Source: Microgenomates group bacterium (GTDB lineage: Bacteria > Patescibacteriota > Microgenomatia > UBA1406 > GWC2-37-13). Taken from it: a stretch of 64,000 nt of DNA. The position numbers and the translations under genes are program-made. The DNA lies in the NCBI GenBank assembly GCA_029906985.1, contig JARYMT010000001.1:1-64000 (forward strand), in the 5' to 3' direction. The notes beneath the pieces are model-generated. The model was not told the origin of the DNA. It was given only the letters and a program-made list of their open reading frames with translations, and searched no databases. This document shows, in pieces, positions 1-64,000 of the stretch. Numbering within the stretch: the first letter of the stretch is position 1; each line of letters starts with the position of its first letter.

Positions 1-2852
<2,852 letters not shown>

Positions 2853-2876
2853 TTATAAATTTAGGCACGATGTACA

Positions 2877-2942
2877 TAGGCATTGATTAATCAAAGCCTA
2901 GGTAAAAACAATAATAATAAGGCTTCATAATTCCATTATGAA
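2877..2942. promoter_or_regulatory. Two inverted repeats at the HTH-collagen promoter (possible operators)
   Basis: TTCATAAT-TCC-ATTATGAA (2924-2942) is a perfect 8-bp inverted repeat covering the -10 region. TTGATTAATCAA flanked by matching AGGC/GCCT arms (about 2877-2900) sits downstream in the leader. Such dyads are typical operator shapes. Binding by the HTH domains of the gene they precede would be autoregulation, but that is inference. Confidence 0.45.
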
Positions 2943-2964
2943 GATAATTTTTGTCATTTGTCAA
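2935..2964 (-). promoter_or_regulatory. Promoter of the left collagen/HTH gene
   Basis: On the minus strand TTGACA lies at 2964-2959 and CATAAT at 2940-2935 with an 18-bp spacer. Predicted transcription start is near 2928, giving a leader of about 80 nt before the ATG at 2849. The -10 box lies inside an inverted repeat (see the next feature). Confidence 0.65.
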
Positions 2965-3200
2965 GAGGTATTTTTTTTAAAAAAAAATGAAGATTGTCTT
3001 TAAGCCCTAAAAATTTTTATGGCTTTTGATAATTTTTCGAAAAAAACCTTTTTTAAGCCTTAAAATTTCTTTTTTTATTAATGATCGGGTTTATTTTTTT
3101 AATGTTAATTTTTATTATTGTTTTTTTCAAGCCTTAAATAATTTTTTATTTTAAAAAGGGTGAAAATATGTTTCCGATAATTTTTGACTACAGGATAATA

Positions 3201-4013
3201 TTAAAAACCGTAGATTTTATTAACTAAAAAAAGAATTTGATTTTGAAAATAAATTAAAATTAAGGTGCCAAAAACTAAGAACGGCCCAAAAGCAATCTTG
3301 CTTTTTAACTTTTTTCTTTTTAATAAAATTAGTATTAAACCGGTGACCGCCCCAATAATAAAAGCAAAATACAAAGCCAGCAATCCCCCTTTGACTCCCA
3401 ACAAGAAACCAATTACAAAAGACATTTTTACATCCCCAAAACCCATTCCCCGACCGCCAGTTACCCAATACAAAAACAAAATCGGTAGCATGACAACCGC
3501 TCCGGCTATAAAATTCTCTGACATTTTTATCAAATAACAATCTAAAAGCTGTTTTAGGCAAAAAATTCTTTCAGTTTCCTCAACTTTTAAAAAAAAACCA
3601 AAAATAAAAAGAGATATCTGTATTGAATCGGGAATAATCTGATATTTTAAATCGCTAAAAAAAATTACAATTAAACAGGAAATTATCCCTAACCAAAATA
3701 AAGTTCTGAAACTGATTATGTTGTCTTGTAGATCTGGAAGGAAAAAAACCAAGACAAAAAATACGCCCGTAATAAGTTCGATAAGAAAATAAAAGTAAGA
3801 AATTTTTTTTTGGCAATATCGACACTTACCACCCAGGTTAATAAAAGACAGAAGAGGCAACAAATCATACCACGGTATTTTTTTTTTACAAAAATCACAA
3901 TGCGAGCGGCCGAGAATTGATTGACCTTGAGGCAGACGATCAACCAAGACTCCTAAAAACGACCCCATCGAAACTCCTAAAACAAAAAGAAAAAATAAAA
4001 AAAATACGGTCAT
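3201..4013 (-). CDS. pilD: Prepilin peptidase (type IV leader peptidase, A24 family)
   Basis: A membrane aspartyl protease that cleaves, and usually N-methylates, type IV prepilin leader peptides. The N-terminal cytoplasmic domain has the two zinc-binding pairs C39xxC42 and C64xxC67. The catalytic aspartates are D121 in FFSDLKYQIIPDS and D194 in GFGDVK, the family's GxGD motif. About six to eight hydrophobic segments follow. 270 residues is the usual family length. It implies type IV pilin-like filaments elsewhere in the genome and fits with the comEA/comEC genes near 52-54 kb, since pilus plus ComEC is the DNA-uptake route proposed for this group of bacteria. It stands alone, 48 bp downstream of the TPR membrane protein, on the same strand. 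Confidence 0.93.
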   Translation of the reverse strand: MTVFFLFFLFVLGVSMGSFLGVLVDRLPQGQSILGRSHCDFCKKKIPWYDLLPLLSFINLGGKCRYCQKKISYFYFLIELITGVFFVLVFFLPDLQDNIISFRTLFWLGIISCLIVIFFSDLKYQIIPDSIQISLFIFGFFLKVEETERIFCLKQLLDCYLIKMSENFIAGAVVMLPILFLYWVTGGRGMGFGDVKMSFVIGFLLGVKGGLLALYFAFIIGAVTGLILILLKRKKLKSKIAFGPFLVFGTLILIYFQNQILFLVNKIYGF

Positions 4014-4061
4014 AAATTCATTGTAGCAAAATAATTACTAATCACTTCGGTTTAAAAGAAA

Positions 4062-5633
4062 CTATCGCTGATTTTGTTCTTGAAAATACTTATCTAATAA
4101 TTTTAGATTTTGGTTTTCCGGAAATAATTGAAGAGCTTTTTTTAAAAAACTTTTTGCTTTTTCCTTATCATTACTATGAAAAATTAAAATTTTAGCTAAA
4201 TTTTCATACGCTAAATAATAATCACCATTGATAATTGATTTTTGATAAAATTCGGCTGCTTTTTGATAGTTTTTTTCACGTTCGTAGATTACTCCTAAGT
4301 TATTCCAGTTTGTCCACCAGTATGGCGCCAGCTTGGTTGAGTTTTCAAAATGTCTCTTTGCCTCCTGATATCTTTCTACCCGGAAAAGCTCCACCCCCAG
4401 ATTATTTTCCAGATCAAATGCGTCTTTATTGATATTAATATCATGACTGTAAAGAGTTAAGCCGTCCTTCCAATCCATAGTCCTGAGAAAACTTTTGAAA
4501 GAAAATAAACTTATAATCGCAGCATAAAAAAGAAAAATTATCGATTTTTTCCGACCGGATAAAAAATTGTTTTTTAAGACTACTCCAATCATTCCCAACA
4601 ATCCAATAACCGGAAAATAAAACCAGCGGTCAGCCACTGTCATATCTAAAGGAAAAAAATGCCAGTGAATTGAAAAACCGGCCAGAAACCACCCAAAGAA
4701 AAAAAGAAAAATTGAAAAATTTTTCCTTTCTTTTAAAAAATACCTAAAAAGAAATAAAATTCCTCCGAAAAAAAGCAGATCGAAAATCAACGGTTGATAA
4801 AAATTGGGCCAATCATAAAAGCGGACTACCCAATGTTGACTAATTGCCAAATCTGTCGGCAAAAAGAAATTTTTTAGATAATAAAAAATAATTTTTGGCA
4901 GGGAAATCATTCTTTCCCAAAAAGCCATTCTGTTAATGGGTGAAAGATTATGTTTTTGGAAAAAAATACCGGCCAAAATAAACCGCAAAAAAGAATAACC
5001 GGCAATTGGAGCCAAAAAATAAAGCAATGATTTTTTGTTTTTTAATAATTGTTTATCAAATAAAAAAAGATATAAAGGGATAATAAAAAAGAAGACAATC
5101 CCAGTTTCTTTGGCTAGAAGGGACAATAATAAAAAAACCGACAACCAAATCGGTTTTTTTTTTTTAATCGTTAAATAAAAACCTGTTAAACCAAAAAATA
5201 AAAAAAGCAGATCTTGAAGGCTGGAAATATAGGCCACCGCTTCAACATTGATTGGGTGAACCAAAAAAATTAAGGAAAGAAAAAAAGCCAACCGGTCGGA
5301 AAAAAAATATAAAAAAATAGCATAAACTAAGATTGTGTTGGCAATATGAAAACCTAATGAAATTAAATGAAAAAAAAACGGCCGTGAACCAAAAATTGAG
5401 TAAATCAGGGAAAAAAATAAGGTCATCAATGGTTTATAATAAAGCCCTGAAAGACTCTGCCTTCCACCGCTGTTAAAAGTACCGCCGCTAAAAAATTTAG
5501 GAAAATTACCAAGCGAGTGAATTAAGTTGTTGTTTAATATCTGTTCTTCATCATCCCAAACAAAATTATTAAATAAAGAAAATTGATAGATTAGAAAAGC
5601 CAACAGAATAATAATCGTAATATTTTTTTTCAT
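4062..5633 (-). CDS. GT-C type polytopic membrane protein with C-terminal TPR repeats
   Basis: About ten hydrophobic segments occupy residues 1-400. The N-terminal loop contains FVWDDEEQILNNN, the acidic first-loop motif of GT-C fold, lipid-phosphate-sugar dependent glycosyltransferases (the TMTC/O-mannosyltransferase-like group). Residues about 410-520 form three tetratricopeptide repeats (NNLGVELFRVERYQEAKRHF, NNLGVIYEREKNYQKAAEFY, then a weaker third). Known for the family: TPR-carrying GT-C proteins glycosylate surface or secreted proteins. Inference: it could decorate surface proteins such as the Thr-rich collagens at the window ends. The donor and target cannot be read from sequence. 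Confidence 0.75.
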   Translation of the reverse strand: MKKNITIIILLAFLIYQFSLFNNFVWDDEEQILNNNLIHSLGNFPKFFSGGTFNSGGRQSLSGLYYKPLMTLFFSLIYSIFGSRPFFFHLISLGFHIANTILVYAIFLYFFSDRLAFFLSLIFLVHPINVEAVAYISSLQDLLFLFFGLTGFYLTIKKKKPIWLSVFLLLSLLAKETGIVFFFIIPLYLFLFDKQLLKNKKSLLYFLAPIAGYSFLRFILAGIFFQKHNLSPINRMAFWERMISLPKIIFYYLKNFFLPTDLAISQHWVVRFYDWPNFYQPLIFDLLFFGGILFLFRYFLKERKNFSIFLFFFGWFLAGFSIHWHFFPLDMTVADRWFYFPVIGLLGMIGVVLKNNFLSGRKKSIIFLFYAAIISLFSFKSFLRTMDWKDGLTLYSHDININKDAFDLENNLGVELFRVERYQEAKRHFENSTKLAPYWWTNWNNLGVIYEREKNYQKAAEFYQKSIINGDYYLAYENLAKILIFHSNDKEKAKSFLKKALQLFPENQNLKLLDKYFQEQNQR

Positions 5634-5668
5634 AAAAACTTAATTTGGCAGAATCATCCGTGGCCGAA

Positions 5669-6961
5669 TTAAATTTTTAAAAAATCAGATAAGTCTTCTT
5701 TTTTATATGGGCCGATTAAAGCTAAATTTAAATTTTTCGGCTGGAAGATATCAGAAGCTAATTCAACAATGTCGCCAGTAGTCACTTTTCCTATTTTCGA
5801 AATCATTTCTTGGGGGGTATCAATTTTTCCTTCAAGCAATTTTCTTACTCCAAACATTGTTGCCACGGTTGCCGAATCCTCAAGCGACAAAAGCAGACGA
5901 CCTTTTAAAAGTTCTTTGGCTTTTTTTAACTCTTCTTTTTTTATTTCCCCCCGAACAATTTTTTGATGTTCTTTTAAAATTACCGCTAACGCTTCTTTGA
6001 TTTTGTCTAAATTATTGGCGACACCAACCTGAGTATATATATAACCGCAGTCATAATATAATTCACGTCCGGTAGAAATATAATAGCAGAGCCCCCTTTT
6101 GTCTCTTACTTCTCTGAAAAGTCGGGAAGACATCCCTCCTCCCAAAATTGCCGCCAGAACACTTAAAGGATATTTTCTTTCATCAAAAAAAGAAAAACTT
6201 CTGAATCCAACAATAAAATGAATCTGTTCGGTTTTCTTGTTTTTTATGAGAATTCCTGGTCGGACCTGTTTTTCTTCAACCTTTTTGAAAGATTTTGTTT
6301 TTCCCCTTTTCCAACTGGCTAATTTTTCTTCAATTGTTTCCAAATAATATTGGGGATTATTTTTCAAATTTTTATTACTCAGTCCGCCGGCAACAATTAA
6401 AAGTGAATTGTTTGGATAATATAACTGATTCATATAATTAACAAATGTCTGACGGTCAAATTTTTTTACGCTTTCTTTTGTTCCGGTCGTATCAAAGCCT
6501 AAAGGATTATCTGGATAAAGAAGATTTTCCAACACGTCATTTACTTTTCGATAAGGAGTATCTTCATAAAGATTGATCTCTTCAATAATCACTCCTTTTT
6601 CTTTTTCAATCTCTTCTTCTTTTAATAAAGGATTGATTATCATATCGGCAAGGACATCGGTGACTATTGAAAAATGCTCGTTCGTTGATTTTATCCAATA
6701 ACCAGTGTGGTCTTTGGCAGTAAAAGCATTAAATATCCCTCCCATGCCTTCGATTGTTGAGGTAATAACAAAACTGTTTGGGTATTTTTTTGAACCTTTG
6801 AAAGCCATGTGTTCAAAAAAATGAGCCACCCCATTGTTCTCTAAACTTTCATAGCGAGAGCCCGCCCTGACTAAAAGTAAAGTAGTTATCGAAGAAAAAG
6901 CTTTGGTATCAACCAAAATTACTTGAAGACCGTTTTTAAGGGTAAAAAATTGGGATTTCAT
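5669..6961 (-). CDS. M16 family zinc metallopeptidase
   Basis: An insulinase/processing-peptidase type protease. The inverted zinc motif HxxEH is H47-F-F-E50-H51, and the third ligand expected about 76 residues on is E127 in VIIEEINLYEDTPY. The C-terminal M16 domain has the R/Y substrate-site region (GGGMSSRLFREVRDKRGLCYYIS). At 430 residues it is the single-half type (two M16 domains), like bacterial YmxG/PqqL-type or mitochondrial processing peptidase beta subunits. No signal peptide is visible, so it probably acts in the cytoplasm. It lies 35 bp upstream of the TPR protein on the same strand and may share its transcript. The catalytic residues look intact. Confidence 0.92.
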   Translation of the reverse strand: MKSQFFTLKNGLQVILVDTKAFSSITTLLLVRAGSRYESLENNGVAHFFEHMAFKGSKKYPNSFVITSTIEGMGGIFNAFTAKDHTGYWIKSTNEHFSIVTDVLADMIINPLLKEEEIEKEKGVIIEEINLYEDTPYRKVNDVLENLLYPDNPLGFDTTGTKESVKKFDRQTFVNYMNQLYYPNNSLLIVAGGLSNKNLKNNPQYYLETIEEKLASWKRGKTKSFKKVEEKQVRPGILIKNKKTEQIHFIVGFRSFSFFDERKYPLSVLAAILGGGMSSRLFREVRDKRGLCYYISTGRELYYDCGYIYTQVGVANNLDKIKEALAVILKEHQKIVRGEIKKEELKKAKELLKGRLLLSLEDSATVATMFGVRKLLEGKIDTPQEMISKIGKVTTGDIVELASDIFQPKNLNLALIGPYKKEDLSDFLKI

Positions 6962-7070
6962 TTAGTCAATTTTAATTGATCGGTGATTTTTTAGCAAGCA
7001 TTCTTCAAAATTTCCAGCCTGATTCTTACTATTCATCTATTATTTAATAATCAAGGCTAAATAACCCCTC

Positions 7071-7096
7071 TTGACAATGATAAAAAATTGTAAAAT
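7071..7096 (+). promoter_or_regulatory. Candidate promoter of the CAP-like gene
   Basis: TTGACA at 7071-7076 is a perfect -35 box. The -10 may be TAAAAT at 7091-7096 (short 14-bp spacer) or TAAATT just after it (19 bp), so the exact -10 is uncertain. The ATG is at 7108. Confidence 0.4.
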
Positions 7097-7107
7097 AAAT
7101 TAAGGCG

Positions 7108-7869
7108 ATGAAATTCAATTCGGTTTTAAGTTTTTTTAATAAATTTTTTTTCTGGCTTTGGTCGATCAGCATTTTTTTAATTATCGGCTATTATTTATTA
7201 ACAAAAAGCATTTCTTCTTTTGTCGTCCAAAATTCCATTTTAAGTTTTTTAATTCAGCTAAATTTTTTTAGCGGCTTCCTGACTCTGGTTTTTTTCATCC
7301 TCGAGGTTTTCTTCACCAATATTAAAAAATTGTGGACAAAAATTATTTTTTTAATAATCTTGGTTTTAGTGATTAATTTCTTGACCCAGCAAAAAAAACG
7401 GTCCGGCTCGACCACTAGTTTGGTTGAAGATATTAATACCAATATTTATACCGCCAGACGGTTCTATCAATCAATTTTTTTTGAAGTCTTCGGCTCGCCG
7501 ACCGATGTCCAAATGGCGACCGCTGATGAAATTCTTCAGGCAATCAATGATTTTCGCCGGGCTCAAAAATTAGAAGAAATTGTTCTCGATGTCTCGCTTT
7601 GTCAGGTGGCGGAAAAAGATATGTCTGAGCTTATGGCTATTGCCTCCAAACAACAGTACGAGACAGTCAGAGATACCGAATTGTTCGGCAATAAAAAAAT
7701 TATCGAATTTTTTGATGCTAAAATTCAGGCCAGCTCAGCCAAACATATTGTTGAAAACCGCTGGGGCCGGCCCCTAACCGCCCAAGGGAAAGTTCTTGTT
7801 GATCCGCAACTAACATCTGCCTGCGGCTTGGTGACTGGATATAATATTGTGTTTGTATTCGCAAAGTGA
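7108..7869 (+). CDS. Membrane-anchored CAP/SCP-like domain protein
   Basis: Three N-terminal hydrophobic segments (about residues 12-30, 41-63, 70-90) are followed by an extracellular-type domain from about 135. The stretch ADEILQAINDFRRAQKLEEI and then LDVSLCQVAEKDMSEL matches the first helices of CAP (SCP/PR-1) domains, where a conserved N-x-x-R...L...L...A pattern is typical. The later conserved His/Glu metal-site motifs are not obvious, so the domain is either degenerate or a divergent subfamily. CAP proteins of bacteria are secreted or surface proteins of mostly unknown activity. It ends with TGA, showing the standard code. It is transcribed away from the M16 peptidase gene. Confidence 0.55.
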   Translation: MKFNSVLSFFNKFFFWLWSISIFLIIGYYLLTKSISSFVVQNSILSFLIQLNFFSGFLTLVFFILEVFFTNIKKLWTKIIFLIILVLVINFLTQQKKRSGSTTSLVEDINTNIYTARRFYQSIFFEVFGSPTDVQMATADEILQAINDFRRAQKLEEIVLDVSLCQVAEKDMSELMAIASKQQYETVRDTELFGNKKIIEFFDAKIQASSAKHIVENRWGRPLTAQGKVLVDPQLTSACGLVTGYNIVFVFAK

Positions 7870-8015
7870 AACTTAGCGGACAAAAAAACCGCTACTTCTT
7901 TTGCAAATTAAAACCATAAAAAGAAAGCGTTCATCTATGTTTTTTTACCGCGGTTTTAAAATTGTTTTTTTAATTAAAAAAATAATTTTAAAGCTTAATA
8001 AATGGTAAAATAACA

Positions 8016-8060
8016 TTGTAGTACAATTTATAATAACATTGTAGTACAATTTATTATAAT
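8016..8060 (+). promoter_or_regulatory. Tandem operator-like palindromes and -10 box of a small gene
   Basis: A 20-bp unit (8011-8030) is repeated exactly at 8034-8053, a 23-bp period. Each copy contains the palindrome ATTGTAGTACAAT (8015-8027 and 8038-8050). The second copy lies immediately upstream of TATAAT (8055-8060), whose predicted start site falls on the ATG at 8067. No consensus -35 is present, which suits an activator- or repressor-controlled promoter with two sites about two helical turns apart. Confidence 0.55.
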
Positions 8061-8066
8061 AAAGAT

Positions 8067-8315
8067 ATGAAAGAAGAATACAAAGGATATATTGTTTTAG
8101 CAGCACTTAGCTTAATTGCCGTAGCTTTGCTTTTTTTAACTCGCACTCCACAAAAAATACAAAAAAATATTACCGAGGGAGGACAACAAATCATTAACTC
8201 AATAACTGAACAACTAGAAGGGGAAGGGCCATTCCAGGATCCATATACAGTATTTGACATGTTTAGTGATATATTTTCAGGTTGTGCCACACAACCAGGC
8301 GGTTGCCCAAAATAG
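8067..8315 (+). CDS. Small single-pass membrane protein, unknown function
   Basis: 82 residues. One transmembrane helix at about residues 8-25 (YIVLAALSLIAVALLFL) is followed by basic residues, then a polar tail containing NITEGGQQIINSITEQLEGE and a C-terminal Cys pair (GCATQPGGCPK). The start is supported by TATAAT six bases upstream, which implies a leaderless mRNA. I do not recognise a family. The short tandem operator-like repeat upstream and the motif shared with other small genes just downstream (8331-8349) suggest a regulated accessory gene. Confidence 0.6.
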   Translation: MKEEYKGYIVLAALSLIAVALLFLTRTPQKIQKNITEGGQQIINSITEQLEGEGPFQDPYTVFDMFSDIFSGCATQPGGCPK

Positions 8316-8330
8316 CGTCATTTTTCTCCC

Positions 8331-8349
8331 CCGTTCCGAGGTGCAATAT
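8331..8349 (+). repeat. Diverged copy of the GAGGTGCAATA downstream motif
   Basis: CCGTTCCGAGGTGCAATAT lies 15 nt after the stop of the small membrane gene and resembles the elements at 15796, 16472 and 19887. It is the weakest of the four copies. Confidence 0.35.
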
Positions 8350-8542
8350 GCGGCCCACTTCGGGAAATTCTGTTTTTGGAATTGTTTAAATTTATAATCG
8401 GATCATTATATTGTATATCGGGTTTCTAAGGAGCAATAAAAACTGTCCGTTTTTTTAGCTATTGGCACCGATCGACAAGAAGAATCTTCTTCGCAATCAA
8501 CTTAACTTATTTTTTCCACAAGAGGGAATTTAGCAAGAAAAG

Positions 8543-9268
8543 CTAAACCCGTAAATCGCAGATCTGAAATAAAAAATTTTTAAAAATAAGTTTTGTTTTA
8601 ACAATTGGTTTTTGATTGACTGTTTTTTGTTTTTGATAATCTGGATAAAGAGATAGTCTAAATAAAAAATCTTTATAGTTTAATTCCGGATGAAACTGAA
8701 GACCGTAAAAAAATTTTTTGTATCTAAAAGCCTGAATCAGACATCTATGGCTATAGGCCAGATGAAGGCTTTTTTTGGGCAGATTCAAAACCGCGTCTTT
8801 ATGACCTTCGATCGCCAAAAACATAGAATTAAATCCTTTGAATAACGGATCCGCCATCCCTTCTTTGGTTAAATGAATTTTGGTGACACCGGTCTCCGCC
8901 TGTTTTGGAGAAAAATCAACTTTAGCTCCTAAAGATTCTGCCAAAAGCTGATGGCCGAAACAGATTCCCAAAACCGGCGGCTGGTTTTTTTTAATTATTT
9001 TTTTTAACACAAAAACCATTTTTTCTCTTATATTATTAAACCAGAACTTTTTTTCAACGTTGATTTCACCATAACCGGTTTCTCCTAAGCCACCGATAAT
9101 TATTCCTTTTGATTTTCTAGCCAATGATAAAATTTCTTTTGAAGAAATCGTCTCGCTTCCGGCGTTAATGATTTGGATTTGGTTATAAGACAAATCCAAG
9201 CTTTCGTAAAAGCATTTTAACTCATGCCAACCCGATTGGTCTCTGCGAAATTGGATTAATAAAATCAT
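8543..9268 (-). CDS. Class I glutamine amidotransferase-like protein
   Basis: The catalytic triad is intact. From the chosen start these are C103 in the nucleophile elbow GICFGHQ, and H193 and E195 in GLQFHPE. The oxyanion Gly loop GGLGETGYGE is near residue 59-68. At 241 residues it is a stand-alone domain like the GMP-synthase-type GATases that hydrolyse glutamine or gamma-glutamyl amides. The ATG at 9268 is preferred over an in-frame start 60 nt upstream because it overlaps the TGA of the ATP-grasp gene (ATGA), the usual sign of translational coupling. Inference: it supplies ammonia to, or cleaves a glutamyl group for, the pathway of the two upstream genes. No partner synthetase of a known family is adjacent apart from the ATP-grasp protein. 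Confidence 0.85.
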   Translation of the reverse strand: MILLIQFRRDQSGWHELKCFYESLDLSYNQIQIINAGSETISSKEILSLARKSKGIIIGGLGETGYGEINVEKKFWFNNIREKMVFVLKKIIKKNQPPVLGICFGHQLLAESLGAKVDFSPKQAETGVTKIHLTKEGMADPLFKGFNSMFLAIEGHKDAVLNLPKKSLHLAYSHRCLIQAFRYKKFFYGLQFHPELNYKDFLFRLSLYPDYQKQKTVNQKPIVKTKLIFKNFLFQICDLRV

Positions 9269-10767
9269 TTTTGTAAAGATGCTTGTAATGGCGACCGAAA
9301 ACTGATAGAACTTTCCGGCAATCGACAATTTAATCCATCAACCACTCTTTTGATATAATCTGCCACTTCATCATCGGTTAAGGCTGTTCCTTGGTAAGGT
9401 AATAATAATTTTACCGTATAAATTTTCCCGGTTTTTTCTTGTTGGGGATAATTTAAAAAAGTAGTCGCATATGGAAACATCCTCGTTGCTTGCAGTTGGG
9501 CAACAAGCTGATTTAATGCCTTGTTTAAAAGACCGCCTTTGCTTTTTAATTTTAACTCAATGTCCAAAACGGCGGTCATTTCGCCAAAAATCATTCCCGA
9601 AACACTGCTTGCCAAACCAGAAATAGTTGTCCCTCCTTCACGCATATTATAATCATGGATTAAAAAAGTCTGGTTGGTTGGGTCTTGGGGAGAAAAAAAA
9701 TCAATGCTGTATGGACCGAAATAGCCAAACTGATACATTTTTTGGCTAATTCTTCGAGAGGTGTCAATAACTGAGAGTAATTTTTCTTTCGTAAGTCCTA
9801 TTTGGGTTAATTGTTCTTCTGAAGTTGACTCAACCATTACCATCCCCAAATATTGACCATTTTGATCGCTAATCACCCGGCCAACTGAGAAAAAAACAAG
9901 CTCGCCAGAAGGCAATATAAAACCTCTTAAACTAAAATCACCCCAACCATCTTCTTGTTGTCCAAAATCTATAACCTCCTCAACAACAACGTCTCCTGGA
10001 TATAGTTCTCCATCATAAGGAGATTGAAACATGGCATAAATTTGTTCTTTTATTCTTAATTGAAGTTCTAAATCATTAACAGCCACCATATCGGGGTTAA
10101 CCCTAACATTTAGCAATCCGCTAGCAGTGTTTCCTAATTTTATTAATAACCTTTTATCACTTTCCCTACTATATTTTGCGACCTCTTGATAAATTAAATC
10201 TACATAATCTGATAATTCTTGACCTTGATAAAAAATTTCTATTCCTGGTACGATATTGCCTGATAAACTAATTTCTCTTAACAATTTTCTCATCCGGGCC
10301 TTGTTGTTAAATTTTTCTGCCGGTGGCAAAGAATTACCTTTGTGTGTTTCATAAAAATTGTTTGAGCCAATAAAAGGATAATAAAAAACTCCTGGTTGTT
10401 GTTGAGAATAATCACCAATTATAATTGTCGGTGAAGGAATGCCTAGATTTTTCCACAGCTCTTGCCAAAATTGTTGTTCAGCAGGCAACAACGGCTCATC
10501 CAAAATTACTCCCCTCGGAAATTGAGGAATTAGGGCGGTTGATATACCAATCATTCGGCCTTGATAGGCAGAGGGTGGCGCGCCATGGGCGGTCAACGCT
10601 GGTCTAACCGCCTCCGGCAGGGCATCTTCGATATTTCCTTGGTAAACTACTTGATCATAACCAGCTTTTTTTAACCAGTCAAAAAATTCTTGACCGACCA
10701 TCTGTCTTCTTTCACGGTCGGTTTGGTGTAATAAATAAGTTTCATCTTCCCTTCTTCTTGCTTCCAT
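9265..10767 (-). CDS. ATP-grasp ligase-like protein (pre-ATP-grasp/PGM1-like)
   Basis: 500 residues. The C-terminal half reads as a divergent ATP-grasp fold: NNKARMRKLLREI (lid-helix region), KRLLIKLGNTASGLLNVRV (ATP-binding Lys strand), DVVVEEVIDFGQQ, then FGYFGPYSIDFF and HDYNMREGGTTISGL, which look like the Mg/ATP-binding D/N-x-R end of the domain. The order resembles peptide ligases of the pheganomycin PGM1 type, but this is a memory-based similarity. ATP-grasp enzymes join a carboxylate to an amine or thiol through an acyl-phosphate. It overlaps the methyltransferase upstream by 26 nt and the amidotransferase downstream by 4 nt, so the three genes form one coupled operon. The substrate is unknown. 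Confidence 0.65.
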   Translation of the reverse strand: MEARRREDETYLLHQTDRERRQMVGQEFFDWLKKAGYDQVVYQGNIEDALPEAVRPALTAHGAPPSAYQGRMIGISTALIPQFPRGVILDEPLLPAEQQFWQELWKNLGIPSPTIIIGDYSQQQPGVFYYPFIGSNNFYETHKGNSLPPAEKFNNKARMRKLLREISLSGNIVPGIEIFYQGQELSDYVDLIYQEVAKYSRESDKRLLIKLGNTASGLLNVRVNPDMVAVNDLELQLRIKEQIYAMFQSPYDGELYPGDVVVEEVIDFGQQEDGWGDFSLRGFILPSGELVFFSVGRVISDQNGQYLGMVMVESTSEEQLTQIGLTKEKLLSVIDTSRRISQKMYQFGYFGPYSIDFFSPQDPTNQTFLIHDYNMREGGTTISGLASSVSGMIFGEMTAVLDIELKLKSKGGLLNKALNQLVAQLQATRMFPYATTFLNYPQQEKTGKIYTVKLLLPYQGTALTDDEVADYIKRVVDGLNCRLPESSISFRSPLQASLQK

Positions 10768-11581
10768 TTTTTGTTGCTAAAAACAAATTTCTAACTCCCA
10801 TTGTCCCGTATTTATCAGAGTATTTGTCGTAGCAAAAGGCTTCTTTTTTAAAATAAATTTCGTCAAAACCAGCTTTGTTTAAAAGATTAACTACCTGTTG
10901 ATTGGTATAAACCCAACGACCAATTATTTGACGATCGATTCTGTCTTGATGAAATCTTATTTCTTCGTGTCCGGTTTTCAATAAACCGTTGTGTTGAAAG
11001 GTTTTTCTTTTTCTGATTACCCGGATACCATTTTCCACCGATTCAAAAACATGGTTGTTAAGTTGATTAACCACATAGTCATAATCAACTAGGTCGAAAA
11101 TAAAAACCCCGGCCGGTTTTATCACCCGACAGGCCTCCAGGGCAACTTTTAAATCATCTTTTGGATTATCAAAAAAGCCAAAAGCCGAATTACCCAAAAC
11201 AAAATAAAGATCAAATAAATTAGTTGAAAAAGTTAAGTCCCGACCGTCTTCTTTGAATAAAACAACCTGTCGGCGATGAGAATTTAAATTTTTTTCTGCG
11301 ATAGTTAGCATCTCTTTTGACCAATCAAAAGCAGTAATATTTTTAAACCCTTTTAAAACTAATTGCTTGCTGTGCCGACAGTTGCCACAAAAGCCATCTA
11401 AAATCGGCGTCTGGGAAGAAAGAGAAAATTGATAATTCTTTAAAAAATTAATCATCGTTTGAACTTCCTGTTGGGAAATAAAATCGTCTAAAATATCGCT
11501 ATATGTATTTAGATAACCGGCAACACCTTTTTTTGTCCCATAGCGCAGCTGCCACCACTGTTTTTGTTTTGTTTTTTTCAT
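10742..11581 (-). CDS. Class I SAM-dependent methyltransferase
   Basis: A methyltransferase domain with the motif I region ILDGFCGNCRHSKQL (an unusual form of the D/E-x-G-x-G loop), an acidic position after ITAFDW, FKEDGRDLTF, and the LDLYFVLGNSAFGFF / PAGVFIFDLVD strands typical of class I enzymes. The ATG at 11581 is chosen. An in-frame extension to 11635 would be read through the terminator hairpin at 11596-11611 and is unlikely. The start lies only 7 nt behind that terminator's T-tract, with no Shine-Dalgarno. It is the first gene of the methyltransferase / ATP-grasp / amidotransferase operon, so expression probably depends on read-through of the two upstream terminators or on a promoter hidden there. 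Confidence 0.8.
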   Translation of the reverse strand: MKKTKQKQWWQLRYGTKKGVAGYLNTYSDILDDFISQQEVQTMINFLKNYQFSLSSQTPILDGFCGNCRHSKQLVLKGFKNITAFDWSKEMLTIAEKNLNSHRRQVVLFKEDGRDLTFSTNLFDLYFVLGNSAFGFFDNPKDDLKVALEACRVIKPAGVFIFDLVDYDYVVNQLNNHVFESVENGIRVIRKRKTFQHNGLLKTGHEEIRFHQDRIDRQIIGRWVYTNQQVVNLLNKAGFDEIYFKKEAFCYDKYSDKYGTMGVRNLFLATKNGSKKKGR

Positions 11582-11587
11582 ATAAAA

Positions 11588-11611
11588 TAAAAAAACCCGC
11601 CTTGCGGCGGG
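11588..11611 (-). terminator. Rho-independent terminator B (module B) before the methyltransferase
   Basis: On the minus strand the hairpin CCCGCC-GCAA-GGCGGG (11611-11596) is followed by a run of T (11595-11588). It lies directly upstream of the methyltransferase ATG, so it looks like an attenuator. Its 5' arm with neighbours (TCTCCCGCC, 11614-11606) is exactly complementary to the tail of small ORF B (GGCGGGAGA, 11648-11640). Confidence 0.8.
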
Positions 11612-11635
11612 AGAAATTAATAAATTTATAATCAA

Positions 11636-11701
11636 CTACTCTCCCGCCATAATGGCGAAAAAAAGGATTAAAAAACTGATAATTAAAAATGTTTGAAACA
11701 T
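11636..11701 (-). CDS. Small ORF B: 21-residue hydrophobic peptide
   Basis: The ATG at 11701 opens 21 codons beginning MFQTFLIISFLILFF and ending with TAG. It is almost entirely hydrophobic, like a leader peptide or a type I toxin of the Ibs kind. Its last codons contain CGCCATAATGGCG (11645-11657, self-complementary) and a 9-nt stretch complementary to the 5' arm of terminator B. The ORF/terminator geometry is the same as in module A upstream, which supports its being a real functional unit. No protein family is known to me. Confidence 0.5.
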   Translation of the reverse strand: MFQTFLIISFLILFFAIMAGE

Positions 11702-11766
11702 AATTTAAAATTCAAAAGTCTAAATGATAATTTTAAAATCAAAATTTACTAACTTTTATAATCCAA

Positions 11767-11790
11767 TAAAAAAACCTCCCTTTCGGGAGG
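11767..11790 (-). terminator. Rho-independent terminator A (module A)
   Basis: Minus-strand hairpin CCTCCC-GAAA-GGGAGG (11790-11775) followed by a T run (11774-11767). The segment CATCCTCCC (11793-11785), which includes its 5' arm, is perfectly complementary to GGGAGGATG (11837-11829) at the end of small ORF A. Confidence 0.8.
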
Positions 11791-11822
11791 ATGTTTTTTA
11801 AAATTTTTTTCGGTTTTATTTT

Positions 11823-11894
11823 TTATATCATCCTCCCGCCGCTTAAGATGCGGATAAAAAGGAGAATGATGATAAATAAAACCGATTGACTCAT
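11823..11894 (-). CDS. Small ORF A: 23-residue hydrophobic peptide
   Basis: The ATG at 11894 opens 23 codons starting MSQSVLFIIILLFIRIL and ending in TAA. The peptide is a single hydrophobic helix with a short polar tail. Its final codons carry a 9-nt sequence able to pair with the 5' arm of terminator A. A TAAAAT-like -10 lies shortly upstream, so the mRNA would have almost no leader. It could be a regulatory leader peptide, a type I toxin-like peptide or a small membrane peptide. Confidence 0.5.
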   Translation of the reverse strand: MSQSVLFIIILLFIRILSGGRMI

Positions 11895-11974
11895 GTTAGA
11901 AAATATTTTAACAAATGATTTTTAAAAAACAAGATCTTTTTACAACTCCTCTTTAAGAAGCAATAAACAGTTTT

Positions 11975-12784
11975 TTAAGGCGAAGGAATAATTTGCGGCT
12001 TACCCCAATAACAATAAGTATAAGGCGAAAAATTACCAAAGGCGTCGCGGGCTCGTACTCTGACATAAACTGCGCCCGTGTCTTTGATAACTATTTCACA
12101 TTTGTCTCCCAACTCATAAAAAGTACCCGATCGCCAGCTAGAAGCACAAATGTCTTTAAACTCAAGATCATAGGCGGCGTCGACCTGATAAACTACCGGG
12201 CCTTTAAGCAAACTTAAGCCATTTTCAAAAGAAGGCTCCCAGGCGATATTAAAATGTTTCCAGTCTATCCCGGAAGTTGTCCAGCATTTTGGCGGTTTGG
12301 TGGGCGGCGTACTGTCGATATTTAAAATAAATTTGTTTTTATCTTCCTGACTCATAATTTTGTTACTATCTCTGGTTCTTACCAGCCAACTATAACGCCC
12401 GTCTATGGCAAACTCAAAAGTCCAGCTGGCATTGGCGCCGGCTTTAACGATCGCTTTTGGTAGCCAGCCCGACTGGGCTAATGGCTTTCCCCACTGGTCA
12501 TAAATCGCCACCCAAGCATCATGGGGGTAATTACATTGCCCATTATCAGAAAACCAAAAAGTAACTTTGCGATTATTAAGATAAGCGTTGTTGACAGGAG
12601 CTTTTTTAACAGAAACAAAATTCAGGCAATCAATTTCCTGGGCTTTATTTTTAAATACAAAATTAACATTAGTTATCGCAAAAAATGAAATTGAAATAAA
12701 TAATAATAAAATGAAGTACAAAGTAAGGACTTTTAATGATTTTTTACTTTTATAAATTTTTTTTGTTTTTTTATTTTTTGCCAT
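11975..12784 (-). CDS. Membrane-anchored extracellular protein with FN3/Ig-like region, unknown
   Basis: 269 residues with a very basic N-terminus (MAKNKKTKKIYKSKK), then one signal-anchor helix at about 19-41. The rest is extracellular type: NNRKVTFWFSDNGQC, then GRYSWLVRTRDSN, DSTPPTKPPKCW and VYVRVRARDAFGNFSPYTYC, a pattern usual in fibronectin-III/Ig-like surface domains. It contains several Cys. I do not recognise a specific family. It lies upstream of the small-ORF/terminator modules on the same strand, about 80 nt away. Confidence 0.6.
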   Translation of the reverse strand: MAKNKKTKKIYKSKKSLKVLTLYFILLLFISISFFAITNVNFVFKNKAQEIDCLNFVSVKKAPVNNAYLNNRKVTFWFSDNGQCNYPHDAWVAIYDQWGKPLAQSGWLPKAIVKAGANASWTFEFAIDGRYSWLVRTRDSNKIMSQEDKNKFILNIDSTPPTKPPKCWTTSGIDWKHFNIAWEPSFENGLSLLKGPVVYQVDAAYDLEFKDICASSWRSGTFYELGDKCEIVIKDTGAVYVRVRARDAFGNFSPYTYCYWGKPQIIPSP

Positions 12785-12824
12785 TTAGTTAAAAGTGTAT
12801 TCTTTTTTTTAAAAAATGTCAAGG

Positions 12825-12895
12825 CTGCGGGACTTGGATTCGAACCAAGATAACAACTTCCAGAGAGTTGTGTCCTACCATTAGACGATCCCGCA
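12825..12895 (-). tRNA. tRNA-Gln (anticodon CTG)
   Basis: 71 nt fold as a tRNA: acceptor TGCGGGA/TCCCGCA, D-arm GTCT...GGAC, anticodon stem CAACT/AGTTG with loop CTCTGGA (anticodon CTG at positions 34-36), and T-arm CTTGG-TTCGAAT-CCAAG. U1-A72 and discriminator G73 are the known glutamine identity elements. CCA is not encoded; the 3' end continues with CCT. Confidence 0.93.
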
Positions 12896-13029
12896 ATTAG
12901 CTATTTCTATTATACAGAATTACCAATGATAAATTATAAATCTTATAAACCACAAATTAATTTAAAATTATAAAATTAAAAAAAACAAAATCGTTTAGAA
13001 ATTTTTTATTTATCAGTTATTATTTTTAT

Positions 13030-13488
13030 ATGTATACTTTAATAACTTATGTTTCTATTCACCACCAAAACACTAAAAAAGTAGCCGAAGTGATAGCAAA
13101 AATTTTAAAGGCTGATTTAGTTGATTTAAAAAAAGAAAAACCGCCTTCTTTTAAAAATTACGGTCTAATCGGCTTTGGCTCGGGAATTTATCTGGGAAAA
13201 CACCACCAGTTGATATTGGATTTTGTTGATCAACTTCCCAAAATGAAGAAAAAAGCTTTTATTTTTTCGACCAGTGGCGCTCCCCCATTTTTTAGTTTTG
13301 TTCAACACAAAGCCTTGCAAACTAAATTAATTAGAAAAGGTTTTAAAATTCAAGGCGAACTTTGCCTGCCGGGCTGGGATACTTATGGGATTTTTAAATT
13401 GTTTGGTGGATTTAATCCCAAAAGACCAAATGAAGAGGATCTTCAAAAAGCTCGAAACTTTGCCATCAAATTAAAAAAAATTAATTAG
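13030..13488 (+). CDS. Flavodoxin-like protein
   Basis: The first strand and phosphate loop read LITYVSIHHQNTKKVAEVIA, the FMN-binding position of flavodoxins (here SIHHQNT in place of the usual T/SxTGNT). Then GLIGFGSGIYLGKHH and AFIFSTSGAPPFF correspond to the two further FMN loops. At 152 residues it is the size of a simple flavodoxin or of HemG-like flavodoxin-domain proteins. It is predicted to be a cytoplasmic FMN electron carrier or quinone/NADH-type reductase. The partner cannot be told from its neighbours, since it stands alone between the tRNA and a convergent HD hydrolase. Confidence 0.75.
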   Translation: MYTLITYVSIHHQNTKKVAEVIAKILKADLVDLKKEKPPSFKNYGLIGFGSGIYLGKHHQLILDFVDQLPKMKKKAFIFSTSGAPPFFSFVQHKALQTKLIRKGFKIQGELCLPGWDTYGIFKLFGGFNPKRPNEEDLQKARNFAIKLKKIN

Positions 13489-13593
13489 AGAAGGATGCCT
13501 GCCAGCCACCGTTTGACCCCCGCGGTCAACCTTGATGTTTTAATTCAAACGTTAAACGTTAGATATTAGACGTTAGATGTTAAGTGATAGATA

Positions 13594-14196
13594 TTAAAGT
13601 CCTATCTCCTCTGCCACCTTTTTCATACTCTCCAAACAAATTTCAACGAATTTTTCCAAAGGAATATTGAGGCCTTCCTTAAGCTCGCATCTTTTAACAT
13701 CTTCTCGGCGGGTGCCGGCGGCGAATTTGGGCTCCTTTAAAAAGCGTTTCATCACCGAAGATAATTTCACGTCCGCTAATTTTTTTGAAGGATAAACCAA
13801 AGCCACCGCCACAATTAAACCAGTTAAAGAATCAGCGCAGAAAATTGCCCACTCTGCCTTGTTTTGCGGTTGTCTGCCAGTTCTTTCCGGCGCATGAGAT
13901 TTAATGATATTATGGACATTTTCAGAAATTGTTAAACCATACTTTGCCAAAACTTCCAAAGTTTTATTTGGATGAAAAGGCTTGTGCTCTCCTGAATAAT
14001 CAATGTCGTGAATTAAACCCGCCAAAAGCCAGTCGTTTTTTGACGGCTCATTGAGCCCCAACTGATTATTTGCTTCCAAATAATCATAAATTCCCCAAAG
14101 ACAAGCTTCAAGAGCGATTGAGTGCTTGAATATATTTTTTTCTAACTGTTTTTTTAGAATCTCAATATATTTTTGACGATTAGGGTAATTAATCAT
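13594..14196 (-). CDS. HD-domain phosphohydrolase (HDIG type)
   Basis: The metal-binding residues of the HD fold are visible: H25 in FKHSIALE, the HD pair in GLIHDIDYSGE, the H in IIKSHAPE and D in FCADSLTG. At 200 residues it matches the small HDIG proteins annotated as hydrolases, often with nucleotide or phosphomonoester substrates. The ATG at 14196 is the natural start. The substrate is unknown. It is divergent from the DUF2177 gene. Confidence 0.82.
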   Translation of the reverse strand: MINYPNRQKYIEILKKQLEKNIFKHSIALEACLWGIYDYLEANNQLGLNEPSKNDWLLAGLIHDIDYSGEHKPFHPNKTLEVLAKYGLTISENVHNIIKSHAPERTGRQPQNKAEWAIFCADSLTGLIVAVALVYPSKKLADVKLSSVMKRFLKEPKFAAGTRREDVKRCELKEGLNIPLEKFVEICLESMKKVAEEIGL

Positions 14197-14273
14197 AAAA
14201 AAAGATTATAATATATTTCTTCTCCGAGGGAAAAGGAATATTTTTTATCAAATATCTGTTAAAATTTTAATGT

Positions 14274-14660
14274 ATGAAAAACTTTTTGATTGCTTTTTTG
14301 GTGTTTTTGGCAATTGATATGATTTGGCTTGGATTTATTGGGAAAAGTCTTTATCAAAAATATTTAGGCTATTTAATGACAGATAAAATCAACTGGATTG
14401 CGGCACTAACTTTTTATATTTTATTTATCATCGGCCTTTTGATATTTGTTATCAATCCGGCTCTTTTACAGAAGTCTTTGAATAAAGCTATTTTTTACGG
14501 AGCCTTGTATGGATTAATAACCTATGCGACATATGATTTGACAAACCTTGCCACTATCAAAAACTGGCCGTTGACAATAACTATCATTGATCTTTTTTGG
14601 GGGACTTTTTTATCAACCGCAGTTTCATTAATCACCTTCTTAATTAGTAAAAAAATATAA
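14274..14660 (+). CDS. DUF2177 family membrane protein
   Basis: 128 residues with four hydrophobic helices. The N-terminal FLVFLAIDMIWLGFIGKSLY and the later YGALYGLITYATYDLTNLAT plus DLFWGTF are the characteristic conserved stretches of DUF2177. The family's function is unknown. In other bacteria it is often found near lipid-modifying genes. Here it starts an operon with the glycosylase-like gene (3-nt gap) and the DUF1295 protein (7-nt gap), so the three are probably co-expressed. Confidence 0.85.
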   Translation: MKNFLIAFLVFLAIDMIWLGFIGKSLYQKYLGYLMTDKINWIAALTFYILFIIGLLIFVINPALLQKSLNKAIFYGALYGLITYATYDLTNLATIKNWPLTITIIDLFWGTFLSTAVSLITFLISKKI

Positions 14661-14663
14661 TTT

Positions 14664-14999
14664 ATGAGAATCTGGGATATTGAGCCAAAACATCTTTGCC
14701 AAAAACATCTTCTTGGCGAACATCGGGAGCTTCATGGTCTTTGGAATATATTAACAATCCATAAAGGAAAAGGAGGATATTCGCGCCATCCGGAAACTCT
14801 TCGCTGGAAAGGGAAACTTAAAGCTTTATTTTTGCGTCATGAAAAATTGGTTAAAGAGATGGAAAAAAGAAATTATAAACACAACTCGCCATTAAATAAA
14901 AAATTAGCCAAAGGAAAGAGCATTCAAGACAAGTTTGTTAATACTATTAATGAACAAGGGCTAATTTTAAAAAATAAAAAATGTCAGTGTAAAATTTAA
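14664..14999 (+). CDS. Pyrimidine dimer DNA glycosylase-like protein (Pyr_excise family)
   Basis: 111 residues. The N-terminal MRIWDIEPKHLCQKHLLGEH is the hallmark of the stand-alone bacterial branch of the T4 endonuclease V family, followed by RELHGLWNILT and YSRHPETLRWKGKLKALFLRHEKL. T4 EndoV removes UV-induced cyclobutane dimers with an N-terminal Thr as nucleophile and a key Glu (E in the EHRE stretch corresponds to it). Whether this branch, whose residue 2 is Arg, has the same activity is not settled by sequence. It lies between two membrane-protein genes in a short operon. Confidence 0.75.
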   Translation: MRIWDIEPKHLCQKHLLGEHRELHGLWNILTIHKGKGGYSRHPETLRWKGKLKALFLRHEKLVKEMEKRNYKHNSPLNKKLAKGKSIQDKFVNTINEQGLILKNKKCQCKI

Positions 15000-15006
15000 T
15001 AATATT

Positions 15007-15777
15007 ATGAGTTTCTTTCTAAAAATAGCCATATTGATTTTTTTCTACATGAGTTTTTGGTTTTTGCTGGCAATTTTAAGAAAAAGAAATGATCTAGCTG
15101 ATATTGCCTGGGGTTTAGGATTTGTTATTGTCGCTTTTTTATCTTTAATGGAAAAAAATTTTTCTTCTTTAAGGTCAATAATTGTTTTTGTTCTGGTTTT
15201 TTTGTGGGGTCTGCGATTATCAACTCATATTTTTTTAAGAAATAAAGGTAAAAAAGAAGATTTTCGCTATAAAAATTGGCGCGAAAAATGGGGTAAAAAT
15301 TGGGTTTTAAAAACATATTTTCAGGTTTTTTTACTTCAAGGGGTTTTCCTTTTTATAATCAGTCTGCCAATTAGTTTTTTAGGGGTGTTTGAAGGTTATC
15401 AGTCATTAAATTTATTGGATTTTATTGGAATTTTTATCTGGACTATTGGATTTTTGTTTGAAATAATTGCTGATTATCAACTTTTAATTTTTAAATCAGA
15501 TCCAAAAAATAAAGGAAAAATTATGGATAAAGGCCTATGGCAATATAGTCGTCATCCAAATTATTTTGGCGAGGTAACTTTGTGGTGGGGTATTTTTATT
15601 ATTTGTATAAATGTTAAAAACGGATTTTTATCAATCATTGGTCCTTTGACAATAAGTTTTCTTATCCTTAAAGTATCTGGCATTCCTCTTCTTGAAGCAA
15701 AATATCAAGGTAATAAACTTTTTGAAGAGTACAAAAGAAAAACCAGCGCTTTTTTTCCTTTACCGCCGAAACAATAA
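15007..15777 (+). CDS. DUF1295 / steroid 5-alpha-reductase C-terminal-like membrane enzyme
   Basis: 256 residues, six to seven transmembrane helices. The signature near the C-terminus is GLWQYSRHPNYFGEVTLWWG, and the N-terminal half has DLADIAWGLGF and LWGLRLSTHIF, both classic DUF1295 blocks. Members are integral membrane NAD(P)H-linked reductases or isoprenylcysteine methyltransferase relatives acting on lipids or steroids. Substrate unknown. It is the third gene of the operon starting at 14274. The element CCACCTCGGAGGCG... starts 18 nt after the stop. Confidence 0.85.
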   Translation: MSFFLKIAILIFFYMSFWFLLAILRKRNDLADIAWGLGFVIVAFLSLMEKNFSSLRSIIVFVLVFLWGLRLSTHIFLRNKGKKEDFRYKNWREKWGKNWVLKTYFQVFLLQGVFLFIISLPISFLGVFEGYQSLNLLDFIGIFIWTIGFLFEIIADYQLLIFKSDPKNKGKIMDKGLWQYSRHPNYFGEVTLWWGIFIICINVKNGFLSIIGPLTISFLILKVSGIPLLEAKYQGNKLFEEYKRKTSAFFPLPPKQ

Positions 15778-15795
15778 GCTTCAAACACCTCTTAA

Positions 15796-15818
15796 CCACC
15801 TCGGAGGCGCAATAAATA
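15796..15818 (+). repeat. Downstream CACCTCGGAGG..CAATAAATA element, copy 1
   Basis: A near-identical 23-bp element recurs at 16472-16494 and 19887-19909. It combines a short palindrome (CACCTCGGAGGCG here, GGTG in copy 2) with the conserved tail CAATAAATA, always just 3' of a gene and preceded by a pyrimidine-rich stretch. Confidence 0.7.
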
Positions 15819-15881
15819 ATTGTACATATATGTACAGGATAATATAACGAATATTTAAAGTTAAGAGAAAAGGGTTTTCCC

Positions 15882-15913
15882 TTGACAAGAAGAAGAAGAA
15901 GAAGAAGTAAAAT
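15882..15913 (+). promoter_or_regulatory. Promoter with AGA-triplet repeat spacer (20 bp)
   Basis: TTGACA (15882-15887) and TAAAAT (15908-15913) are separated by 20 bp made of AGA triplets. The same arrangement with a 17-bp spacer precedes the gene at 19528. The ATG of the following gene is at 15948. Confidence 0.7.
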
Positions 15914-15947
15914 GAATTAATAATAATTAAAAATTAATAATGAAGAT

Positions 15948-16445
15948 ATGTCAGAACATCAAACTTCAGGGGAAAAGACAGGTAATCAAGAAATAAAGAT
16001 AGATTTTCAACCCTTGGAATTTAAACTAAAAGATGGAAAAATTATGAGAATTGATTATAAAAAAGTAGAAGGAAATTATGTACCTTATAATGAAGAAAGA
16101 CAGAAAAAAACCGGCCTAAAAGCTTTGTTTTGGACAGTTAGAACTGAACCTCTGCCCGAAGGAGGCCATCGTAATTATTATACTTATTATCAAATTAAAC
16201 CAAACAATTCAATTGAAATCGTCAATAAAAAAATAAGAGTTAAGCCTGATGGTACGATAGTAGATGAAACACTTTTTGAAATCCCAATTACAAAAATATT
16301 ATCCCCCAGAAGAACGGCATTAAGCATTGCAAGCACTCCGGATCAAGCAGATCAAGAAAAAGTAGCACTATCATTTTTAGAAATATCATTTTCCGAACCA
16401 TCACCCACATCTCAATCCCCAACTCCAACCACCCAACCATCTTAA
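15948..16445 (+). CDS. Unrecognised soluble protein of 165 residues
   Basis: Hydrophilic protein without signal peptide or membrane segment. The body (about residues 15-125) looks beta-rich, with alternating patterns such as FKLKDGKIMRIDYKKVEGNY and NKKIRVKPDGTIVDETLFEI. The C-terminus is a low-complexity Ser/Thr/Pro tail (about 145-165). It is driven by a promoter with a triplet-repeat spacer and is bracketed by two copies of the CACCTCGGAGG element (15796 and 16472), which makes it look like a self-contained cassette. No family recognised. Confidence 0.6.
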   Translation: MSEHQTSGEKTGNQEIKIDFQPLEFKLKDGKIMRIDYKKVEGNYVPYNEERQKKTGLKALFWTVRTEPLPEGGHRNYYTYYQIKPNNSIEIVNKKIRVKPDGTIVDETLFEIPITKILSPRRTALSIASTPDQADQEKVALSFLEISFSEPSPTSQSPTPTTQPS

Positions 16446-16471
16446 TTTCTAAGCTAAAATATCTCTACTCT

Positions 16472-16494
16472 CCACCTCGGAGGTGCAATAAATA
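16472..16494 (+). repeat. Downstream CACCTCGGAGGTG + CAATAAATA element, copy 2
   Basis: It begins 27 nt after the stop at 16445. CACCTCGGAGGTG is a perfect 13-bp palindrome, followed by CAATAAATA. It differs from copy 1 by one base. The 200 bp that follow are low-complexity AT-rich DNA with GTTTTAAG-like and ACGTTATACGTT-like repeats and no gene. Confidence 0.7.
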
Positions 16495-16647
16495 TAACTT
16501 AACTTGTTTCAAAATCTTAAATGAGATCCCGAAACCCTACGATTCGCAGGGCAACCAAGTTCAGAATGACAAAAATTAGTTTTATAGTTTTTAGTTTTAA
16601 GTTTTGGTTTTAAGTTTTGACGATTGGATTTTGAGTTTTAAATTTTA

Positions 16648-16847
16648 CACGTTATACGTTCTACGTTATATGTTAATTTTTCTTGATGTTTGATGTTAAA
16701 AGTTAGATGTTAGATGATAATGAAGTTAACAATCTTCCCCTCCACATAGATCATCTTGTACTTTTTCCCTTGTAAATACTTTTTCACTTTTTCATTTTCT
16801 AAAGCAATTTTTTCTATTTCACGTTTCACGTTATACGTTCTACGTTC
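16648..16847. repeat. 20-bp repeat shared by intergenic DNA and the leuS 3' end
   Basis: CACGTTATACGTTCTACGTT occurs at 16648-16667 in intergenic DNA and again at 16828-16847 inside leuS, where it is translated as part of RRTYNVKRE. A related ACGTTAGATATTAGACG-type tract lies at about 13555-13590. Confidence 0.7.
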
Positions 16848-19412
16848 TACTTTTATTGTTCCTCTCAACTTCCCATTCACCTGCACCGGAATAACTATCT
16901 CCTCGTCCTCAACTTCTTCTGCTTTAGGCCAAGATGATAGATGAATTGAGGTCTTTTCGCCTAAAACCTCCCGCCAGATCTCTTCAGTTAAAAAAGGTGC
17001 AAATGGGGCCAAGATCTGTAAAAACTTCTTGGCGTTTTCCTTTGATAATGACGGTATGCTTTTGTCTGCCGAAGCTTTGGCAAAGGCGGATTCCCATTCA
17101 TTCAAAAATTTCATCATGGCGGCAATCGCCGTATTCATTTTTATATGCTGAATATCCTTTCCCACTTTTATAATTGTTTTATTTAACTTATCGATTAAAG
17201 TTTTATTATTCAACCTTAACGAAGGTTTGAAACTTACCCTCTCGGCTTTATCCGAAGAATAATTTTTATAATACATTTCCCAAACTCGTTTCAAAAAACG
17301 ATAAACACCTTGAAGTGTTTTGGTTGACCAAGAAATTTCCTGACTAAAAGGCGCTATAAACATTTCATACATTCTCAAAGCGTCAGCACCGTATTCAGCC
17401 ACCACCTCATCGGGATTGATAACGTTGCCAAAAGATTTGCTCATTTTCCGGTGATCTTCTGCCAAAACCATTCCCACATTTCGCAATCTCAAAAAAGGCT
17501 CTTTAATGTTAATAAGTCCAATGTCATATAATGCTTTAATCCAAAAACGAGCATATAATAAGTGTAAAACAGCGTGTTCAGCACCACCCAAATACCAATC
17601 AACCGGAAGCCAATGACCGGAATTTTTAATTTTTGATTGCCAATTTTCAATCAAAGGAGCCACCTGATTTTGAGACAATCGCTTGGGGAACCCCCCGCTT
17701 TGCGGAGGTGAAGCGGTCGAAAAATCATGGTGGCGAAAATTCCCTTCTTTGTTCCACCAAGGAAACGCCAAAAAATACCAGCACGATCCCGCCCAGTTTG
17801 GCATTGTGTCGGTCTCTCTTTTTGCCGGCCCGCCGCAGTTTGGACAGGTGGTTTTAACAAAGGAGGCCACTTTGGAAAGGGGTGACTCGCCAGTCTCTGT
17901 CGGTTGATAGGATTTAATATACGGTAATTTCAACGGTAATTCTTGCTCTTTAATCGGAAACCAACCAAATAATTTTTCTAAATTTTTATTTTTAAATTTT
18001 AAATTTTTAATTTTTTCATCGGTGTCCCAATAACTAATCTTCTTTTTTGCGCAGCTTTCACAATAAATCATCGGAATCGGCTCGCCCCAATATCGCTGAC
18101 GGGAAAAAATCCAATCGCGCAAATGATAAATCACCGCCCTTTTTCCCCAACCTTTTTTCTCTAAATAATCGATTATTTTTAATATTGCTTCTTTTGTTTT
18201 TGAACCATTTAAAAACTCTGAATTAATGATCTCTCCGTCTTCCTCATAAACATCCTCAATTTTTGCAATCGGTCCTGTTTCACCATTTTTACCTTTAACC
18301 ACACGAATAACTTCAAGGCCGAACTTTTTAGCAAACTCGAAATCCCGCTTATCATGGCCGGGAACACCAACCACCGCTCCGGTACCAAAGTTCATCAAAA
18401 CAAAGTCAGAAATATAAACAGGAAGTAAACGTCCGTTAAGGTTGTTTACTGCATAAAACCCGGTAAAAATACCGGTTTTTTTTCTACCTTCTGCTTCTCT
18501 TTCTATCTCAGTCTTGGCCTTTGCCTCTTCAACATATTTTTTAATCTTTTCCACATCGGTTTTTTTGGATTTGATCTCGCCTTTGATAATTTTTTTGACA
18601 AACTCATGTTCTGGAGCCAAAACAATAAAAGTCGCGCCGAAATTTGTATCAGGACGGGTTGTAAAACATGTAATTATCTCGTTGCTATTTTTTACTTTAT
18701 AATTAATATTGATTCCTTCCTTTTTCCCGATCCAATTTCTTTGCATTGCCAAAATTCCTTCCGGCCAATCCAAACCCTTTAAACCTTCAAGTAGTTTATC
18801 GGCGTATTGAGTAATGGCAAAAATCCATTGCGGCAATTCTTTTTTGGTAATTTTATTTCCGCATCTCTCATGAGTGCCGTCAGCCAAAACCTCCTCTTCT
18901 GCCAAACCAGTTTTGCAAAAAGGACAAAAATTAATCGGGGCGTTTTTTTTGTAAAGAAGCCCCATCTTAAAAAATTGAATAAAAAGCCATTGGGTCCATT
19001 GGTAATATTCAGGGTCGGTCGTCGAAAACTCACGCTGCCAATCATAAGAGAAACCAAGCATCTTCATCTGGCGACGAAAATTGGCAATGTTTTTTGGCAC
19101 CATGTCAAGAGGGTTTTTTTTGGCCTTGATAGCCGCGTTTTCTGCCGGCAGACCAAAGGCATCCCAGCCCATCGGATGTAATACCGCCCAGCCGTTCATC
19201 CGATAATAACGGGCTAAAATATCAGAAGCTGTATAACCTCGGGGATGGCCGACATGAAGGCCGGCAGCTGAAGGATAAGGAAACATATCTAAAACATAAA
19301 TTTTGTTTTTCTTGTTTTTGTTGGTTATTTGGGGAGTTTGGTAAACTTTGTCTTTTTCCCAAACCTCAATCCATTTTTTTTCAAAATGCGAAGGTTGATA
19401 TTTCGCTATCAT
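16710..19412 (-). CDS. leuS: Leucyl-tRNA synthetase
   Basis: Charges tRNA-Leu in the cytoplasm. The class I HIGH motif is HVGH at residues 53-56 and the KMSKS motif is in HRKMSKSFGNVI near residue 655. The CP1 editing domain (about 220-430, with TCFTTRPDTNFGATF and GHDKRDFEFAKKFG) and the C-terminal anticodon domain are present. At 900 residues it is slightly longer than usual, owing to in-frame extras: FSTASPPQSGG... (about 17680-17735), AFAKASADK (about 17066-17092) and the repeat-derived RRTYNVKRE near the end, all of which look like translated intergenic repeat elements. It is on the minus strand, alone. Confidence 0.97.
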   Translation of the reverse strand: MIAKYQPSHFEKKWIEVWEKDKVYQTPQITNKNKKNKIYVLDMFPYPSAAGLHVGHPRGYTASDILARYYRMNGWAVLHPMGWDAFGLPAENAAIKAKKNPLDMVPKNIANFRRQMKMLGFSYDWQREFSTTDPEYYQWTQWLFIQFFKMGLLYKKNAPINFCPFCKTGLAEEEVLADGTHERCGNKITKKELPQWIFAITQYADKLLEGLKGLDWPEGILAMQRNWIGKKEGININYKVKNSNEIITCFTTRPDTNFGATFIVLAPEHEFVKKIIKGEIKSKKTDVEKIKKYVEEAKAKTEIEREAEGRKKTGIFTGFYAVNNLNGRLLPVYISDFVLMNFGTGAVVGVPGHDKRDFEFAKKFGLEVIRVVKGKNGETGPIAKIEDVYEEDGEIINSEFLNGSKTKEAILKIIDYLEKKGWGKRAVIYHLRDWIFSRQRYWGEPIPMIYCESCAKKKISYWDTDEKIKNLKFKNKNLEKLFGWFPIKEQELPLKLPYIKSYQPTETGESPLSKVASFVKTTCPNCGGPAKRETDTMPNWAGSCWYFLAFPWWNKEGNFRHHDFSTASPPQSGGFPKRLSQNQVAPLIENWQSKIKNSGHWLPVDWYLGGAEHAVLHLLYARFWIKALYDIGLINIKEPFLRLRNVGMVLAEDHRKMSKSFGNVINPDEVVAEYGADALRMYEMFIAPFSQEISWSTKTLQGVYRFLKRVWEMYYKNYSSDKAERVSFKPSLRLNNKTLIDKLNKTIIKVGKDIQHIKMNTAIAAMMKFLNEWESAFAKASADKSIPSLSKENAKKFLQILAPFAPFLTEEIWREVLGEKTSIHLSSWPKAEEVEDEEIVIPVQVNGKLRGTIKVERRTYNVKREIEKIALENEKVKKYLQGKKYKMIYVEGKIVNFIII

Positions 19413-19487
19413 ATTTTAATATTTTATATTAATCTAAACATTTTTCAACTTCCAATCCTCACCTTACCTTTTTCCCCTTGACAGTCC

Positions 19488-19516
19488 TTGACAAGAAGAA
19501 GAAGAAGAAGTAAAAT
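19488..19516 (+). promoter_or_regulatory. Promoter with AGA-triplet repeat spacer (17 bp)
   Basis: TTGACA (19488-19493), a 17-bp spacer of AGA triplets and TAAAAT (19511-19516). Another TTGACA sits 10 bp upstream (19478-19483). The ATG at 19528 is 11 nt after the -10, so the transcript has almost no leader. The spacer is exactly one triplet shorter than in the promoter at 15882. Confidence 0.72.
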
Positions 19517-19527
19517 TTATTCTCAAT

Positions 19528-19833
19528 ATGAGTAAAACACCTGAATATTTTTGTCCTGTCTTTAGAAGAATACAACAATTAGCAGAAGAAAAAGGTTTAA
19601 ATCCTGAAAATACAGCTTTAAATAGACAATTTTGTCCTTTTGCTCAAGCTTGTTTAGCTGTTGCCAGAAAAACCTATCAAGAAATGCTTCATAGATGCAA
19701 GCTGTTTGAAAAACCACCCGCTATTACTACTATATGCCTAAGACAACAAGGTTCCCATCCTGTCAAACCTCAAGAAGCTTTTATGAGAAGATTGGAAACA
19801 ACTGCTGTAATACGGGGTATTCCTATTGATTAA
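19528..19833 (+). CDS. Small Cys-containing protein, unknown function
   Basis: 101 residues, soluble, rich in Arg, Gln and Cys (PEYFCPVFRR, NRQFCPFAQACLAVARK, HRCKLF, TICLRQQ). Five Cys in a protein this small suggest a metal site or disulfides, but the spacing does not match a zinc finger I know. Expression is supported by a strong promoter with a triplet-repeat spacer immediately upstream. A diverged CACCTC...CAATAAATA element lies 54 nt after the stop, as with the gene at 15948. Confidence 0.6.
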   Translation: MSKTPEYFCPVFRRIQQLAEEKGLNPENTALNRQFCPFAQACLAVARKTYQEMLHRCKLFEKPPAITTICLRQQGSHPVKPQEAFMRRLETTAVIRGIPID

Positions 19834-20176
19834 TTTATTTTAATTTAATCAATATTGTTTATCTTGTATTTCTTTCTCCTTCTTCCCCACCTCAAAGTTG
19901 CAATAAATATAGCCACTCGGTACTGAAACTAAAAATCACAAAAAAATGTCTTTATCAAAAATAGTTTTTTATCTTTTCAACCAGATTTTCTTTTAATAAA
20001 CCAATAACCTTTCTATAAGATAAAGGTAAAAAAATTGACCGCCACAATAAAAATTGGTTTTGTTTTTAATAAATTTCCTATTAAAATAAACAACAAGAAA
20101 GTTAAAGAACAAAAATATTTTAATATTTTACAATCAAAATAACTATATTTTTTTTATTTTATAGTATAATACAAGC
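19834..20176. other. Intergenic region with downstream element copy 3 and a -10 box
   Basis: CCACCTCAAAGTTG followed by CAATAAATA (19887-19909) is the third copy of the downstream element, with a weakened palindrome. The rest is AT-rich. TATAAT at 20165-20170 serves the next gene. No ORF of note. Confidence 0.6.
20165..20170 (+). promoter_or_regulatory. -10 box giving a leaderless transcript
   Basis: TATAAT lies 6 nt before GTG (20177) and 9 nt before ATG (20180) of the following gene. No convincing -35 is seen. Confidence 0.5.
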
Positions 20177-21052
20177 GTGATGGAAGGCTTTAGACCACAA
20201 ATCCCAGAAAAAAACAGCCAATTACCTTGGATTTCAATGAGATCACCAAACATGGGGCCAACGGGAATTCAAACCCATGGATTAATTCAATGGGATCCTT
20301 CACGAATTATTGGAGCCCATCTTTTACAAATAAATCCCGCCAAATTCAATCAAATATTACATATTCTTGGGATATCTTCTCCTGTTATGATCCGTCAACA
20401 ACAACCTCGCCAACCAGAATATAAAATTGTACCCACTAGTGTTTCTCCGCAAGGTGTAACAACCGCAAAAAAAATATTAAAAGAAATAAATCCTATACCT
20501 CCTCATGTTATACTTGATCAAACCTCTAAGGTATTAAGTCTTTATATTGATTTTCAATCTTTATTTGAGATAGCCTTTCATAACCCTGTAAAATACGGTA
20601 AACTTGTTGATAGAGCAATTAAAGAATCTTTTAGAGGGTTAATTACTGAGGCTTTAAAGGCTAATCCTGGAATATATGATATTTTGATGGCGCAAAAAAC
20701 TTTAATAGACTATGTTTTTAAATATGTTTTTTCACCCAATATGGTCATTTCTTTAGTTGGAACTATTACAAGACTTGCCACCAATCCTAGTGAATTTTCT
20801 TATCTTGAGCCAATAAGTTCACTCAATTTTGTTTTAGCTTTAAGTTGTCTTTTTTATACAGGAATATCACTTTTCTTTTTAAACAGTGATTATTTTCCGC
20901 CTGCTTTTAAACAATACGTAAGTTCGGCAGAATCATTTACTGATATGATGAGAAAATTTTGGCCAATAATGGCTTTTAAACAATATATCATCCCCTTGTC
21001 TAAAATTCCGTTTATAAAAACTCCCCTTGTAAAAGGAAATAAAACAAATTAA
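20177..21052 (+). CDS. Unrecognised 291-residue protein with hydrophobic segments
   Basis: The start is GTG at 20177 or, more likely, the ATG at 20180 directly after it. The N-terminal 90 residues are polar and Pro/Gln-rich (PGTG-like PNMGPTGIQTHG, RQQQPRQPEYK). The middle is helical (SLYIDFQSLFEIAFHNPVKY, KANPGIYDILMAQKT). One clear transmembrane stretch lies at about 217-235 (NFVLALSCLFYTGISLFFL), with a second weaker hydrophobic region before it. No family recognised. It belongs to a run of lineage-specific proteins between leuS and the CoA enzyme. Confidence 0.6.
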   Translation: MMEGFRPQIPEKNSQLPWISMRSPNMGPTGIQTHGLIQWDPSRIIGAHLLQINPAKFNQILHILGISSPVMIRQQQPRQPEYKIVPTSVSPQGVTTAKKILKEINPIPPHVILDQTSKVLSLYIDFQSLFEIAFHNPVKYGKLVDRAIKESFRGLITEALKANPGIYDILMAQKTLIDYVFKYVFSPNMVISLVGTITRLATNPSEFSYLEPISSLNFVLALSCLFYTGISLFFLNSDYFPPAFKQYVSSAESFTDMMRKFWPIMAFKQYIIPLSKIPFIKTPLVKGNKTN

Positions 21053-21120
21053 GTTGACTAAGTTGAACGCCGCGGTCAAAATTGGTTTAACAGGATAGTC
21101 TACAATTTGACAAAAACTGA

Positions 21121-21447
21121 TTACTTTTGTTTTTTTAAATTTTCTTTAAGATTAAGCTTTTCAAACCAGCCTCGACGAAGAAGAATGGCAATAATCGCAT
21201 AGACAGCAATATCAATCCAGGAGTCATCAAGCGATTCATTTTCCGGTTTTTTCCCGTTCATCAAAAGATGCTTGATTCGGTTAAACTTTTCTGAAATCCG
21301 GAAAGCTATCCCTAGTTCGCCCATATCCAAAATATTGCCTTTGCCATAGTCTTTGTGTTTTTTAATAAAAGTCGCTAATGCTTCCTGGCAGACTTTTTCA
21401 AAAGCCTGATCAAGATATTGAGGAGATTTCATAAATATTTTAATCAT
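21121..21447 (-). CDS. DUF1599-like (nucleotide modification associated) protein
   Basis: About 108 residues. KKHKDYGKGNILDMGELGIAFRISEKFNRIKHLL and then DDSWIDIAVYAIIAILL match the DUF1599 pattern (K-x-DYG...G...RI.DK..R...D...D...Y), a MazG-related helical fold linked with nucleotide metabolism in phages and bacteria. The family link is from memory. The ATG at 21447 is used; 21432 is equally possible, and the longer frame to 21471 would need a TTG start. It is convergent with the gene at 20177. Confidence 0.6.
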   Translation of the reverse strand: MIKIFMKSPQYLDQAFEKVCQEALATFIKKHKDYGKGNILDMGELGIAFRISEKFNRIKHLLMNGKKPENESLDDSWIDIAVYAIIAILLRRGWFEKLNLKENLKKQK

Positions 21448-21603
21448 ATAAAAGTAAGAAAAATTTTTCAAGGTCTTGAGTTTTAATAAACTATTTTATA
21501 TACTATAGGTTATAAAACTGGCTCTTTCCGGTAATGAAATTAATTATTGATTTAAAAAAATCATCTGCCGGAAAAGCGATTAATATTTTTTTTAATTTAA
21601 AAA

Positions 21604-22248
21604 ATGGCCGTTGAATTCGGAGATACTGATCATCAACCTTGGGTTCAAATTCGTATGAAAGTAAGTTCTTCTGACGCTGATCGGCCTTTTTATATATTCC
21701 AAGAACTATCGCGCCCTTTTTTTTTAAATATACATTTAGCTACGGAAAAATTTCTTTTTGAAAATAGCCAAAATGGGCAGGGGCTCTTTCAATGTTATCA
21801 GGTTAGTTTTGTCGACGCGGTTGGATTAACCCAATGGGCAAATGATTTCACTATCATAAGAAAAGGTGAAGATATTTTTGCAAAAATTCGGTTGGTGACA
21901 TCTGACGATGATCAAGCAAAATATTTAGTAATCACCGCTCAGGGGGAATATTCTATTGTTGATGATGAAAATAGGGTTATTGAGTCAATTGAATCAATGG
22001 CAGATTTGCAAAAATACGGCTTAGAAGTTGCTGCTCTTGCCACAAATAATGATGAATCTCTTTTAACGGTTAAAGTTGACGGCACCTTAATCCTCTTAAA
22101 AATGGGCTATAAAATCCAACAAGAAGTTTTAAACAGGATGCTTGTTAATGCTGAAAATCCAAGACCGATTACCGACAATTTTTTTAGAATTTATTGGCCT
22201 GACCAAGACGATCAGAGATTTAATCTTCAAGATTCGGCAATCAATTGA
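21604..22248 (+). CDS. Unrecognised acidic soluble protein, 214 residues
   Basis: No signal or membrane segment. Beta-rich appearance with acidic clusters (FGDTDHQPWVQIRMKVSSSD, RLVTSDDDQAKYLVITAQGE, DDENRVIESIESM) and an aromatic C-terminus (NFFRIYWPDQDDQRF). Its 3' end overlaps that of the convergent gene 22227-22976 by 22 bp. Both proteins share a beta-rich style with repeated YFxx/FFINW-like motifs, so they may be structurally related, but I cannot assign a family. Confidence 0.6.
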   Translation: MAVEFGDTDHQPWVQIRMKVSSSDADRPFYIFQELSRPFFLNIHLATEKFLFENSQNGQGLFQCYQVSFVDAVGLTQWANDFTIIRKGEDIFAKIRLVTSDDDQAKYLVITAQGEYSIVDDENRVIESIESMADLQKYGLEVAALATNNDESLLTVKVDGTLILLKMGYKIQQEVLNRMLVNAENPRPITDNFFRIYWPDQDDQRFNLQDSAIN

Positions 22249-22976
22249 TCAATCTTTATCGTCTCTTCTACCGTAGCTTTTCTAATCTTTGAAGAAAAAC
22301 CTAAATCAAAAAGTTGTCTCATTAAACTAAAAGGGCGAAGATGATCGCCAAGAAGAAGTCTTTCTATTTCTGACCACGGAAAATTTAACTGCGGTGCTGG
22401 AAAAGTCGCTGTAAAGAGGTCATAAGTCATATCGTAAATATCGGGCCCCATAACTAAATCTAATACTACTAATCCATTACTTCCAGTTCTTTCTATCCTT
22501 ACCGGCCGGTTTCCTAAAAGAAAGTATTGACCAAATCGGGGATAATTTAATTGATCGTCTTTTGCTTCTAAGACAGGATAGATAGTTACCCGGCCTGCCC
22601 AATTAATAAAAAAAGCCGGTTGGGCATCGGTCAATCCGACCCTAACTTGCCAGTTGCTAAAAGGGTCATAAAAATATGCCGTCGGTACTGATTCCATTCC
22701 TTGTTTTGTTTGTTGATCTTCAAAATAAATAAATGTATCATCCGGCTGAAGCCAATTTATGAACGCTCCCTGAATCTCGCCATATCTATTTAAATTTAAT
22801 TGGTAATTAATTGCCCCTCTTTGTGGATCTTCTGCCCCGACCAATACCCCTTGACCGCCATTATCCATTTTCATCTCTCTTGCATAAACTGGACCTATCA
22901 TGTCAGGATAAACTGCCGGCAAAATCGGCCAATCATCACTTCCCGGTGTCCTAAAACCTTCAATATGGCGTGACAT
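22227..22976 (-). CDS. Unrecognised soluble protein, 249 residues
   Basis: Hydrophilic, beta-rich: QGVLVGAEDPQRGAINYQLN, TAYFYDPFSNWQVRVGLTDA, FFINWAGRVTIYPVLEAKDD, NRPVRIERTGSNGLVVLDLV. The C-terminus is helical. On the minus strand TATAAT lies 7 nt before the ATG, so translation probably begins at or near the mRNA 5' end. It is convergent with, and overlaps by 22 bp, the 21604 gene. No family recognised. Confidence 0.6.
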   Translation of the reverse strand: MSRHIEGFRTPGSDDWPILPAVYPDMIGPVYAREMKMDNGGQGVLVGAEDPQRGAINYQLNLNRYGEIQGAFINWLQPDDTFIYFEDQQTKQGMESVPTAYFYDPFSNWQVRVGLTDAQPAFFINWAGRVTIYPVLEAKDDQLNYPRFGQYFLLGNRPVRIERTGSNGLVVLDLVMGPDIYDMTYDLFTATFPAPQLNFPWSEIERLLLGDHLRPFSLMRQLFDLGFSSKIRKATVEETIKIDQLIAES

Positions 22977-23032
22977 AAATCTAATTATAATATAACTTAT
23001 AGTATTTTGTGGTATAATAGATTCAATTATTT

Positions 23033-23155
23033 ATGGTTGTTCATGGCCCTGAAGTTTGTGTTCATCCTGTCCCCTCCCAAGAAAACCGGGAAAAGTTTAC
23101 GGAGATGTTAGAGCGGCTTACAAAATTCATCCCGGAAGCTAAAAAATTAGCCTAA
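23033..23155 (+). CDS. 40-residue N-terminal segment ending in an in-frame TAA
   Basis: ATG at 23033, 15 nt after a TATAAT box. It encodes MVVHGPEVCVHPVPSQENRE and then an amphipathic helix, and stops at TAA 23153-23155. The frame continues open straight after the stop and joins the next gene (23231-23905), with a hydrophobic segment that begins before that gene's first ATG. This is either the front half of a gene broken by a nonsense mutation, a read-through protein, or a short upstream ORF. Confidence 0.5.
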   Translation: MVVHGPEVCVHPVPSQENREKFTEMLERLTKFIPEAKKLA

Positions 23156-23230
23156 CAATATAATAAAGAAATAAATAGCGTTACTGTTTGGGCTGCCGGG
23201 TTAACTTTTGCTAGTCCGGTTATAGGTGGA

Positions 23231-23905
23231 ATGGCTGCTGTCGGCTTGGCTTATCTTACTCGCGAATTTGCTCCTGTTTGTTATAGTGCTCCTTTAGTCT
23301 TTACTGGTCCGGTGGCTACCGGGATCTGGGCTCAAAATAAAATAAGAATGATTAAAAATGAAGCGCAAAATCGGCTAACAAAACTCGTTCAAGAATTTGC
23401 CTTGGGTGATTTTATAACCAATCCAAATATCTCTTTTTGTTTATTTGATCCTGTAGTAAGACCCTATTCCGATTCGTTAAAGTTAAGGGGGGAATTATAT
23501 CGTAGGCTAGCCGATTTAGATTTAACTCGAGAAGAAAATTTTAATTTAATTTTAATGATTTTAACTTCTCTTTTGGCCTTTGAAAATCCGTTAACAACAA
23601 CTAATGATGGTAATCTTTTAGAATTAGGATTAACAGGGATGCATAACTTATTGGGAAAACTTTCTCAAAATCACTCGCTTCGGCCGGTAATTTTGGCGAC
23701 TTTTAGTGGCTTAGTCGCTAAAGAGACAACGAGAACTATTGCCAAGGATTTTATTAAACGGTATATGGATCAAGGCGAGAGCGAAATTGCTTTAACCCCA
23801 CCTGATTTAATTACTAACTTATGGCCAAATAATCTATCTCAAGCCAGTAACTTACAGGTAGTCCAAGATTGGGTTATCGCTTGCACCCGCCCCAGTTTGT
23901 CTTAA
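23231..23905 (+). CDS. Unrecognised protein, probably the C-terminal part of an interrupted gene
   Basis: 224 residues from the first ATG after the in-frame stop. The N-terminus (MAAVGLAYLTREF, then YSAPLVFTGPVATGIWA) is hydrophobic, and the coding-like sequence upstream of the ATG (TVWAAGLTFASPVIGG) continues the same membrane segment. Coding therefore appears to begin at 23033, with a TAA at 23153-23155 in between. The rest is helical (YRRLADLDLTREENFNLILM, LLGKLSQNHSLRPVILATF). No family recognised. The ATG lacks a proper ribosome-binding site. Confidence 0.55.
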   Translation: MAAVGLAYLTREFAPVCYSAPLVFTGPVATGIWAQNKIRMIKNEAQNRLTKLVQEFALGDFITNPNISFCLFDPVVRPYSDSLKLRGELYRRLADLDLTREENFNLILMILTSLLAFENPLTTTNDGNLLELGLTGMHNLLGKLSQNHSLRPVILATFSGLVAKETTRTIAKDFIKRYMDQGESEIALTPPDLITNLWPNNLSQASNLQVVQDWVIACTRPSLS

Positions 23906-23928
23906 CTCATTTATTTATAATTAAGGCC

Positions 23929-24927
23929 CTATAAAAATCGGGAAATTATTGATTCGGCCCAGTTTTTTTTATCTTCGGTTACCCTGACAAAAACTACCCC
24001 TTGATCAAGTTGGCCATAAATCACTAAACTGTTTAACGGTGCTAATAAAATTGCCGGCAAGGCAAGAAGGTCTTCTTCTCCATCGATCACTATCGTCTGT
24101 TTTTCTTTTTTGGTTAAATATTTTTTAATGGCCAAATTAATCGACGCCACCGCCTCAAAATTTATTGTTCCCGGATGATTAACATATTTTCTCAAAGCCC
24201 TGTGTTTTAAATCCCATCCGTCAGTTATATCTGCCCTTTTTGACCGAAAATCGATGATTTTGATCTCCGGGGAAAAATTTTTTTTAAGCAATGCCAAAGA
24301 AATAATATCACCAACAGCAATCGTCATCGTCGGCGCTTCTTTTTTGATTAAAGCGGTGATCGGCTCATTAAACCGGATTAATTGCCCAATGGGTCTCTGT
24401 AAAACCGGCCTTAAATAATCTGGTAAATTTAATATTTTGTTATTAAAAATTTTAAAATAACTTTTTCCTAGACGGTTAATTTCTCCCAGCCGAATCCTTT
24501 CCGAAGTAATTGGTTTTTTATCTTCCGCTAAAATCAGTCGAGTAGTTATGATTTTCAGGGGCTTCAAACCAAGCTTTTTTCTAATATTATTTATTTTTAG
24601 AGCGTTATTATAACTATTCCTTGTAACCAAAATCGAATCAATTTTATTGTCAGATTTACCAATTCCATAAATATCAAAAAGTGCTATAATTTTTGAGCGC
24701 TTTTTGAAGCCTTGAATAATTAAAAAATTGCGGACGGATTTTTTTCTTCTTTGATAATTTTCAATTAGTTGATGAAGTTTTTTTTGCGACAACATTTTTT
24801 CCGAAACAATCCCGATGGTGACAAATTTAGCTAAAGAAAAAGCTTTTTCAATAAACTTTTGATGACCAAAATGAAAGTGATCAAAAGTCCCTCCTAAAAT
24901 TAAATGCTTATATTGATATGAGGTCAT
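23929..24927 (-). CDS. Fused archaeal-type phosphopantetheine adenylyltransferase and DUF359 dephospho-CoA kinase
   Basis: Two domains in one chain of 332 residues. Residues 1-150 are a nucleotidyltransferase with the (T/H)xGH-type loop GGTFDHFHFGHQKF and the second motif ITSERIR, as in archaeal-type PPAT, which transfers AMP to 4'-phosphopantetheine. Residues about 170-332 match DUF359, the GTP-dependent dephospho-CoA kinase of archaea: LQRPIGQLI, AVGDIISLALL, IIDFRSKR, IVIDGEEDLLALPAILLAPL, VIYGQLDQGVVFV. Together these would do the last two steps of CoA synthesis. Bacteria normally use separate CoaD and CoaE, so this points to an archaeal-like route. The domain fusion is seen directly; the activities are inferred. 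Confidence 0.85.
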   Translation of the reverse strand: MTSYQYKHLILGGTFDHFHFGHQKFIEKAFSLAKFVTIGIVSEKMLSQKKLHQLIENYQRRKKSVRNFLIIQGFKKRSKIIALFDIYGIGKSDNKIDSILVTRNSYNNALKINNIRKKLGLKPLKIITTRLILAEDKKPITSERIRLGEINRLGKSYFKIFNNKILNLPDYLRPVLQRPIGQLIRFNEPITALIKKEAPTMTIAVGDIISLALLKKNFSPEIKIIDFRSKRADITDGWDLKHRALRKYVNHPGTINFEAVASINLAIKKYLTKKEKQTIVIDGEEDLLALPAILLAPLNSLVIYGQLDQGVVFVRVTEDKKNWAESIISRFL

Positions 24928-25062
24928 TTTTTACGATGATTAGATAATTTTTTAAAGCCGTCTGTCCCTTTTTCTAACCTTTTCTCCGTAAACTTTTATT
25001 AGCTTAACTAACAACAAAAAATTTATTATAATTATTTTATCATTGAAAAATACTTTTTTCTT

Positions 25063-25572
25063 ATGTCATCTGTTGAAATTTATATCCTTAAAGAAAATGA
25101 AATAAATAATTTTTGGCCGGTTTTTGCCGAAATCCTTTCCAACGGCTTTCCTGAATATTCAAAAAAAGTCGTTGATTATTTTTTAAAAAAAATATACAAC
25201 CGGCCAAATTTCCTTTTCTGGCTTGAGAGAAAATTAAAATCGGTTATTGTTGCTAAATTTGATCAACAAATTATTGGCTTTGCTATCGTCGACGAACCTT
25301 ATGGCGGAGTAAGTTTTTGCCGCTGGCTGGGAGTGAAAACCGCCTATCAAAAAAAAGGCATCGGAACAAAATTAATCAAAGCTTGGGAAAATTTAGCTTT
25401 TTCTCAAGGATGTCATAAAATGGAAATCGCCAGTCGGCCGGCGGCCAAAGATTTTTATAAAAAAGCTGGTCTGACTCTTGAGGGTTGCCGAAAACTTTCT
25501 TACTTTGGCATCGATCAGTTTGTTTTTGGCAAAATTATTGGCCAGCCTGATGATGTTAAAATGACCGGTTAA
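25063..25572 (+). CDS. GNAT family N-acetyltransferase
   Basis: 169 residues. The acetyl-CoA binding motif A is LGVKTAYQKKGIGTKLIKAW (R/Q-x-x-G-x-G/A), followed by the usual helix and CHKMEIASRPAAKDFYKKAGL, a standard GNAT motif B with the conserved Y/F-K-K-x-G-F/L ending. The substrate cannot be read from sequence. Its last four bases overlap those of the convergent exchanger gene. Confidence 0.88.
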   Translation: MSSVEIYILKENEINNFWPVFAEILSNGFPEYSKKVVDYFLKKIYNRPNFLFWLERKLKSVIVAKFDQQIIGFAIVDEPYGGVSFCRWLGVKTAYQKKGIGTKLIKAWENLAFSQGCHKMEIASRPAAKDFYKKAGLTLEGCRKLSYFGIDQFVFGKIIGQPDDVKMTG

Positions 25573-26510
25573 TATCGGGCTTCAAAAAGAATAAAAAAAA
25601 GATAAATTAAAATTAAAATCAATCCTTCCTGACGAGAAATATCGTTTTTTGACCGAGTAAAATGATAAAAAACTAAAAGTCCGCCGATCATAAAAATAAA
25701 AGTTTGTAAAAAATGATTGCTTAAAAGAATGGTTTTTCCATAAATCAAAGTTAAAACACCAAAAATCAAAGAATTGGCAGCGGCTGAACCAATATAATCA
25801 CCCAAGGCGACTTCTTTTTTTTTCAGCAAAACCGAACGGATTGCCAAAGATATTTCTGGTAAATTAGTTCCGATCGATAAACAAAGAAGAGAAACAATAA
25901 ACAAAGAAATATTTAATAATTCGGAAAAATAAATTGTCTTATCGACTACCACCCGACTGGCAAAAATCACCAAAAAAGCTCCCAAAAAAATTTTCCCCAG
26001 TTCTTTTAAAAAATTAATTTCATGATGAACAATTTTATCTTTGACATCCTCGAGGAAATTCTTTTTCTTCTCTACAAAAAAAATAAGAATAATATAAAAA
26101 ATGACTAAAAAAATCGCCTCTCCCAAATTAATTTGACTGTCTAAAGTAAAAAAAACCGGCGCCGCAATTACCAGTAAGGCGAAAAGCAAAGTTTTTCGGT
26201 TTAAATCATGGGCCAGCTTGATTCCATTGCCCAAAATCGCCAAAATGGGAATTACTAAAAGAAAAAGCACCAAAGAGCCGCCAATTAAATTACCAACAAA
26301 AATCGCCGGATCACCCAAAAAGACAGAATTAAAACCGATCGTCATTTCCGGTACTGATGTCAAGAGACCCAAAATCAAAAAAGAGAAAGAAAAAGAAGAA
26401 ATATTTAATTGATAAGATAATTTGTTGACCGATCGGATAATCAAACCAGAACCAAACCAAATAAAGAAAAAAGAAACTAGATACAAAACCAGATTTAACA
26501 AAACTACCAT
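25569..26510 (-). CDS. Sodium/calcium exchanger-type cation antiporter (CaCA family)
   Basis: 313 residues, about ten transmembrane helices. The two alpha-repeats that bind the cations are visible: GLLTSVPEMTIGFNSVFLGD...GNLIGGSL in the first half and SIGTNLPEISLAIRSVLLKK...GDYIGSAAANSL in the second, with the key acidic Glu of each (PEM, PEI). It is YrbG-like in size. It moves Ca2+ or a related cation against Na+ or H+ across the membrane. It starts just after the terminator of the RRM gene and, together with the P-ATPase at 36.5 kb, suggests cation export. Confidence 0.9.
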   Translation of the reverse strand: MVVLLNLVLYLVSFFFIWFGSGLIIRSVNKLSYQLNISSFSFSFLILGLLTSVPEMTIGFNSVFLGDPAIFVGNLIGGSLVLFLLVIPILAILGNGIKLAHDLNRKTLLFALLVIAAPVFFTLDSQINLGEAIFLVIFYIILIFFVEKKKNFLEDVKDKIVHHEINFLKELGKIFLGAFLVIFASRVVVDKTIYFSELLNISLFIVSLLCLSIGTNLPEISLAIRSVLLKKKEVALGDYIGSAAANSLIFGVLTLIYGKTILLSNHFLQTFIFMIGGLLVFYHFTRSKNDISRQEGLILILIYLFFILFEARY

Positions 26511-26531
26511 ATTTTTATCATATAAAAAAAG

Positions 26532-26580
26532 ACAGGCGCCGGCAACTACAAAAAGTGCCGGCTTACCTGCCTTTTGTTTT
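26532..26580 (-). terminator. Hairpin terminator after the RRM gene
   Basis: GCCGGCA/TGCCGGC stem extended by CAGG/CCTG, flanked by T-runs on both strands (TTTTGTTTTTT on plus, T7 on minus). It lies between the RRM gene stop and the exchanger start, and probably ends the RRM transcript. Confidence 0.75.
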
Positions 26581-26598
26581 TTAACGGTAATTATTTAA

Positions 26599-26898
26599 TT
26601 ATTTATAATCCGTTCTCTCTTGTGAGCGACCACCAAAAGACGATCTTGGCCGAGGTGGCCGAGCTTCAGAAACAACGAGTTTTCTGCCTTTGTGATCCTG
26701 ACCATTGAGCATGTCAACGGCTTTTTGGGCTCCTTCTTCATTTTCCATCTCAACAAAACCAAAACCTTTGGACCGACCTGTATCTCTGAATCTTATGACT
26801 GTGGCGGAAACTACATTGCCAGCTTGAGAGAAAAGCTCTTTCAAATCCTCATCGCTAACCTCATATAAAAGATTACCGACATAAAGTTTCTTTCCCAT
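26599..26898 (-). CDS. RRM-domain RNA-binding protein
   Basis: 99 residues with one RNA recognition motif: RNP2 is KLYVGNL at residues 4-10 and RNP1 is KGFGFVEM at about residue 44-51. A short C-terminal RPPRPRSSFGGRSQER tail follows, like cyanobacterial and proteobacterial Rbp proteins. The start at 26898 is chosen because of a strong Shine-Dalgarno (GGGGGTGATT, 5'-AAAGGGGGTGAT) 8 nt upstream; in-frame starts further up lie in a tandem repeat. Proteins of this type often respond to cold or stress. The 120-bp tandem repeat in its leader region may carry the control. Confidence 0.93.
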   Translation of the reverse strand: MGKKLYVGNLLYEVSDEDLKELFSQAGNVVSATVIRFRDTGRSKGFGFVEMENEEGAQKAVDMLNGQDHKGRKLVVSEARPPRPRSSFGGRSQERTDYK

Positions 26899-26920
26899 TA
26901 ATAAATCACCCCCTTTACTG

Positions 26921-27190
26921 ACTGTTTGCGAACAAATAATTTCTGTGAGCAATTACAGTCAGTTAAGCCCTCCGAAGCGAGGTTTCGGCTGCGTGGACGT
27001 AGACCACGAGACGAACCCGAGCGAAGAAGGGCAAAAGCCAACTGTTTGCGAACAAATAATTTCTGTGAGCAATTACAGTCAGTTAAGCCCTCCGAAGCGA
27101 GGTTTCGGCTGCGTGGACGTAGACCACGAGACGAACCCGAGCGAAGAAGGGCAAAAGCCAACTGTTTGCGAACATTTAATATCTGTGAGC
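26921..27190. repeat. 120-bp tandem repeat upstream of the RRM gene
   Basis: Two identical 120-bp copies (26921-27040, 27041-27160) and the first 30 bp of a third (27161-27190, with a few changes). Each starts ACTGTTTGCGAACAAATAAT and contains CTGTGAGCAATTACAG. It is more GC-rich than its surroundings. It reads open on both strands, but the encoded peptides are just the repeat translated and are unlikely to be genes. Confidence 0.92.
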
Positions 27191-27488
27191 CAATCAAGCT
27201 TAAAAATTTTTGAAGCTGAAAAACCGAAGCCGAAATTTTTCTAGAATAATTCACAATCTAAAAACCTAAAGCCTTTTTGAATCCCCGGAAAAATCCCAAG
27301 AAAAACAAAAGACAAAAAAATAAAATAACAAGATTTAAGTATAACATATTAAAAAACGATGTCAAACCCTTTTCAATAAAACGATATTTAAACAACTTAG
27401 CAGGAAAATTAAACCGTTTTATTTCCGGACGAAAGATTTTATAATCTTTTAAGATATTCTTTTTCCCCCTCTATGCCGGCAAACTGTC
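27191..27488. other. Intergenic region between the tandem repeat and a small gene
   Basis: About 300 bp of AT-rich DNA. I see no gene, RNA fold or clear promoter in it. Confidence 0.5.
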
Positions 27489-27731
27489 TTACAAAAAAAC
27501 AGCTTTTTTTGGATCTTTAAAAATAATGGGGAAAAGAATCGGAGAGACCAAAACTGAAAAAAAATAAAGCATCGCTTCTTGGAGAATATCCAGATATTTT
27601 CTTTTCTCCGGAGGGACGAGATTTCCTTTTGAATCTATTTCATCAAAGGATCCGCCAACTGAATGAGAACTTAATCCGGCCGTTGTCATGTAAAATCGGC
27701 CCAAATTTGAAAAACCTTCTCTGAAATTCAT
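27489..27731 (-). CDS. Small membrane-associated protein, unknown
   Basis: 80 residues: a polar N-terminus (MNFREGFSNLGRFYMTTAGL), a linker with DEIDSKGNLVPPEKRKYLD, then a hydrophobic helix (AMLYFFSVLVSPILFPIIF) near the C-terminus. A TATAAT box six bases upstream supports this start and implies a leaderless mRNA. The -10 overlaps the palindrome ATAACATATGTTAT (27741-27754), a possible operator. No family recognised. Confidence 0.5.
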   Translation of the reverse strand: MNFREGFSNLGRFYMTTAGLSSHSVGGSFDEIDSKGNLVPPEKRKYLDILQEAMLYFFSVLVSPILFPIIFKDPKKAVFL

Positions 27732-27740
27732 TTTGAAATT

Positions 27741-27754
27741 ATAACATATGTTAT
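27741..27754. promoter_or_regulatory. Palindrome over the -10 of the 27489-27731 gene
   Basis: ATAACATATGTTAT is a perfect 14-bp palindrome overlapping the minus-strand TATAAT (27743-27738) in the divergent region between two unrecognised genes. Confidence 0.4.
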
Positions 27755-27838
27755 CCTATAATAATAGGCTGGTGAGGGATTTTAAAATCAATTAGTAGTT
27801 TTAGAGCAATAAAACAATGTTTTTGCTAAAATTAATCC

Positions 27839-29350
27839 ATGGAAAAAGTTAAACAATCTTCCGAAATTCTTACCCCTGGGGGACTGCCATTAAAAACTAC
27901 CGAACTTAATTTGGTCAGAAATTATCTGGCTCAAGCCTACTCCAGTGTTGAAATAACAGAAATTGTCGATTCTTATGGCAAAATGGTCGGAATTAATGAC
28001 CGAGTAAAAATCGCCGATGGAGGAGAAGTTGTTTTAACAGAGGTTGCCCTGAAAGAACAAAATGGCGGTTCAACCAATCCTTTTTTTGATTTTGTCTTAG
28101 GACAACTTCCAGAGGCTCAAAGGGAAACAATTGTCAGGTATTTAAAAAGTGGCGGCCGGATACTTTGTGCCAGAAGAATTAAGCCTTCGACTGATTTTCT
28201 TAAGCAATTAGTTAATTTTTCTGAAACTTATTTAGGCGGTTTTGCCCCTTTAGCGACCGGCGCAACTGCTTTTCCGCTATTAACCGGTGCCCCAGATATT
28301 CCTCCTTCTAATCTTGAAGACGAAATTAAAAGATTACAAATTTTGTCCCAGAAAAAAACCCCCATTCATTTTTTTCCAATAAAACACGTAAAAGACGAGC
28401 CTTTTTGGGAAGAAGTTAAAGATTGTTTAATCAACTTAAATAAATTAAGCGATCCTTTTGAATTTATTTATGATGCTGCCTTGACTTCGCTTAAAATAAG
28501 CAAACGAGAAACTAATTTTGCCACTTTATTTGTCCTTCTTGGTTTAGGATCGCCATTTATTTTTCGTAAATTAAATCAACAAGTCGGCCGCCTGCCGGTA
28601 ATGGTTCTTTCTCAACTGTCTGGTGAAGCGTTGACACAGCTTTTAAATCAGGCTGACCGTTTGTTTCACCGGCTTCCTCAAATAAAATTTTTTTTGAGTC
28701 AAATTGGCTTCTTTTTCTCAAACAAGGCCCGTCTTTCTCAAAAAGATAAATCGCCAAAAAAAATACAAGAAACAAAAAGAATTTTATCGCTTTCGGAGAC
28801 TTTAATCTCTACTTTGACTTTTGGTTTGGTTTTTACTTCGGCTTTTTTTCTTAGCCAATCTTCTTCAAAAACAGGCAACCTTCTTCCTTTCCTAGTGATT
28901 GCCCCTCTTAATAGTTCAGTTTTAGCCGCCGGCGAAATCGTTAATCGAGTTTTACATGCCAAAAGAATTTTTGAAACGCTTGACCAAGAAAAACAAAAGG
29001 CGATTATTGATTTTTTAAAAAACCAGTCGCCAAAAGGTTTGAAAATATTACTTGAAAAAAGTCCGGCTTTAGGGGTGGCGATCATCGATTTTGTGGCTAA
29101 CAAACCGGCTTTTTGTTCTTATCTGGGAACTTTTGCTTCTCTGGCGGTCCTCGGACTGGCTAATCAAATCTTTCCTCAATCGCTTCCTTTAGAATTGATT
29201 GAAGGAATGAGTGCGTTTATGTTTGAAGGAGTTAGTGGTATCACCGGCAGTTTTTTATCTCAAAAGCAAGATCCGTGGAATAACTTTCTTGATTGTCTAC
29301 CTTATTTAAGAAAAAAATCTTCCGGTTCTGAAGCGGCCCCCGACCTTTAA
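27839..29350 (+). CDS. Unrecognised 503-residue protein with hydrophobic C-terminal half
   Basis: The first 170 residues look soluble (KTTELNLVRNYLAQAYSSVE, RVKIADGGEVVLTEV, ETIVRYLKSGGRILCARR). Hydrophobic stretches occur at about 131-150, 225-240, 322-345 (STLTFGLVFTSAFFLS), 350-370 and 430-445. TAAAAT lies six bases upstream of the ATG, again suggesting a leaderless message. No family recognised. It resembles the other lineage-specific proteins in this segment in style (soluble N-part, several weakly hydrophobic segments), and could be a membrane-deforming or pore-type protein, but nothing specific supports that. Confidence 0.6.
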   Translation: MEKVKQSSEILTPGGLPLKTTELNLVRNYLAQAYSSVEITEIVDSYGKMVGINDRVKIADGGEVVLTEVALKEQNGGSTNPFFDFVLGQLPEAQRETIVRYLKSGGRILCARRIKPSTDFLKQLVNFSETYLGGFAPLATGATAFPLLTGAPDIPPSNLEDEIKRLQILSQKKTPIHFFPIKHVKDEPFWEEVKDCLINLNKLSDPFEFIYDAALTSLKISKRETNFATLFVLLGLGSPFIFRKLNQQVGRLPVMVLSQLSGEALTQLLNQADRLFHRLPQIKFFLSQIGFFFSNKARLSQKDKSPKKIQETKRILSLSETLISTLTFGLVFTSAFFLSQSSSKTGNLLPFLVIAPLNSSVLAAGEIVNRVLHAKRIFETLDQEKQKAIIDFLKNQSPKGLKILLEKSPALGVAIIDFVANKPAFCSYLGTFASLAVLGLANQIFPQSLPLELIEGMSAFMFEGVSGITGSFLSQKQDPWNNFLDCLPYLRKKSSGSEAAPDL

Positions 29351-29422
29351 AAATTAATAAAAAGGTCCCAATTATCTAACTTTTATATATTTTGTCTGAT
29401 TATCTGGTTGCCTGATATGAGC

Positions 29423-29466
29423 GCAACTGTTGCAGAAATTTTTTTGTCAGATGCTATACAGCATCT
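29423..29466 (+). terminator. Hairpins after the 27839 gene, first with a T-run
   Basis: GCAAC-T-GTTGC (29423-29433) followed within six bases by T7 (29439-29445), then a second inverted repeat AGATGC/GCATCT (29449-29466). The first hairpin has almost no loop, so it is a weak terminator candidate. Confidence 0.35.
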
Positions 29467-29488
29467 AACTTCGTTCGCTTTTATTAGC

Positions 29489-30664
29489 TTACCTAGTGAC
29501 TTGATATGATCTAACTTTTTTTAAAAGCTCTCTTGCCTCTGGGTTTTCTTCGAAATGCCTGCGGACCGGGGCGATCAAACGATCAATAAGGTTAACGGCC
29601 GTGGTTTTTAGATCCAGCGGGTGAATCTCTTTATTGACGAATTTTCTTTCAAGATCTTGAAATGAGTTGAGAGTGACATTACCACCAAATTTTTGCGGAC
29701 GTTCGATGACGATATGATTAATTTTTAGACGATCGAGGCTCTCAAAAATTATATATTTATAATATTCTAAAATTGGATTTTCGTCTAATACTCCTTCAGG
29801 ACAATAAGCTTTATTAATTTTTCGCTCAATATCTTCTTTCGTATCCGTCATAAAAATTGCTGAATCAGGATGAGATTTTGACATTTTTAAGGCAATTACT
29901 TTTTCGGTTTTGGAAAGCGAAGATACCTTTTTTGAGACAATCGCCTGGGGTCCCTTTGGGGTGAGGCGGTCGGAAAAAACGGTATCAAGCTTTCCAACCG
30001 AAGAATTTAATCCCATCAGCATATGATGGCTGACAACAACCGGTTTCCATCCGCCAGTTGGCGGATCAAGCTGTAACCCAATCTCCCGCGCCAACATATT
30101 AACTTTTCTCTGATCCATTCCCAGTTGACAAATTTTTGCCCCTAAATAAAAAATATCTGCTACCTGCATACAAGAATAAATGATCATGGCGCCGGTTAAT
30201 TTATCAAGTGATTCTTCTCTGCCCATAATTTCAGCCGTCCGTATAAATCTTCGTAAAGCATTGGAGCGGCCAACCTTAATTACCAATTCCCAGTATTTCG
30301 GATTTTTTACCAAGTCTGACGCCCAGACAAACTCAACGTTTTTTAAATCCATTCCGCAGGCCTTCCAAACCTCAATAAAATACCTGCCAACTGTCTGGAT
30401 TTTTTCCAAATCTCCTTCCATCTTGTTATTGGCCATCGCATGCCAGTCAGCCACCAGCATTTTAAACCTTACCCCGGCTTTAATCATTTTGTTAACATTG
30501 ATTGCCCGAAACAGTCCTTGGGCAATATGCATTTGTCCAGACGGTTCAAAACCATCATAAGCCACCAACTCTTCTTCATTTTCCAATAACTTTACCAATT
30601 CTGCTTCTGTCACAATTTCTTCACCGACTTGTTTAATAAGATTTAGACGATCTTGTGTGGTCAT
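29489..30664 (-). CDS. tyrS: Tyrosyl-tRNA synthetase, archaeal/eukaryotic type
   Basis: 391 residues. The KMSKS motif is ALKMSKSHPDS near residue 262. The HIGH-like motif is HIAQG in GFEPSGQMHIAQGL. KVNMLAREI, and the absence of the bacterial C-terminal S4 domain, fit the archaeal/eukaryotic TyrRS rather than the usual bacterial TyrS. It attaches Tyr to tRNA-Tyr. The ATG at 30664 is chosen because TATAAT (30677-30672) lies 7 nt upstream, making the mRNA leaderless; a longer frame would start at a TTG inside the promoter. Confidence 0.95.
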   Translation of the reverse strand: MTTQDRLNLIKQVGEEIVTEAELVKLLENEEELVAYDGFEPSGQMHIAQGLFRAINVNKMIKAGVRFKMLVADWHAMANNKMEGDLEKIQTVGRYFIEVWKACGMDLKNVEFVWASDLVKNPKYWELVIKVGRSNALRRFIRTAEIMGREESLDKLTGAMIIYSCMQVADIFYLGAKICQLGMDQRKVNMLAREIGLQLDPPTGGWKPVVVSHHMLMGLNSSVGKLDTVFSDRLTPKGPQAIVSKKVSSLSKTEKVIALKMSKSHPDSAIFMTDTKEDIERKINKAYCPEGVLDENPILEYYKYIIFESLDRLKINHIVIERPQKFGGNVTLNSFQDLERKFVNKEIHPLDLKTTAVNLIDRLIAPVRRHFEENPEARELLKKVRSYQVTR

Positions 30665-30717
30665 ATAATCTATTATAGACAAAATTTATTTAAATAATAA
30701 CATAAATTACCAACCGG

Positions 30718-30918
30718 TTAACCATGGCAATCACGTGGACCACACATCCCCAAACTATCAATTCCCAATGCTGCTTGAGGAATGGCTGGTAAAACTGGAT
30801 TTTGAGCTGGTCGTTGATTTGGGCCTTCTGCTGTCGGTATTCCTGGTTGCTCTTGTTGTACCATAGGACAAATTTTGGCACAAGCACATGCTTGACAAGG
30901 ATTTTCGGTTTCTGCCAT
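30718..30918 (-). CDS. Cys-rich 66-residue peptide with strong RBS
   Basis: The start ATG at 30918 has one of the best Shine-Dalgarno sequences in the window (AAAGGAGGTGATATCT before ATG), in contrast to the many leaderless genes. The N-terminal half has C8-x2-C11-x-C13-x3-C17. The middle is Pro/Gln-rich (QPGIPTAEGPNQRPAQ). The C-terminus ends MCGPRDCHG with two more Cys (59, 64). It could be a metal-binding protein or a ribosomally made, modified peptide precursor. No signal peptide is evident. It is followed by tyrS in the same direction. Confidence 0.6.
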   Translation of the reverse strand: MAETENPCQACACAKICPMVQQEQPGIPTAEGPNQRPAQNPVLPAIPQAALGIDSLGMCGPRDCHG

Positions 30919-31053
30919 AGATATCACCTCCTTTCTTAAATTTAATCTTCCTGCCACCACTTACTTTTTGCCTTAGTAAATTTCTACTGCGGCGCAAAAA
31001 AACATTTACCGGCAGGTTTAGTCTTAAATTTTAATTTCATTAAAAAAACCCAC

Positions 31054-31076
31054 AAAAAAACCCCGCTTTCGCGGGG
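31054..31076 (-). terminator. Rho-independent terminator C (module C)
   Basis: Minus-strand hairpin CCCCGC-GAAA-GCGGGG (31076-31061) with a T7 tail (31060-31054). The neighbouring small ORF C contains CGCGGGG (31125-31119), complementary to CCCCGCG of the terminator 5' arm. Confidence 0.75.
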
Positions 31077-31104
31077 TCGATTTTTAATAATTGTTATTTA
31101 TCCT

Positions 31105-31176
31105 TTATAAAAAAGGCGCCCCGCGTAAAACAGGGTAAAAGTAAAAAAAGAAATTTTTACTCGCCTTGATTTTCAT
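31105..31176 (-). CDS. Small ORF C: 23-residue aromatic/hydrophobic peptide
   Basis: ATG at 31176, 23 codons starting MKIKASKNFFFYFYPVL and ending LRGAPFL, stop TAA at 31105. TATAAT (31194-31189) with a TTGATT -35 (16-bp spacer) lies just upstream, so the ORF sits at the very 5' end of a transcript that meets terminator C. The layout matches modules A and B, although the peptide sequence is different. Confidence 0.45.
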   Translation of the reverse strand: MKIKASKNFFFYFYPVLRGAPFL

Positions 31177-31188
31177 AAGATTAGCTAC

Positions 31189-31216
31189 ATTATATAATAT
31201 TTAATTTAGAAATCAA
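31189..31216 (-). promoter_or_regulatory. Promoter of small ORF C
   Basis: On the minus strand TTGATT (31216-31211), a 16-bp spacer and TATAAT (31194-31189). The ATG of the small ORF lies 12 nt after the -10. Confidence 0.55.
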
Positions 31217-31311
31217 TACATTATTTAAATAATTTCAAAAAAGTAAAATTAAAAAATTTATTGAAATTAAGTTTATCATAAATATATCATCGATCTTTAA
31301 AAAACAGTAAA

Positions 31312-32100
31312 CTATCTCTGATTCTTTTCCCAGTAATCGAGGATTTTTTTCTCTCTTTCCTCACGAGTTAGATCGCTTTTGATACCGGGGCCGCCGATGC
31401 AGCCGCCGTCGCAAAACAAAATATCTAGCAACTTCACTGTCCGGTCGTTTTCAAAATTTTTCAAAACTTCGATGCAATTTTTCCAGTTGGAAACAATTTT
31501 AATTTCATTTTTTTTAAATAACAGCGTCAATCCGCCGCTGTGGGAAAGACCGCCGTCAATTGAATAAATTCTTGGCAAACCACTCTCTTCGATATCAAAC
31601 TTATCATCTGGGTTATTTACTGGCTGGATATTAAATTGTTTAAAAATTTCCAAAAGTTCGGCGTAAGTAATCACGAGAATATTTAGTTCCGGCCGATCCT
31701 CGGACGCCTCAAGTTTTTTGACAATACAGGGGCCGATAAACACCGGCCGGTAACCCGGATATTTTTCGGCAACAATTTTGGCGGTCGCCGCCATTGGCGA
31801 GTCAACATTGGGCGGAAAATATTTAACTAGATGGGGAAATTGTTTTTTAATCATTCTAATAATGGTTGGACAAGGAGTGGTGATATACTTTTTTTCCGGA
31901 TTTGCCTCGATGACTTTTTTCAGCTCCTCATTGGTTTTACGGGCGCCGGCGGCCACCTCAACCACGTAGGAAAAACCAAGTTTTCTTAACATTGTGATAA
32001 TTTGAGGATAATCAAACATGATAGGAAAAGAGGGCGCCAGCATTGCCACCAGCTTTTCCTTGTTTTTTAAGGCTTGAATAAGGATTTCAACTTCTGTCAT
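31312..32100 (-). CDS. [FeFe]-hydrogenase H-cluster domain-like protein without ferredoxin domains
   Basis: 262 residues corresponding to the large-subunit C-terminal domain of iron hydrogenases. The three cluster loops are recognisable: L1 is ITTPCPTI (C77), L2 is FIGPCIVKKLEA (C125), L3 is ILFCDGGCIGGPG (C230, C234). The four [4Fe-4S] ligands are thus kept. In L1, however, the proton-transfer Cys of the catalytic TSCCP motif is replaced by Pro, and the N-terminal Fe-S domains of true enzymes are missing. This resembles group C/D sensory or non-catalytic homologues, which are thought to report redox or H2. Overlaps by 14 nt with the membrane protein upstream, so the two are translationally coupled. 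Confidence 0.85.
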   Translation of the reverse strand: MTEVEILIQALKNKEKLVAMLAPSFPIMFDYPQIITMLRKLGFSYVVEVAAGARKTNEELKKVIEANPEKKYITTPCPTIIRMIKKQFPHLVKYFPPNVDSPMAATAKIVAEKYPGYRPVFIGPCIVKKLEASEDRPELNILVITYAELLEIFKQFNIQPVNNPDDKFDIEESGLPRIYSIDGGLSHSGGLTLLFKKNEIKIVSNWKNCIEVLKNFENDRTVKLLDILFCDGGCIGGPGIKSDLTREEREKKILDYWEKNQR

Positions 32101-32611
32101 TAATTTTTTTTACAATTAAATAAGAAAGAGCGCCGCCTGCCAGAGACGTCAATATCTGAAAAGAACCCATGGCGGTCAAAAAAATTTTCGGGACAACCCT
32201 CATTGAAAAATATAGATTGGCGCTGGAAAAAAGAAGAAAAAATTTTGCCGCCGAAGACAAAAAGACGGCCAAAAAATAGCTTTTGTCTTTAATTTTTCTA
32301 AATACCCAAACCAAAATCAAATTTCCCAACCAGATAAAAGGAAGAAAATAATAAAGAAAAACCGTTGCCGGACCAAACAGAATTCCGTTTAAAACCGCTG
32401 CCAAACTGGGAAGAATTGTCAATGGAATAACTTTTTTAAAAGAAATTCTTTGGGCAGCGAGAAATAACAAACAGTTAACCGCCGTTCCGGTTAGCCACTG
32501 GGGATGACCAATAAAAAAGGGAATAAAAAAACCCAAAGAATAAAGAAAGTATTCTAATCTGATAACTAAAATTTTTGTTAATAAATCGGTTTTGGAATCA
32601 ATTGGTTTCAT
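32087..32611 (-). CDS. ECF S-component-like membrane protein coupled to the H-cluster protein
   Basis: 174 residues, five to six hydrophobic helices, with a sequence style like ECF-type transporter substrate-binding subunits (GHPQWLTGTAVNCLLFLAAQ, then SLAAVLNGILFGPATVFLYY). No solute specificity can be seen. The coding overlap with the downstream H-cluster-like gene suggests a fixed functional pair, for example membrane anchoring or ligand transport for the sensor. Known for the family: S-components bind vitamins or metals. Inference only here. Confidence 0.7.
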   Translation of the reverse strand: MKPIDSKTDLLTKILVIRLEYFLYSLGFFIPFFIGHPQWLTGTAVNCLLFLAAQRISFKKVIPLTILPSLAAVLNGILFGPATVFLYYFLPFIWLGNLILVWVFRKIKDKSYFLAVFLSSAAKFFLLFSSANLYFSMRVVPKIFLTAMGSFQILTSLAGGALSYLIVKKINDRS

Positions 32612-32717
32612 AATTTAACATGATATCTTTTTTAAAATAAAAAATCAATTTAAAATTCGATCCCTTTTAAAAAATTGATTGCCAAAAGTGATTTTTTGTT
32701 GTTTATCCTTGAGAAAT

Positions 32718-33632
32718 TTATTCTGTTTGTTGATCTGTTAATGGCAAAGGCCGGCTTTTAAAAACGCCGTTTGGCCCAACAACACAATTTCTGCCGTTAT
32801 TTTTTGCGTCATATAAAAATTTGTCAACAACAGAATATACTTTTTCTGATACTTCTTTTTCATCGACGCAAACCAATTGATCATCAATAAACATTACTCC
32901 AAAACTGGCAGTGATTGGGTTTCCTATCGTTAAACCCGGATTGCTTTCCCTTACCCGAGCCGCCACTTGGTCTTCAATTGCTTCTCTCAAATCATCTATT
33001 CTTTGCAAAAATTTTTCTTGCCAATTTGGTTCTTCGGTATTAATTTCAGGCATAACCAAAAAAAATTCTTCTCCACCATAACGGGCAAAAAAATCAATAC
33101 CCCTTATGTTTTTCTGAATCAATTCTGTAAGGGCTTTTAAGACCGCATCTCCTATTGGATGACCATATCGATCGTTAATTTCTTTTAAATAGTCGATATC
33201 GAACATAATCACCGCATCGGTAACACCTGTCCGTCGGTGAGATAAAAGATCTAATAAATATTTATCAAGTGCTCTTCTATTAAAGGCACCAGTAAGACCG
33301 TCGACCGCCGCTTCTTTCTCAAGTTCTGCGAATCTCCCGGCGGCATTAACCGCCATATTAATTGCGTGATGCCTCATTTTTAATAAATTTTGATCATTAA
33401 CCGGTCCAAAATTTTGGGGGAGCGCCCTTCTTTGGAACCAGTATTCTCTTAAAACCAAATACCAAAAATGGAGGTCTCCTTTATATTTTTCAGGAATAGT
33501 GACTTGTAATTTTTCTGCTAATTTTTTGATTACCTCTAATCTTTCTTCCAGGGTTGGCAAACCTTCAGGTTTTGGTAAGGCCGGCTTTTTAGCTACTTGA
33601 TGATCTTTAGCCGTCTTATCTTCCTCGCTCAT
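32718..33632 (-). CDS. GGDEF diguanylate cyclase
   Basis: 304 residues. The catalytic motif is RYGGEEF (GG(D/E)EF form). An RGID sequence five residues upstream is the RxxD inhibitory I-site that binds c-di-GMP. The domain starts near residue 125 with DGLTGAFNRRAL, as usual, and DIDYLKEINDRYGHPIGDAVL follows. The N-terminal 120 residues are soluble and helical, with no clear PAS or GAF signature. It makes c-di-GMP from GTP. C-di-GMP signalling is sparse in reduced CPR genomes. No partner phosphodiesterase or PilZ gene lies in this window. Confidence 0.95.
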   Translation of the reverse strand: MSEEDKTAKDHQVAKKPALPKPEGLPTLEERLEVIKKLAEKLQVTIPEKYKGDLHFWYLVLREYWFQRRALPQNFGPVNDQNLLKMRHHAINMAVNAAGRFAELEKEAAVDGLTGAFNRRALDKYLLDLLSHRRTGVTDAVIMFDIDYLKEINDRYGHPIGDAVLKALTELIQKNIRGIDFFARYGGEEFFLVMPEINTEEPNWQEKFLQRIDDLREAIEDQVAARVRESNPGLTIGNPITASFGVMFIDDQLVCVDEKEVSEKVYSVVDKFLYDAKNNGRNCVVGPNGVFKSRPLPLTDQQTE

Positions 33633-33681
33633 AGATTATATTTTTTTATTTTTTAAAAAAAATTTGTTATATACTTCTTAT

Positions 33682-35802
33682 ATGATTAATTTAAAAAATC
33701 TCCAGAAACTTTGTCAACTCATCCGCTATGATATTTTAACTGCCACAACAAAAGCCGGATCGGGGCATCCCACCTCTTCATTGTCAGTGGTAGAATTGAT
33801 GACGACGCTTTTTTTTGGCGGGTTTTTAAAATATGACCTAAAAAACCCGCAAAATCCGGCCAACGACCGGGTAATTTTTTCCAAAGGCCATGCCACCCCG
33901 CTTTTATATGCATTATATCATGCGGCCGGAGTCGTCTCCTATGAAGAATTGTTAAGTCAGCGCCAATTCGGCTCAAGACTTGAAGGACACCCGACTCCTC
34001 GTTTTCCCTATGTTGAAGCGGCCACGGGCAGCTTGGGGCAAGGATTGTCGGTGGGAGTGGGAATGGCTTTGGGGGTAAAATTAAATATTCAACGTTCGAT
34101 ATTAAACAGGAGACAAACACCTCGAATTTTTGTTTTACTAGGCGATTCAGAAGTAGCTGAAGGCCAGATCTGGGAAGCGGCCGAGATTGCTTCATATTAT
34201 AAACTTGATAATTTAATTGCGATTTTGGATGTCAATCGCTTAGGTCAGCGGGGAGAAACTATGTTGGGCTGGGATCTTAAAACTTATGAAAATCGTTTTG
34301 GGGCTTTTGGCTGGAGAACAATTTTGGTAAAAGACGGAAATAGTTTAGAACAAGTCTATAAAGCATTAGTGAAAGTTTCAGCTGGCCCGGGTGAAAGGAC
34401 TGCCAACAGCGGGCTGTCAAAGGATGTTTTTGGAAGCGAGCACTGGCGGGAGAGAAAACCGGGGCTGGACCCGAAATTTTATAAACCAACAATAGTTATT
34501 GCCAAAACCGTCAAAGGAAAAGGGGTCTCTTTTTTGGAAAATCAAAACGGTTGGCATGGAAAAGCACTTACGAAAGACCAGTTGAATATAGCTTTAAAAG
34601 AATTAGGAAAACCGGATTTAAACCTTAAAGGAAAAATTATTGCTCCTAATTACAAATTGCAAATTATCAATAACAAATCAATTTCAAATTTACAAACTTC
34701 AAAAACTAAAAAGTTACAAACCATAAACTACAAATTACAAGATTTAATAGCGACTCGTGAAGCTTATGGTGATGCTTTAGTAGCACTGGGAAAAATTTAT
34801 CCTGAATTAGTGGTTCTTGATGCTGAAGTTTCTAATTCGACTTATAGCGACAAGTTTAAAAAAGTTTTTCCCAACCGCTTTTTGGAGATGTTTATTGCCG
34901 AGCAAAATATGATCTCGGCGGCGGTTGGTTTAGCCAAACAGGGCTATATTCCTTTTTGCTCTTCCTTTGCTGCTTTTTTAACCCGCGCCTTTGACCAATT
35001 GAGAATGGCACAATATTCTGTATCAGAAGAAAAATCAAAGACGCCTGTTTTAAGCCAATCGTTTAAAGAAGCTTCCGCTTCAAATGTGGAAGCGAAACAG
35101 ACAAAAAACATGGCTTTGAGATTTTTAGAATTTTTAGACCTTAAAATCGTCGGTTCACACGCCGGCGTCTCAATAGGCTATGACGGGCCATCACAAATGG
35201 GGCTGGAAGACATCGCTATGGCAAGAAGTATTTTAAAAAGTGTTGTTTTTTATCCCTCCGACGCCACCTCCACTTTCAAATTAACTGAAATTATGGCGAA
35301 GACGCCGGGAATTTTTTATTTAAGAACCACCCGGGAAAAAACGCCGGTTATCTATCCAATGGAGGAAAAATTTGTCATTGGAGGATCAAAAATTCATTAC
35401 TCTGAAACTGGAATTTCGAGGATAAAGATGGGAAAATTAAAAGCATTAATAATCGCCGCAGGTATTACCTTGTATCAGGCTTTGATCGCCCAAAAAGAAT
35501 TGGCAAAGGAAAATATCCAAACCGTAGTTTTAGATTGTTATTCAGTCAAACCATTAGATGAAAAAACCATTGTTAATTTTGCTCAAAAAGCAGAAAAAGT
35601 AATTGTTGTTGAGGATCATTATCCGGCCGGTGGCCTTGGCGAAACAGTAAAATCGGTATTAATTAATAATTTAAAAACAAAGCAATTTAATCATTTTATT
35701 CATCTTGCTGTCAGAAAAATCCCCCGCTCCGGCTCGCCCGAAGAACTTTTAACTTATGAGGAAATCGACTCGACCGCTATTATCAAGGCGGTATTAAAAT
35801 AG
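33682..35802 (+). CDS. tkt: Transketolase (full length)
   Basis: Transfers two-carbon ketol units in the pentose phosphate pathway with thiamine diphosphate. The N-domain shows HPTSSLSVVE, FSKGHATPLLYALYH and the TPP-binding LGDSEVAEGQIWEA. The Pyr domain shows FIAEQNMISAAVGLA, and GSHAGVSIGYDGPSQMGLED is the classic loop. At 706 residues it is longer than usual. Two extras stand out: a linker rich in Lys/Asn/Gln from a tandem ACAAATT-like repeat (34650-34741), and a segment around 35076-35094 built on the inverted repeat CGCTTC/GAAGCG. The ATG at 33682 is preferred to an upstream TTG. It starts 49 nt after the divergent GGDEF gene. Confidence 0.95.
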   Translation: MINLKNLQKLCQLIRYDILTATTKAGSGHPTSSLSVVELMTTLFFGGFLKYDLKNPQNPANDRVIFSKGHATPLLYALYHAAGVVSYEELLSQRQFGSRLEGHPTPRFPYVEAATGSLGQGLSVGVGMALGVKLNIQRSILNRRQTPRIFVLLGDSEVAEGQIWEAAEIASYYKLDNLIAILDVNRLGQRGETMLGWDLKTYENRFGAFGWRTILVKDGNSLEQVYKALVKVSAGPGERTANSGLSKDVFGSEHWRERKPGLDPKFYKPTIVIAKTVKGKGVSFLENQNGWHGKALTKDQLNIALKELGKPDLNLKGKIIAPNYKLQIINNKSISNLQTSKTKKLQTINYKLQDLIATREAYGDALVALGKIYPELVVLDAEVSNSTYSDKFKKVFPNRFLEMFIAEQNMISAAVGLAKQGYIPFCSSFAAFLTRAFDQLRMAQYSVSEEKSKTPVLSQSFKEASASNVEAKQTKNMALRFLEFLDLKIVGSHAGVSIGYDGPSQMGLEDIAMARSILKSVVFYPSDATSTFKLTEIMAKTPGIFYLRTTREKTPVIYPMEEKFVIGGSKIHYSETGISRIKMGKLKALIIAAGITLYQALIAQKELAKENIQTVVLDCYSVKPLDEKTIVNFAQKAEKVIVVEDHYPAGGLGETVKSVLINNLKTKQFNHFIHLAVRKIPRSGSPEELLTYEEIDSTAIIKAVLK

Positions 35803-36498
35803 TAAAAAACTTCCTAAGCTTAAAAGACACCGGCTGGCGAATCTTACGTGACGCTTTGGGCTTTAGCCCAAAAAGAGTTTCCAAATATTTAATCTCCTGC
35901 ACTAAAAAAAATTCGCTGCCGGACTTTTAACCCTAAACTATCCAATATCACCTTGTGGAAAAATTGTTTTTTAAGCAAGGGAACGAAGTGACCGGGTTGA
36001 AAAGTAGAGCTTTGAGCCAAGTCAAAAAGTAGGTTTCCAAAAAACGTTAAAAAGCAATATTTTTCGAGTAAAGTTAAGAAGCAAGAAAATTTCAGATTAT
36101 AGGTTTTTTATCGCCGCAAACAGCAACTAATGGACAGTCCTCTACAATTTCAAACAATAACTTATTTTTCCACTACAATTAATTAATTAATTGTAGTGGT
36201 TAAAGGGTTGTCCTTTTGGTGGCTGGACGCTTCTTGTCTGACAACGGCTTAAGTATTCTAAAAAAGTTTTCGGCAGGCTCGAACAGTAACAGTAACATAG
36301 TAACATCATATTTATTCTTCAAGCGAGTGAGCGAGGCGACCGAGTTAAGAAGCAGGGTTTGAGGTAAGTCGAGGAAGAGCTAGTTAATAAGCTAAATCTT
36401 CCCATGCCATCTAGTAAGAAGTGGTTTATGAAAAAAATGATTTAATTTGTTCCTCTATCAAAATGCCGGTTGCACGACTCAACTGATGGCAAAAAAAA
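35803..36498. other. Convergent intergenic region with palindrome and diverged duplication
   Basis: No gene visible in about 700 bp. TTTGGGC-TTTA-GCCCAAA (35857-35874) is a hairpin after tkt. A roughly 75-bp segment near 35971 (CAAGGGAACGAAGTGACCGG...) recurs diverged near 36318 (CAAGCGAGTGAGCGAGGCGA...). The 30-bp perfect palindrome at 36170-36199 is listed separately. Confidence 0.6.
36170..36199. repeat. 30-bp perfect palindrome, copy 1
   Basis: Half-site CCACTACAATTAATT followed by its exact reverse complement with no gap. The same 28-bp core (half CACTACAATTAATT) recurs at 43290-43325. Confidence 0.9.
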
Positions 36499-39072
36499 CT
36501 AAAACCTAAAAATTATTTTGATCACCTTTATTAACACCATTATTAAAGCGGCAGTAAAAACAAAACCAAAATAGATTACTAATGAAACCGGGTGGACTTT
36601 GAAAAGACCTGCAGTAAAGTTAAAAGAAATTAATAAATACTGGACAATAAAAGGAAAACCAAAAGCGGCAATAAACAATGGTCGAATTAAATAATTAATA
36701 TTTTTGTGGAGCGATCGGTGGCTTAGCCATAAATCAATAAATATAAAAGACTGGATTAGGGTTAAAACGGAAAAAGCAGCGGTTTTACCAATCCCGCTTT
36801 CTATTAATTGACTAAATAAAAAGAAAGCGCCAAGAACTAAAATTGTACTACTAATACCGACAGAGGAAATATATCGTAACTCTTTTTTTTCTAAAAGCTG
36901 CAGTTCTTTTTCCGGCTCCTTTTTCATTATTTGGTAATCTTTGGGAGCAAAGGCTAAAGCTAAAGCCGGGAGACCATCGGTCACTAAATTGATGTATAAA
37001 AGCTGAATTGGATAAAATAAGTGCGGCAAGCCCAAAAACAAGCCACTAATCAAAGAAAGCGCTTCACTGACATTACAACTTAATAAATAACTAATGGCAT
37101 TCTTTAAGTTTTTAATAATATTTCTTCCTTCTTCAACCGCATTGACAATTGAGGCGAAATTATCATCGGTAATTACCATATCGGCGGTTTCTCTTGCCAC
37201 ATCGGTCCCCACCAATCCCATCGCCACTCCAACATCAGCCTGTTTTAAGGCAATGGCGTCATTGACGCCATCTCCGGTAACGGCAACGATTTCACCTAAT
37301 TCTTGATAAAGTTTGACGATACGATATTTTTGAAAAGGATTAGTTCGGGCAAAAATTTTTATTTTCGGAAGAATTTTTAATAAATCATTATCAGAATACT
37401 CATCAAGTTGTTTACCGATCAAAATTTCATCACCGTGTTTGATAATCCCCACCGTCACTCCAATCGCCTCGGCAGTTTTTTCGTTGTCGCCAGTAATCAT
37501 CACTACTTTAATCCCGGCTTGCTTGGCTTTTTTCACTGCTTCTAAAACTTCTGGTCTGGGAGCGTCATGAATGGCAACCATGCCGATAAAAATTGAGTCA
37601 GTTTTAATCGATTGAGGTCGGTTGACATCAGTCTTTTTTGATTCTGTTAACTCCGATTGATTTAGTGGTTTATAACTAAATGCCAAAACTCTCAAGCCTT
37701 TACTTGCCCAAGTTTTCACTTGATTCATAATTTTTTCTTTTTCTTTGGCGGTCAAATTTTCACCTCTTTTTCCCCTTAAAATTTTGTCAGAAATCTCTAA
37801 AATTGATTCCGGCGCTCCTTTGGTAAATCTGATAATCTGATGGTCTTTTTTGACAATCACCGACATTCTTTTGGTCACGCTGTCAAAAGATTCTTCTTCC
37901 AAAAGCTGCCACTCGGATCTAACCATTTCAGGTAAAAGACCAGCTTTTTGAGCTAAAAAAAGCAGCGCTCCTTCTGTGGGATCACCCAAAACATCCCACT
38001 GGCCATGATCGTGAATATATACTAAAGAAGCGGTAGAACATAAAACTCCGTTTAAAATCATTAAAGAAAAAGCCTGATTAGCAATGCTTGGCAGCCGGTC
38101 TTGATAAACCTTTTCATCGATAAAAACCTCTTTAACTTTCATTTTATTGGTCGTCAAAGTCCCAGTTTTATCAGTAGCAATTAAAGTAACACTTCCTAAA
38201 GCTTCGATAGCGGCTAATTTTCTAATAATCGATTTTTTCTTGGCCATTTCTTTAACACCGATAGCTAAAGTAATTGTCATTACTGCCGGCAGCCCTTCAG
38301 GGACGACTGCCACCGCCAGAGAAACCGCCAAAAGAAAAGCGGGAAAAAGCCGACCACTACTTAATAATCCCCCCCCTCCTTCTTGGTAAGAGAATATAAA
38401 AACAATTAAGGCGGCGGCGATGCCAATTAAGCCAATAATTTTTGTCAAGTTTTCTAATTTTTTCTGGAGGGGAGTCTTGGTTTCCTCAACTTGTGATAAC
38501 TTTTGGGCTATTTGGCCAAATTTAGTCGCCATTCCGGTTTTAATTACTTTAACTAATGCCCTGCCCTTGGCGACGACGGTGCCCGAAAAAACTTCTTCGT
38601 CGATTTTTTTGGTCACCGGCAGTGATTCGCCGGTTAGCACCGCTTCATTTATTTCTAAATTATGAACTTCGAGAAGTTTTCCGTCGGCTGGAATTTTATT
38701 TCCTTCTTCGATATATATTATGTCTCCGGGAACAAGATAGCGGCTATCAATCTCGATTTTTACTCCAGACCTAATGACTTGAACTTTAGTCACCGTCAAT
38801 TTTTTTAATGAGGTAATTGATTCTTCGGCTTTTAATTCTTGATAGAGTTCAAAAAAAGCATTAAGAATTACAATCGCTAAAATTAGAATACCGTCCAACG
38901 GCTCACCGATTAATATTGATAAAATGGCGGCAAAAATTAAGAGTAAAGTTAAAAAGTTATTAAATTGTTCAATAAATTTAAAGAAAATGTTCTTTTTCTT
39001 TTGCTCCAAAATGATATTAAGACCGTATTGTTTTAGCAATTGTTTTGCCTGATGATTAGTTAAACCTTGCAT
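36499..39072 (-). CDS. Ca2+-type P-type ATPase (P2A)
   Basis: 857 residues. Phosphorylation site DKTGTLTTNKM near residue 300, actuator motif TGESLPV, hinge GDGVNDAIALKQADVGVAMG, and the M4 motif PEGLPA, as in SERCA-like calcium pumps (P2A). Ten transmembrane segments and an N-terminal cation ATPase domain (LTNHQAKQLLKQYGLNII) are present. It exports Ca2+ or a similar cation with ATP. Gene alone on the minus strand. Ca2+ is the best reading, but Mn2+ is also possible. Confidence 0.93.
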   Translation of the reverse strand: MQGLTNHQAKQLLKQYGLNIILEQKKKNIFFKFIEQFNNFLTLLLIFAAILSILIGEPLDGILILAIVILNAFFELYQELKAEESITSLKKLTVTKVQVIRSGVKIEIDSRYLVPGDIIYIEEGNKIPADGKLLEVHNLEINEAVLTGESLPVTKKIDEEVFSGTVVAKGRALVKVIKTGMATKFGQIAQKLSQVEETKTPLQKKLENLTKIIGLIGIAAALIVFIFSYQEGGGGLLSSGRLFPAFLLAVSLAVAVVPEGLPAVMTITLAIGVKEMAKKKSIIRKLAAIEALGSVTLIATDKTGTLTTNKMKVKEVFIDEKVYQDRLPSIANQAFSLMILNGVLCSTASLVYIHDHGQWDVLGDPTEGALLFLAQKAGLLPEMVRSEWQLLEEESFDSVTKRMSVIVKKDHQIIRFTKGAPESILEISDKILRGKRGENLTAKEKEKIMNQVKTWASKGLRVLAFSYKPLNQSELTESKKTDVNRPQSIKTDSIFIGMVAIHDAPRPEVLEAVKKAKQAGIKVVMITGDNEKTAEAIGVTVGIIKHGDEILIGKQLDEYSDNDLLKILPKIKIFARTNPFQKYRIVKLYQELGEIVAVTGDGVNDAIALKQADVGVAMGLVGTDVARETADMVITDDNFASIVNAVEEGRNIIKNLKNAISYLLSCNVSEALSLISGLFLGLPHLFYPIQLLYINLVTDGLPALALAFAPKDYQIMKKEPEKELQLLEKKELRYISSVGISSTILVLGAFFLFSQLIESGIGKTAAFSVLTLIQSFIFIDLWLSHRSLHKNINYLIRPLFIAAFGFPFIVQYLLISFNFTAGLFKVHPVSLVIYFGFVFTAALIMVLIKVIKIIFRF

Positions 39073-39129
39073 AAGAAAAGTTGTTATTTATAAAATTAGA
39101 TTAAATAATAAATATTAAAAATGTTTTTA

Positions 39130-39645
39130 TTATTTTTTATTGATTGTTTTCGATTTGATATTTGGTTTTAATTTATTAAAAGTTTCTTCCATTGTCTCAA
39201 TTATAGTGTTAATGATATTTTCAGCTTCCTGAAAATTGACCGCTTTAATATTATGGGGAAAGTAATGAAAAATCTCATTGCGGCCAAGCTTCCAAGTTCC
39301 CCAAATTTTATCGGCTAAATCTTTGCTGGTGTAATTAACAAGTTTTTTGTATAAAGATTTGTCTCCTAATCGATCAACAAGGTTGGGAGACATTAATTTC
39401 CCCAAGCGCAAATGGTCAGAGATATAATCCAGGTGTGAAATAAATCCGGCGTCTAAAAAAATTTTTTTTAAAAATCCCTCATAGGCTTTAGCAAAAGGAA
39501 AAATTAAAAAAGAATAATCTTTAAAATGATAAGCATTGTCTTTTACAATATCATTCATCAAATATTGACCTTCTAAAATCAAGTCTTTCTGGTTTTGACT
39601 TAAATACTGCCAGAATGCCGCATAACGATCTTTTTTTTCATCCAT
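39130..39645 (-). CDS. HEPN-like protein, possible RNase (RnlA-type)
   Basis: 171 residues, all helical. The stretch KAYEGFLKKIFLDAGFI is typical of HEPN/RnlA-related proteins, and WKLGRNEIFHYFPHN contains R-N-E-I-F-H, the Rx4H motif of HEPN ribonucleases. HEPN proteins of this size are toxins or defence nucleases, usually paired with an antitoxin. No small partner gene is visible next to it. The ATG at 39645 is used, because extension upstream would need a TTG. Confidence 0.55.
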   Translation of the reverse strand: MDEKKDRYAAFWQYLSQNQKDLILEGQYLMNDIVKDNAYHFKDYSFLIFPFAKAYEGFLKKIFLDAGFISHLDYISDHLRLGKLMSPNLVDRLGDKSLYKKLVNYTSKDLADKIWGTWKLGRNEIFHYFPHNIKAVNFQEAENIINTIIETMEETFNKLKPNIKSKTINKK

Positions 39646-39780
39646 AAAATAATCATAACAAATACTTAGAGTATTAAACAATTTATTTATTAATTATTAG
39701 AAGATAAAAAGTTAACTTTCCCTTATCAGATAGTAGACTATCTTCGTCTAAATAAGGGTAAGCCGAGTTTAACAAAGTTT

Positions 39781-40545
39781 TTATAGAAATTTGAAGGTGG
39801 AGAGGATTTGATTTTCAATATTATTGTCTCTGATACTTTTTATTGATGATTCAAGTTTAATCGCAAACTTACCATTAGTAATAATAATCATCCGCCCTCT
39901 GGCTTCTGGACCCTGATTATCAAGTAATTCAACTTCCAGGCCATTGATGTTCGCACTTTCACGATGGAAATCCAATTTACTTCCCCATGTTTCATTCCAT
40001 TCGTTTTCAAATTCGTCTGCTACTTGTTTTGTTGTTTGATTAGTTGCCCACACTGACCAAACGGTAAAAAATTCTTTTGGGAGTGTAATTTTCCCACCTC
40101 CATTAGTTATGTCTATATACATTTTTTTTGGGTTAAATATAGAAACATAAATATCATTATGTTCATCGGGTTGAATTTCCCAATTAGAGGGGATTTTTAA
40201 AGAAAAATAGTTTTTATAAGTATATGTTTTCCATCCCGCTGTTGGATCGGTTGTCGGAGTTGCTATTGGACTAGTCTTAATTTCAGTTGGAGCAATTAGA
40301 TTTTTGGTGGGAAAAGTCAGATTTTGGGTGGCGGGTGGAGTTTGAGATTGATTTTGATTTATTTTTTCCCCTATTTTTATTCCAATATAAATGGCTACGG
40401 CGATGATTATTAACAATAACAATATTAAACCAACAATTAGTAGCAGTTTTTTTGAATCAGAAGAAGATTTTTCATAGCTTGGTGGAATTTGACTAGTCAC
40501 GCTTTGCGAGGGTTTGACTGGTAAGGGGAATTGGGATTGGTTCAT
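39781..40545 (-). CDS. Membrane-anchored extracellular protein (PsbP/lipoprotein-like), unknown
   Basis: 254 residues. A polar, Pro/Ser-rich N-tail of about 30 residues is followed by one transmembrane helix (about 33-57, KKLLLIVGLILLLLIIIAVA). Then comes a Thr/Pro-rich linker (TPPATQNLTFPTK), and from about 105 an extracellular domain beginning GWKTYTYKNYFSLKIPSNWE, a pattern seen in PsbP-like domains of many CPR surface proteins. Function unknown. Confidence 0.65.
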   Translation of the reverse strand: MNQSQFPLPVKPSQSVTSQIPPSYEKSSSDSKKLLLIVGLILLLLIIIAVAIYIGIKIGEKINQNQSQTPPATQNLTFPTKNLIAPTEIKTSPIATPTTDPTAGWKTYTYKNYFSLKIPSNWEIQPDEHNDIYVSIFNPKKMYIDITNGGGKITLPKEFFTVWSVWATNQTTKQVADEFENEWNETWGSKLDFHRESANINGLEVELLDNQGPEARGRMIIITNGKFAIKLESSIKSIRDNNIENQILSTFKFL

Positions 40546-40738
40546 AAAATAATAATAGCAGATTAGTTATATAATTCATGAGTTAAAAAGTTAACCCGCC
40601 TTCGTCAGGCAAAAGACTGTGTCCGACTACAAAAAGATACGTGAGTTAACTAGTTAATTAAAAAACGTTGTTATGATAAGATTTCTTGAAAATCTTTGGC
40701 TAAAAAAATTTAATCTTTAAAGCGCTCACAAAATAATA

Positions 40739-41437
40739 TCAAAATTTTAAACGAGTTTTAATCCAGTAATTTATCAATTCTTTTATCAACCGAAAAATTG
40801 TTTTCCAGCTTGAAGTTGACCTGCCACCATGGCGAATATTTTTATAGACTGGAAATTCCTTGATAGGAATTTTCAACTTTTTGGCTTTTTCTAAAAGTTC
40901 AAGATCAATCATGCTGTCGGTGAATTTTAATTTTAATTGTTTATAGATTTTTCTGGAAAAAATTTTAGGAGTACCGTTAATATCGGAAGAAAAAACACCG
41001 GTTAATAAATGACAACCAAAATTATAAATAATTGAGCTTAGTTTTCGATACCAAACATCGCGATTAATCCTTATTCCATGAAGAATTTTTTTTGGATTTT
41101 TCTTAAAATCGTTTAGGCAATTTAGCAAATCTTGACTGTTAACTCGAGCGCAATTTAAATAGGCTAGATTTTTTCCTTGAGCTTTTTTTAAACCGTAAAG
41201 AATTCCTAATCCATAACCGCAACCTTTCAACTCATAGGCAGAAAAATTTTTTATTTTTTTGGTAAGGTGTTGGCAAATTTCAAAACTATTATCCCGGGTG
41301 CAGTTTATTACGGCAATTAATTCGAAGGAAAATTGGTTTTTCTTTAAAGTTTGGTCATAAGAAAAGATTACTCGCTCAATATGATCGGCCTGATTCATCA
41401 CCGGGAAAACGATGGAAAAATCGATATTTTTTTTCAT
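40739..41437 (-). CDS. Glycosyltransferase family 2
   Basis: 232 residues with the GT-A start FSIVFPVMNQADHIERVI and a second region KGCGYGLGILYGLKKAQGKN. Later motifs DINGTPKIFSRKIY and MIDLELLEKAKKLKIPIKE resemble DPM1/undecaprenyl-type GT2 enzymes. The usual DxD is not clear: LAYLNCARVNSQDLL occupies its place. It probably adds a sugar to a lipid carrier or a surface polymer. It is the last gene of a minus-strand cluster (40.7-45.2 kb) that makes or modifies sugars. Confidence 0.8.
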   Translation of the reverse strand: MKKNIDFSIVFPVMNQADHIERVIFSYDQTLKKNQFSFELIAVINCTRDNSFEICQHLTKKIKNFSAYELKGCGYGLGILYGLKKAQGKNLAYLNCARVNSQDLLNCLNDFKKNPKKILHGIRINRDVWYRKLSSIIYNFGCHLLTGVFSSDINGTPKIFSRKIYKQLKLKFTDSMIDLELLEKAKKLKIPIKEFPVYKNIRHGGRSTSSWKTIFRLIKELINYWIKTRLKF

Positions 41438-41443
41438 GATTTT

Positions 41444-42097
41444 TTATGTTAATAAACTATAACTTAAAATTTTGTTATTTTTATCAAGAATTAAAATTAT
41501 TGCTTCTCCTTTTTTAGGGTTAAAATTCTTTTTGGCGGCTGGATAATCTGGAATTTGCCAAAAAATTAAATAATTAACTAACCAACAAATCGGATCACCG
41601 TGAGATAGTAGTATTCCGGCTTGGCCGCGTTTTAGTTTCTCTGCCATCTGCCAAAAAATATCGCTCATCCTTAAAACAACCAAACCGGGATTTTCGTGCT
41701 GATATTTTTGCCAAATTTTTTCATCGTAAGGATTACCAGTTTTTTCCCACTGGTTAATCTTAATACCAGCTAGATAAGGACCATCGGCCTTAACCTCATC
41801 AAGTTCATCTTTGATTTCTATTGGTAGGTTTAATGATTTTCTCAACTCTTTGGCCGACTCAATCGCCCGAATTTCAGGACTAACCCAAAGATAAATAGGT
41901 TTAATCTTTAAATTTTTTAATTTTAAGCCAAGTTTAAATAATTGTTTTTTCCCTTTTTCTGACAGATGAATAATATCTTCTTTTTTCATCAAATTATCGC
42001 GGTTGTAAACTATTCTTTTGGGATTATCAACTTCACCGTGTCGAATAATGATAATAAATTTGTGTTTATTTTTTTGGCTGATTTTTTTGTTTTCCAT
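41444..42097 (-). CDS. Histidine phosphatase superfamily protein
   Basis: 217 residues. Catalytic signature RHGE in KFIIIIRHGEVDNP (normally R-H-G-E/Q-T). A second conserved His appears in GILLSHGDPICWL, and WVSPEIRAIESAKEL has the middle Arg. Known members are phosphoglycerate mutases and sugar phosphatases such as the heptose-7-phosphatase type. In this cluster a sugar-phosphate phosphatase is plausible, but the substrate is inferred. It ends 6 bp upstream of the GT2 start. Confidence 0.85.
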   Translation of the reverse strand: MENKKISQKNKHKFIIIIRHGEVDNPKRIVYNRDNLMKKEDIIHLSEKGKKQLFKLGLKLKNLKIKPIYLWVSPEIRAIESAKELRKSLNLPIEIKDELDEVKADGPYLAGIKINQWEKTGNPYDEKIWQKYQHENPGLVVLRMSDIFWQMAEKLKRGQAGILLSHGDPICWLVNYLIFWQIPDYPAAKKNFNPKKGEAIILILDKNNKILSYSLLT

Positions 42098-42153
42098 TTT
42101 TTACATTTTTGTTATTATCTGGATTGAAACGGGCCACCGTTCGACCGTGGGGG

Positions 42154-43107
42154 TCAACCCGATGGCAAACTGGCATAAAAATTAAAAGTTTTTTTAAGTC
42201 CTTCTTTTAAGGAAATTTTTGCCTTCCAGCCAAAATTTTTTTCCATTTTTTGCGGATTGCCCCACCAGTTTTTAACATCCCAGTCTCTTTTTTTCATCGA
42301 TCCAATCGATGGTTCTTTTTTTATATTAAAAAGTTTTTTGGTTAAAAAGGCTAATTCTTTAATCATCGTTTTTTTACCGGTGGCGATATTAAAGACATCT
42401 CCATAATAATCTTTTTTAAGATTGGCGGCAATCAATAAACAAGCATCGATAACATCATCGATATAAATAAAATCCCGAGAAATTTCACCATCAACAAATT
42501 GCGGTAGATTTCCTATTTTTGCTTGTTTAATTAATGTAGGTATTAGGCGATCCGGTTCTTCCCAAGGTCCATAAACTGAATAAAATCTTAAATGTACTAC
42601 TGGTAACTTTTCTACACGTCCGTAATATTTTAGTAAATAATAAGTGGCGGTCTTAGAAACAGCGTAATGACTATTGGGGATTAATTGATCATCTTCTTTC
42701 GGAGAAGCGGCATTTAATCCATATTCCGATTGGGAACCAGCATGCAAATAACAAGTAAAATTAGTTTTTTTTAACTCTTCGATTAAATTGACTGTAGATA
42801 TAAAATTAGTCTGGTAAATTTTTTCAATGTCTTTTTGTTTGGAATAAGCGCCATAAGCAGCTAGATTGAAAATTGTTTTTGGTTTGATGTCGTTAATTAT
42901 TTTTTTAATTGAGGAAATTTGTAATAAATTGCCCTGATAAAGGTTTTTTTTAGGAATTTTGTTTTGTTTAATCCGCCAGGAATTTTTGAGATTAGAAGAA
43001 ACCCCGACAACATCGTCCCGTTGTTTAAGCAATTTTTTTAAAAGATTAATACCGATAAAGCCACCGGCGCCAAAAATTAAAATCGGTCCTTTTACTTTTG
43101 TTTCCAT
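42154..43107 (-). CDS. NAD-dependent sugar epimerase/dehydratase (extended SDR)
   Basis: 317 residues. NAD-binding GAGGFIG at residues 14-20 and catalytic YAVSK (Y-x3-K). A Ser just upstream (AGSQSEYG) completes the triad. The C-terminal region VVHLRFYSVYGPWEEPDRL and FIYIDDVIDACLL is typical of nucleotide-sugar epimerases. It probably converts an NDP-sugar for surface glycans. Same strand as the GT2, phosphatase and split transketolase genes. Confidence 0.9.
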   Translation of the reverse strand: METKVKGPILIFGAGGFIGINLLKKLLKQRDDVVGVSSNLKNSWRIKQNKIPKKNLYQGNLLQISSIKKIINDIKPKTIFNLAAYGAYSKQKDIEKIYQTNFISTVNLIEELKKTNFTCYLHAGSQSEYGLNAASPKEDDQLIPNSHYAVSKTATYYLLKYYGRVEKLPVVHLRFYSVYGPWEEPDRLIPTLIKQAKIGNLPQFVDGEISRDFIYIDDVIDACLLIAANLKKDYYGDVFNIATGKKTMIKELAFLTKKLFNIKKEPSIGSMKKRDWDVKNWWGNPQKMEKNFGWKAKISLKEGLKKTFNFYASLPSG

Positions 43108-43483
43108 GATTTGAAAGATATTATATCAAGCGAAATAAATTAGGAAAAATATATCGGGTTTAAAAACAAACCCTACCTTTATCTCGTTTATTATTTCTCC
43201 GAATTGATTAATAATCTATAATCTAAATAAAAATTAAACTGAAATTTAATATATCTTCTACCACAACCGCTAAAACCCCGCAAGAAAAAATTTCACTACA
43301 ATTAATTAATTAATTGTAGTGAAATGTAATGTTAAAATTTTTAAAAAGTGAAAATAACATTTTTTGATTCTTAACAATTTCTGATTCAAAATCTCCCTGT
43401 TAAATGAAAATTATCGTGATTAATCGATATTTTTTCCTATATGTTTTGTGAACTTTATTTATCGCGATTATAAAATATAAAAA
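43108..43483. other. Intergenic region containing palindrome copy 2
   Basis: 376 bp without an ORF, AT-rich. The 36-bp palindrome at 43290-43325 lies in the middle. No promoter or terminator is obvious. Confidence 0.6.
43290..43325. repeat. 36-bp perfect palindrome, copy 2
   Basis: Half-site ATTTCACTACAATTAATT followed directly by its reverse complement. It contains the same 28-bp core as the palindrome at 36170-36199. The flanks differ, so it is a separate copy of one element. Confidence 0.9.
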
Positions 43484-44389
43484 TTAAATAAATTGGGACA
43501 GTTTTTTAATTATTGTTTTTGAATCAAGACCGTTTTTCTTAAGATAGTAATCCCGGCTGCCGGTCTTATTGGACAGATTGTCTTTAATATAAAAATGGGT
43601 AAAATTCTTTATGGAAATTCTGTTGGTTAAAATAATTTGGGAAAGATATTGCCCCAATCCTCCAGCCAATACATGTTCTTCGACGACCGCCAGATGCTTT
43701 GTTTGGTTTAAAGAATTAATCAATTCTTTGGGTAATTTAATTGGCAATTCGGAAATTACCCAAAGATCGGTGTTGTTTTTTTCTTGATTTAATTTTAGGC
43801 CCGCTTCAGCGGCCTGATCAATAATTGATCCCAAAGCGACTAAAGTAATTTTTTTGCCTTTAAGAAGACGGCGACTATTACCATAACCGGCAAAATTCAA
43901 AACCATTTTTCTTAATTTGGTCAGTCGCAAATATGCCGGTCCCCTATTATCAACCATTTTTTTAACGACAAAAAATAAATCTTCAGCAAATGCCGGCGTA
44001 TAAATTTTCATGTTTGGCAAAGTTAAAAGAGTTCCAACATCTTCCGTGGCGTGATGAGTCACCCCTGCCACTTCGTAATCAAACCCGCCGCCAATGCCGA
44101 CTATTTTTACATCTAAATTTTCTAAACAAATATCAAGTTTAATCTCTTCAAGGGTTTTGATCGTGACAAAAGGAGCTATACTGTAAACCCAAACCTGAAA
44201 ACCAAGTGAGGCTAGACCGGCGGCCACCGTCATCATGTTTTGTTCTGCCACGCCGGCATTAATAAATCTTTCGTCAATTGCCGTCGCCAATTTTTCTAAA
44301 GCATTAAAGCCCAAGTCAGCAGTCATAAAAATTATTTTTTTCTTTTTTTTGGCAATGGGTGTTAGGATGTCAACAAATTTAGAGCGCAT
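43484..44389 (-). CDS. Transketolase-like C-terminal subunit
   Basis: 301 residues containing the pyrimidine-binding half: TADLGFNALEKLATAIDERF, then NAGVAEQNMMTVAAGLASLG, where the Glu of GVAEQN is the catalytic residue that activates the thiazolium. It also has HHATEDVGTLLTLPN and the C-terminal domain VVEEHVLAGGLGQYL. It overlaps the N-terminal subunit gene by 11 nt. A heterodimeric transketolase (two genes) beside a second, full-length transketolase at 33.7 kb suggests a special substrate. Split transketolases occur in archaea and in biosynthetic clusters. Confidence 0.9.
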   Translation of the reverse strand: MRSKFVDILTPIAKKKKKIIFMTADLGFNALEKLATAIDERFINAGVAEQNMMTVAAGLASLGFQVWVYSIAPFVTIKTLEEIKLDICLENLDVKIVGIGGGFDYEVAGVTHHATEDVGTLLTLPNMKIYTPAFAEDLFFVVKKMVDNRGPAYLRLTKLRKMVLNFAGYGNSRRLLKGKKITLVALGSIIDQAAEAGLKLNQEKNNTDLWVISELPIKLPKELINSLNQTKHLAVVEEHVLAGGLGQYLSQIILTNRISIKNFTHFYIKDNLSNKTGSRDYYLKKNGLDSKTIIKKLSQFI

Positions 44390-45194
44390 ATCTTTTTTGC
44401 AAATTTTTTAACGCTTTAAAATATAATTTTTTATCTAAATGAAAATAGTGCCAGCCTAATTGGTTTTCCATAAAACTAACTCCCTTGCCTTTAATTGTTT
44501 TGCAGATCAAAAGATTGGGTTTTTGGTTTTTGATTTTTTTAATTTTGGCAAAAGACAATTTTAAATCGTCTAAATCATGACCATCGCAAGAAAAGACATT
44601 AAAACCGAAAACCTGCCATTTTTTTACCGAAACCGGATCGCCCAAAACCTCTTTGGCTTTTCCAAAGGCTTGAAGTTTATTTTTATCAATAATTAAAATA
44701 AGATTGTCTAGCTTATGAAAGCTAGCAAATTGGGCGGCTTCATATACTGATCCTTCATTGCATTCTCCGTCGGACATAAGACAATAAACTTTTGGGGCGA
44801 AAGATTTTTGTCGATAAAGAAATTGAAACCCTTTAGCTAAACCACAGGCAAAGGAAAAACCATGGCCTAAACTACCGGTGGCCATAGGCATTTCTTGGCA
44901 AAGGGCAGCGGGCGGATGAATCCCTAATCTAGTCCCATCCTTAAAAAAAGTTTTTAATTCTTCATCGGTAATTTTTTTTTGATAATTTGCGACAACATAA
45001 AGAGCCAGGGCCGCGTGCCCTTTTGAAAGAATAAATTTATCTTCTGGCCCCATTTCATACAATAAAACCTGAATTAAAATCTCAAGACAAGAAAAACAAG
45101 AACCAAGATGGCCACAACCACTTTTATAAGCCAAGTCAATAATCTTTTTTCGCAAGCTTCCCGGAAGTTTTTCTTTTTTGTAGTCTGATTTCAT
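44379..45194 (-). CDS. Transketolase-like N-terminal subunit
   Basis: About 271 residues. The thiamine diphosphate binding half has the loop MSDGECNEGSVYEAAQFASF and the diphosphate-binding SKGHAALALY, plus SGCGHLGSCFSCLE near the N-terminus. It pairs with the C-terminal subunit through an 11-nt overlap. The ATG at 45194 is chosen. The ATG at 45209 touches the TATAAT box (45215-45210) directly, so a transcript from that box would begin after it. Confidence 0.9.
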   Translation of the reverse strand: MKSDYKKEKLPGSLRKKIIDLAYKSGCGHLGSCFSCLEILIQVLLYEMGPEDKFILSKGHAALALYVVANYQKKITDEELKTFFKDGTRLGIHPPAALCQEMPMATGSLGHGFSFACGLAKGFQFLYRQKSFAPKVYCLMSDGECNEGSVYEAAQFASFHKLDNLILIIDKNKLQAFGKAKEVLGDPVSVKKWQVFGFNVFSCDGHDLDDLKLSFAKIKKIKNQKPNLLICKTIKGKGVSFMENQLGWHYFHLDKKLYFKALKNLQKRYAL

Positions 45195-45266
45195 TTTGCA
45201 ATTTTTCATATTATACCTTATTTATAAATAATCAATAATAAGATATAATTTAAAAAAATTTAAAAA

Positions 45267-46166
45267 ATGAGAATCCAAAAGTGCGCCATTTGCGAAAAAA
45301 ACAATTATCAGATTTTATACCGAGAAAACATTCCTCCTGATAAAATTAATGAAAAAGTTTTTTCTGCTCGCCGCCTGCCTGATAAAATTCATTACCAAAT
45401 CGTTCAATGTCAAAATTGTGGTTTGGTTTATTCCAATCCGATATTCAGCTTAGATAAAATAAAAAATCTTTATCGAAAAAGTTATGTTGCTTATGAAGAA
45501 TCTTTAGAAAATTTAAAAAAAACTTACGGCCATTATCTTCGGCAACTGGAAAATTTTGCTCCCAAAAAAAACCGCCTTTTGGATATCGGTTGCGGTAATG
45601 GTTTTTTTCTTGAGGAGGCTCTCAATCAGGGCTATAAAGAAGTTTTTGGCGTTGAACCGGGAAAAAAATCGGTATTGAAAGCTAAACCCCAGATTAGAAA
45701 AAACATTAAAATTGATTTTTTTCACGCCTCTCTTTTCCCGAAAAATTTTTTTGACGTCATCACCTGCTTTCAAACTTTAGATCATATTCCAGATCCAAAT
45801 ACTTTTCTTAAAGATTGTCGTTGGGTATTAAAAAAGGGCGGCCTGATGCTTTTTATCAACCACGATGTTGGCCATATCGTCAATCGTTTTTTAGGAGAAA
45901 AAAGTCCAATTATTGATATAGAACATACTTATCTTTTTGACAAAAAAACTATCAAAAAAATTTTTGAAAAACACCATTTTAAAGTTCTCAAAGTCGGCTC
46001 GGCCACCAATATTCATAATTTAGGTTACTGGATCAAGCTTTTTCCTTTGGCTAATTTTTTAAAATTGGGTTTAATCAATATCTTAAAAAAAACCAGTTTA
46101 GATACTTTAAAAATAAAATTAGCGGTCGGCAACTTGGTTGTTTTTGCTAGAAAAAATTATTATTGA
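45267..46166 (+). CDS. Class I methyltransferase with N-terminal zinc ribbon
   Basis: 299 residues. Zinc ligands C6-x2-C9 and C48-x2-C51 (VQCQNCGLVYSNP), then the SAM domain with RLLDIGCGNGFFLEEAL and FGVEPGKKS, FDVITCFQTLDHIPDP and LKKGGLMLFIN. This layout is common in sugar C-methyltransferases and O-methyltransferases acting on nucleotide sugars or glycan ends. It is divergent from the split transketolase. The shared 57-72 bp region has promoters for both directions. Confidence 0.85.
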   Translation: MRIQKCAICEKNNYQILYRENIPPDKINEKVFSARRLPDKIHYQIVQCQNCGLVYSNPIFSLDKIKNLYRKSYVAYEESLENLKKTYGHYLRQLENFAPKKNRLLDIGCGNGFFLEEALNQGYKEVFGVEPGKKSVLKAKPQIRKNIKIDFFHASLFPKNFFDVITCFQTLDHIPDPNTFLKDCRWVLKKGGLMLFINHDVGHIVNRFLGEKSPIIDIEHTYLFDKKTIKKIFEKHHFKVLKVGSATNIHNLGYWIKLFPLANFLKLGLINILKKTSLDTLKIKLAVGNLVVFARKNYY

Positions 46167-46204
46167 TTTTTTTTAAAAAAAATTTTATTATTAGCCAAAG
46201 TTAG

Positions 46205-46882
46205 ATGAAAAAATTTTTTGACCTCATCAATAAGAATTTGTTTCAGAGTAGTCATTTTCCTTTTTGGCAAAAAAAAATTGCTAATAAAGAACTACCAATT
46301 ATTACTATTTCGAGAGAGGCTGGTTCTGGTGGCAAAATAATTGCTAATAAAGTGGCCCAAAAACTTGGATCTCCGTGGAAAGTGTACCATAAAGAAATTG
46401 TTAATCAAATTGCCAAGGAAGCCAAGTTAGAAAAAGAGCTTATCAGCGAGGTTGACGAAAAACATATTCCCTTGATCGATGAAATTATTTTTGATGTTTT
46501 TGGCAAAAGATACTTAAGTCTTTCCACTTATTATAAACATTTGATAAAAATTCTTTCTACGATTGCTAATCGAGGATATGCAATTATTGTCGGCCGCGGC
46601 GGAGAATATTTATTACCCAGTGCTTTAAAAATCAGAATTATCTGCGAAATGGAACAACGAATAAAATGGATGATGCAATTTGAAAAATTAACTAAACAAC
46701 AAGCTATCGAAAGGATTAATCTTATGGACAAAAAAAGGAATGAATTCATTAAATCTATCTACGGACATGATGCCCGTAAAGCCCATCATTATGACTTGGT
46801 TATTCGCACCGGCAAAAATCTTTCTTTAGATGATGCCACCGATCTTATCGTTGCTTTAGCTAAAAGAAGATTTAAACTTTAA
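46205..46882 (+). CDS. Cytidylate kinase-like family protein
   Basis: 225 residues with P-loop SREAGSGGKIIANKVA near residue 36, AIIVGRGGEYLL, and RIICEMEQRIKWMM, then a lid-type region. This is the Cytidylate_kin2 family, of which many members are annotated only by similarity; the phosphate acceptor is uncertain. It follows the methyltransferase by 38 bp in the same direction and probably shares its transcript. Confidence 0.85.
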   Translation: MKKFFDLINKNLFQSSHFPFWQKKIANKELPIITISREAGSGGKIIANKVAQKLGSPWKVYHKEIVNQIAKEAKLEKELISEVDEKHIPLIDEIIFDVFGKRYLSLSTYYKHLIKILSTIANRGYAIIVGRGGEYLLPSALKIRIICEMEQRIKWMMQFEKLTKQQAIERINLMDKKRNEFIKSIYGHDARKAHHYDLVIRTGKNLSLDDATDLIVALAKRRFKL

Positions 46883-46988
46883 AATCAATCTTAAACCAAA
46901 ATAAAACAAACTCCGAATTTAGGCTGTTAATTTTTGTGCCAGTATCGATTTAAAAAACCAGGCTTCTTAATCACTGGCGTTAAAAAAA

Positions 46989-47813
46989 TTAAAACTTTTC
47001 GATATCAAGTTTAAGTGAAGGACTCATTGTTGACTTAACAAAAGCCGCTTGGATATGAGATTTGCCCACCGATTTGATAAATAATTCAATATTTTTAACT
47101 AAATCTTTTTCATCAAAAGAAATTTTGCCGATCATCTGATGAATTAAAGGAAATTTAGACTCGGTTTTCCAGCGCAATACCCCGCTGGAAAATTTTTTTA
47201 GCACCGCTTCAGGGTGAGGAGAAATTGTTCCGGCTTTAGGATTAGGCATTAATCCTTTTGGTCCTAAAACTTTAGCAAATTTAGCCAACTTGGGCATATA
47301 GGATGGATGAGTAATCAGTAAGTCAAAATCAATTTTTCCTTTTTCGATGTCGCTTAAAACTTTGTCATCAACAATTTTTATCCTTAAAGTTTTTCCTGTT
47401 GGTTTTGCCAGCTCTACTTCGCCTTTTAAACCAACCTGATCAACATTAAGATGAATTTCAACTGATTCGTCAAATTTTGCTGTTCGGTTTTTTTTCAAAA
47501 AATCAATCGCTTCTTTTAACGAATATTTCTTATTTTTATCAATCTTTTTTTTGATTTCTTGATATTTTTTCCCCCGGCTGGGCCCTTTAGATATTGCCTT
47601 TCTGGCTTTTATCTCTTTAGTTTTAGCTGGTGTTTCGGCAATAATTTTTTTTGCTTTTTCCATTTTTTCCATTGCTTTTTCTTCCACTTCCACCGCTTTA
47701 ATCCGTGTTTTGCTTTTTTTTAGTTTTTTTTCTTGGGCTCTTTCTTTTTGTTCTTTTTTTTGCTTTTCTTCAACTTCTTCTAAGCCCAGAATTCTCGTTC
47801 TAATTTTTCCCAT
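46989..47813 (-). CDS. rplA: 50S ribosomal protein uL1 with long charged N-terminal extension
   Basis: The L1 core covers about residues 80-274: KYSLKEAIDFLKKNRTAKFD, DLLITHPSYMPKLAKFAKVLG, then PKGLMPNPKAGTISPHP, the most conserved L1 block. The first 80 residues are a Lys/Glu-rich, probably helical tail not found in standard L1. The core is shorter than the usual 230 residues. It binds 23S rRNA at the L1 stalk. It is the last gene of secE-nusG-rplK-rplA. rplJ and rplL, which normally follow, are not here. Confidence 0.95.
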   Translation of the reverse strand: MGKIRTRILGLEEVEEKQKKEQKERAQEKKLKKSKTRIKAVEVEEKAMEKMEKAKKIIAETPAKTKEIKARKAISKGPSRGKKYQEIKKKIDKNKKYSLKEAIDFLKKNRTAKFDESVEIHLNVDQVGLKGEVELAKPTGKTLRIKIVDDKVLSDIEKGKIDFDLLITHPSYMPKLAKFAKVLGPKGLMPNPKAGTISPHPEAVLKKFSSGVLRWKTESKFPLIHQMIGKISFDEKDLVKNIELFIKSVGKSHIQAAFVKSTMSPSLKLDIEKF

Positions 47814-47861
47814 AAATATTTAATAACTGTGATAATAATTAAAAAGATAACCTTTAAATTT

Positions 47862-48284
47862 TTATTCGGTGTCTATTCCCATGCTTCTGGCTGTCCCAGC
47901 AACAATTTTTTTGGCTTGTTCGATATCATCAGTATTTAAATCGGCTAATTTTTCTTTGGCAATCTCTTCAATCATTTGTTTGGTTAATTTACCAACTTTT
48001 TCAGTGTTTGGTTTGCCAGAACCCTTGGCTAAATTAAGCTTTTTTTTAATCATTGCCGCCACCGGCGGCAATTTAGTGATAAAAGTAAAGGTTCTGTCTT
48101 GATAAACAGTAATGACAGCCGGGATTATTTGACCTTTCATTTTGGCTGTTCGAGCGTTGTATTCTTTGATAAAATCCATTATTGGTATACCGTGCTGACC
48201 TAATGCTGGTCCGACTGGTGGTGCCGGCGTCGCCTCTCCGGCCGGCAGATTAAGCTTGATAACTGTTTTGATTTTTTTTGCCAT
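47862..48284 (-). CDS. rplK: 50S ribosomal protein uL11
   Basis: 140 residues, full length. The N-terminal block [20 protein letters not shown] is the hallmark of L11, with [20 protein letters not shown] and the C-terminal [20 protein letters not shown]. Binds the GTPase-associated centre of 23S rRNA. Sits between nusG (18 bp upstream) and rplA (48 bp downstream), as in other bacteria. Confidence 0.98.
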
Positions 48285-48302
48285 AGATAAATTTTATAAC
48301 CG

Positions 48303-48887
48303 TTATAATTTAGTCACTTGTAAAAAATCAAGTTCTACTGGTGTCTCTCGATCGAAAATAGAAACCAAGACTCTTACTTTGCCTCTGGTTTCATCGATTG
48401 CTTCAATTGTCCCTAAAAAATCAGCAAAAGGCCCTTCGGTAATTTTGACCGCTTCTCCCACAGAAAATTTAGTTTTAAATTTGGGCTGCTCTTGTTTAAC
48501 AAATTTCATGATTGCCGATACTTCTTTTTCAGAAATAGGTGTTGGTTTTAGGCCGGCGCCGACAAAACCAGTTACTCCTTCGGTTGTCCGCACCACCAAC
48601 CATGAATCATCGTCTAAAATCATTCTTACCAAAACATAGCCGGGAAAAACCTTTTCGATGGCTTTGGATTTTTTTCCTTTTTTAATAACGACGATTTCTC
48701 GGGTAGGAATAACGACGTCAAAAATTTTATTTTCGACACCTAAGCTTTTTATTCTTTGTTCAAGCGCTTGTTTGACTCGAGCTTCATAGCCGGTCTGGGT
48801 ATGAATTACATACCACTTGGCTTGATGACTAGGCGTCAGTTTAGGACTTTCGACTGGTTTTTTTGTTTCTGGTTTTTTTTGATCCAT
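48303..48887 (-). CDS. nusG: Transcription antitermination factor NusG
   Basis: 194 residues. The NGN domain begins AKWYVIHTQTGYEARVKQAL, and the KOW domain is in GEAVKITEGPFADFLGTIEA near the C-terminus. Links RNA polymerase to ribosome and Rho. The first 25 residues are a polar Lys/Pro/Glu stretch. Second gene of secE-nusG-rplK-rplA. Confidence 0.97.
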   Translation of the reverse strand: MDQKKPETKKPVESPKLTPSHQAKWYVIHTQTGYEARVKQALEQRIKSLGVENKIFDVVIPTREIVVIKKGKKSKAIEKVFPGYVLVRMILDDDSWLVVRTTEGVTGFVGAGLKPTPISEKEVSAIMKFVKQEQPKFKTKFSVGEAVKITEGPFADFLGTIEAIDETRGKVRVLVSIFDRETPVELDFLQVTKL

Positions 48888-48973
48888 AAGAAAAATTTTT
48901 AAATCTCAAATTTTTTTGCTCCCCAGTTTTTAAAAAGTGGTTTTGAAATTTGAGATTTAGTCTTTAGAATTGA

Positions 48974-49174
48974 TTATCTCATTTTAGAAATTAATTCTAA
49001 TCCTTTTGCTAACAAAACATCAATTATACCCACATAAAAACCGATAATCAAGGAGATAGCAATGACGATCATTGTCAATCGAATTGTTTCTTTTCTACTT
49101 GGCCAGCTGACTTTTTTCAATTCTTCTATTGTTTCGGCGACAAAGCCTTGATTAATATTTGGTTTATTTGGCAT
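48974..49174 (-). CDS. secE: Preprotein translocase subunit SecE
   Basis: 66 residues with one transmembrane helix. The conserved cytoplasmic block is EELKKVSWPSRKETIRLT, with the usual V-x-W-P-(S/T)-R, followed by MIVIAISLIIGFYVGIIDVL. It clamps SecY. It is 86 bp upstream of nusG, with a short AT-rich gap. Confidence 0.95.
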   Translation of the reverse strand: MPNKPNINQGFVAETIEELKKVSWPSRKETIRLTMIVIAISLIIGFYVGIIDVLLAKGLELISKMR

Positions 49175-49290
49175 GGCTATATTTTATCATAAAATATTAT
49201 TGAAAAAGGGATATTTTTTTCTTTAATACTTTAAAATCTTCCAGCATTTTTTCGAACATTTTTAGATATTCTGCTATTATGTAAATATAT

Positions 49291-49932
49291 ATGACTAAAG
49301 AATTAATTCATTCAGTTATTTTAATTATTACCATTCTCTTAACTTTTATTTTCCCTAAAACTTCTTTGGCCCAATACGATCTTCAAATTAGCGCCTTGCT
49401 TTTTATTATTCTTTATCTTTCTAAAAAATTTTTGGCCAAAAGCGCCAGCCAAAGTTCTCGTCTGATCGAATCAGTGGTTTTTACTTTAATAATTCTTTTA
49501 ATTGTTAATTCGACCGGGGGCGTAAATTCTGTTTTTTTCTTTTTAATCTATTTTCTCCTCTTTTCCCTTTCTCTACTTCTTGAACCGGTAATCTCAATTA
49601 CGACGACGGTTACTTTAATTATTTGTTTTTTGCTTTCTTTACCGCCTAATCAAAGCTTTTCTACTCTTTTACCAATTTTTTCTTTGGCTTTTTTGACTCC
49701 ATTTGCTTTATTTATGGGCCAAGAATTCATCGAATTACAAAAATCAAAAAGACAAAATCAACAGCTCCAAGAAGACACCTTTCTTTTTTTATCTTTAATG
49801 ATAAAAAATCACCTTCGAGTAATAAATAAGGCCTTAGAAAATTTTATGGGAGATCATGAGCTCAATACGATAAAAAAGCAGGTAGAAAATATGAAAAGAT
49901 TGATTGATAAATATGAAAGATCAAAAACATAG
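49291..49932 (+). CDS. Polytopic membrane protein with helical cytoplasmic tail (sensor-like)
   Basis: 213 residues: about six hydrophobic helices in residues 1-145, then a helical tail (SKRQNQQLQEDTFLFLSLMI, KNHLRVINKALENFMGD) with a coiled-coil end. The tail resembles the start of a histidine-kinase dimerisation helix, and the H in KNHLR is at a plausible place, but there is no ATPase domain. Either a degenerate sensor kinase or a sensory membrane protein. It stands first in the plus-strand surface region. Confidence 0.5.
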   Translation: MTKELIHSVILIITILLTFIFPKTSLAQYDLQISALLFIILYLSKKFLAKSASQSSRLIESVVFTLIILLIVNSTGGVNSVFFFLIYFLLFSLSLLLEPVISITTTVTLIICFLLSLPPNQSFSTLLPIFSLAFLTPFALFMGQEFIELQKSKRQNQQLQEDTFLFLSLMIKNHLRVINKALENFMGDHELNTIKKQVENMKRLIDKYERSKT

Positions 49933-49988
49933 CTTTCTTTTTATAATAAATTACAGACGATTGAAATTTGTCATTGGTGATTAAAAGT

Positions 49989-50753
49989 ATGAAGAAACTT
50001 TTTTTTATTATATTTTTGTTATTTTTTTTCTTGGTTAATTATGTAGAAGCCGAACGAATGGAGTCTTCTGGCTATCGGATTGAGTACTCTAATTTAAATA
50101 TCGGCGCCGCCAATTTGTCCGATGATGAAGCAAATCAGTATAAATTGTCAACTACCTTAGGTCAAGCCGCCAGTGGGAAATTTCAAAAAGATAGTTATTT
50201 GGTTCGGGCCGGCTTTCAATATATCCATTCGATTGTTCCTTTTACTTTTTCTATTTCAAAAATAAATATTAATTTTGGTGAACTACAACCAAATGTCCCC
50301 AAAACTGATAGCGCTGTTCTTAAGGTTTCTTTTGGCGGAGCGGGAAAATATCAGGTCACGGCTGCCGAAGAAGGCCCCTTAAAGACCTTGGCTAATAATT
50401 TTATTGAAGATGCCAGCTGTGATGATAAAAAATGTGACGAACATACTCCCTCGCCTTGGGTGTCTAATTCAACTATCGGCTTTGGTTATAATTTAACCGG
50501 AGAAGATATTCCAGAAGCTTTTATTGCTTGTGGCCCGACTTGTTACCGCCGTTTTCCTGATGTTTCAAACATCTCTCAAGAAAAACCTGTCGTTGTAATG
50601 AGTAATGAAAGCATTACTGCCAATCAGCCTGAAGCTACCACTAAAGATATTTATCACGAAGCGGTGGTCACTTTTAAAGTTAATGTTTCGGCAATACAGC
50701 CAGCCGGTACCTATCAAACAATAATTACTTTTGTTGCCACACCAACATATTAA
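49989..50753 (+). CDS. Secreted WxL-like surface protein (paralogue of 55284)
   Basis: About 254 residues after choosing the ATG at 49989 (MKKLFFIIFLLFFFL...), which gives a clean signal peptide ending near VNYVEA. The mature part is beta-rich and ends in GTYQTIITFVATPTY, a C-terminal pattern like the WxL-type surface proteins of Gram-positives. A Cys block CDDKKCDE plus W and GFGYNL is shared with the protein at 55284. Paired with the DUF916-like protein downstream, as in Gram-positive WxL/DUF916 loci. Family link is inference. Confidence 0.6.
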   Translation: MKKLFFIIFLLFFFLVNYVEAERMESSGYRIEYSNLNIGAANLSDDEANQYKLSTTLGQAASGKFQKDSYLVRAGFQYIHSIVPFTFSISKININFGELQPNVPKTDSAVLKVSFGGAGKYQVTAAEEGPLKTLANNFIEDASCDDKKCDEHTPSPWVSNSTIGFGYNLTGEDIPEAFIACGPTCYRRFPDVSNISQEKPVVVMSNESITANQPEATTKDIYHEAVVTFKVNVSAIQPAGTYQTIITFVATPTY

Positions 50754-50774
50754 TATTTTTTTGCCTAAAATTTA

Positions 50775-51764
50775 ATGATAAAAAAACGGTGCATTCTAAA
50801 AAAAATCATTCTTTTTGTTAATTTAACTTTTTTTTTATTGTTTGTCCAAACGGCCGCTGCCCAACAAATTTCTCTTTCCTTTTCCCCTTCTCTTATGGAG
50901 ATTTTAATTAAACCAGGTAAATCAATCATGTTGGCTTATCGATTGCAAAACCATGCTGATCCGACAATTATTAGAACCAAAGTTCGGCCTTTTAATCCTA
51001 AAAACAATCGGGGAGATATCGAAATTAAACCCGAGTTTGACGGACCAATCAGGTTTAGTTTGGATAACGCCGATCTTCAGTTAGAGCAGCCTTTTTTTTT
51101 AAAAACTAAAGATTCTCAGCAATTATTACTCCGCTTAAGAGTCCCCGAGGGAACACCGGAGGGAGATTATTATTATACTTTTTTAGCGGAAACCGAACCT
51201 CCGCCCGGTACCGAAGGAGTAACCAGTTCTCAAACCAGGGCGGTAATCGGCTCAAATTTATTAATCACCGTCACTAAAACTGGCACCACTGAAATTAAAA
51301 GCAAAATTGTCCTTTTTGATTTATTAACTAGATTTAGGTTTAATCTTTTTGGAAAAACTTTCCGTCTGGCCGACAGTAATGATCAAATCCCTCTGGTGTT
51401 GATTGTTGAAAATCAAGGAAAAAATTTAATTAAACCGGTGGGGCAAATTGTTCTTAAAGGTAACTTTGGCGAAAAAGCGATTTACGAAATTTTACCAAGC
51501 AATATTTTGGCCCAATCACAAAGATTAATCGAAGCGACGCCTTCAGCTTTTTTAAATCAAACAAAAACTAGTTCTTTGGTCCTTACTGGCTTTTTTATCG
51601 GCCGATACCAGCTTTCCGCCAGTCTTAATTTTGGAGAAGGAACCCCTTACACCTTTGCCCGAGTTGATTTTTGGGCATTTCCCTTTAAATTATTTCTTGG
51701 TGGTTTGGTCTCTTTTTTAGCTATTGTTTTTGTCCTTAAAAAGATAAAAAATTTTGAAGAATAA
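50775..51764 (+). CDS. DUF916-like extracellular protein with C-terminal membrane anchor
   Basis: 329 residues. Signal peptide (about 1-30, ending AAAQQ), then a beta-sandwich starting ISLSFSPSLMEILIKPGKSI with LAYRLQNHADP, as in the peptidoglycan-binding part of WxL-associated DUF916 proteins. A second Ig-like domain follows and a final anchor WAFPFKLFLGGLVSFLAIVF. Paralogous to the protein at 56772 in architecture (PxKxxL.PG start, WxFP-K anchor). It follows its WxL-like partner by 21 bp. Confidence 0.65.
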   Translation: MIKKRCILKKIILFVNLTFFLLFVQTAAAQQISLSFSPSLMEILIKPGKSIMLAYRLQNHADPTIIRTKVRPFNPKNNRGDIEIKPEFDGPIRFSLDNADLQLEQPFFLKTKDSQQLLLRLRVPEGTPEGDYYYTFLAETEPPPGTEGVTSSQTRAVIGSNLLITVTKTGTTEIKSKIVLFDLLTRFRFNLFGKTFRLADSNDQIPLVLIVENQGKNLIKPVGQIVLKGNFGEKAIYEILPSNILAQSQRLIEATPSAFLNQTKTSSLVLTGFFIGRYQLSASLNFGEGTPYTFARVDFWAFPFKLFLGGLVSFLAIVFVLKKIKNFEE

Positions 51765-51948
51765 GACTTGCCTAAATTTATTTTTGAGCTTTCAATCAAA
51801 AAAATTATCAATAGCGTCAAAGATTAATTAAAGAATAAATTAAGAGAATGATATTTCTTAATTTTTTTATTTTTCTATCAATCCTCAAGCTTGTTTTTGT
51901 CGCTTATAATCCATTGATTTTGTTTTTATTTTTAAGGATAAAGATTAA

Positions 51949-52608
51949 ATGAATGGTTTTATTGATTCTTTATCTCAATGGTTCAAAAAAAGAGCTCTGG
52001 ATATTTTTTTGTTAATTTCAGCGGTTGTCATCGCCCTCTTTTCTTGGATTTTATTTATCAAAAATAATCAATTAAAAATTAATCAGGAGCTAGAATCGAG
52101 TCAATCGTTAACTAGAAATAAAAAAACTTCCGACAATAAAATTATTATCGACATTGCCGGAGCGGTTGAGGCGCCGGGTGTCTATGAAGTGACCGAAGGA
52201 GCGAGGTTAAAAGATGTTATCCTTTTGGCCCAAGGCTTATCCTCTGAATGTGATCTTGGTTTTTTCAATCGTAATTTTAATCAATCGCGTTTTGTCTTTG
52301 ATCAAGAAAAAATATATATTCCTTCAGTCGCCGAAATTAATTCCGGTATTTTTTATGAAGTTCAAAAATCAATAAACTATCTCTCCCCCAACTCACCAAA
52401 CAATAATTTGATGTCTTCTTCCGACGAAGAAAAAATTAGTTTAAATAATGGTTCGATTGAGGAATTAGATACTTTACCGGGTGTTGGAAAAATTACTGCC
52501 CAAAGAATTATCGACAACCGTCCTTATAAAACTTTGGAGGAAATTTTAACAAAAAAAGTTGTTAGTCAGAAGGTTTATGATCAAATAAAAAGCCTTGTAG
52601 AGCCTTAA
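51949..52608 (+). CDS. comEA: Competence protein ComEA (SLBB + helix-hairpin-helix)
   Basis: 219 residues. N-terminal anchor helix at about 17-37. SLBB domain IIIDIAGAVEAPGVYEVTEG (about 65-125). C-terminal HhH DNA-binding domain ISLNNGSIEELDTLPGVGK followed by ITAQRIIDNRPYKTLEEI. It binds incoming DNA at the cell surface and passes it to ComEC, whose genes follow 16 bp downstream. Normal size for Gram-positive-type ComEA. Confidence 0.95.
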   Translation: MNGFIDSLSQWFKKRALDIFLLISAVVIALFSWILFIKNNQLKINQELESSQSLTRNKKTSDNKIIIDIAGAVEAPGVYEVTEGARLKDVILLAQGLSSECDLGFFNRNFNQSRFVFDQEKIYIPSVAEINSGIFYEVQKSINYLSPNSPNNNLMSSSDEEKISLNNGSIEELDTLPGVGKITAQRIIDNRPYKTLEEILTKKVVSQKVYDQIKSLVEP

Positions 52609-52624
52609 AATTTTAGTTTGAGCT

Positions 52625-53431
52625 ATGCTGGGACCTGAAGAATTTGCGTCTGTAATTAATGCTTATTTACCAGAACCACATTCGTCTCTTTTAAATGGAA
52701 TTATTTTTGGATTACCTTTAAGAGGAAATAAAATTTTTTACGAACAAGTAAAAATGGTTGGTTTGCTTCATCTGGTAGTCCTTTCTGGAATTAATATCAC
52801 TATGCTTACAGCCATTGTTTCTTCTTTTTTGGGTTTTTTAAGCAAACCTTTGTCTTCTTTGATAACCATACTAATAATTATTTTATTTATTTTTTTTGTT
52901 GGCCCTCAAGCCCCGATTATTAGAGCGGCTGTCATGGGAATATTAACGTTAGTAGCAATTATTTATGGAAAAAACTATCTGGTTTTTCTTTCGCTTCTTT
53001 TTTCTGTTTTTGTGACAGCGATTTTTTGGCCCGCTTGGTTAAAAACCGTTTCTTTTCAGCTCTCTTATGGTGCTACTTTGGGAATTTTATTGTTTGGTAC
53101 CAGAAATGATAAAACCGCCAAAAGTTTTTTGGAGAAAATTTTTAATCAGATAAAAAAAGAGCTTCGATTGACTTTATCTGCCCAAGTTTTTACTGCCCCA
53201 ATCATTTTTGTTTATTTCAAACAAATCTCAATTATTGCTCCGCTTAGTAATCTTTTAGTTTCTGGTTTAGTGCCGCCGTTGATGATTTTTGGATTTTTAG
53301 CAGCTTTTTTGGGAAAAATAAATTTTTATTTAGGATTAATTCCAGCTTATTTAGCTTATGGTCTGTTAAGTTACATGATTTGGGTAATAGAAATTTTAAC
53401 AAAAATCCCTTTTATATATTTTAAATTTTGA
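52625..53431 (+). CDS. comEC: ComEC channel domain (split gene, part 1)
   Basis: 268 residues corresponding to the competence domain of ComEC: HLVVLSGINITMLTAIVSSF is the signature H-x-x-x-x-S-G-x-(N/H)-x block, and FFVGPQAPIIRAAVMGILTL follows. About seven transmembrane helices form the DNA channel. The N-terminal OB-fold domain of full ComEC is missing, and the metallo-beta-lactamase domain is encoded by the next gene. The split is seen directly, with no sign of frameshift, since 52 bp separate the genes. Confidence 0.92.
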   Translation: MLGPEEFASVINAYLPEPHSSLLNGIIFGLPLRGNKIFYEQVKMVGLLHLVVLSGINITMLTAIVSSFLGFLSKPLSSLITILIIILFIFFVGPQAPIIRAAVMGILTLVAIIYGKNYLVFLSLLFSVFVTAIFWPAWLKTVSFQLSYGATLGILLFGTRNDKTAKSFLEKIFNQIKKELRLTLSAQVFTAPIIFVYFKQISIIAPLSNLLVSGLVPPLMIFGFLAAFLGKINFYLGLIPAYLAYGLLSYMIWVIEILTKIPFIYFKF

Positions 53432-53483
53432 GATTAACTAGAGTCAGCCAACAAGATTACCAATAAACTTTTTTTAAAAATCT

Positions 53484-54344
53484 GTGGATCAAAATTTTAT
53501 CAGTAAAAAAACTTTCATCGTTGTTCTTTTTGTTTCCGCTATCTTTGTTTTTTTTATTTTCCTGATTAATTATTTAAAAACCGAAACCAAATTAGTCTTT
53601 TGCGATGTTGGACAGGGCGATGCCGCCTATATTAGGATTATTAATCAAATTGATATTTTGGTTGATGCCGGACCGGACAGGAAAATTTTAAACTGCTTAG
53701 GAAAATATATGCCTTTTTACGATCGTAAAATTGAGTTAATTTTGCTTTCCCATCATCAGAAAGATCACTTCGGTGGTTTAGATTATTTAATTGACCGTTA
53801 TAAAATTGACGAAATAATTTTTCCATCCGTAGAAAACCAGCTTTCAAATTCTTTTTCAAAATTAACTAATAAAATCAAAAAAAACCACATTAAAACAAGA
53901 ATTTTTCAAGCCGGTGATCAAATAAGTCTTGCTACCGCTTCCTTTTTATTTCTTTGGCCAAGAATGAGTTTTTTAAAAAAATTTAATTTAAATAAAGATG
54001 ATAATAATTTTTCTTTAATTTTTCTTTTTCAGATTGGCAAAAAAAAGGTTTTGTTTACCGGCGACGCTTCACCTTTGGCTCTTGATCAAATTGTTCTCCA
54101 AATGAGAAAAAATAATAAGCTTGATTTAAAAAATTTATATATTCTAAAAATCCCCCATCATGGCTCAAAGAATGGGCTAACAAAAAAATTTCTTCGACTA
54201 GCAAATCCAATTGTGGGAGTGATAAGTGTTGGTAAAAATAATAGTTTTGGACATCCGTCAAAAGAAGTTTTAAATATGCTCAAAGCCCAGAATGTAAAGA
54301 TACTACGGACGGATGAAATAGGCCATATTGTTTTTGTTTTTTAA
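53484..54344 (+). CDS. ComEC-type metallo-beta-lactamase domain protein (split gene, part 2)
   Basis: 286 residues starting at GTG 53484. One N-terminal transmembrane helix (about 9-28), then the nuclease-type domain with VFCDVGQGDAAYI and the metal motif LLSHHQKDHFGGLDYL, VLFTGDAS and IPHHGSKNG. In typical ComEC the motif is HxHxDH or HxDxDH. Here the second ligand position is Gln (H-H-Q-K-D-H), so one metal site may be weakened. It would degrade the strand not taken up. Pairs with the channel gene just upstream. Confidence 0.88.
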   Translation: MDQNFISKKTFIVVLFVSAIFVFFIFLINYLKTETKLVFCDVGQGDAAYIRIINQIDILVDAGPDRKILNCLGKYMPFYDRKIELILLSHHQKDHFGGLDYLIDRYKIDEIIFPSVENQLSNSFSKLTNKIKKNHIKTRIFQAGDQISLATASFLFLWPRMSFLKKFNLNKDDNNFSLIFLFQIGKKKVLFTGDASPLALDQIVLQMRKNNKLDLKNLYILKIPHHGSKNGLTKKFLRLANPIVGVISVGKNNSFGHPSKEVLNMLKAQNVKILRTDEIGHIVFVF

Positions 54345-54345
54345 C

Positions 54346-55170
54346 TTAAGCTAAAAGAATGTTTTTAATTTCTTTGTAGATATTAAACCCCTCAAAGCCA
54401 ATCCAGTTTTTTCCTAATAGTTCTTGAGGTAGGCCTGGATCATTTCTTAAAAGACTAATATAATTAGTGATAATTTTTTTTAGCTTCTCAATTTTATCAC
54501 CCTCCTTTGAAAGGACTTCGTGCCAGAAACGAAACAATTCGCGATATTTTTTGTCTAGTTGAGAAATTGCCCAAACTTTTTCCAGAAGATTCTTTTTATC
54601 ACCAAAATTGTGATCAGCTTCAAAAGCTTGAATATATTTCTCTTCTTCACGTCCGGAGACAAGATCTCTTAAATTATTTAAAATTGGATGAGGAGTTATC
54701 CAAAATGAGCGATGCCAGGGGCCCAATCCCCAACCCTGCATTGATCGTCTTAAACGATCGCGTATTTCTCTTTTTGATTCGGGAATTTCATAAGAAATTA
54801 TCCGCCATCTACCATCCCATTTATCTTTAATAAATCGAAAAAACGGAAACTCTAAGCATAAAGCATAAAAACCCTTTTCTGTTAAACGATATTTTATCAA
54901 GGCGGCAAAATCATTGTCAGAAAGAGAACTTGGTAAAGTATTGGGACTGTTTGTTGATTGAATAACTTTTTCAATTAAACCCTCTTTTATTAAACCAGAA
55001 ATTGTCCCTTTGGTTTTTTGATTAAAAGAAAAATCAAATATTTTTTGAATTTTTTCACTAAGTTTTACTGGAGAAAGATTAACGTTTGTAGAAGTTAATG
55101 ATTGTTCGTTTAAGTCTGAAGCTAAAATTAAAGCGAGCAAAATTTTCGTCCGTCTCTCTTTAACTCCCAT
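54346..55170 (-). CDS. PaaX-like transcriptional regulator
   Basis: 274 residues. The C-terminal half has RWRIISYEIPESKREIRDRL, then RRSMQGWGLGPWHRSFWITP, the core of the PaaX central/Cas2-like domain. The N-terminal part reads as a winged-helix region (TISGLIKEGLIEKVI, YRLTEKGFYAL). PaaX-family proteins repress catabolic genes in proteobacteria; in CPR genomes the regulon is unknown. It is convergent with the ComEC gene (1-nt gap) and divergent from the WxL-like gene at 55284. Confidence 0.8.
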   Translation of the reverse strand: MGVKERRTKILLALILASDLNEQSLTSTNVNLSPVKLSEKIQKIFDFSFNQKTKGTISGLIKEGLIEKVIQSTNSPNTLPSSLSDNDFAALIKYRLTEKGFYALCLEFPFFRFIKDKWDGRWRIISYEIPESKREIRDRLRRSMQGWGLGPWHRSFWITPHPILNNLRDLVSGREEEKYIQAFEADHNFGDKKNLLEKVWAISQLDKKYRELFRFWHEVLSKEGDKIEKLKKIITNYISLLRNDPGLPQELLGKNWIGFEGFNIYKEIKNILLA

Positions 55171-55283
55171 ATAGTGACAATTTAACAGACGAAAAAAATT
55201 CTGTCAAGTGGTAAATGAATTTATATTGACAAGTTTTTAAAAAATCCGTTTAATGATTATATACATTAGAAATTAGTATATAA

Positions 55284-56765
55284 ATGAAAATAAAAAAATT
55301 AGTTTCTAGATTATTTATTTTTTTAATCGTTTTTTTATTTTTTTCTTTTTTTTTGATAGAATTGGCAAAAAAAACAGACACAGCCGCCCTTAATTTAGCC
55401 TCGGCCACCTTAAGCAATCCTCGTTTTTCCTTTCGAGAAAAAATTCTTGCCTCTGTCCCAGCAGGAACTGATGAAATTATTGTTCACAATACAAGTAATC
55501 TTTTTCCAAAAGACACTCTTTGTTTTTTGAAAAATAATGAAAATCGTTGTCATAACAATCAAGAATACACTGTGGTTAAAATCAAAGATGATCAACATAT
55601 TGTTATTAGTCCTGTTTTAAGTTTTAATCTGGTTGGTGATCAAGATTCGGTTGTCGTAATTCAAAAAACTAGTTTAAGTATTAATTTTAAAAATATTCAA
55701 TCAATCCCGGTTAATGGAAGAATTTTTATCAGTCTTCCAGGAGTCAAATCAAATAATGCTAATGACGGCTTGCCCGATATTAGCGAAAGTATAAAAACTA
55801 ATGGATTTGATGCAAATGGAATCGGCCCCGATGATATCCAAATTAATATTAATAATACTCCTGATTATAATTGGACTAAGGCTTTTATTCCTGGTAACGC
55901 TTCCCATGATCATCAAATCATTCTTACCAAAACAGGAGCGGACTTAGCCGCTGATTCAATAATTAATATTTTAATCGATAAAGATCCTGGTCTAGTTAAT
56001 CCGGCACCTATTTCTAGACCAATTACTGCCGGAATAGCTGATGTTTATACAATCAATGTTAAAACTCAAAATGCCAATTACGATTTAATTGATGAGGTTG
56101 ATATTGATATTGCTCCAGTAAAAGCAGTTTCCGTCAGCGCCACCGTTCCTGAAATTTTGACTTTTATTATCTCTGGTGTTGATTCTAAAACTTTAACTTG
56201 CGGTTATTATCCAGATAATTCTTCTACTTCAACATCAATCCCTTTTGGGACTATTAACAAACCTGATTCTTTTAAGAATGTCAGTCAGCGCTTGACAGTC
56301 AAAACCAATGTCCCCGATGGATATATTGTTACGATTGGAGAAAGTGACCAAATGGGGAAAGACGGAAATGATTGTCCGGGAACCAGCCCGGCTGCCGACG
56401 AAATTAGTTTTGGTCAGAATAAATGTATTCGTGATACTGTCTGTGACAATAAAAAATGTGATGAAAAAAATCAAGGCCCTTGGGAAAATCCTAAAAATCA
56501 TGGATTGGGGTATTCTTTAAAAAATGATCGCGGTAATGATGCGGTATTTGAATCTAGTGATCATTTCTTAAGTCGCCAACTTCCTGACCTGGCCGATGAT
56601 GAAGAAAGCCAGATTATTATGTGTGGTGGAGGAAATGATTGCCGCTCAAATCAACCAACCGAAGGATCGTCGATTTTTGTTTGTTATCGAATTAGTCTAC
56701 CCAATAATCAACCTAGTGGGAAATATTTTAATCAAGTTGTTTATACCGCTTCTGCCTCGTTTTGA
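55284..56765 (+). CDS. Large secreted WxL-like surface protein (paralogue of 49989)
   Basis: 493 residues. Signal-anchor at about 8-29 (LFIFLIVFLFFSFFLIELA). A beta-rich body follows, with LSINFKNIQSIPVNGRIFIS and the polar block NTPDYNWTKAFIPGNASHDH. The C-terminal third shares with the 49989 protein the Cys block CDNKKCDE, a following W, and GLGYSL, then ends GKYFNQVVYTASASF. These match the WxL-like design at twice the size. Next to a DUF916-like gene (6-bp gap), repeating the gene pair at 50-51.7 kb. Confidence 0.6.
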   Translation: MKIKKLVSRLFIFLIVFLFFSFFLIELAKKTDTAALNLASATLSNPRFSFREKILASVPAGTDEIIVHNTSNLFPKDTLCFLKNNENRCHNNQEYTVVKIKDDQHIVISPVLSFNLVGDQDSVVVIQKTSLSINFKNIQSIPVNGRIFISLPGVKSNNANDGLPDISESIKTNGFDANGIGPDDIQININNTPDYNWTKAFIPGNASHDHQIILTKTGADLAADSIINILIDKDPGLVNPAPISRPITAGIADVYTINVKTQNANYDLIDEVDIDIAPVKAVSVSATVPEILTFIISGVDSKTLTCGYYPDNSSTSTSIPFGTINKPDSFKNVSQRLTVKTNVPDGYIVTIGESDQMGKDGNDCPGTSPAADEISFGQNKCIRDTVCDNKKCDEKNQGPWENPKNHGLGYSLKNDRGNDAVFESSDHFLSRQLPDLADDEESQIIMCGGGNDCRSNQPTEGSSIFVCYRISLPNNQPSGKYFNQVVYTASASF

Positions 56766-56771
56766 AAAAAT

Positions 56772-57677
56772 ATGAAAAAAAAGTTGGGAGAAATATTTAA
56801 TTTAAAATTTAGTTTTTTAGGCTTAATATTAGCCTATTTTTTAATTTTCCCGACAAAAATTTTTAGCCAAGACGTTCTTCCTTTAAGCGTCTCGCCAGCT
56901 AAACAAGAATTGAAACTTAATCCTGGTGAAAATACTATTGTTATGATTGATTTTTATAATCAAGGTGATTTTCCTGTTCCGGGAGTAATAAAAAAAGCAG
57001 ATTTTTTAGTTGAAAACAATCAGGGAAAAATAAGATTTTTGGAAGAAGGTTCTTTGGAGGTTTCGGAATATTCGGCGGTCAACTGGTTGACTCTTCCTGC
57101 CAACGAAATTAACTTAGCGCCCAAGGAAAAAACTTCTATTCCCGTACAAATTAATGTTCCCAATTCTGCACGTCCGGGAGCAAAATACGTCAGTGTTATT
57201 TTTAAAGTTTTAGTAAATCAACTTGATAGAGAAATCCAAAATAATCTGGCGGTCGTCCCTCAAATAGCTTCCTTGTTATATATTAGAGTTAATGGCGAAA
57301 CCGTTGAAAAAGCTTTTATTTCTTTATTTAAGGCGCCTTTTTTTTCTGAATATGGGCCTTTAAAAATAGAAACAGAAATTACTAATAATAGTGATTATCA
57401 TATTAGGCCAAAAGGAATTTTCTCTCTTGTTGATATTAATGGAAAAACTATTGATCAAACAATTCTACTGGAACAAAATATTTTTCCTAATAAAAGCAGA
57501 ATTTATACTAATTATCTTGGAAAAAAATGGTTGTTTGGCAGATATAAAATTAGTTTTATGGCTTCTTATGGAGAAAGAGGTCAAGCTCTAAATCGTTCGA
57601 TTTATGTTTGGGTATTTCCTTGGAAAATCGCTGTTATAATTATTATACCTTTAATTATTGCCGTTTTATTAAAGTAA
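56772..57677 (+). CDS. DUF916-like extracellular protein with C-terminal membrane anchor (paralogue of 50775)
   Basis: 301 residues: signal peptide, then LPLSVSPAKQELKLNPGENT, which aligns with the start of the 50775 protein, YNQGDFPVPGV, a second Ig-like domain (FSEYGPLKIETEITNNSDYH), and an anchor WVFPWKIAVIIIIPLIIAVL. TAATG joins its stop to the start of the next gene, so they are translationally coupled. Confidence 0.65.
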   Translation: MKKKLGEIFNLKFSFLGLILAYFLIFPTKIFSQDVLPLSVSPAKQELKLNPGENTIVMIDFYNQGDFPVPGVIKKADFLVENNQGKIRFLEEGSLEVSEYSAVNWLTLPANEINLAPKEKTSIPVQINVPNSARPGAKYVSVIFKVLVNQLDREIQNNLAVVPQIASLLYIRVNGETVEKAFISLFKAPFFSEYGPLKIETEITNNSDYHIRPKGIFSLVDINGKTIDQTILLEQNIFPNKSRIYTNYLGKKWLFGRYKISFMASYGERGQALNRSIYVWVFPWKIAVIIIIPLIIAVLLK

Positions 57678-58642
57678 TGAAAAAAAACTTTTTTGTTTTT
57701 TTCATGTTTGTTTTAATATTAATTGAGTTTTCTTTTTTGCCCGATCCTACTTTTAAAAAAGAAGGTTCTTCCGGCGAAGTCTCTGGATTAAAAACCCAAT
57801 CAGGATCAGCAACTATTTCTGCCAACGTTGGCTTGCCCGAATATCAATTTTCTCTTTTTGGCTACAGTTCTCCTAATTCTTTAGTGACTTTAGAAGGTTT
57901 TGGTCTTTTTGACCAAACTTATAGTAATGGTTTTGGCTATTTTGAGTTTCAAAATTATTTGCCTTTTTCTAATAATGAAATTTGTTTGTTTTATCAAGAT
58001 CAAGTCGGCCGTTTAAGTAATCCAGTTTGTTTGGCCCCCCCACCTAAAAATTTTAATAGCGCTATTGGCCCAATTATTTTACCGCCGACGATATCTTTAA
58101 CCGTCCCCTCTAAAGAGGCTTATTTAATTGGCGAAGAAATTGTTCTTTCTGGACAGTCAATCCCTAATACAGAAGTATATTTATCTGCTTTTATTGATGA
58201 ATCAAGGCGGCCATTGGCTTTATCATTAATTAAACCAGTTGAGGCGGCTACTTTTCCCCTTTTACCGGTAAAAACAGACAGGCAAGGAAATTTTTCTATC
58301 GCTCTCCCCTCTTCGGAAACCAATTTTTTTCGTTTATTTAGCCGGGTTAATTTCCTTGAAGAATTTTCTCCTAAAAGCAATACTTTGAGTTTGCAAATTT
58401 TTCCTTTTTGGATTTTAATAATCAAATTTTTTCTTTTTATATGGTTGTTAATAAAATCACGTTGGTTAGAATTGCTAATTTTGGGTCAAATTATTGCTCT
58501 TTTTGCATTTCTTGTCCGTCAGTTCATTCATCCCTATAAAATCGCTAAAAATAGGGCTATTTCAATAAGAAATCGCTATCCAATTATTAAGCAAAATCTT
58601 GATTTAAAAATAAGAGACCAAACAGCGCTAGCAGTGTTTTAA
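57677..58642 (+). CDS. Secreted multi-domain surface protein with C-terminal membrane helices
   Basis: 321 residues from the ATG at 57677, which overlaps the TAA of the upstream gene (TAATG). Signal peptide, then Ig-like segments (YQFSLFGYSSPNSLVTLEGF, ISLTVPSKEAYLIGEEIVLS with GQSIPNTEVYL) that resemble Big/carboxypeptidase-regulatory-like domains. Two hydrophobic helices sit near 250-292 (FPFWILIIKFFLFIWLLI, LELLILGQIIALFAFLV), followed by a basic tail. Probably built with the two upstream surface proteins. Confidence 0.6.
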   Translation: MKKNFFVFFMFVLILIEFSFLPDPTFKKEGSSGEVSGLKTQSGSATISANVGLPEYQFSLFGYSSPNSLVTLEGFGLFDQTYSNGFGYFEFQNYLPFSNNEICLFYQDQVGRLSNPVCLAPPPKNFNSAIGPIILPPTISLTVPSKEAYLIGEEIVLSGQSIPNTEVYLSAFIDESRRPLALSLIKPVEAATFPLLPVKTDRQGNFSIALPSSETNFFRLFSRVNFLEEFSPKSNTLSLQIFPFWILIIKFFLFIWLLIKSRWLELLILGQIIALFAFLVRQFIHPYKIAKNRAISIRNRYPIIKQNLDLKIRDQTALAVF

Positions 58643-58643
58643 T

Positions 58644-59057
58644 TTAATAAAAAGAAAGGTGGGCTTTTTGTAATAAAGATTTTCCCTCTACTTTTACTTC
58701 AATATAATATTCCGCCGCTTTATTTGAAGAAATATCAAAAACTGCTTTGCCAAAGTTATCGGTCGGATTTTGAATGACTTCTACAAACAAATTTGGGTCT
58801 TGAATCAGGCTAATTCTCTTATTAGCTACGCCAACGCCTTGATTGTTTAATACAAAAACCGTAAGCCTAATTTTTTCACCGCTTCCAGCCTTAGCTTTAA
58901 GGGGAGTAATAAATAAATATGAATTATCAATTGAAAAACTAGCTGAACTCACGCTCGCTCGCCCAACAAAATATCTAGCTTCATAAAACCAGAAAAAAGA
59001 AGCAAAAATTACTAATATAAATAAAAAAAGAACTAAATAGAAAATTTTATTCTTCAT
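58644..59057 (-). CDS. Membrane-anchored Ig-like (Big_1-type) protein
   Basis: 137 residues. N-terminal transmembrane helix (YLVLFLFILVIFASFFWF), then one Ig-like domain: GEKIRLTVFVLNNQGVGVAN, KRISLIQDPNLFVEVI, TDNFGKAVFDISSNKAAEYY, a Big_1/invasin-like pattern. A small surface domain protein, perhaps an accessory to the assembly at 55-58.6 kb, with which it is convergent. Confidence 0.7.
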   Translation of the reverse strand: MKNKIFYLVLFLFILVIFASFFWFYEARYFVGRASVSSASFSIDNSYLFITPLKAKAGSGEKIRLTVFVLNNQGVGVANKRISLIQDPNLFVEVIQNPTDNFGKAVFDISSNKAAEYYIEVKVEGKSLLQKAHLSFY

Positions 59058-59705
59058 TTAAAAAAATATGAATTAAATATACTAATAGTTTACCTTTATT
59101 CTTTTTCTTTATATGTTCTAATTTTTATAGTAAAAAAAATTAAAAAAAAAGTCAATATTTACAAAAGTGGGAATAATCGTAATATCAATTTATAGAAAAA
59201 AGTTCTAAAGAAGGTTTTAAGAAAACCTTAATAAAAAGAATCTTAATTTAGCATTCATTTATAAAAAATGCTAAATGATAAAATAATCAGCAAGGTTGTT
59301 TTTATCAAAGAAAGTATAAAAAAAATTCAATTTATTAAAGAAAATGTTAAAAAGCCACCGATAAAAACCATAATTTGTTATATTGCTATATAAACCCAAA
59401 ATAAACCGAAGGAAATAAACGTATTATACTTCAAAAAAAATATTTATCCTATATAAAAAAATTAACTGAAAAATTGTAAATTTCACTTTTTTTTGTCAAA
59501 AATTTAATCAATAAAAATATAGGATAATTGATATAAATTGATATATTAAGGTAGTAGAAAAAATTATGCGTTAAATAATATAAATTAATTTAAATTTTTA
59601 TCTAGGATTGTTTCGGATTATTTTTTCTCTCCAACCTAACTATATCAAATTAACTACAAAATACCTCTTGACATTCTTATTAATATTGTTTTATTATGAA
59701 ATTGT
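59058..59705. other. AT-rich region upstream of the right collagen cluster
   Basis: About 650 bp of very AT-rich DNA. It holds a good promoter at its right end (59668-59697). No ORF larger than a few dozen codons is convincing, and I see no RNA fold. Confidence 0.55.
59668..59697 (+). promoter_or_regulatory. Promoter of the recombinase-like/collagen cluster
   Basis: TTGACA (59668-59673), 18-bp spacer, TATTAT (59692-59697). The ATG at 59706 follows eight bases later, so the message has almost no leader. Confidence 0.65.
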
Positions 59706-60248
59706 ATGGTTAATCTGTATAATCTTTATAATTTTGAAGCCTTATTCCGTGAATATTTATTTGCGGAAAAATATTCTCCTGTCTCAATAAAAAATTACCT
59801 GTCTGATTTAAGACACTTTCTAGGTTGGTTTTTCTCAATTTTTTATCCAACCATTGACAGCAAAAAAGGCTCTATTATGCCTCAAAACTTTTCAATTAGC
59901 TTTTTTTTTGAACGCTTAACTGCCGAAACTATTACTAATTATCGTAATTACTTGATTTACAACAAGATTCCAACAAAAACCATTAATCGTCGTTTATCTA
60001 CTCTTCGAAAATTTTGTCTTTTTTCCTTCAAACAAGGCTGGCTCAAAGAAAATTTAACTAAAAAAATTAAAAATATCTCAAATTTTAATTTTTCAGGAAA
60101 TAAAAAATTATCGGAAATTTTAAGTCAATATCAAACTTACTTATTTAACCAAAAAATAGAAGAAGAAAGGATTGTGGGCTGTTTAAACGATATCAAAGAG
60201 TTTTTAAATTTTTTTTTAAATAAAAAAGAAAAAACAATTCCCTTTTAA
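59706..60248 (+). CDS. Orphan recombinase-like core-binding (SAM-like) domain protein
   Basis: 180 residues. The N-terminal part FREYLFAEKYSPVSIKNYLS, then DLRHFLGWFF, and ETITNYRNYLIYNKIPTKTI followed by NRRLSTLRKFCLFSFKQGWL, match the N-terminal DNA-clasping domain of tyrosine recombinases (XerC/D type). The C-terminal catalytic domain (R...H-x-x-R...Y) is absent, and the frame ends with a second short helical segment (LYQ..YLFNQKIEEERIVGCL) that repeats the pattern. It is therefore not a recombinase by itself. Likely a DNA-binding protein working with the following collagen gene. Not a visible frameshift. Confidence 0.7.
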   Translation: MVNLYNLYNFEALFREYLFAEKYSPVSIKNYLSDLRHFLGWFFSIFYPTIDSKKGSIMPQNFSISFFFERLTAETITNYRNYLIYNKIPTKTINRRLSTLRKFCLFSFKQGWLKENLTKKIKNISNFNFSGNKKLSEILSQYQTYLFNQKIEEERIVGCLNDIKEFLNFFLNKKEKTIPF

Positions 60249-60280
60249 TAGGGATCTTATTATAAATTTAAACCAAATTT

Positions 60281-60469
60281 ATGAAAAGATTTTTAAATTT
60301 TTCACAACTTAATAGAATATTTTTTTTGTTTTTTAAAGCTTTAAAGAATTTAAAATCGCTGGTGGATCCTTCTATTGAGGGAAATCCTTATGTGATTGAT
60401 TCACTTTCAGATTCAATTGTAGAACAAAAAAGGCATATTGTTTTTAATCGCCGTTGGGCTATTAAATAA
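60281..60469 (+). CDS. Small basic protein between recombinase-like and collagen genes
   Basis: 62 residues, MKRFLNFSQLNRIFFLFFKA followed by a polar part and a basic end (RHIVFNRRWAIK). ATG at 60281, no good ribosome-binding site. Same direction as both neighbours (32 and 15 nt away), which supports co-transcription. No family recognised. Confidence 0.45.
   Translation: MKRFLNFSQLNRIFFLFFKALKNLKSLVDPSIEGNPYVIDSLSDSIVEQKRHIVFNRRWAIK

Positions 60470-64000
<3,531 letters not shown>

What the first reader, a model, noticed from the sequence alone, without database searches (positions are those of the whole stretch)
11588..11894. Tandem small-ORF/terminator modules in front of a coupled operon
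Two successive units each contain a 21-23 codon hydrophobic ORF, then a perfect intrinsic terminator. In both, nine bases at the end of the ORF (GGGAGGATG in A, GGCGGGAGA in B) are perfectly complementary to the terminator 5' arm region. Different sequences keep the same relation, which argues for selection. Two readings: a peptide-dependent attenuator, in which a ribosome finishing the ORF frees the terminator while a stalled or absent ribosome favours the anti-terminator; or small hydrophobic type I toxin-like RNAs with self-pairing ends.
Basis: partly seen in the sequence, partly recalled or inferred. Interest (0 to 1): 0.85.

Follow-up and report, generated by a model that had tools for sequence, protein, structure and literature searches.

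The report
Tandem amino-acid attenuators in Patescibacteria
In a tiny, probably host-dependent bacterium, two short genes rich in isoleucine and leucine codons, each followed by an RNA stop signal, appear to act in series as starvation gauges: when the ribosome stalls for lack of those amino acids, the RNA refolds and the three-gene operon behind them is switched on.

Summary
Units A (ORF MSQSVLFIIILLFIRILSGGRMI) and B (MFQTFLIISFLILFFAIMAGE), on the minus strand, each end in 9-10 nt complementary to the 5' arm of the next terminator. They are the only two of 44 stringent terminators in this 953-kb Patescibacteria genome with such a match of 8 nt or more. The layout recurs in 29 of 60 same-family genomes (43 matches, against 1 for a shifted control). 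Leader composition follows the downstream gene: Ser before serA/serB, Phe/Tyr before pheS and tyrS, aromatic before DAHP synthase, Ile/Leu/Val before acetolactate synthase. Best explanation: classical ribosome-mediated attenuators sensing branched-chain amino acids. In A, folding predicts antitermination only while the ribosome stalls on codons 5-15, the VLFIIILLFI run plus one codon. A methyltransferase ortholog (67% identity) in another genus has the same leader. New: the setting (no report found for Patescibacteria), same-type attenuators in series, and branched-chain sensors in a genome without ilvC or ilvD, before an operon of unknown product. No expression data exist.

The parts
11823..11894 (-). 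Leader ORF A, MSQSVLFIIILLFIRILSGGRMI; control codons V5-I14
   Evidence: relatives keep I/L/V content with pN/pS 0.11-0.61 in control codons
11860..11885 (-). Unit A region 1 (inside ORF A), pairs with region 2 as the protector hairpin
   Evidence: RNA fold, z -6.0
11810..11838 (-). Unit A region 2: ORF tail CGGGAGGATG (11838..11829) and following bases; pairs with region 1 or with region 3
11784..11793 (-). Unit A region 3, CATCCTCCCG: antiterminator 3' arm and terminator 5' arm
11768..11790 (-). Terminator A: 6-bp stem, GAAA loop, seven T
11636..11701 (-). Leader ORF B, MFQTFLIISFLILFFAIMAGE
11640..11648 (-). Unit B region 2, GGCGGGAGA (end of ORF B)
11606..11614 (-). Unit B region 3, TCTCCCGCC
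11589..11611 (-). Terminator B: 6-bp stem, GCAA loop, seven T; ends 8 nt before the methyltransferase ATG
10742..11581 (-). First operon gene: SAM-dependent methyltransferase (279 aa); ortholog in G076 (67% identity) has an A-type leader directly before it
9265..10767 (-). Second gene, 500 aa, no family match; weak similarity (25% over 248 residues) to an 819-aa protein that also follows an ILV leader in G017
8543..9268 (-). Third gene: class I glutamine amidotransferase

Best explanation
A and B are two ribosome-mediated (classical trp/leu/ilv-type) transcription attenuators in series in front of a three-gene operon. A ribosome translates the short ORF while polymerase makes the leader RNA. 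If Ile/Leu/Val tRNAs are charged, the ribosome reaches the stop codon and covers the ORF tail (region 2); the terminator (3:4) folds and transcription stops. If they are not, the ribosome stalls in the I/L/V/F run; in A this breaks the 1:2 protector, region 2 pairs with region 3, the terminator cannot form and polymerase reads on. Without any ribosome A terminates, whereas B is predicted to read through. Two gates in series should give tighter shut-off when branched-chain amino acids are plentiful. Shown here: anatomy, statistics, conservation, leader/gene matching, in silico switching. Inferred: translation of the leaders in the cell, response to starvation, serial gating, and the exact amino acid for B (Ile/Leu or Phe).
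For: Only A and B among 44 terminators have the match. Layout 43 against 1 (shifted control) in 60 family genomes and 16 against 0 in 287 phylum genomes. Own region 2:region 3 duplexes -18.6 kcal/mol against -14.9 (sd 0.49) when swapped, 0 of 20,000. Short ATG leader with stop near region 2 in 47 of 53 loci against 14% background. Leader codons match the downstream gene: Ser/PGDH-SerB, aromatic/DAHP synthase, Phe-Tyr/PheS, Arg/ArgH, His/HutH, ILV/acetolactate synthase, and in this window Phe-Tyr/TyrRS; permutation 2 of 200,000. Unit A: antitermination predicted only for stalls at codons 5-15, the VLFIIILLFI run plus R15; cognate codons enriched in the window over 30 leaders, P 2e-5. Rfam Leu_leader matches unit A over its full length, 37.6 bits, E 3e-6. 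Same leader type before the methyltransferase ortholog in G076.
Against: No expression or ribosome data. Equilibrium folding with an assumed 13-nt footprint; some relatives (L092, L107) show no antitermination window under it. Hydrophobic codons are partly tied to base pairing in region 1. The operon is not a branched-chain pathway and the genome lacks IlvC and IlvD. The Leu_leader match is below the gathering score. No strong promoter consensus before A.
Confidence: 0.88

Rival explanations
1. Small hydrophobic type I toxin-like or membrane peptides; the peptide is the product and the complementarity makes self-pairing mRNA ends.
For: Both peptides look like a single membrane span. Plus-strand promoter-like sites exceed shuffles, 7 against 2.3, so an antisense RNA is conceivable.
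Against: The same RNA layout carries Ser-, His-, Thr-, Tyr-, Met- and Arg-rich leaders matched to the downstream gene. The C-terminus is not conserved; in relatives the stop lies before or after region 2. Terminator B ends 8 nt before the methyltransferase start.
Confidence: 0.04
2. A single-signal or leaky leader in which only A (or only B) regulates: the other unit is a decayed duplicate, or B has its own promoter so that the two do not act in series.
For: G076 has only an A-type unit before the ortholog. B lacks the 1:2 hairpin and its default is read-through. G017 has a B-like peptide after A without a terminator. The 66-nt gap before B could hold a promoter.
Against: B keeps a perfect 9-nt antiterminator, a perfect terminator and a codon run inside its antitermination window. 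Tandem units of the same specificity recur at L097, L157 and L136, two of them with only about 20 nt between units.
Confidence: 0.2
3. Chance or a by-product: terminators of this lineage reuse a few GC-rich arm motifs, so upstream copies are expected and mean nothing.
For: A relaxed genome-wide scan shows only a modest excess of upstream complementarity for terminators in general, 17 against 11 at -16 kcal/mol.
Against: Shifted controls are nearly empty; own arms beat swapped arms; ORF, stop position and codon content are fixed relative to region 2; purifying selection on control codons.
Confidence: 0.03
4. A riboswitch or T-box: a ligand or a tRNA binds the leader directly and the small ORFs are incidental.
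For: Tandem regulatory RNAs before one operon are known for riboswitches and T-boxes (general knowledge).
Against: No riboswitch or T-box match in Rfam at the gathering score; the permissive search gives amino-acid leader families first. Leaders are too short for an aptamer and the codon content predicts the gene.
Confidence: 0.03

Closest known systems
Enterobacterial leu and phe leader attenuators (Rfam Leu_leader RF00512, Phe_leader RF01859)
   Same: Short leader ORF with control codons, 1:2 / 2:3 / 3:4 alternative hairpins, U-run terminator before the first gene; unit A matches Leu_leader end to end
   Different: Below the gathering score; other phylum; two units in series; operon is not a branched-chain pathway and the genome lacks IlvC and IlvD
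Branched-chain attenuators of Staphylococcus aureus ilvD (PMC5794164) and Listeria monocytogenes Rli60 (PMC5864092)
   Same: Ile/Leu-rich leader peptide, ribosome stalling, terminator/antiterminator choice; in Listeria a signal from the host environment
   Different: There they control BCAA synthesis; here a methyltransferase operon of unknown product in a genome without ilvC/ilvD; the S. aureus antiterminator is built differently
Tandem attenuators of Salmonella mgtCBR (PMC3641672)
   Same: Two short ORFs in one leader acting on transcription of the operon
   Different: mgtM and mgtP answer to different signals (ATP, proline); A and B, and three other tandem pairs found here, have the same kind of codons twice, each with its own terminator
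Actinobacterial leader-peptide attenuators (PMC1262725)
   Same: Leader ORF plus terminator before trp, leuS and ilvB genes; predicted by comparison of genomes
   Different: Other phylum; some of those lack a clear antiterminator, these have one of 9-10 nt

Membership tests
Classical ribosome-mediated amino-acid attenuator | Short leader ORF with a run of control codons | tested here: met
   A and B, I/L/V/F runs; pN/pS below 1 among A-type leaders; translation itself not shown
Classical ribosome-mediated amino-acid attenuator | Intrinsic terminator between leader ORF and first gene | tested here: met
Classical ribosome-mediated amino-acid attenuator | Antiterminator that excludes the terminator, conserved by pairing in relatives | tested here: met
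   10 and 9 nt; own against swapped pairing
Classical ribosome-mediated amino-acid attenuator | Ribosome position on control codons decides the fold; finished translation gives the terminator | tested here: met
   In silico only
Classical ribosome-mediated amino-acid attenuator | 1:2 protector hairpin (superattenuation without translation; not universal) | tested here: met
   Present in A, absent in B
Classical ribosome-mediated amino-acid attenuator | Downstream genes concern the sensed amino acid | tested here: inconclusive
   Met for the class; the window's operon is of unknown product
Classical ribosome-mediated amino-acid attenuator | Induction by starvation for, or lack of charged tRNA of, the cognate amino acid | not testable with these tools
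   Needs reporter or RNA data
Rfam Leu_leader (RF00512) | Score at or above the gathering threshold of 50 bits | tested here: not met
   37.6 bits, full length, E 3e-6
Type I toxin-antitoxin | Small hydrophobic toxic peptide | tested here: inconclusive
   Hydrophobic here, but relatives of the same layout are not; toxicity not tested
Type I toxin-antitoxin | Antisense RNA antitoxin | tested here: inconclusive
   Plus-strand promoter-like sites (best 10 of 12 at 11733-11762) in AT-rich sequence; no transcript data
T-box or metabolite riboswitch | Match to a known family | tested here: not met
   Only a tRNA in the window at gathering score

The most novel reading that the evidence does not exclude
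This lineage of Patescibacteria has a whole regulon of amino-acid-specific attenuators. In species that cannot make branched-chain amino acids these sensors have been rewired, sometimes doubled in series, to switch on otherwise unknown gene clusters (methyltransferases, ATP-grasp-like proteins, M20 peptidases, mandelate-racemase-like enzymes, DUF1177) when supply from host or neighbours fails.
Probability: 0.45. Interest if true: 0.8.

Novelty: new variant of a known kind. Interest (0 to 1): 0.62.

Why it matters
Little is known about gene regulation in Patescibacteria (CPR), most of them uncultured and thought to depend on other cells. These attenuators let one read from sequence which amino acid a gene cluster answers to, and so give a signal to clusters of unknown function. 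Branched-chain sensors in genomes without branched-chain synthesis suggest that failing supply, not feedback on synthesis, is what is sensed. Tandem units of one specificity would be natural serial ribosome-mediated gates, testable with a simple reporter.

Tried and rejected
A DNA search of the own genome gave a weak second match at C8:160790 (L003); reading it showed only AT-rich likeness, no leader-terminator unit. Many weak matches in relatives were plain terminators or AT-rich tracts; only loci with the full layout were kept. A relaxed scan of 179 hairpin/U-tract candidates found no large general excess of upstream complementarity, so the feature is specific to a few loci. Lack of a Shine-Dalgarno before the leaders (1 of 46) looked notable but is not: only 2% of this genome's ORFs have one by the same test. 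Structure prediction of the 500-aa protein from a two-sequence alignment gave mean pLDDT 43 and was not used; no solved structure matched it; it has no relative at E 1e-10 in 71 other family genomes, so an ATP-grasp identity is only a guess and not claimed. Type I toxin and T-box readings were considered and rejected. Paper searches for attenuators in Patescibacteria/CPR found none, in an open-access library only.

Full report
What is there. On the minus strand, upstream of a three-gene operon, lie two successive modules. Module A: ORF 11894..11823, MSQSVLFIIILLFIRILSGGRMI, then a perfect 6-bp terminator at 11790..11775. Module B: ORF 11701..11636, MFQTFLIISFLILFFAIMAGE, then a perfect 6-bp terminator at 11611..11596, whose T-run ends about 8 nt before the ATG of a methyltransferase (11581). 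The ORF tails CGGGAGGATG (A) and GGCGGGAGA (B) are exactly complementary to the terminator 5' arm regions. The three genes overlap: methyltransferase 11581..10742, a 500-aa protein from 10767, a class I glutamine amidotransferase from an ATG at 9268.

Is it more than chance? The genome (953,159 bp, 33% GC, 16 contigs, 98% complete) was read in stretches. Of 44 stringent terminators only A and B have an upstream match of 8 nt or more to the complement of the 5' arm region. In 60 genomes of the same family the pattern region 2 / region 3 / region 4 / T-run at the right spacing gives 43 matches (about 39 separate places) in 29 genomes; with the upstream element moved 100-130 nt away it gives 1. 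In 287 genomes spread over the phylum the figures are 16 and 0. The layout is therefore common in this family, present in the class and rare elsewhere, as far as this set of arm sequences goes. Record titles of close copies of unit A name Patescibacteria.

The class to which it belongs. A short ATG ORF with its stop codon between 5 nt before and 27 nt after the start of region 2 stands before the terminator in 47 of 53 loci; the background at shifted positions is 14%. The leaders are not all hydrophobic. They carry runs of one amino acid or group, and the gene behind fits: NYSPCSSSSP before a phosphoglycerate dehydrogenase/SerB fusion; RWFYFYFIF before DAHP synthase; RIFYFTYF before PheS; SSSRR before argininosuccinate lyase; HH before histidine ammonia-lyase; FVLVSILINL before an aminotransferase and acetolactate synthase. 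Over ten such pairs the match of leader content and gene is reached in 2 of 200,000 permutations; the pairs were picked because the gene's specificity is known. The window holds another case: leader MKIKASKNFFFYFYPVLRGAPFL at 31176..31105 in the operon of tyrosyl-tRNA synthetase. This is the signature of classical amino-acid attenuation.

Why A and B read branched-chain amino acids. Their control codons are almost all Ile, Leu, Val and Phe. The nearest relatives of A (MKNTVLFYIILLFIVLI, MKKMVLFYIILLFIVLV, MKNQVLFFIILLFIVLV) keep that content; among A-type leaders pN/pS is 0.11-0.61 in the control codons while codons 2-4 change freely. Unit A matches the Rfam Leu_leader model over its whole length (37.6 bits, E 3e-6; gathering score 50). 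In G076, of another genus, such a leader lies directly before the ortholog (67% identity) of the window's methyltransferase. For B the choice between Ile/Leu and Phe is open.

How it works. The full A leader folds as a long hairpin between the first half of the ORF (region 1) and the ORF tail with following bases (region 2), plus the terminator (-43.1 kcal/mol, z -6.0). The part from codon 14 on folds as the antiterminator (-22.9). With region 2 removed only the terminator is left (-12.3). Moving an idealised ribosome along ORF A, antitermination is predicted only for stalls at codons 5 to 15; codons 2-4, 16 onward and no ribosome give termination. The V-L-F-I-I-I-L-L-F-I run is codons 5-14. 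For B, stalls up to codon 15 antiterminate and later positions terminate; without a ribosome B is predicted to read through. Over 30 leaders, cognate codons are enriched inside the predicted antitermination window (odds ratio 2.1, P 2e-5; 2.3, P 0.003 without the ILV group). Pairing is specific to each locus: own arms pair at -18.6 kcal/mol on average, swapped arms at -14.9 (sd 0.49), 0 of 20,000 permutations. With region 2 masked the terminator forms in 47 of 47 loci.

Tandem arrangement. Of 50 loci with enough upstream sequence, four have a second leader-terminator unit just upstream with the same kind of codons: the window (ILV, then ILF), L097 (SNCTCTTRL, then NNCCTTTTRLL), L157 (NMYMMK, then MIMAMM) and L136 (TTT, then TTTTT) (leaders translated by eye from the sequences printed there). 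In L097 and L157 only about 20 nt separate the first T-run from the second ATG, too little for a promoter, so the second leader should be made only by read-through of the first. In the window the gap is 66 nt and a promoter for B cannot be excluded. That serial gates sharpen shut-off is inference.

The puzzle of the setting. The genome has neither ketol-acid reductoisomerase nor dihydroxy-acid dehydratase, each found in all 14 control genomes. Of 16 family genomes examined 12 lack IlvD, while G021, G076, G034 and G004 have it. Elsewhere in the family ILV leaders stand before large proteins without a clear family, followed by M20 peptidases (L144, L147, L148, L151), mandelate-racemase-like enzymes (L090, L153), DUF1177 (L146) or a weak circularly permuted ATP-grasp match (L151). 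The window's operon fits this company but its product is unknown: the 500-aa protein has no Pfam or NCBIfam match, no relative at E 1e-10 in 71 family genomes, and its structure model was too poor to search.

Comparison with what is known. In mechanism this is classical attenuation as in leu, ilv and pheST operons, with precedents in Firmicutes (PMC5794164, PMC5864092) and Actinobacteria (PMC1262725). Tandem attenuators are known from Salmonella mgtCBR, described there as a singular example answering to different signals (PMC3641672). No paper on attenuators in Patescibacteria was found, but the library holds open-access papers only.

Limits. There are no expression data. Folding is equilibrium folding with an assumed footprint, and a few relatives (L092, L107) show no antitermination window under it. 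The pattern search finds only one family of arm sequences, so the number of attenuators is a lower bound. Hydrophobic codon content is partly tied to base pairing in region 1. The single-unit mechanism is a new member of a known kind; the rating 'new variant' rests on the series of two like units and on the sensor's separation from branched-chain synthesis.

Noticed in passing
window 31176-31054, minus strand: A second attenuator locus: leader MKIKASKNFFFYFYPVLRGAPFL, region 2 CGCGGGG and terminator ending at 31061, in front of a small Cys-rich ORF and tyrosyl-tRNA synthetase (29489-30682).
   Followed up: partly
own genome contig C10 near 115182, minus strand (outside the window): Another leader/terminator candidate (GCGGGGT ... 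ACCCCGC, duplex -17.4 against -2.6 in the control stretch) before a protein of unknown function; leader MIIRRLQQFIHPYIRNCLKWQCV, sensed amino acid unclear.
   Followed up: partly
L116, L120: His-His leaders of this kind stand before histidine ammonia-lyase, a degradative enzyme: odd for a starvation-induced gene.
   Followed up: no
L144, L146-L154, L090: Ile/Leu/Val leaders precede clusters of large unknown proteins with M20 peptidase, mandelate-racemase-like enzyme, DUF1177, PIG-L or ATP-grasp-like partners: possibly unknown peptide or amino-acid chemistry in Patescibacteria.
   Followed up: partly
L097, L157, L136: Further tandem attenuators with the same codon type twice (Cys/Thr, Met, Thr).
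   Followed up: partly
whole genome G000: Only about 2% of ORFs of 150 aa or more have a Shine-Dalgarno-like motif before the first ATG, by a crude test; leaders in relatives often start 6-15 nt after a -10-like hexamer, so nearly leaderless.
   Followed up: partly
window 11625-11762, plus strand: More plus-strand promoter-like sites than shuffles predict (7 against 2.3 in the 600-bp stretch), directed antisense to unit A; AT-richness or an antisense RNA.
   Followed up: no
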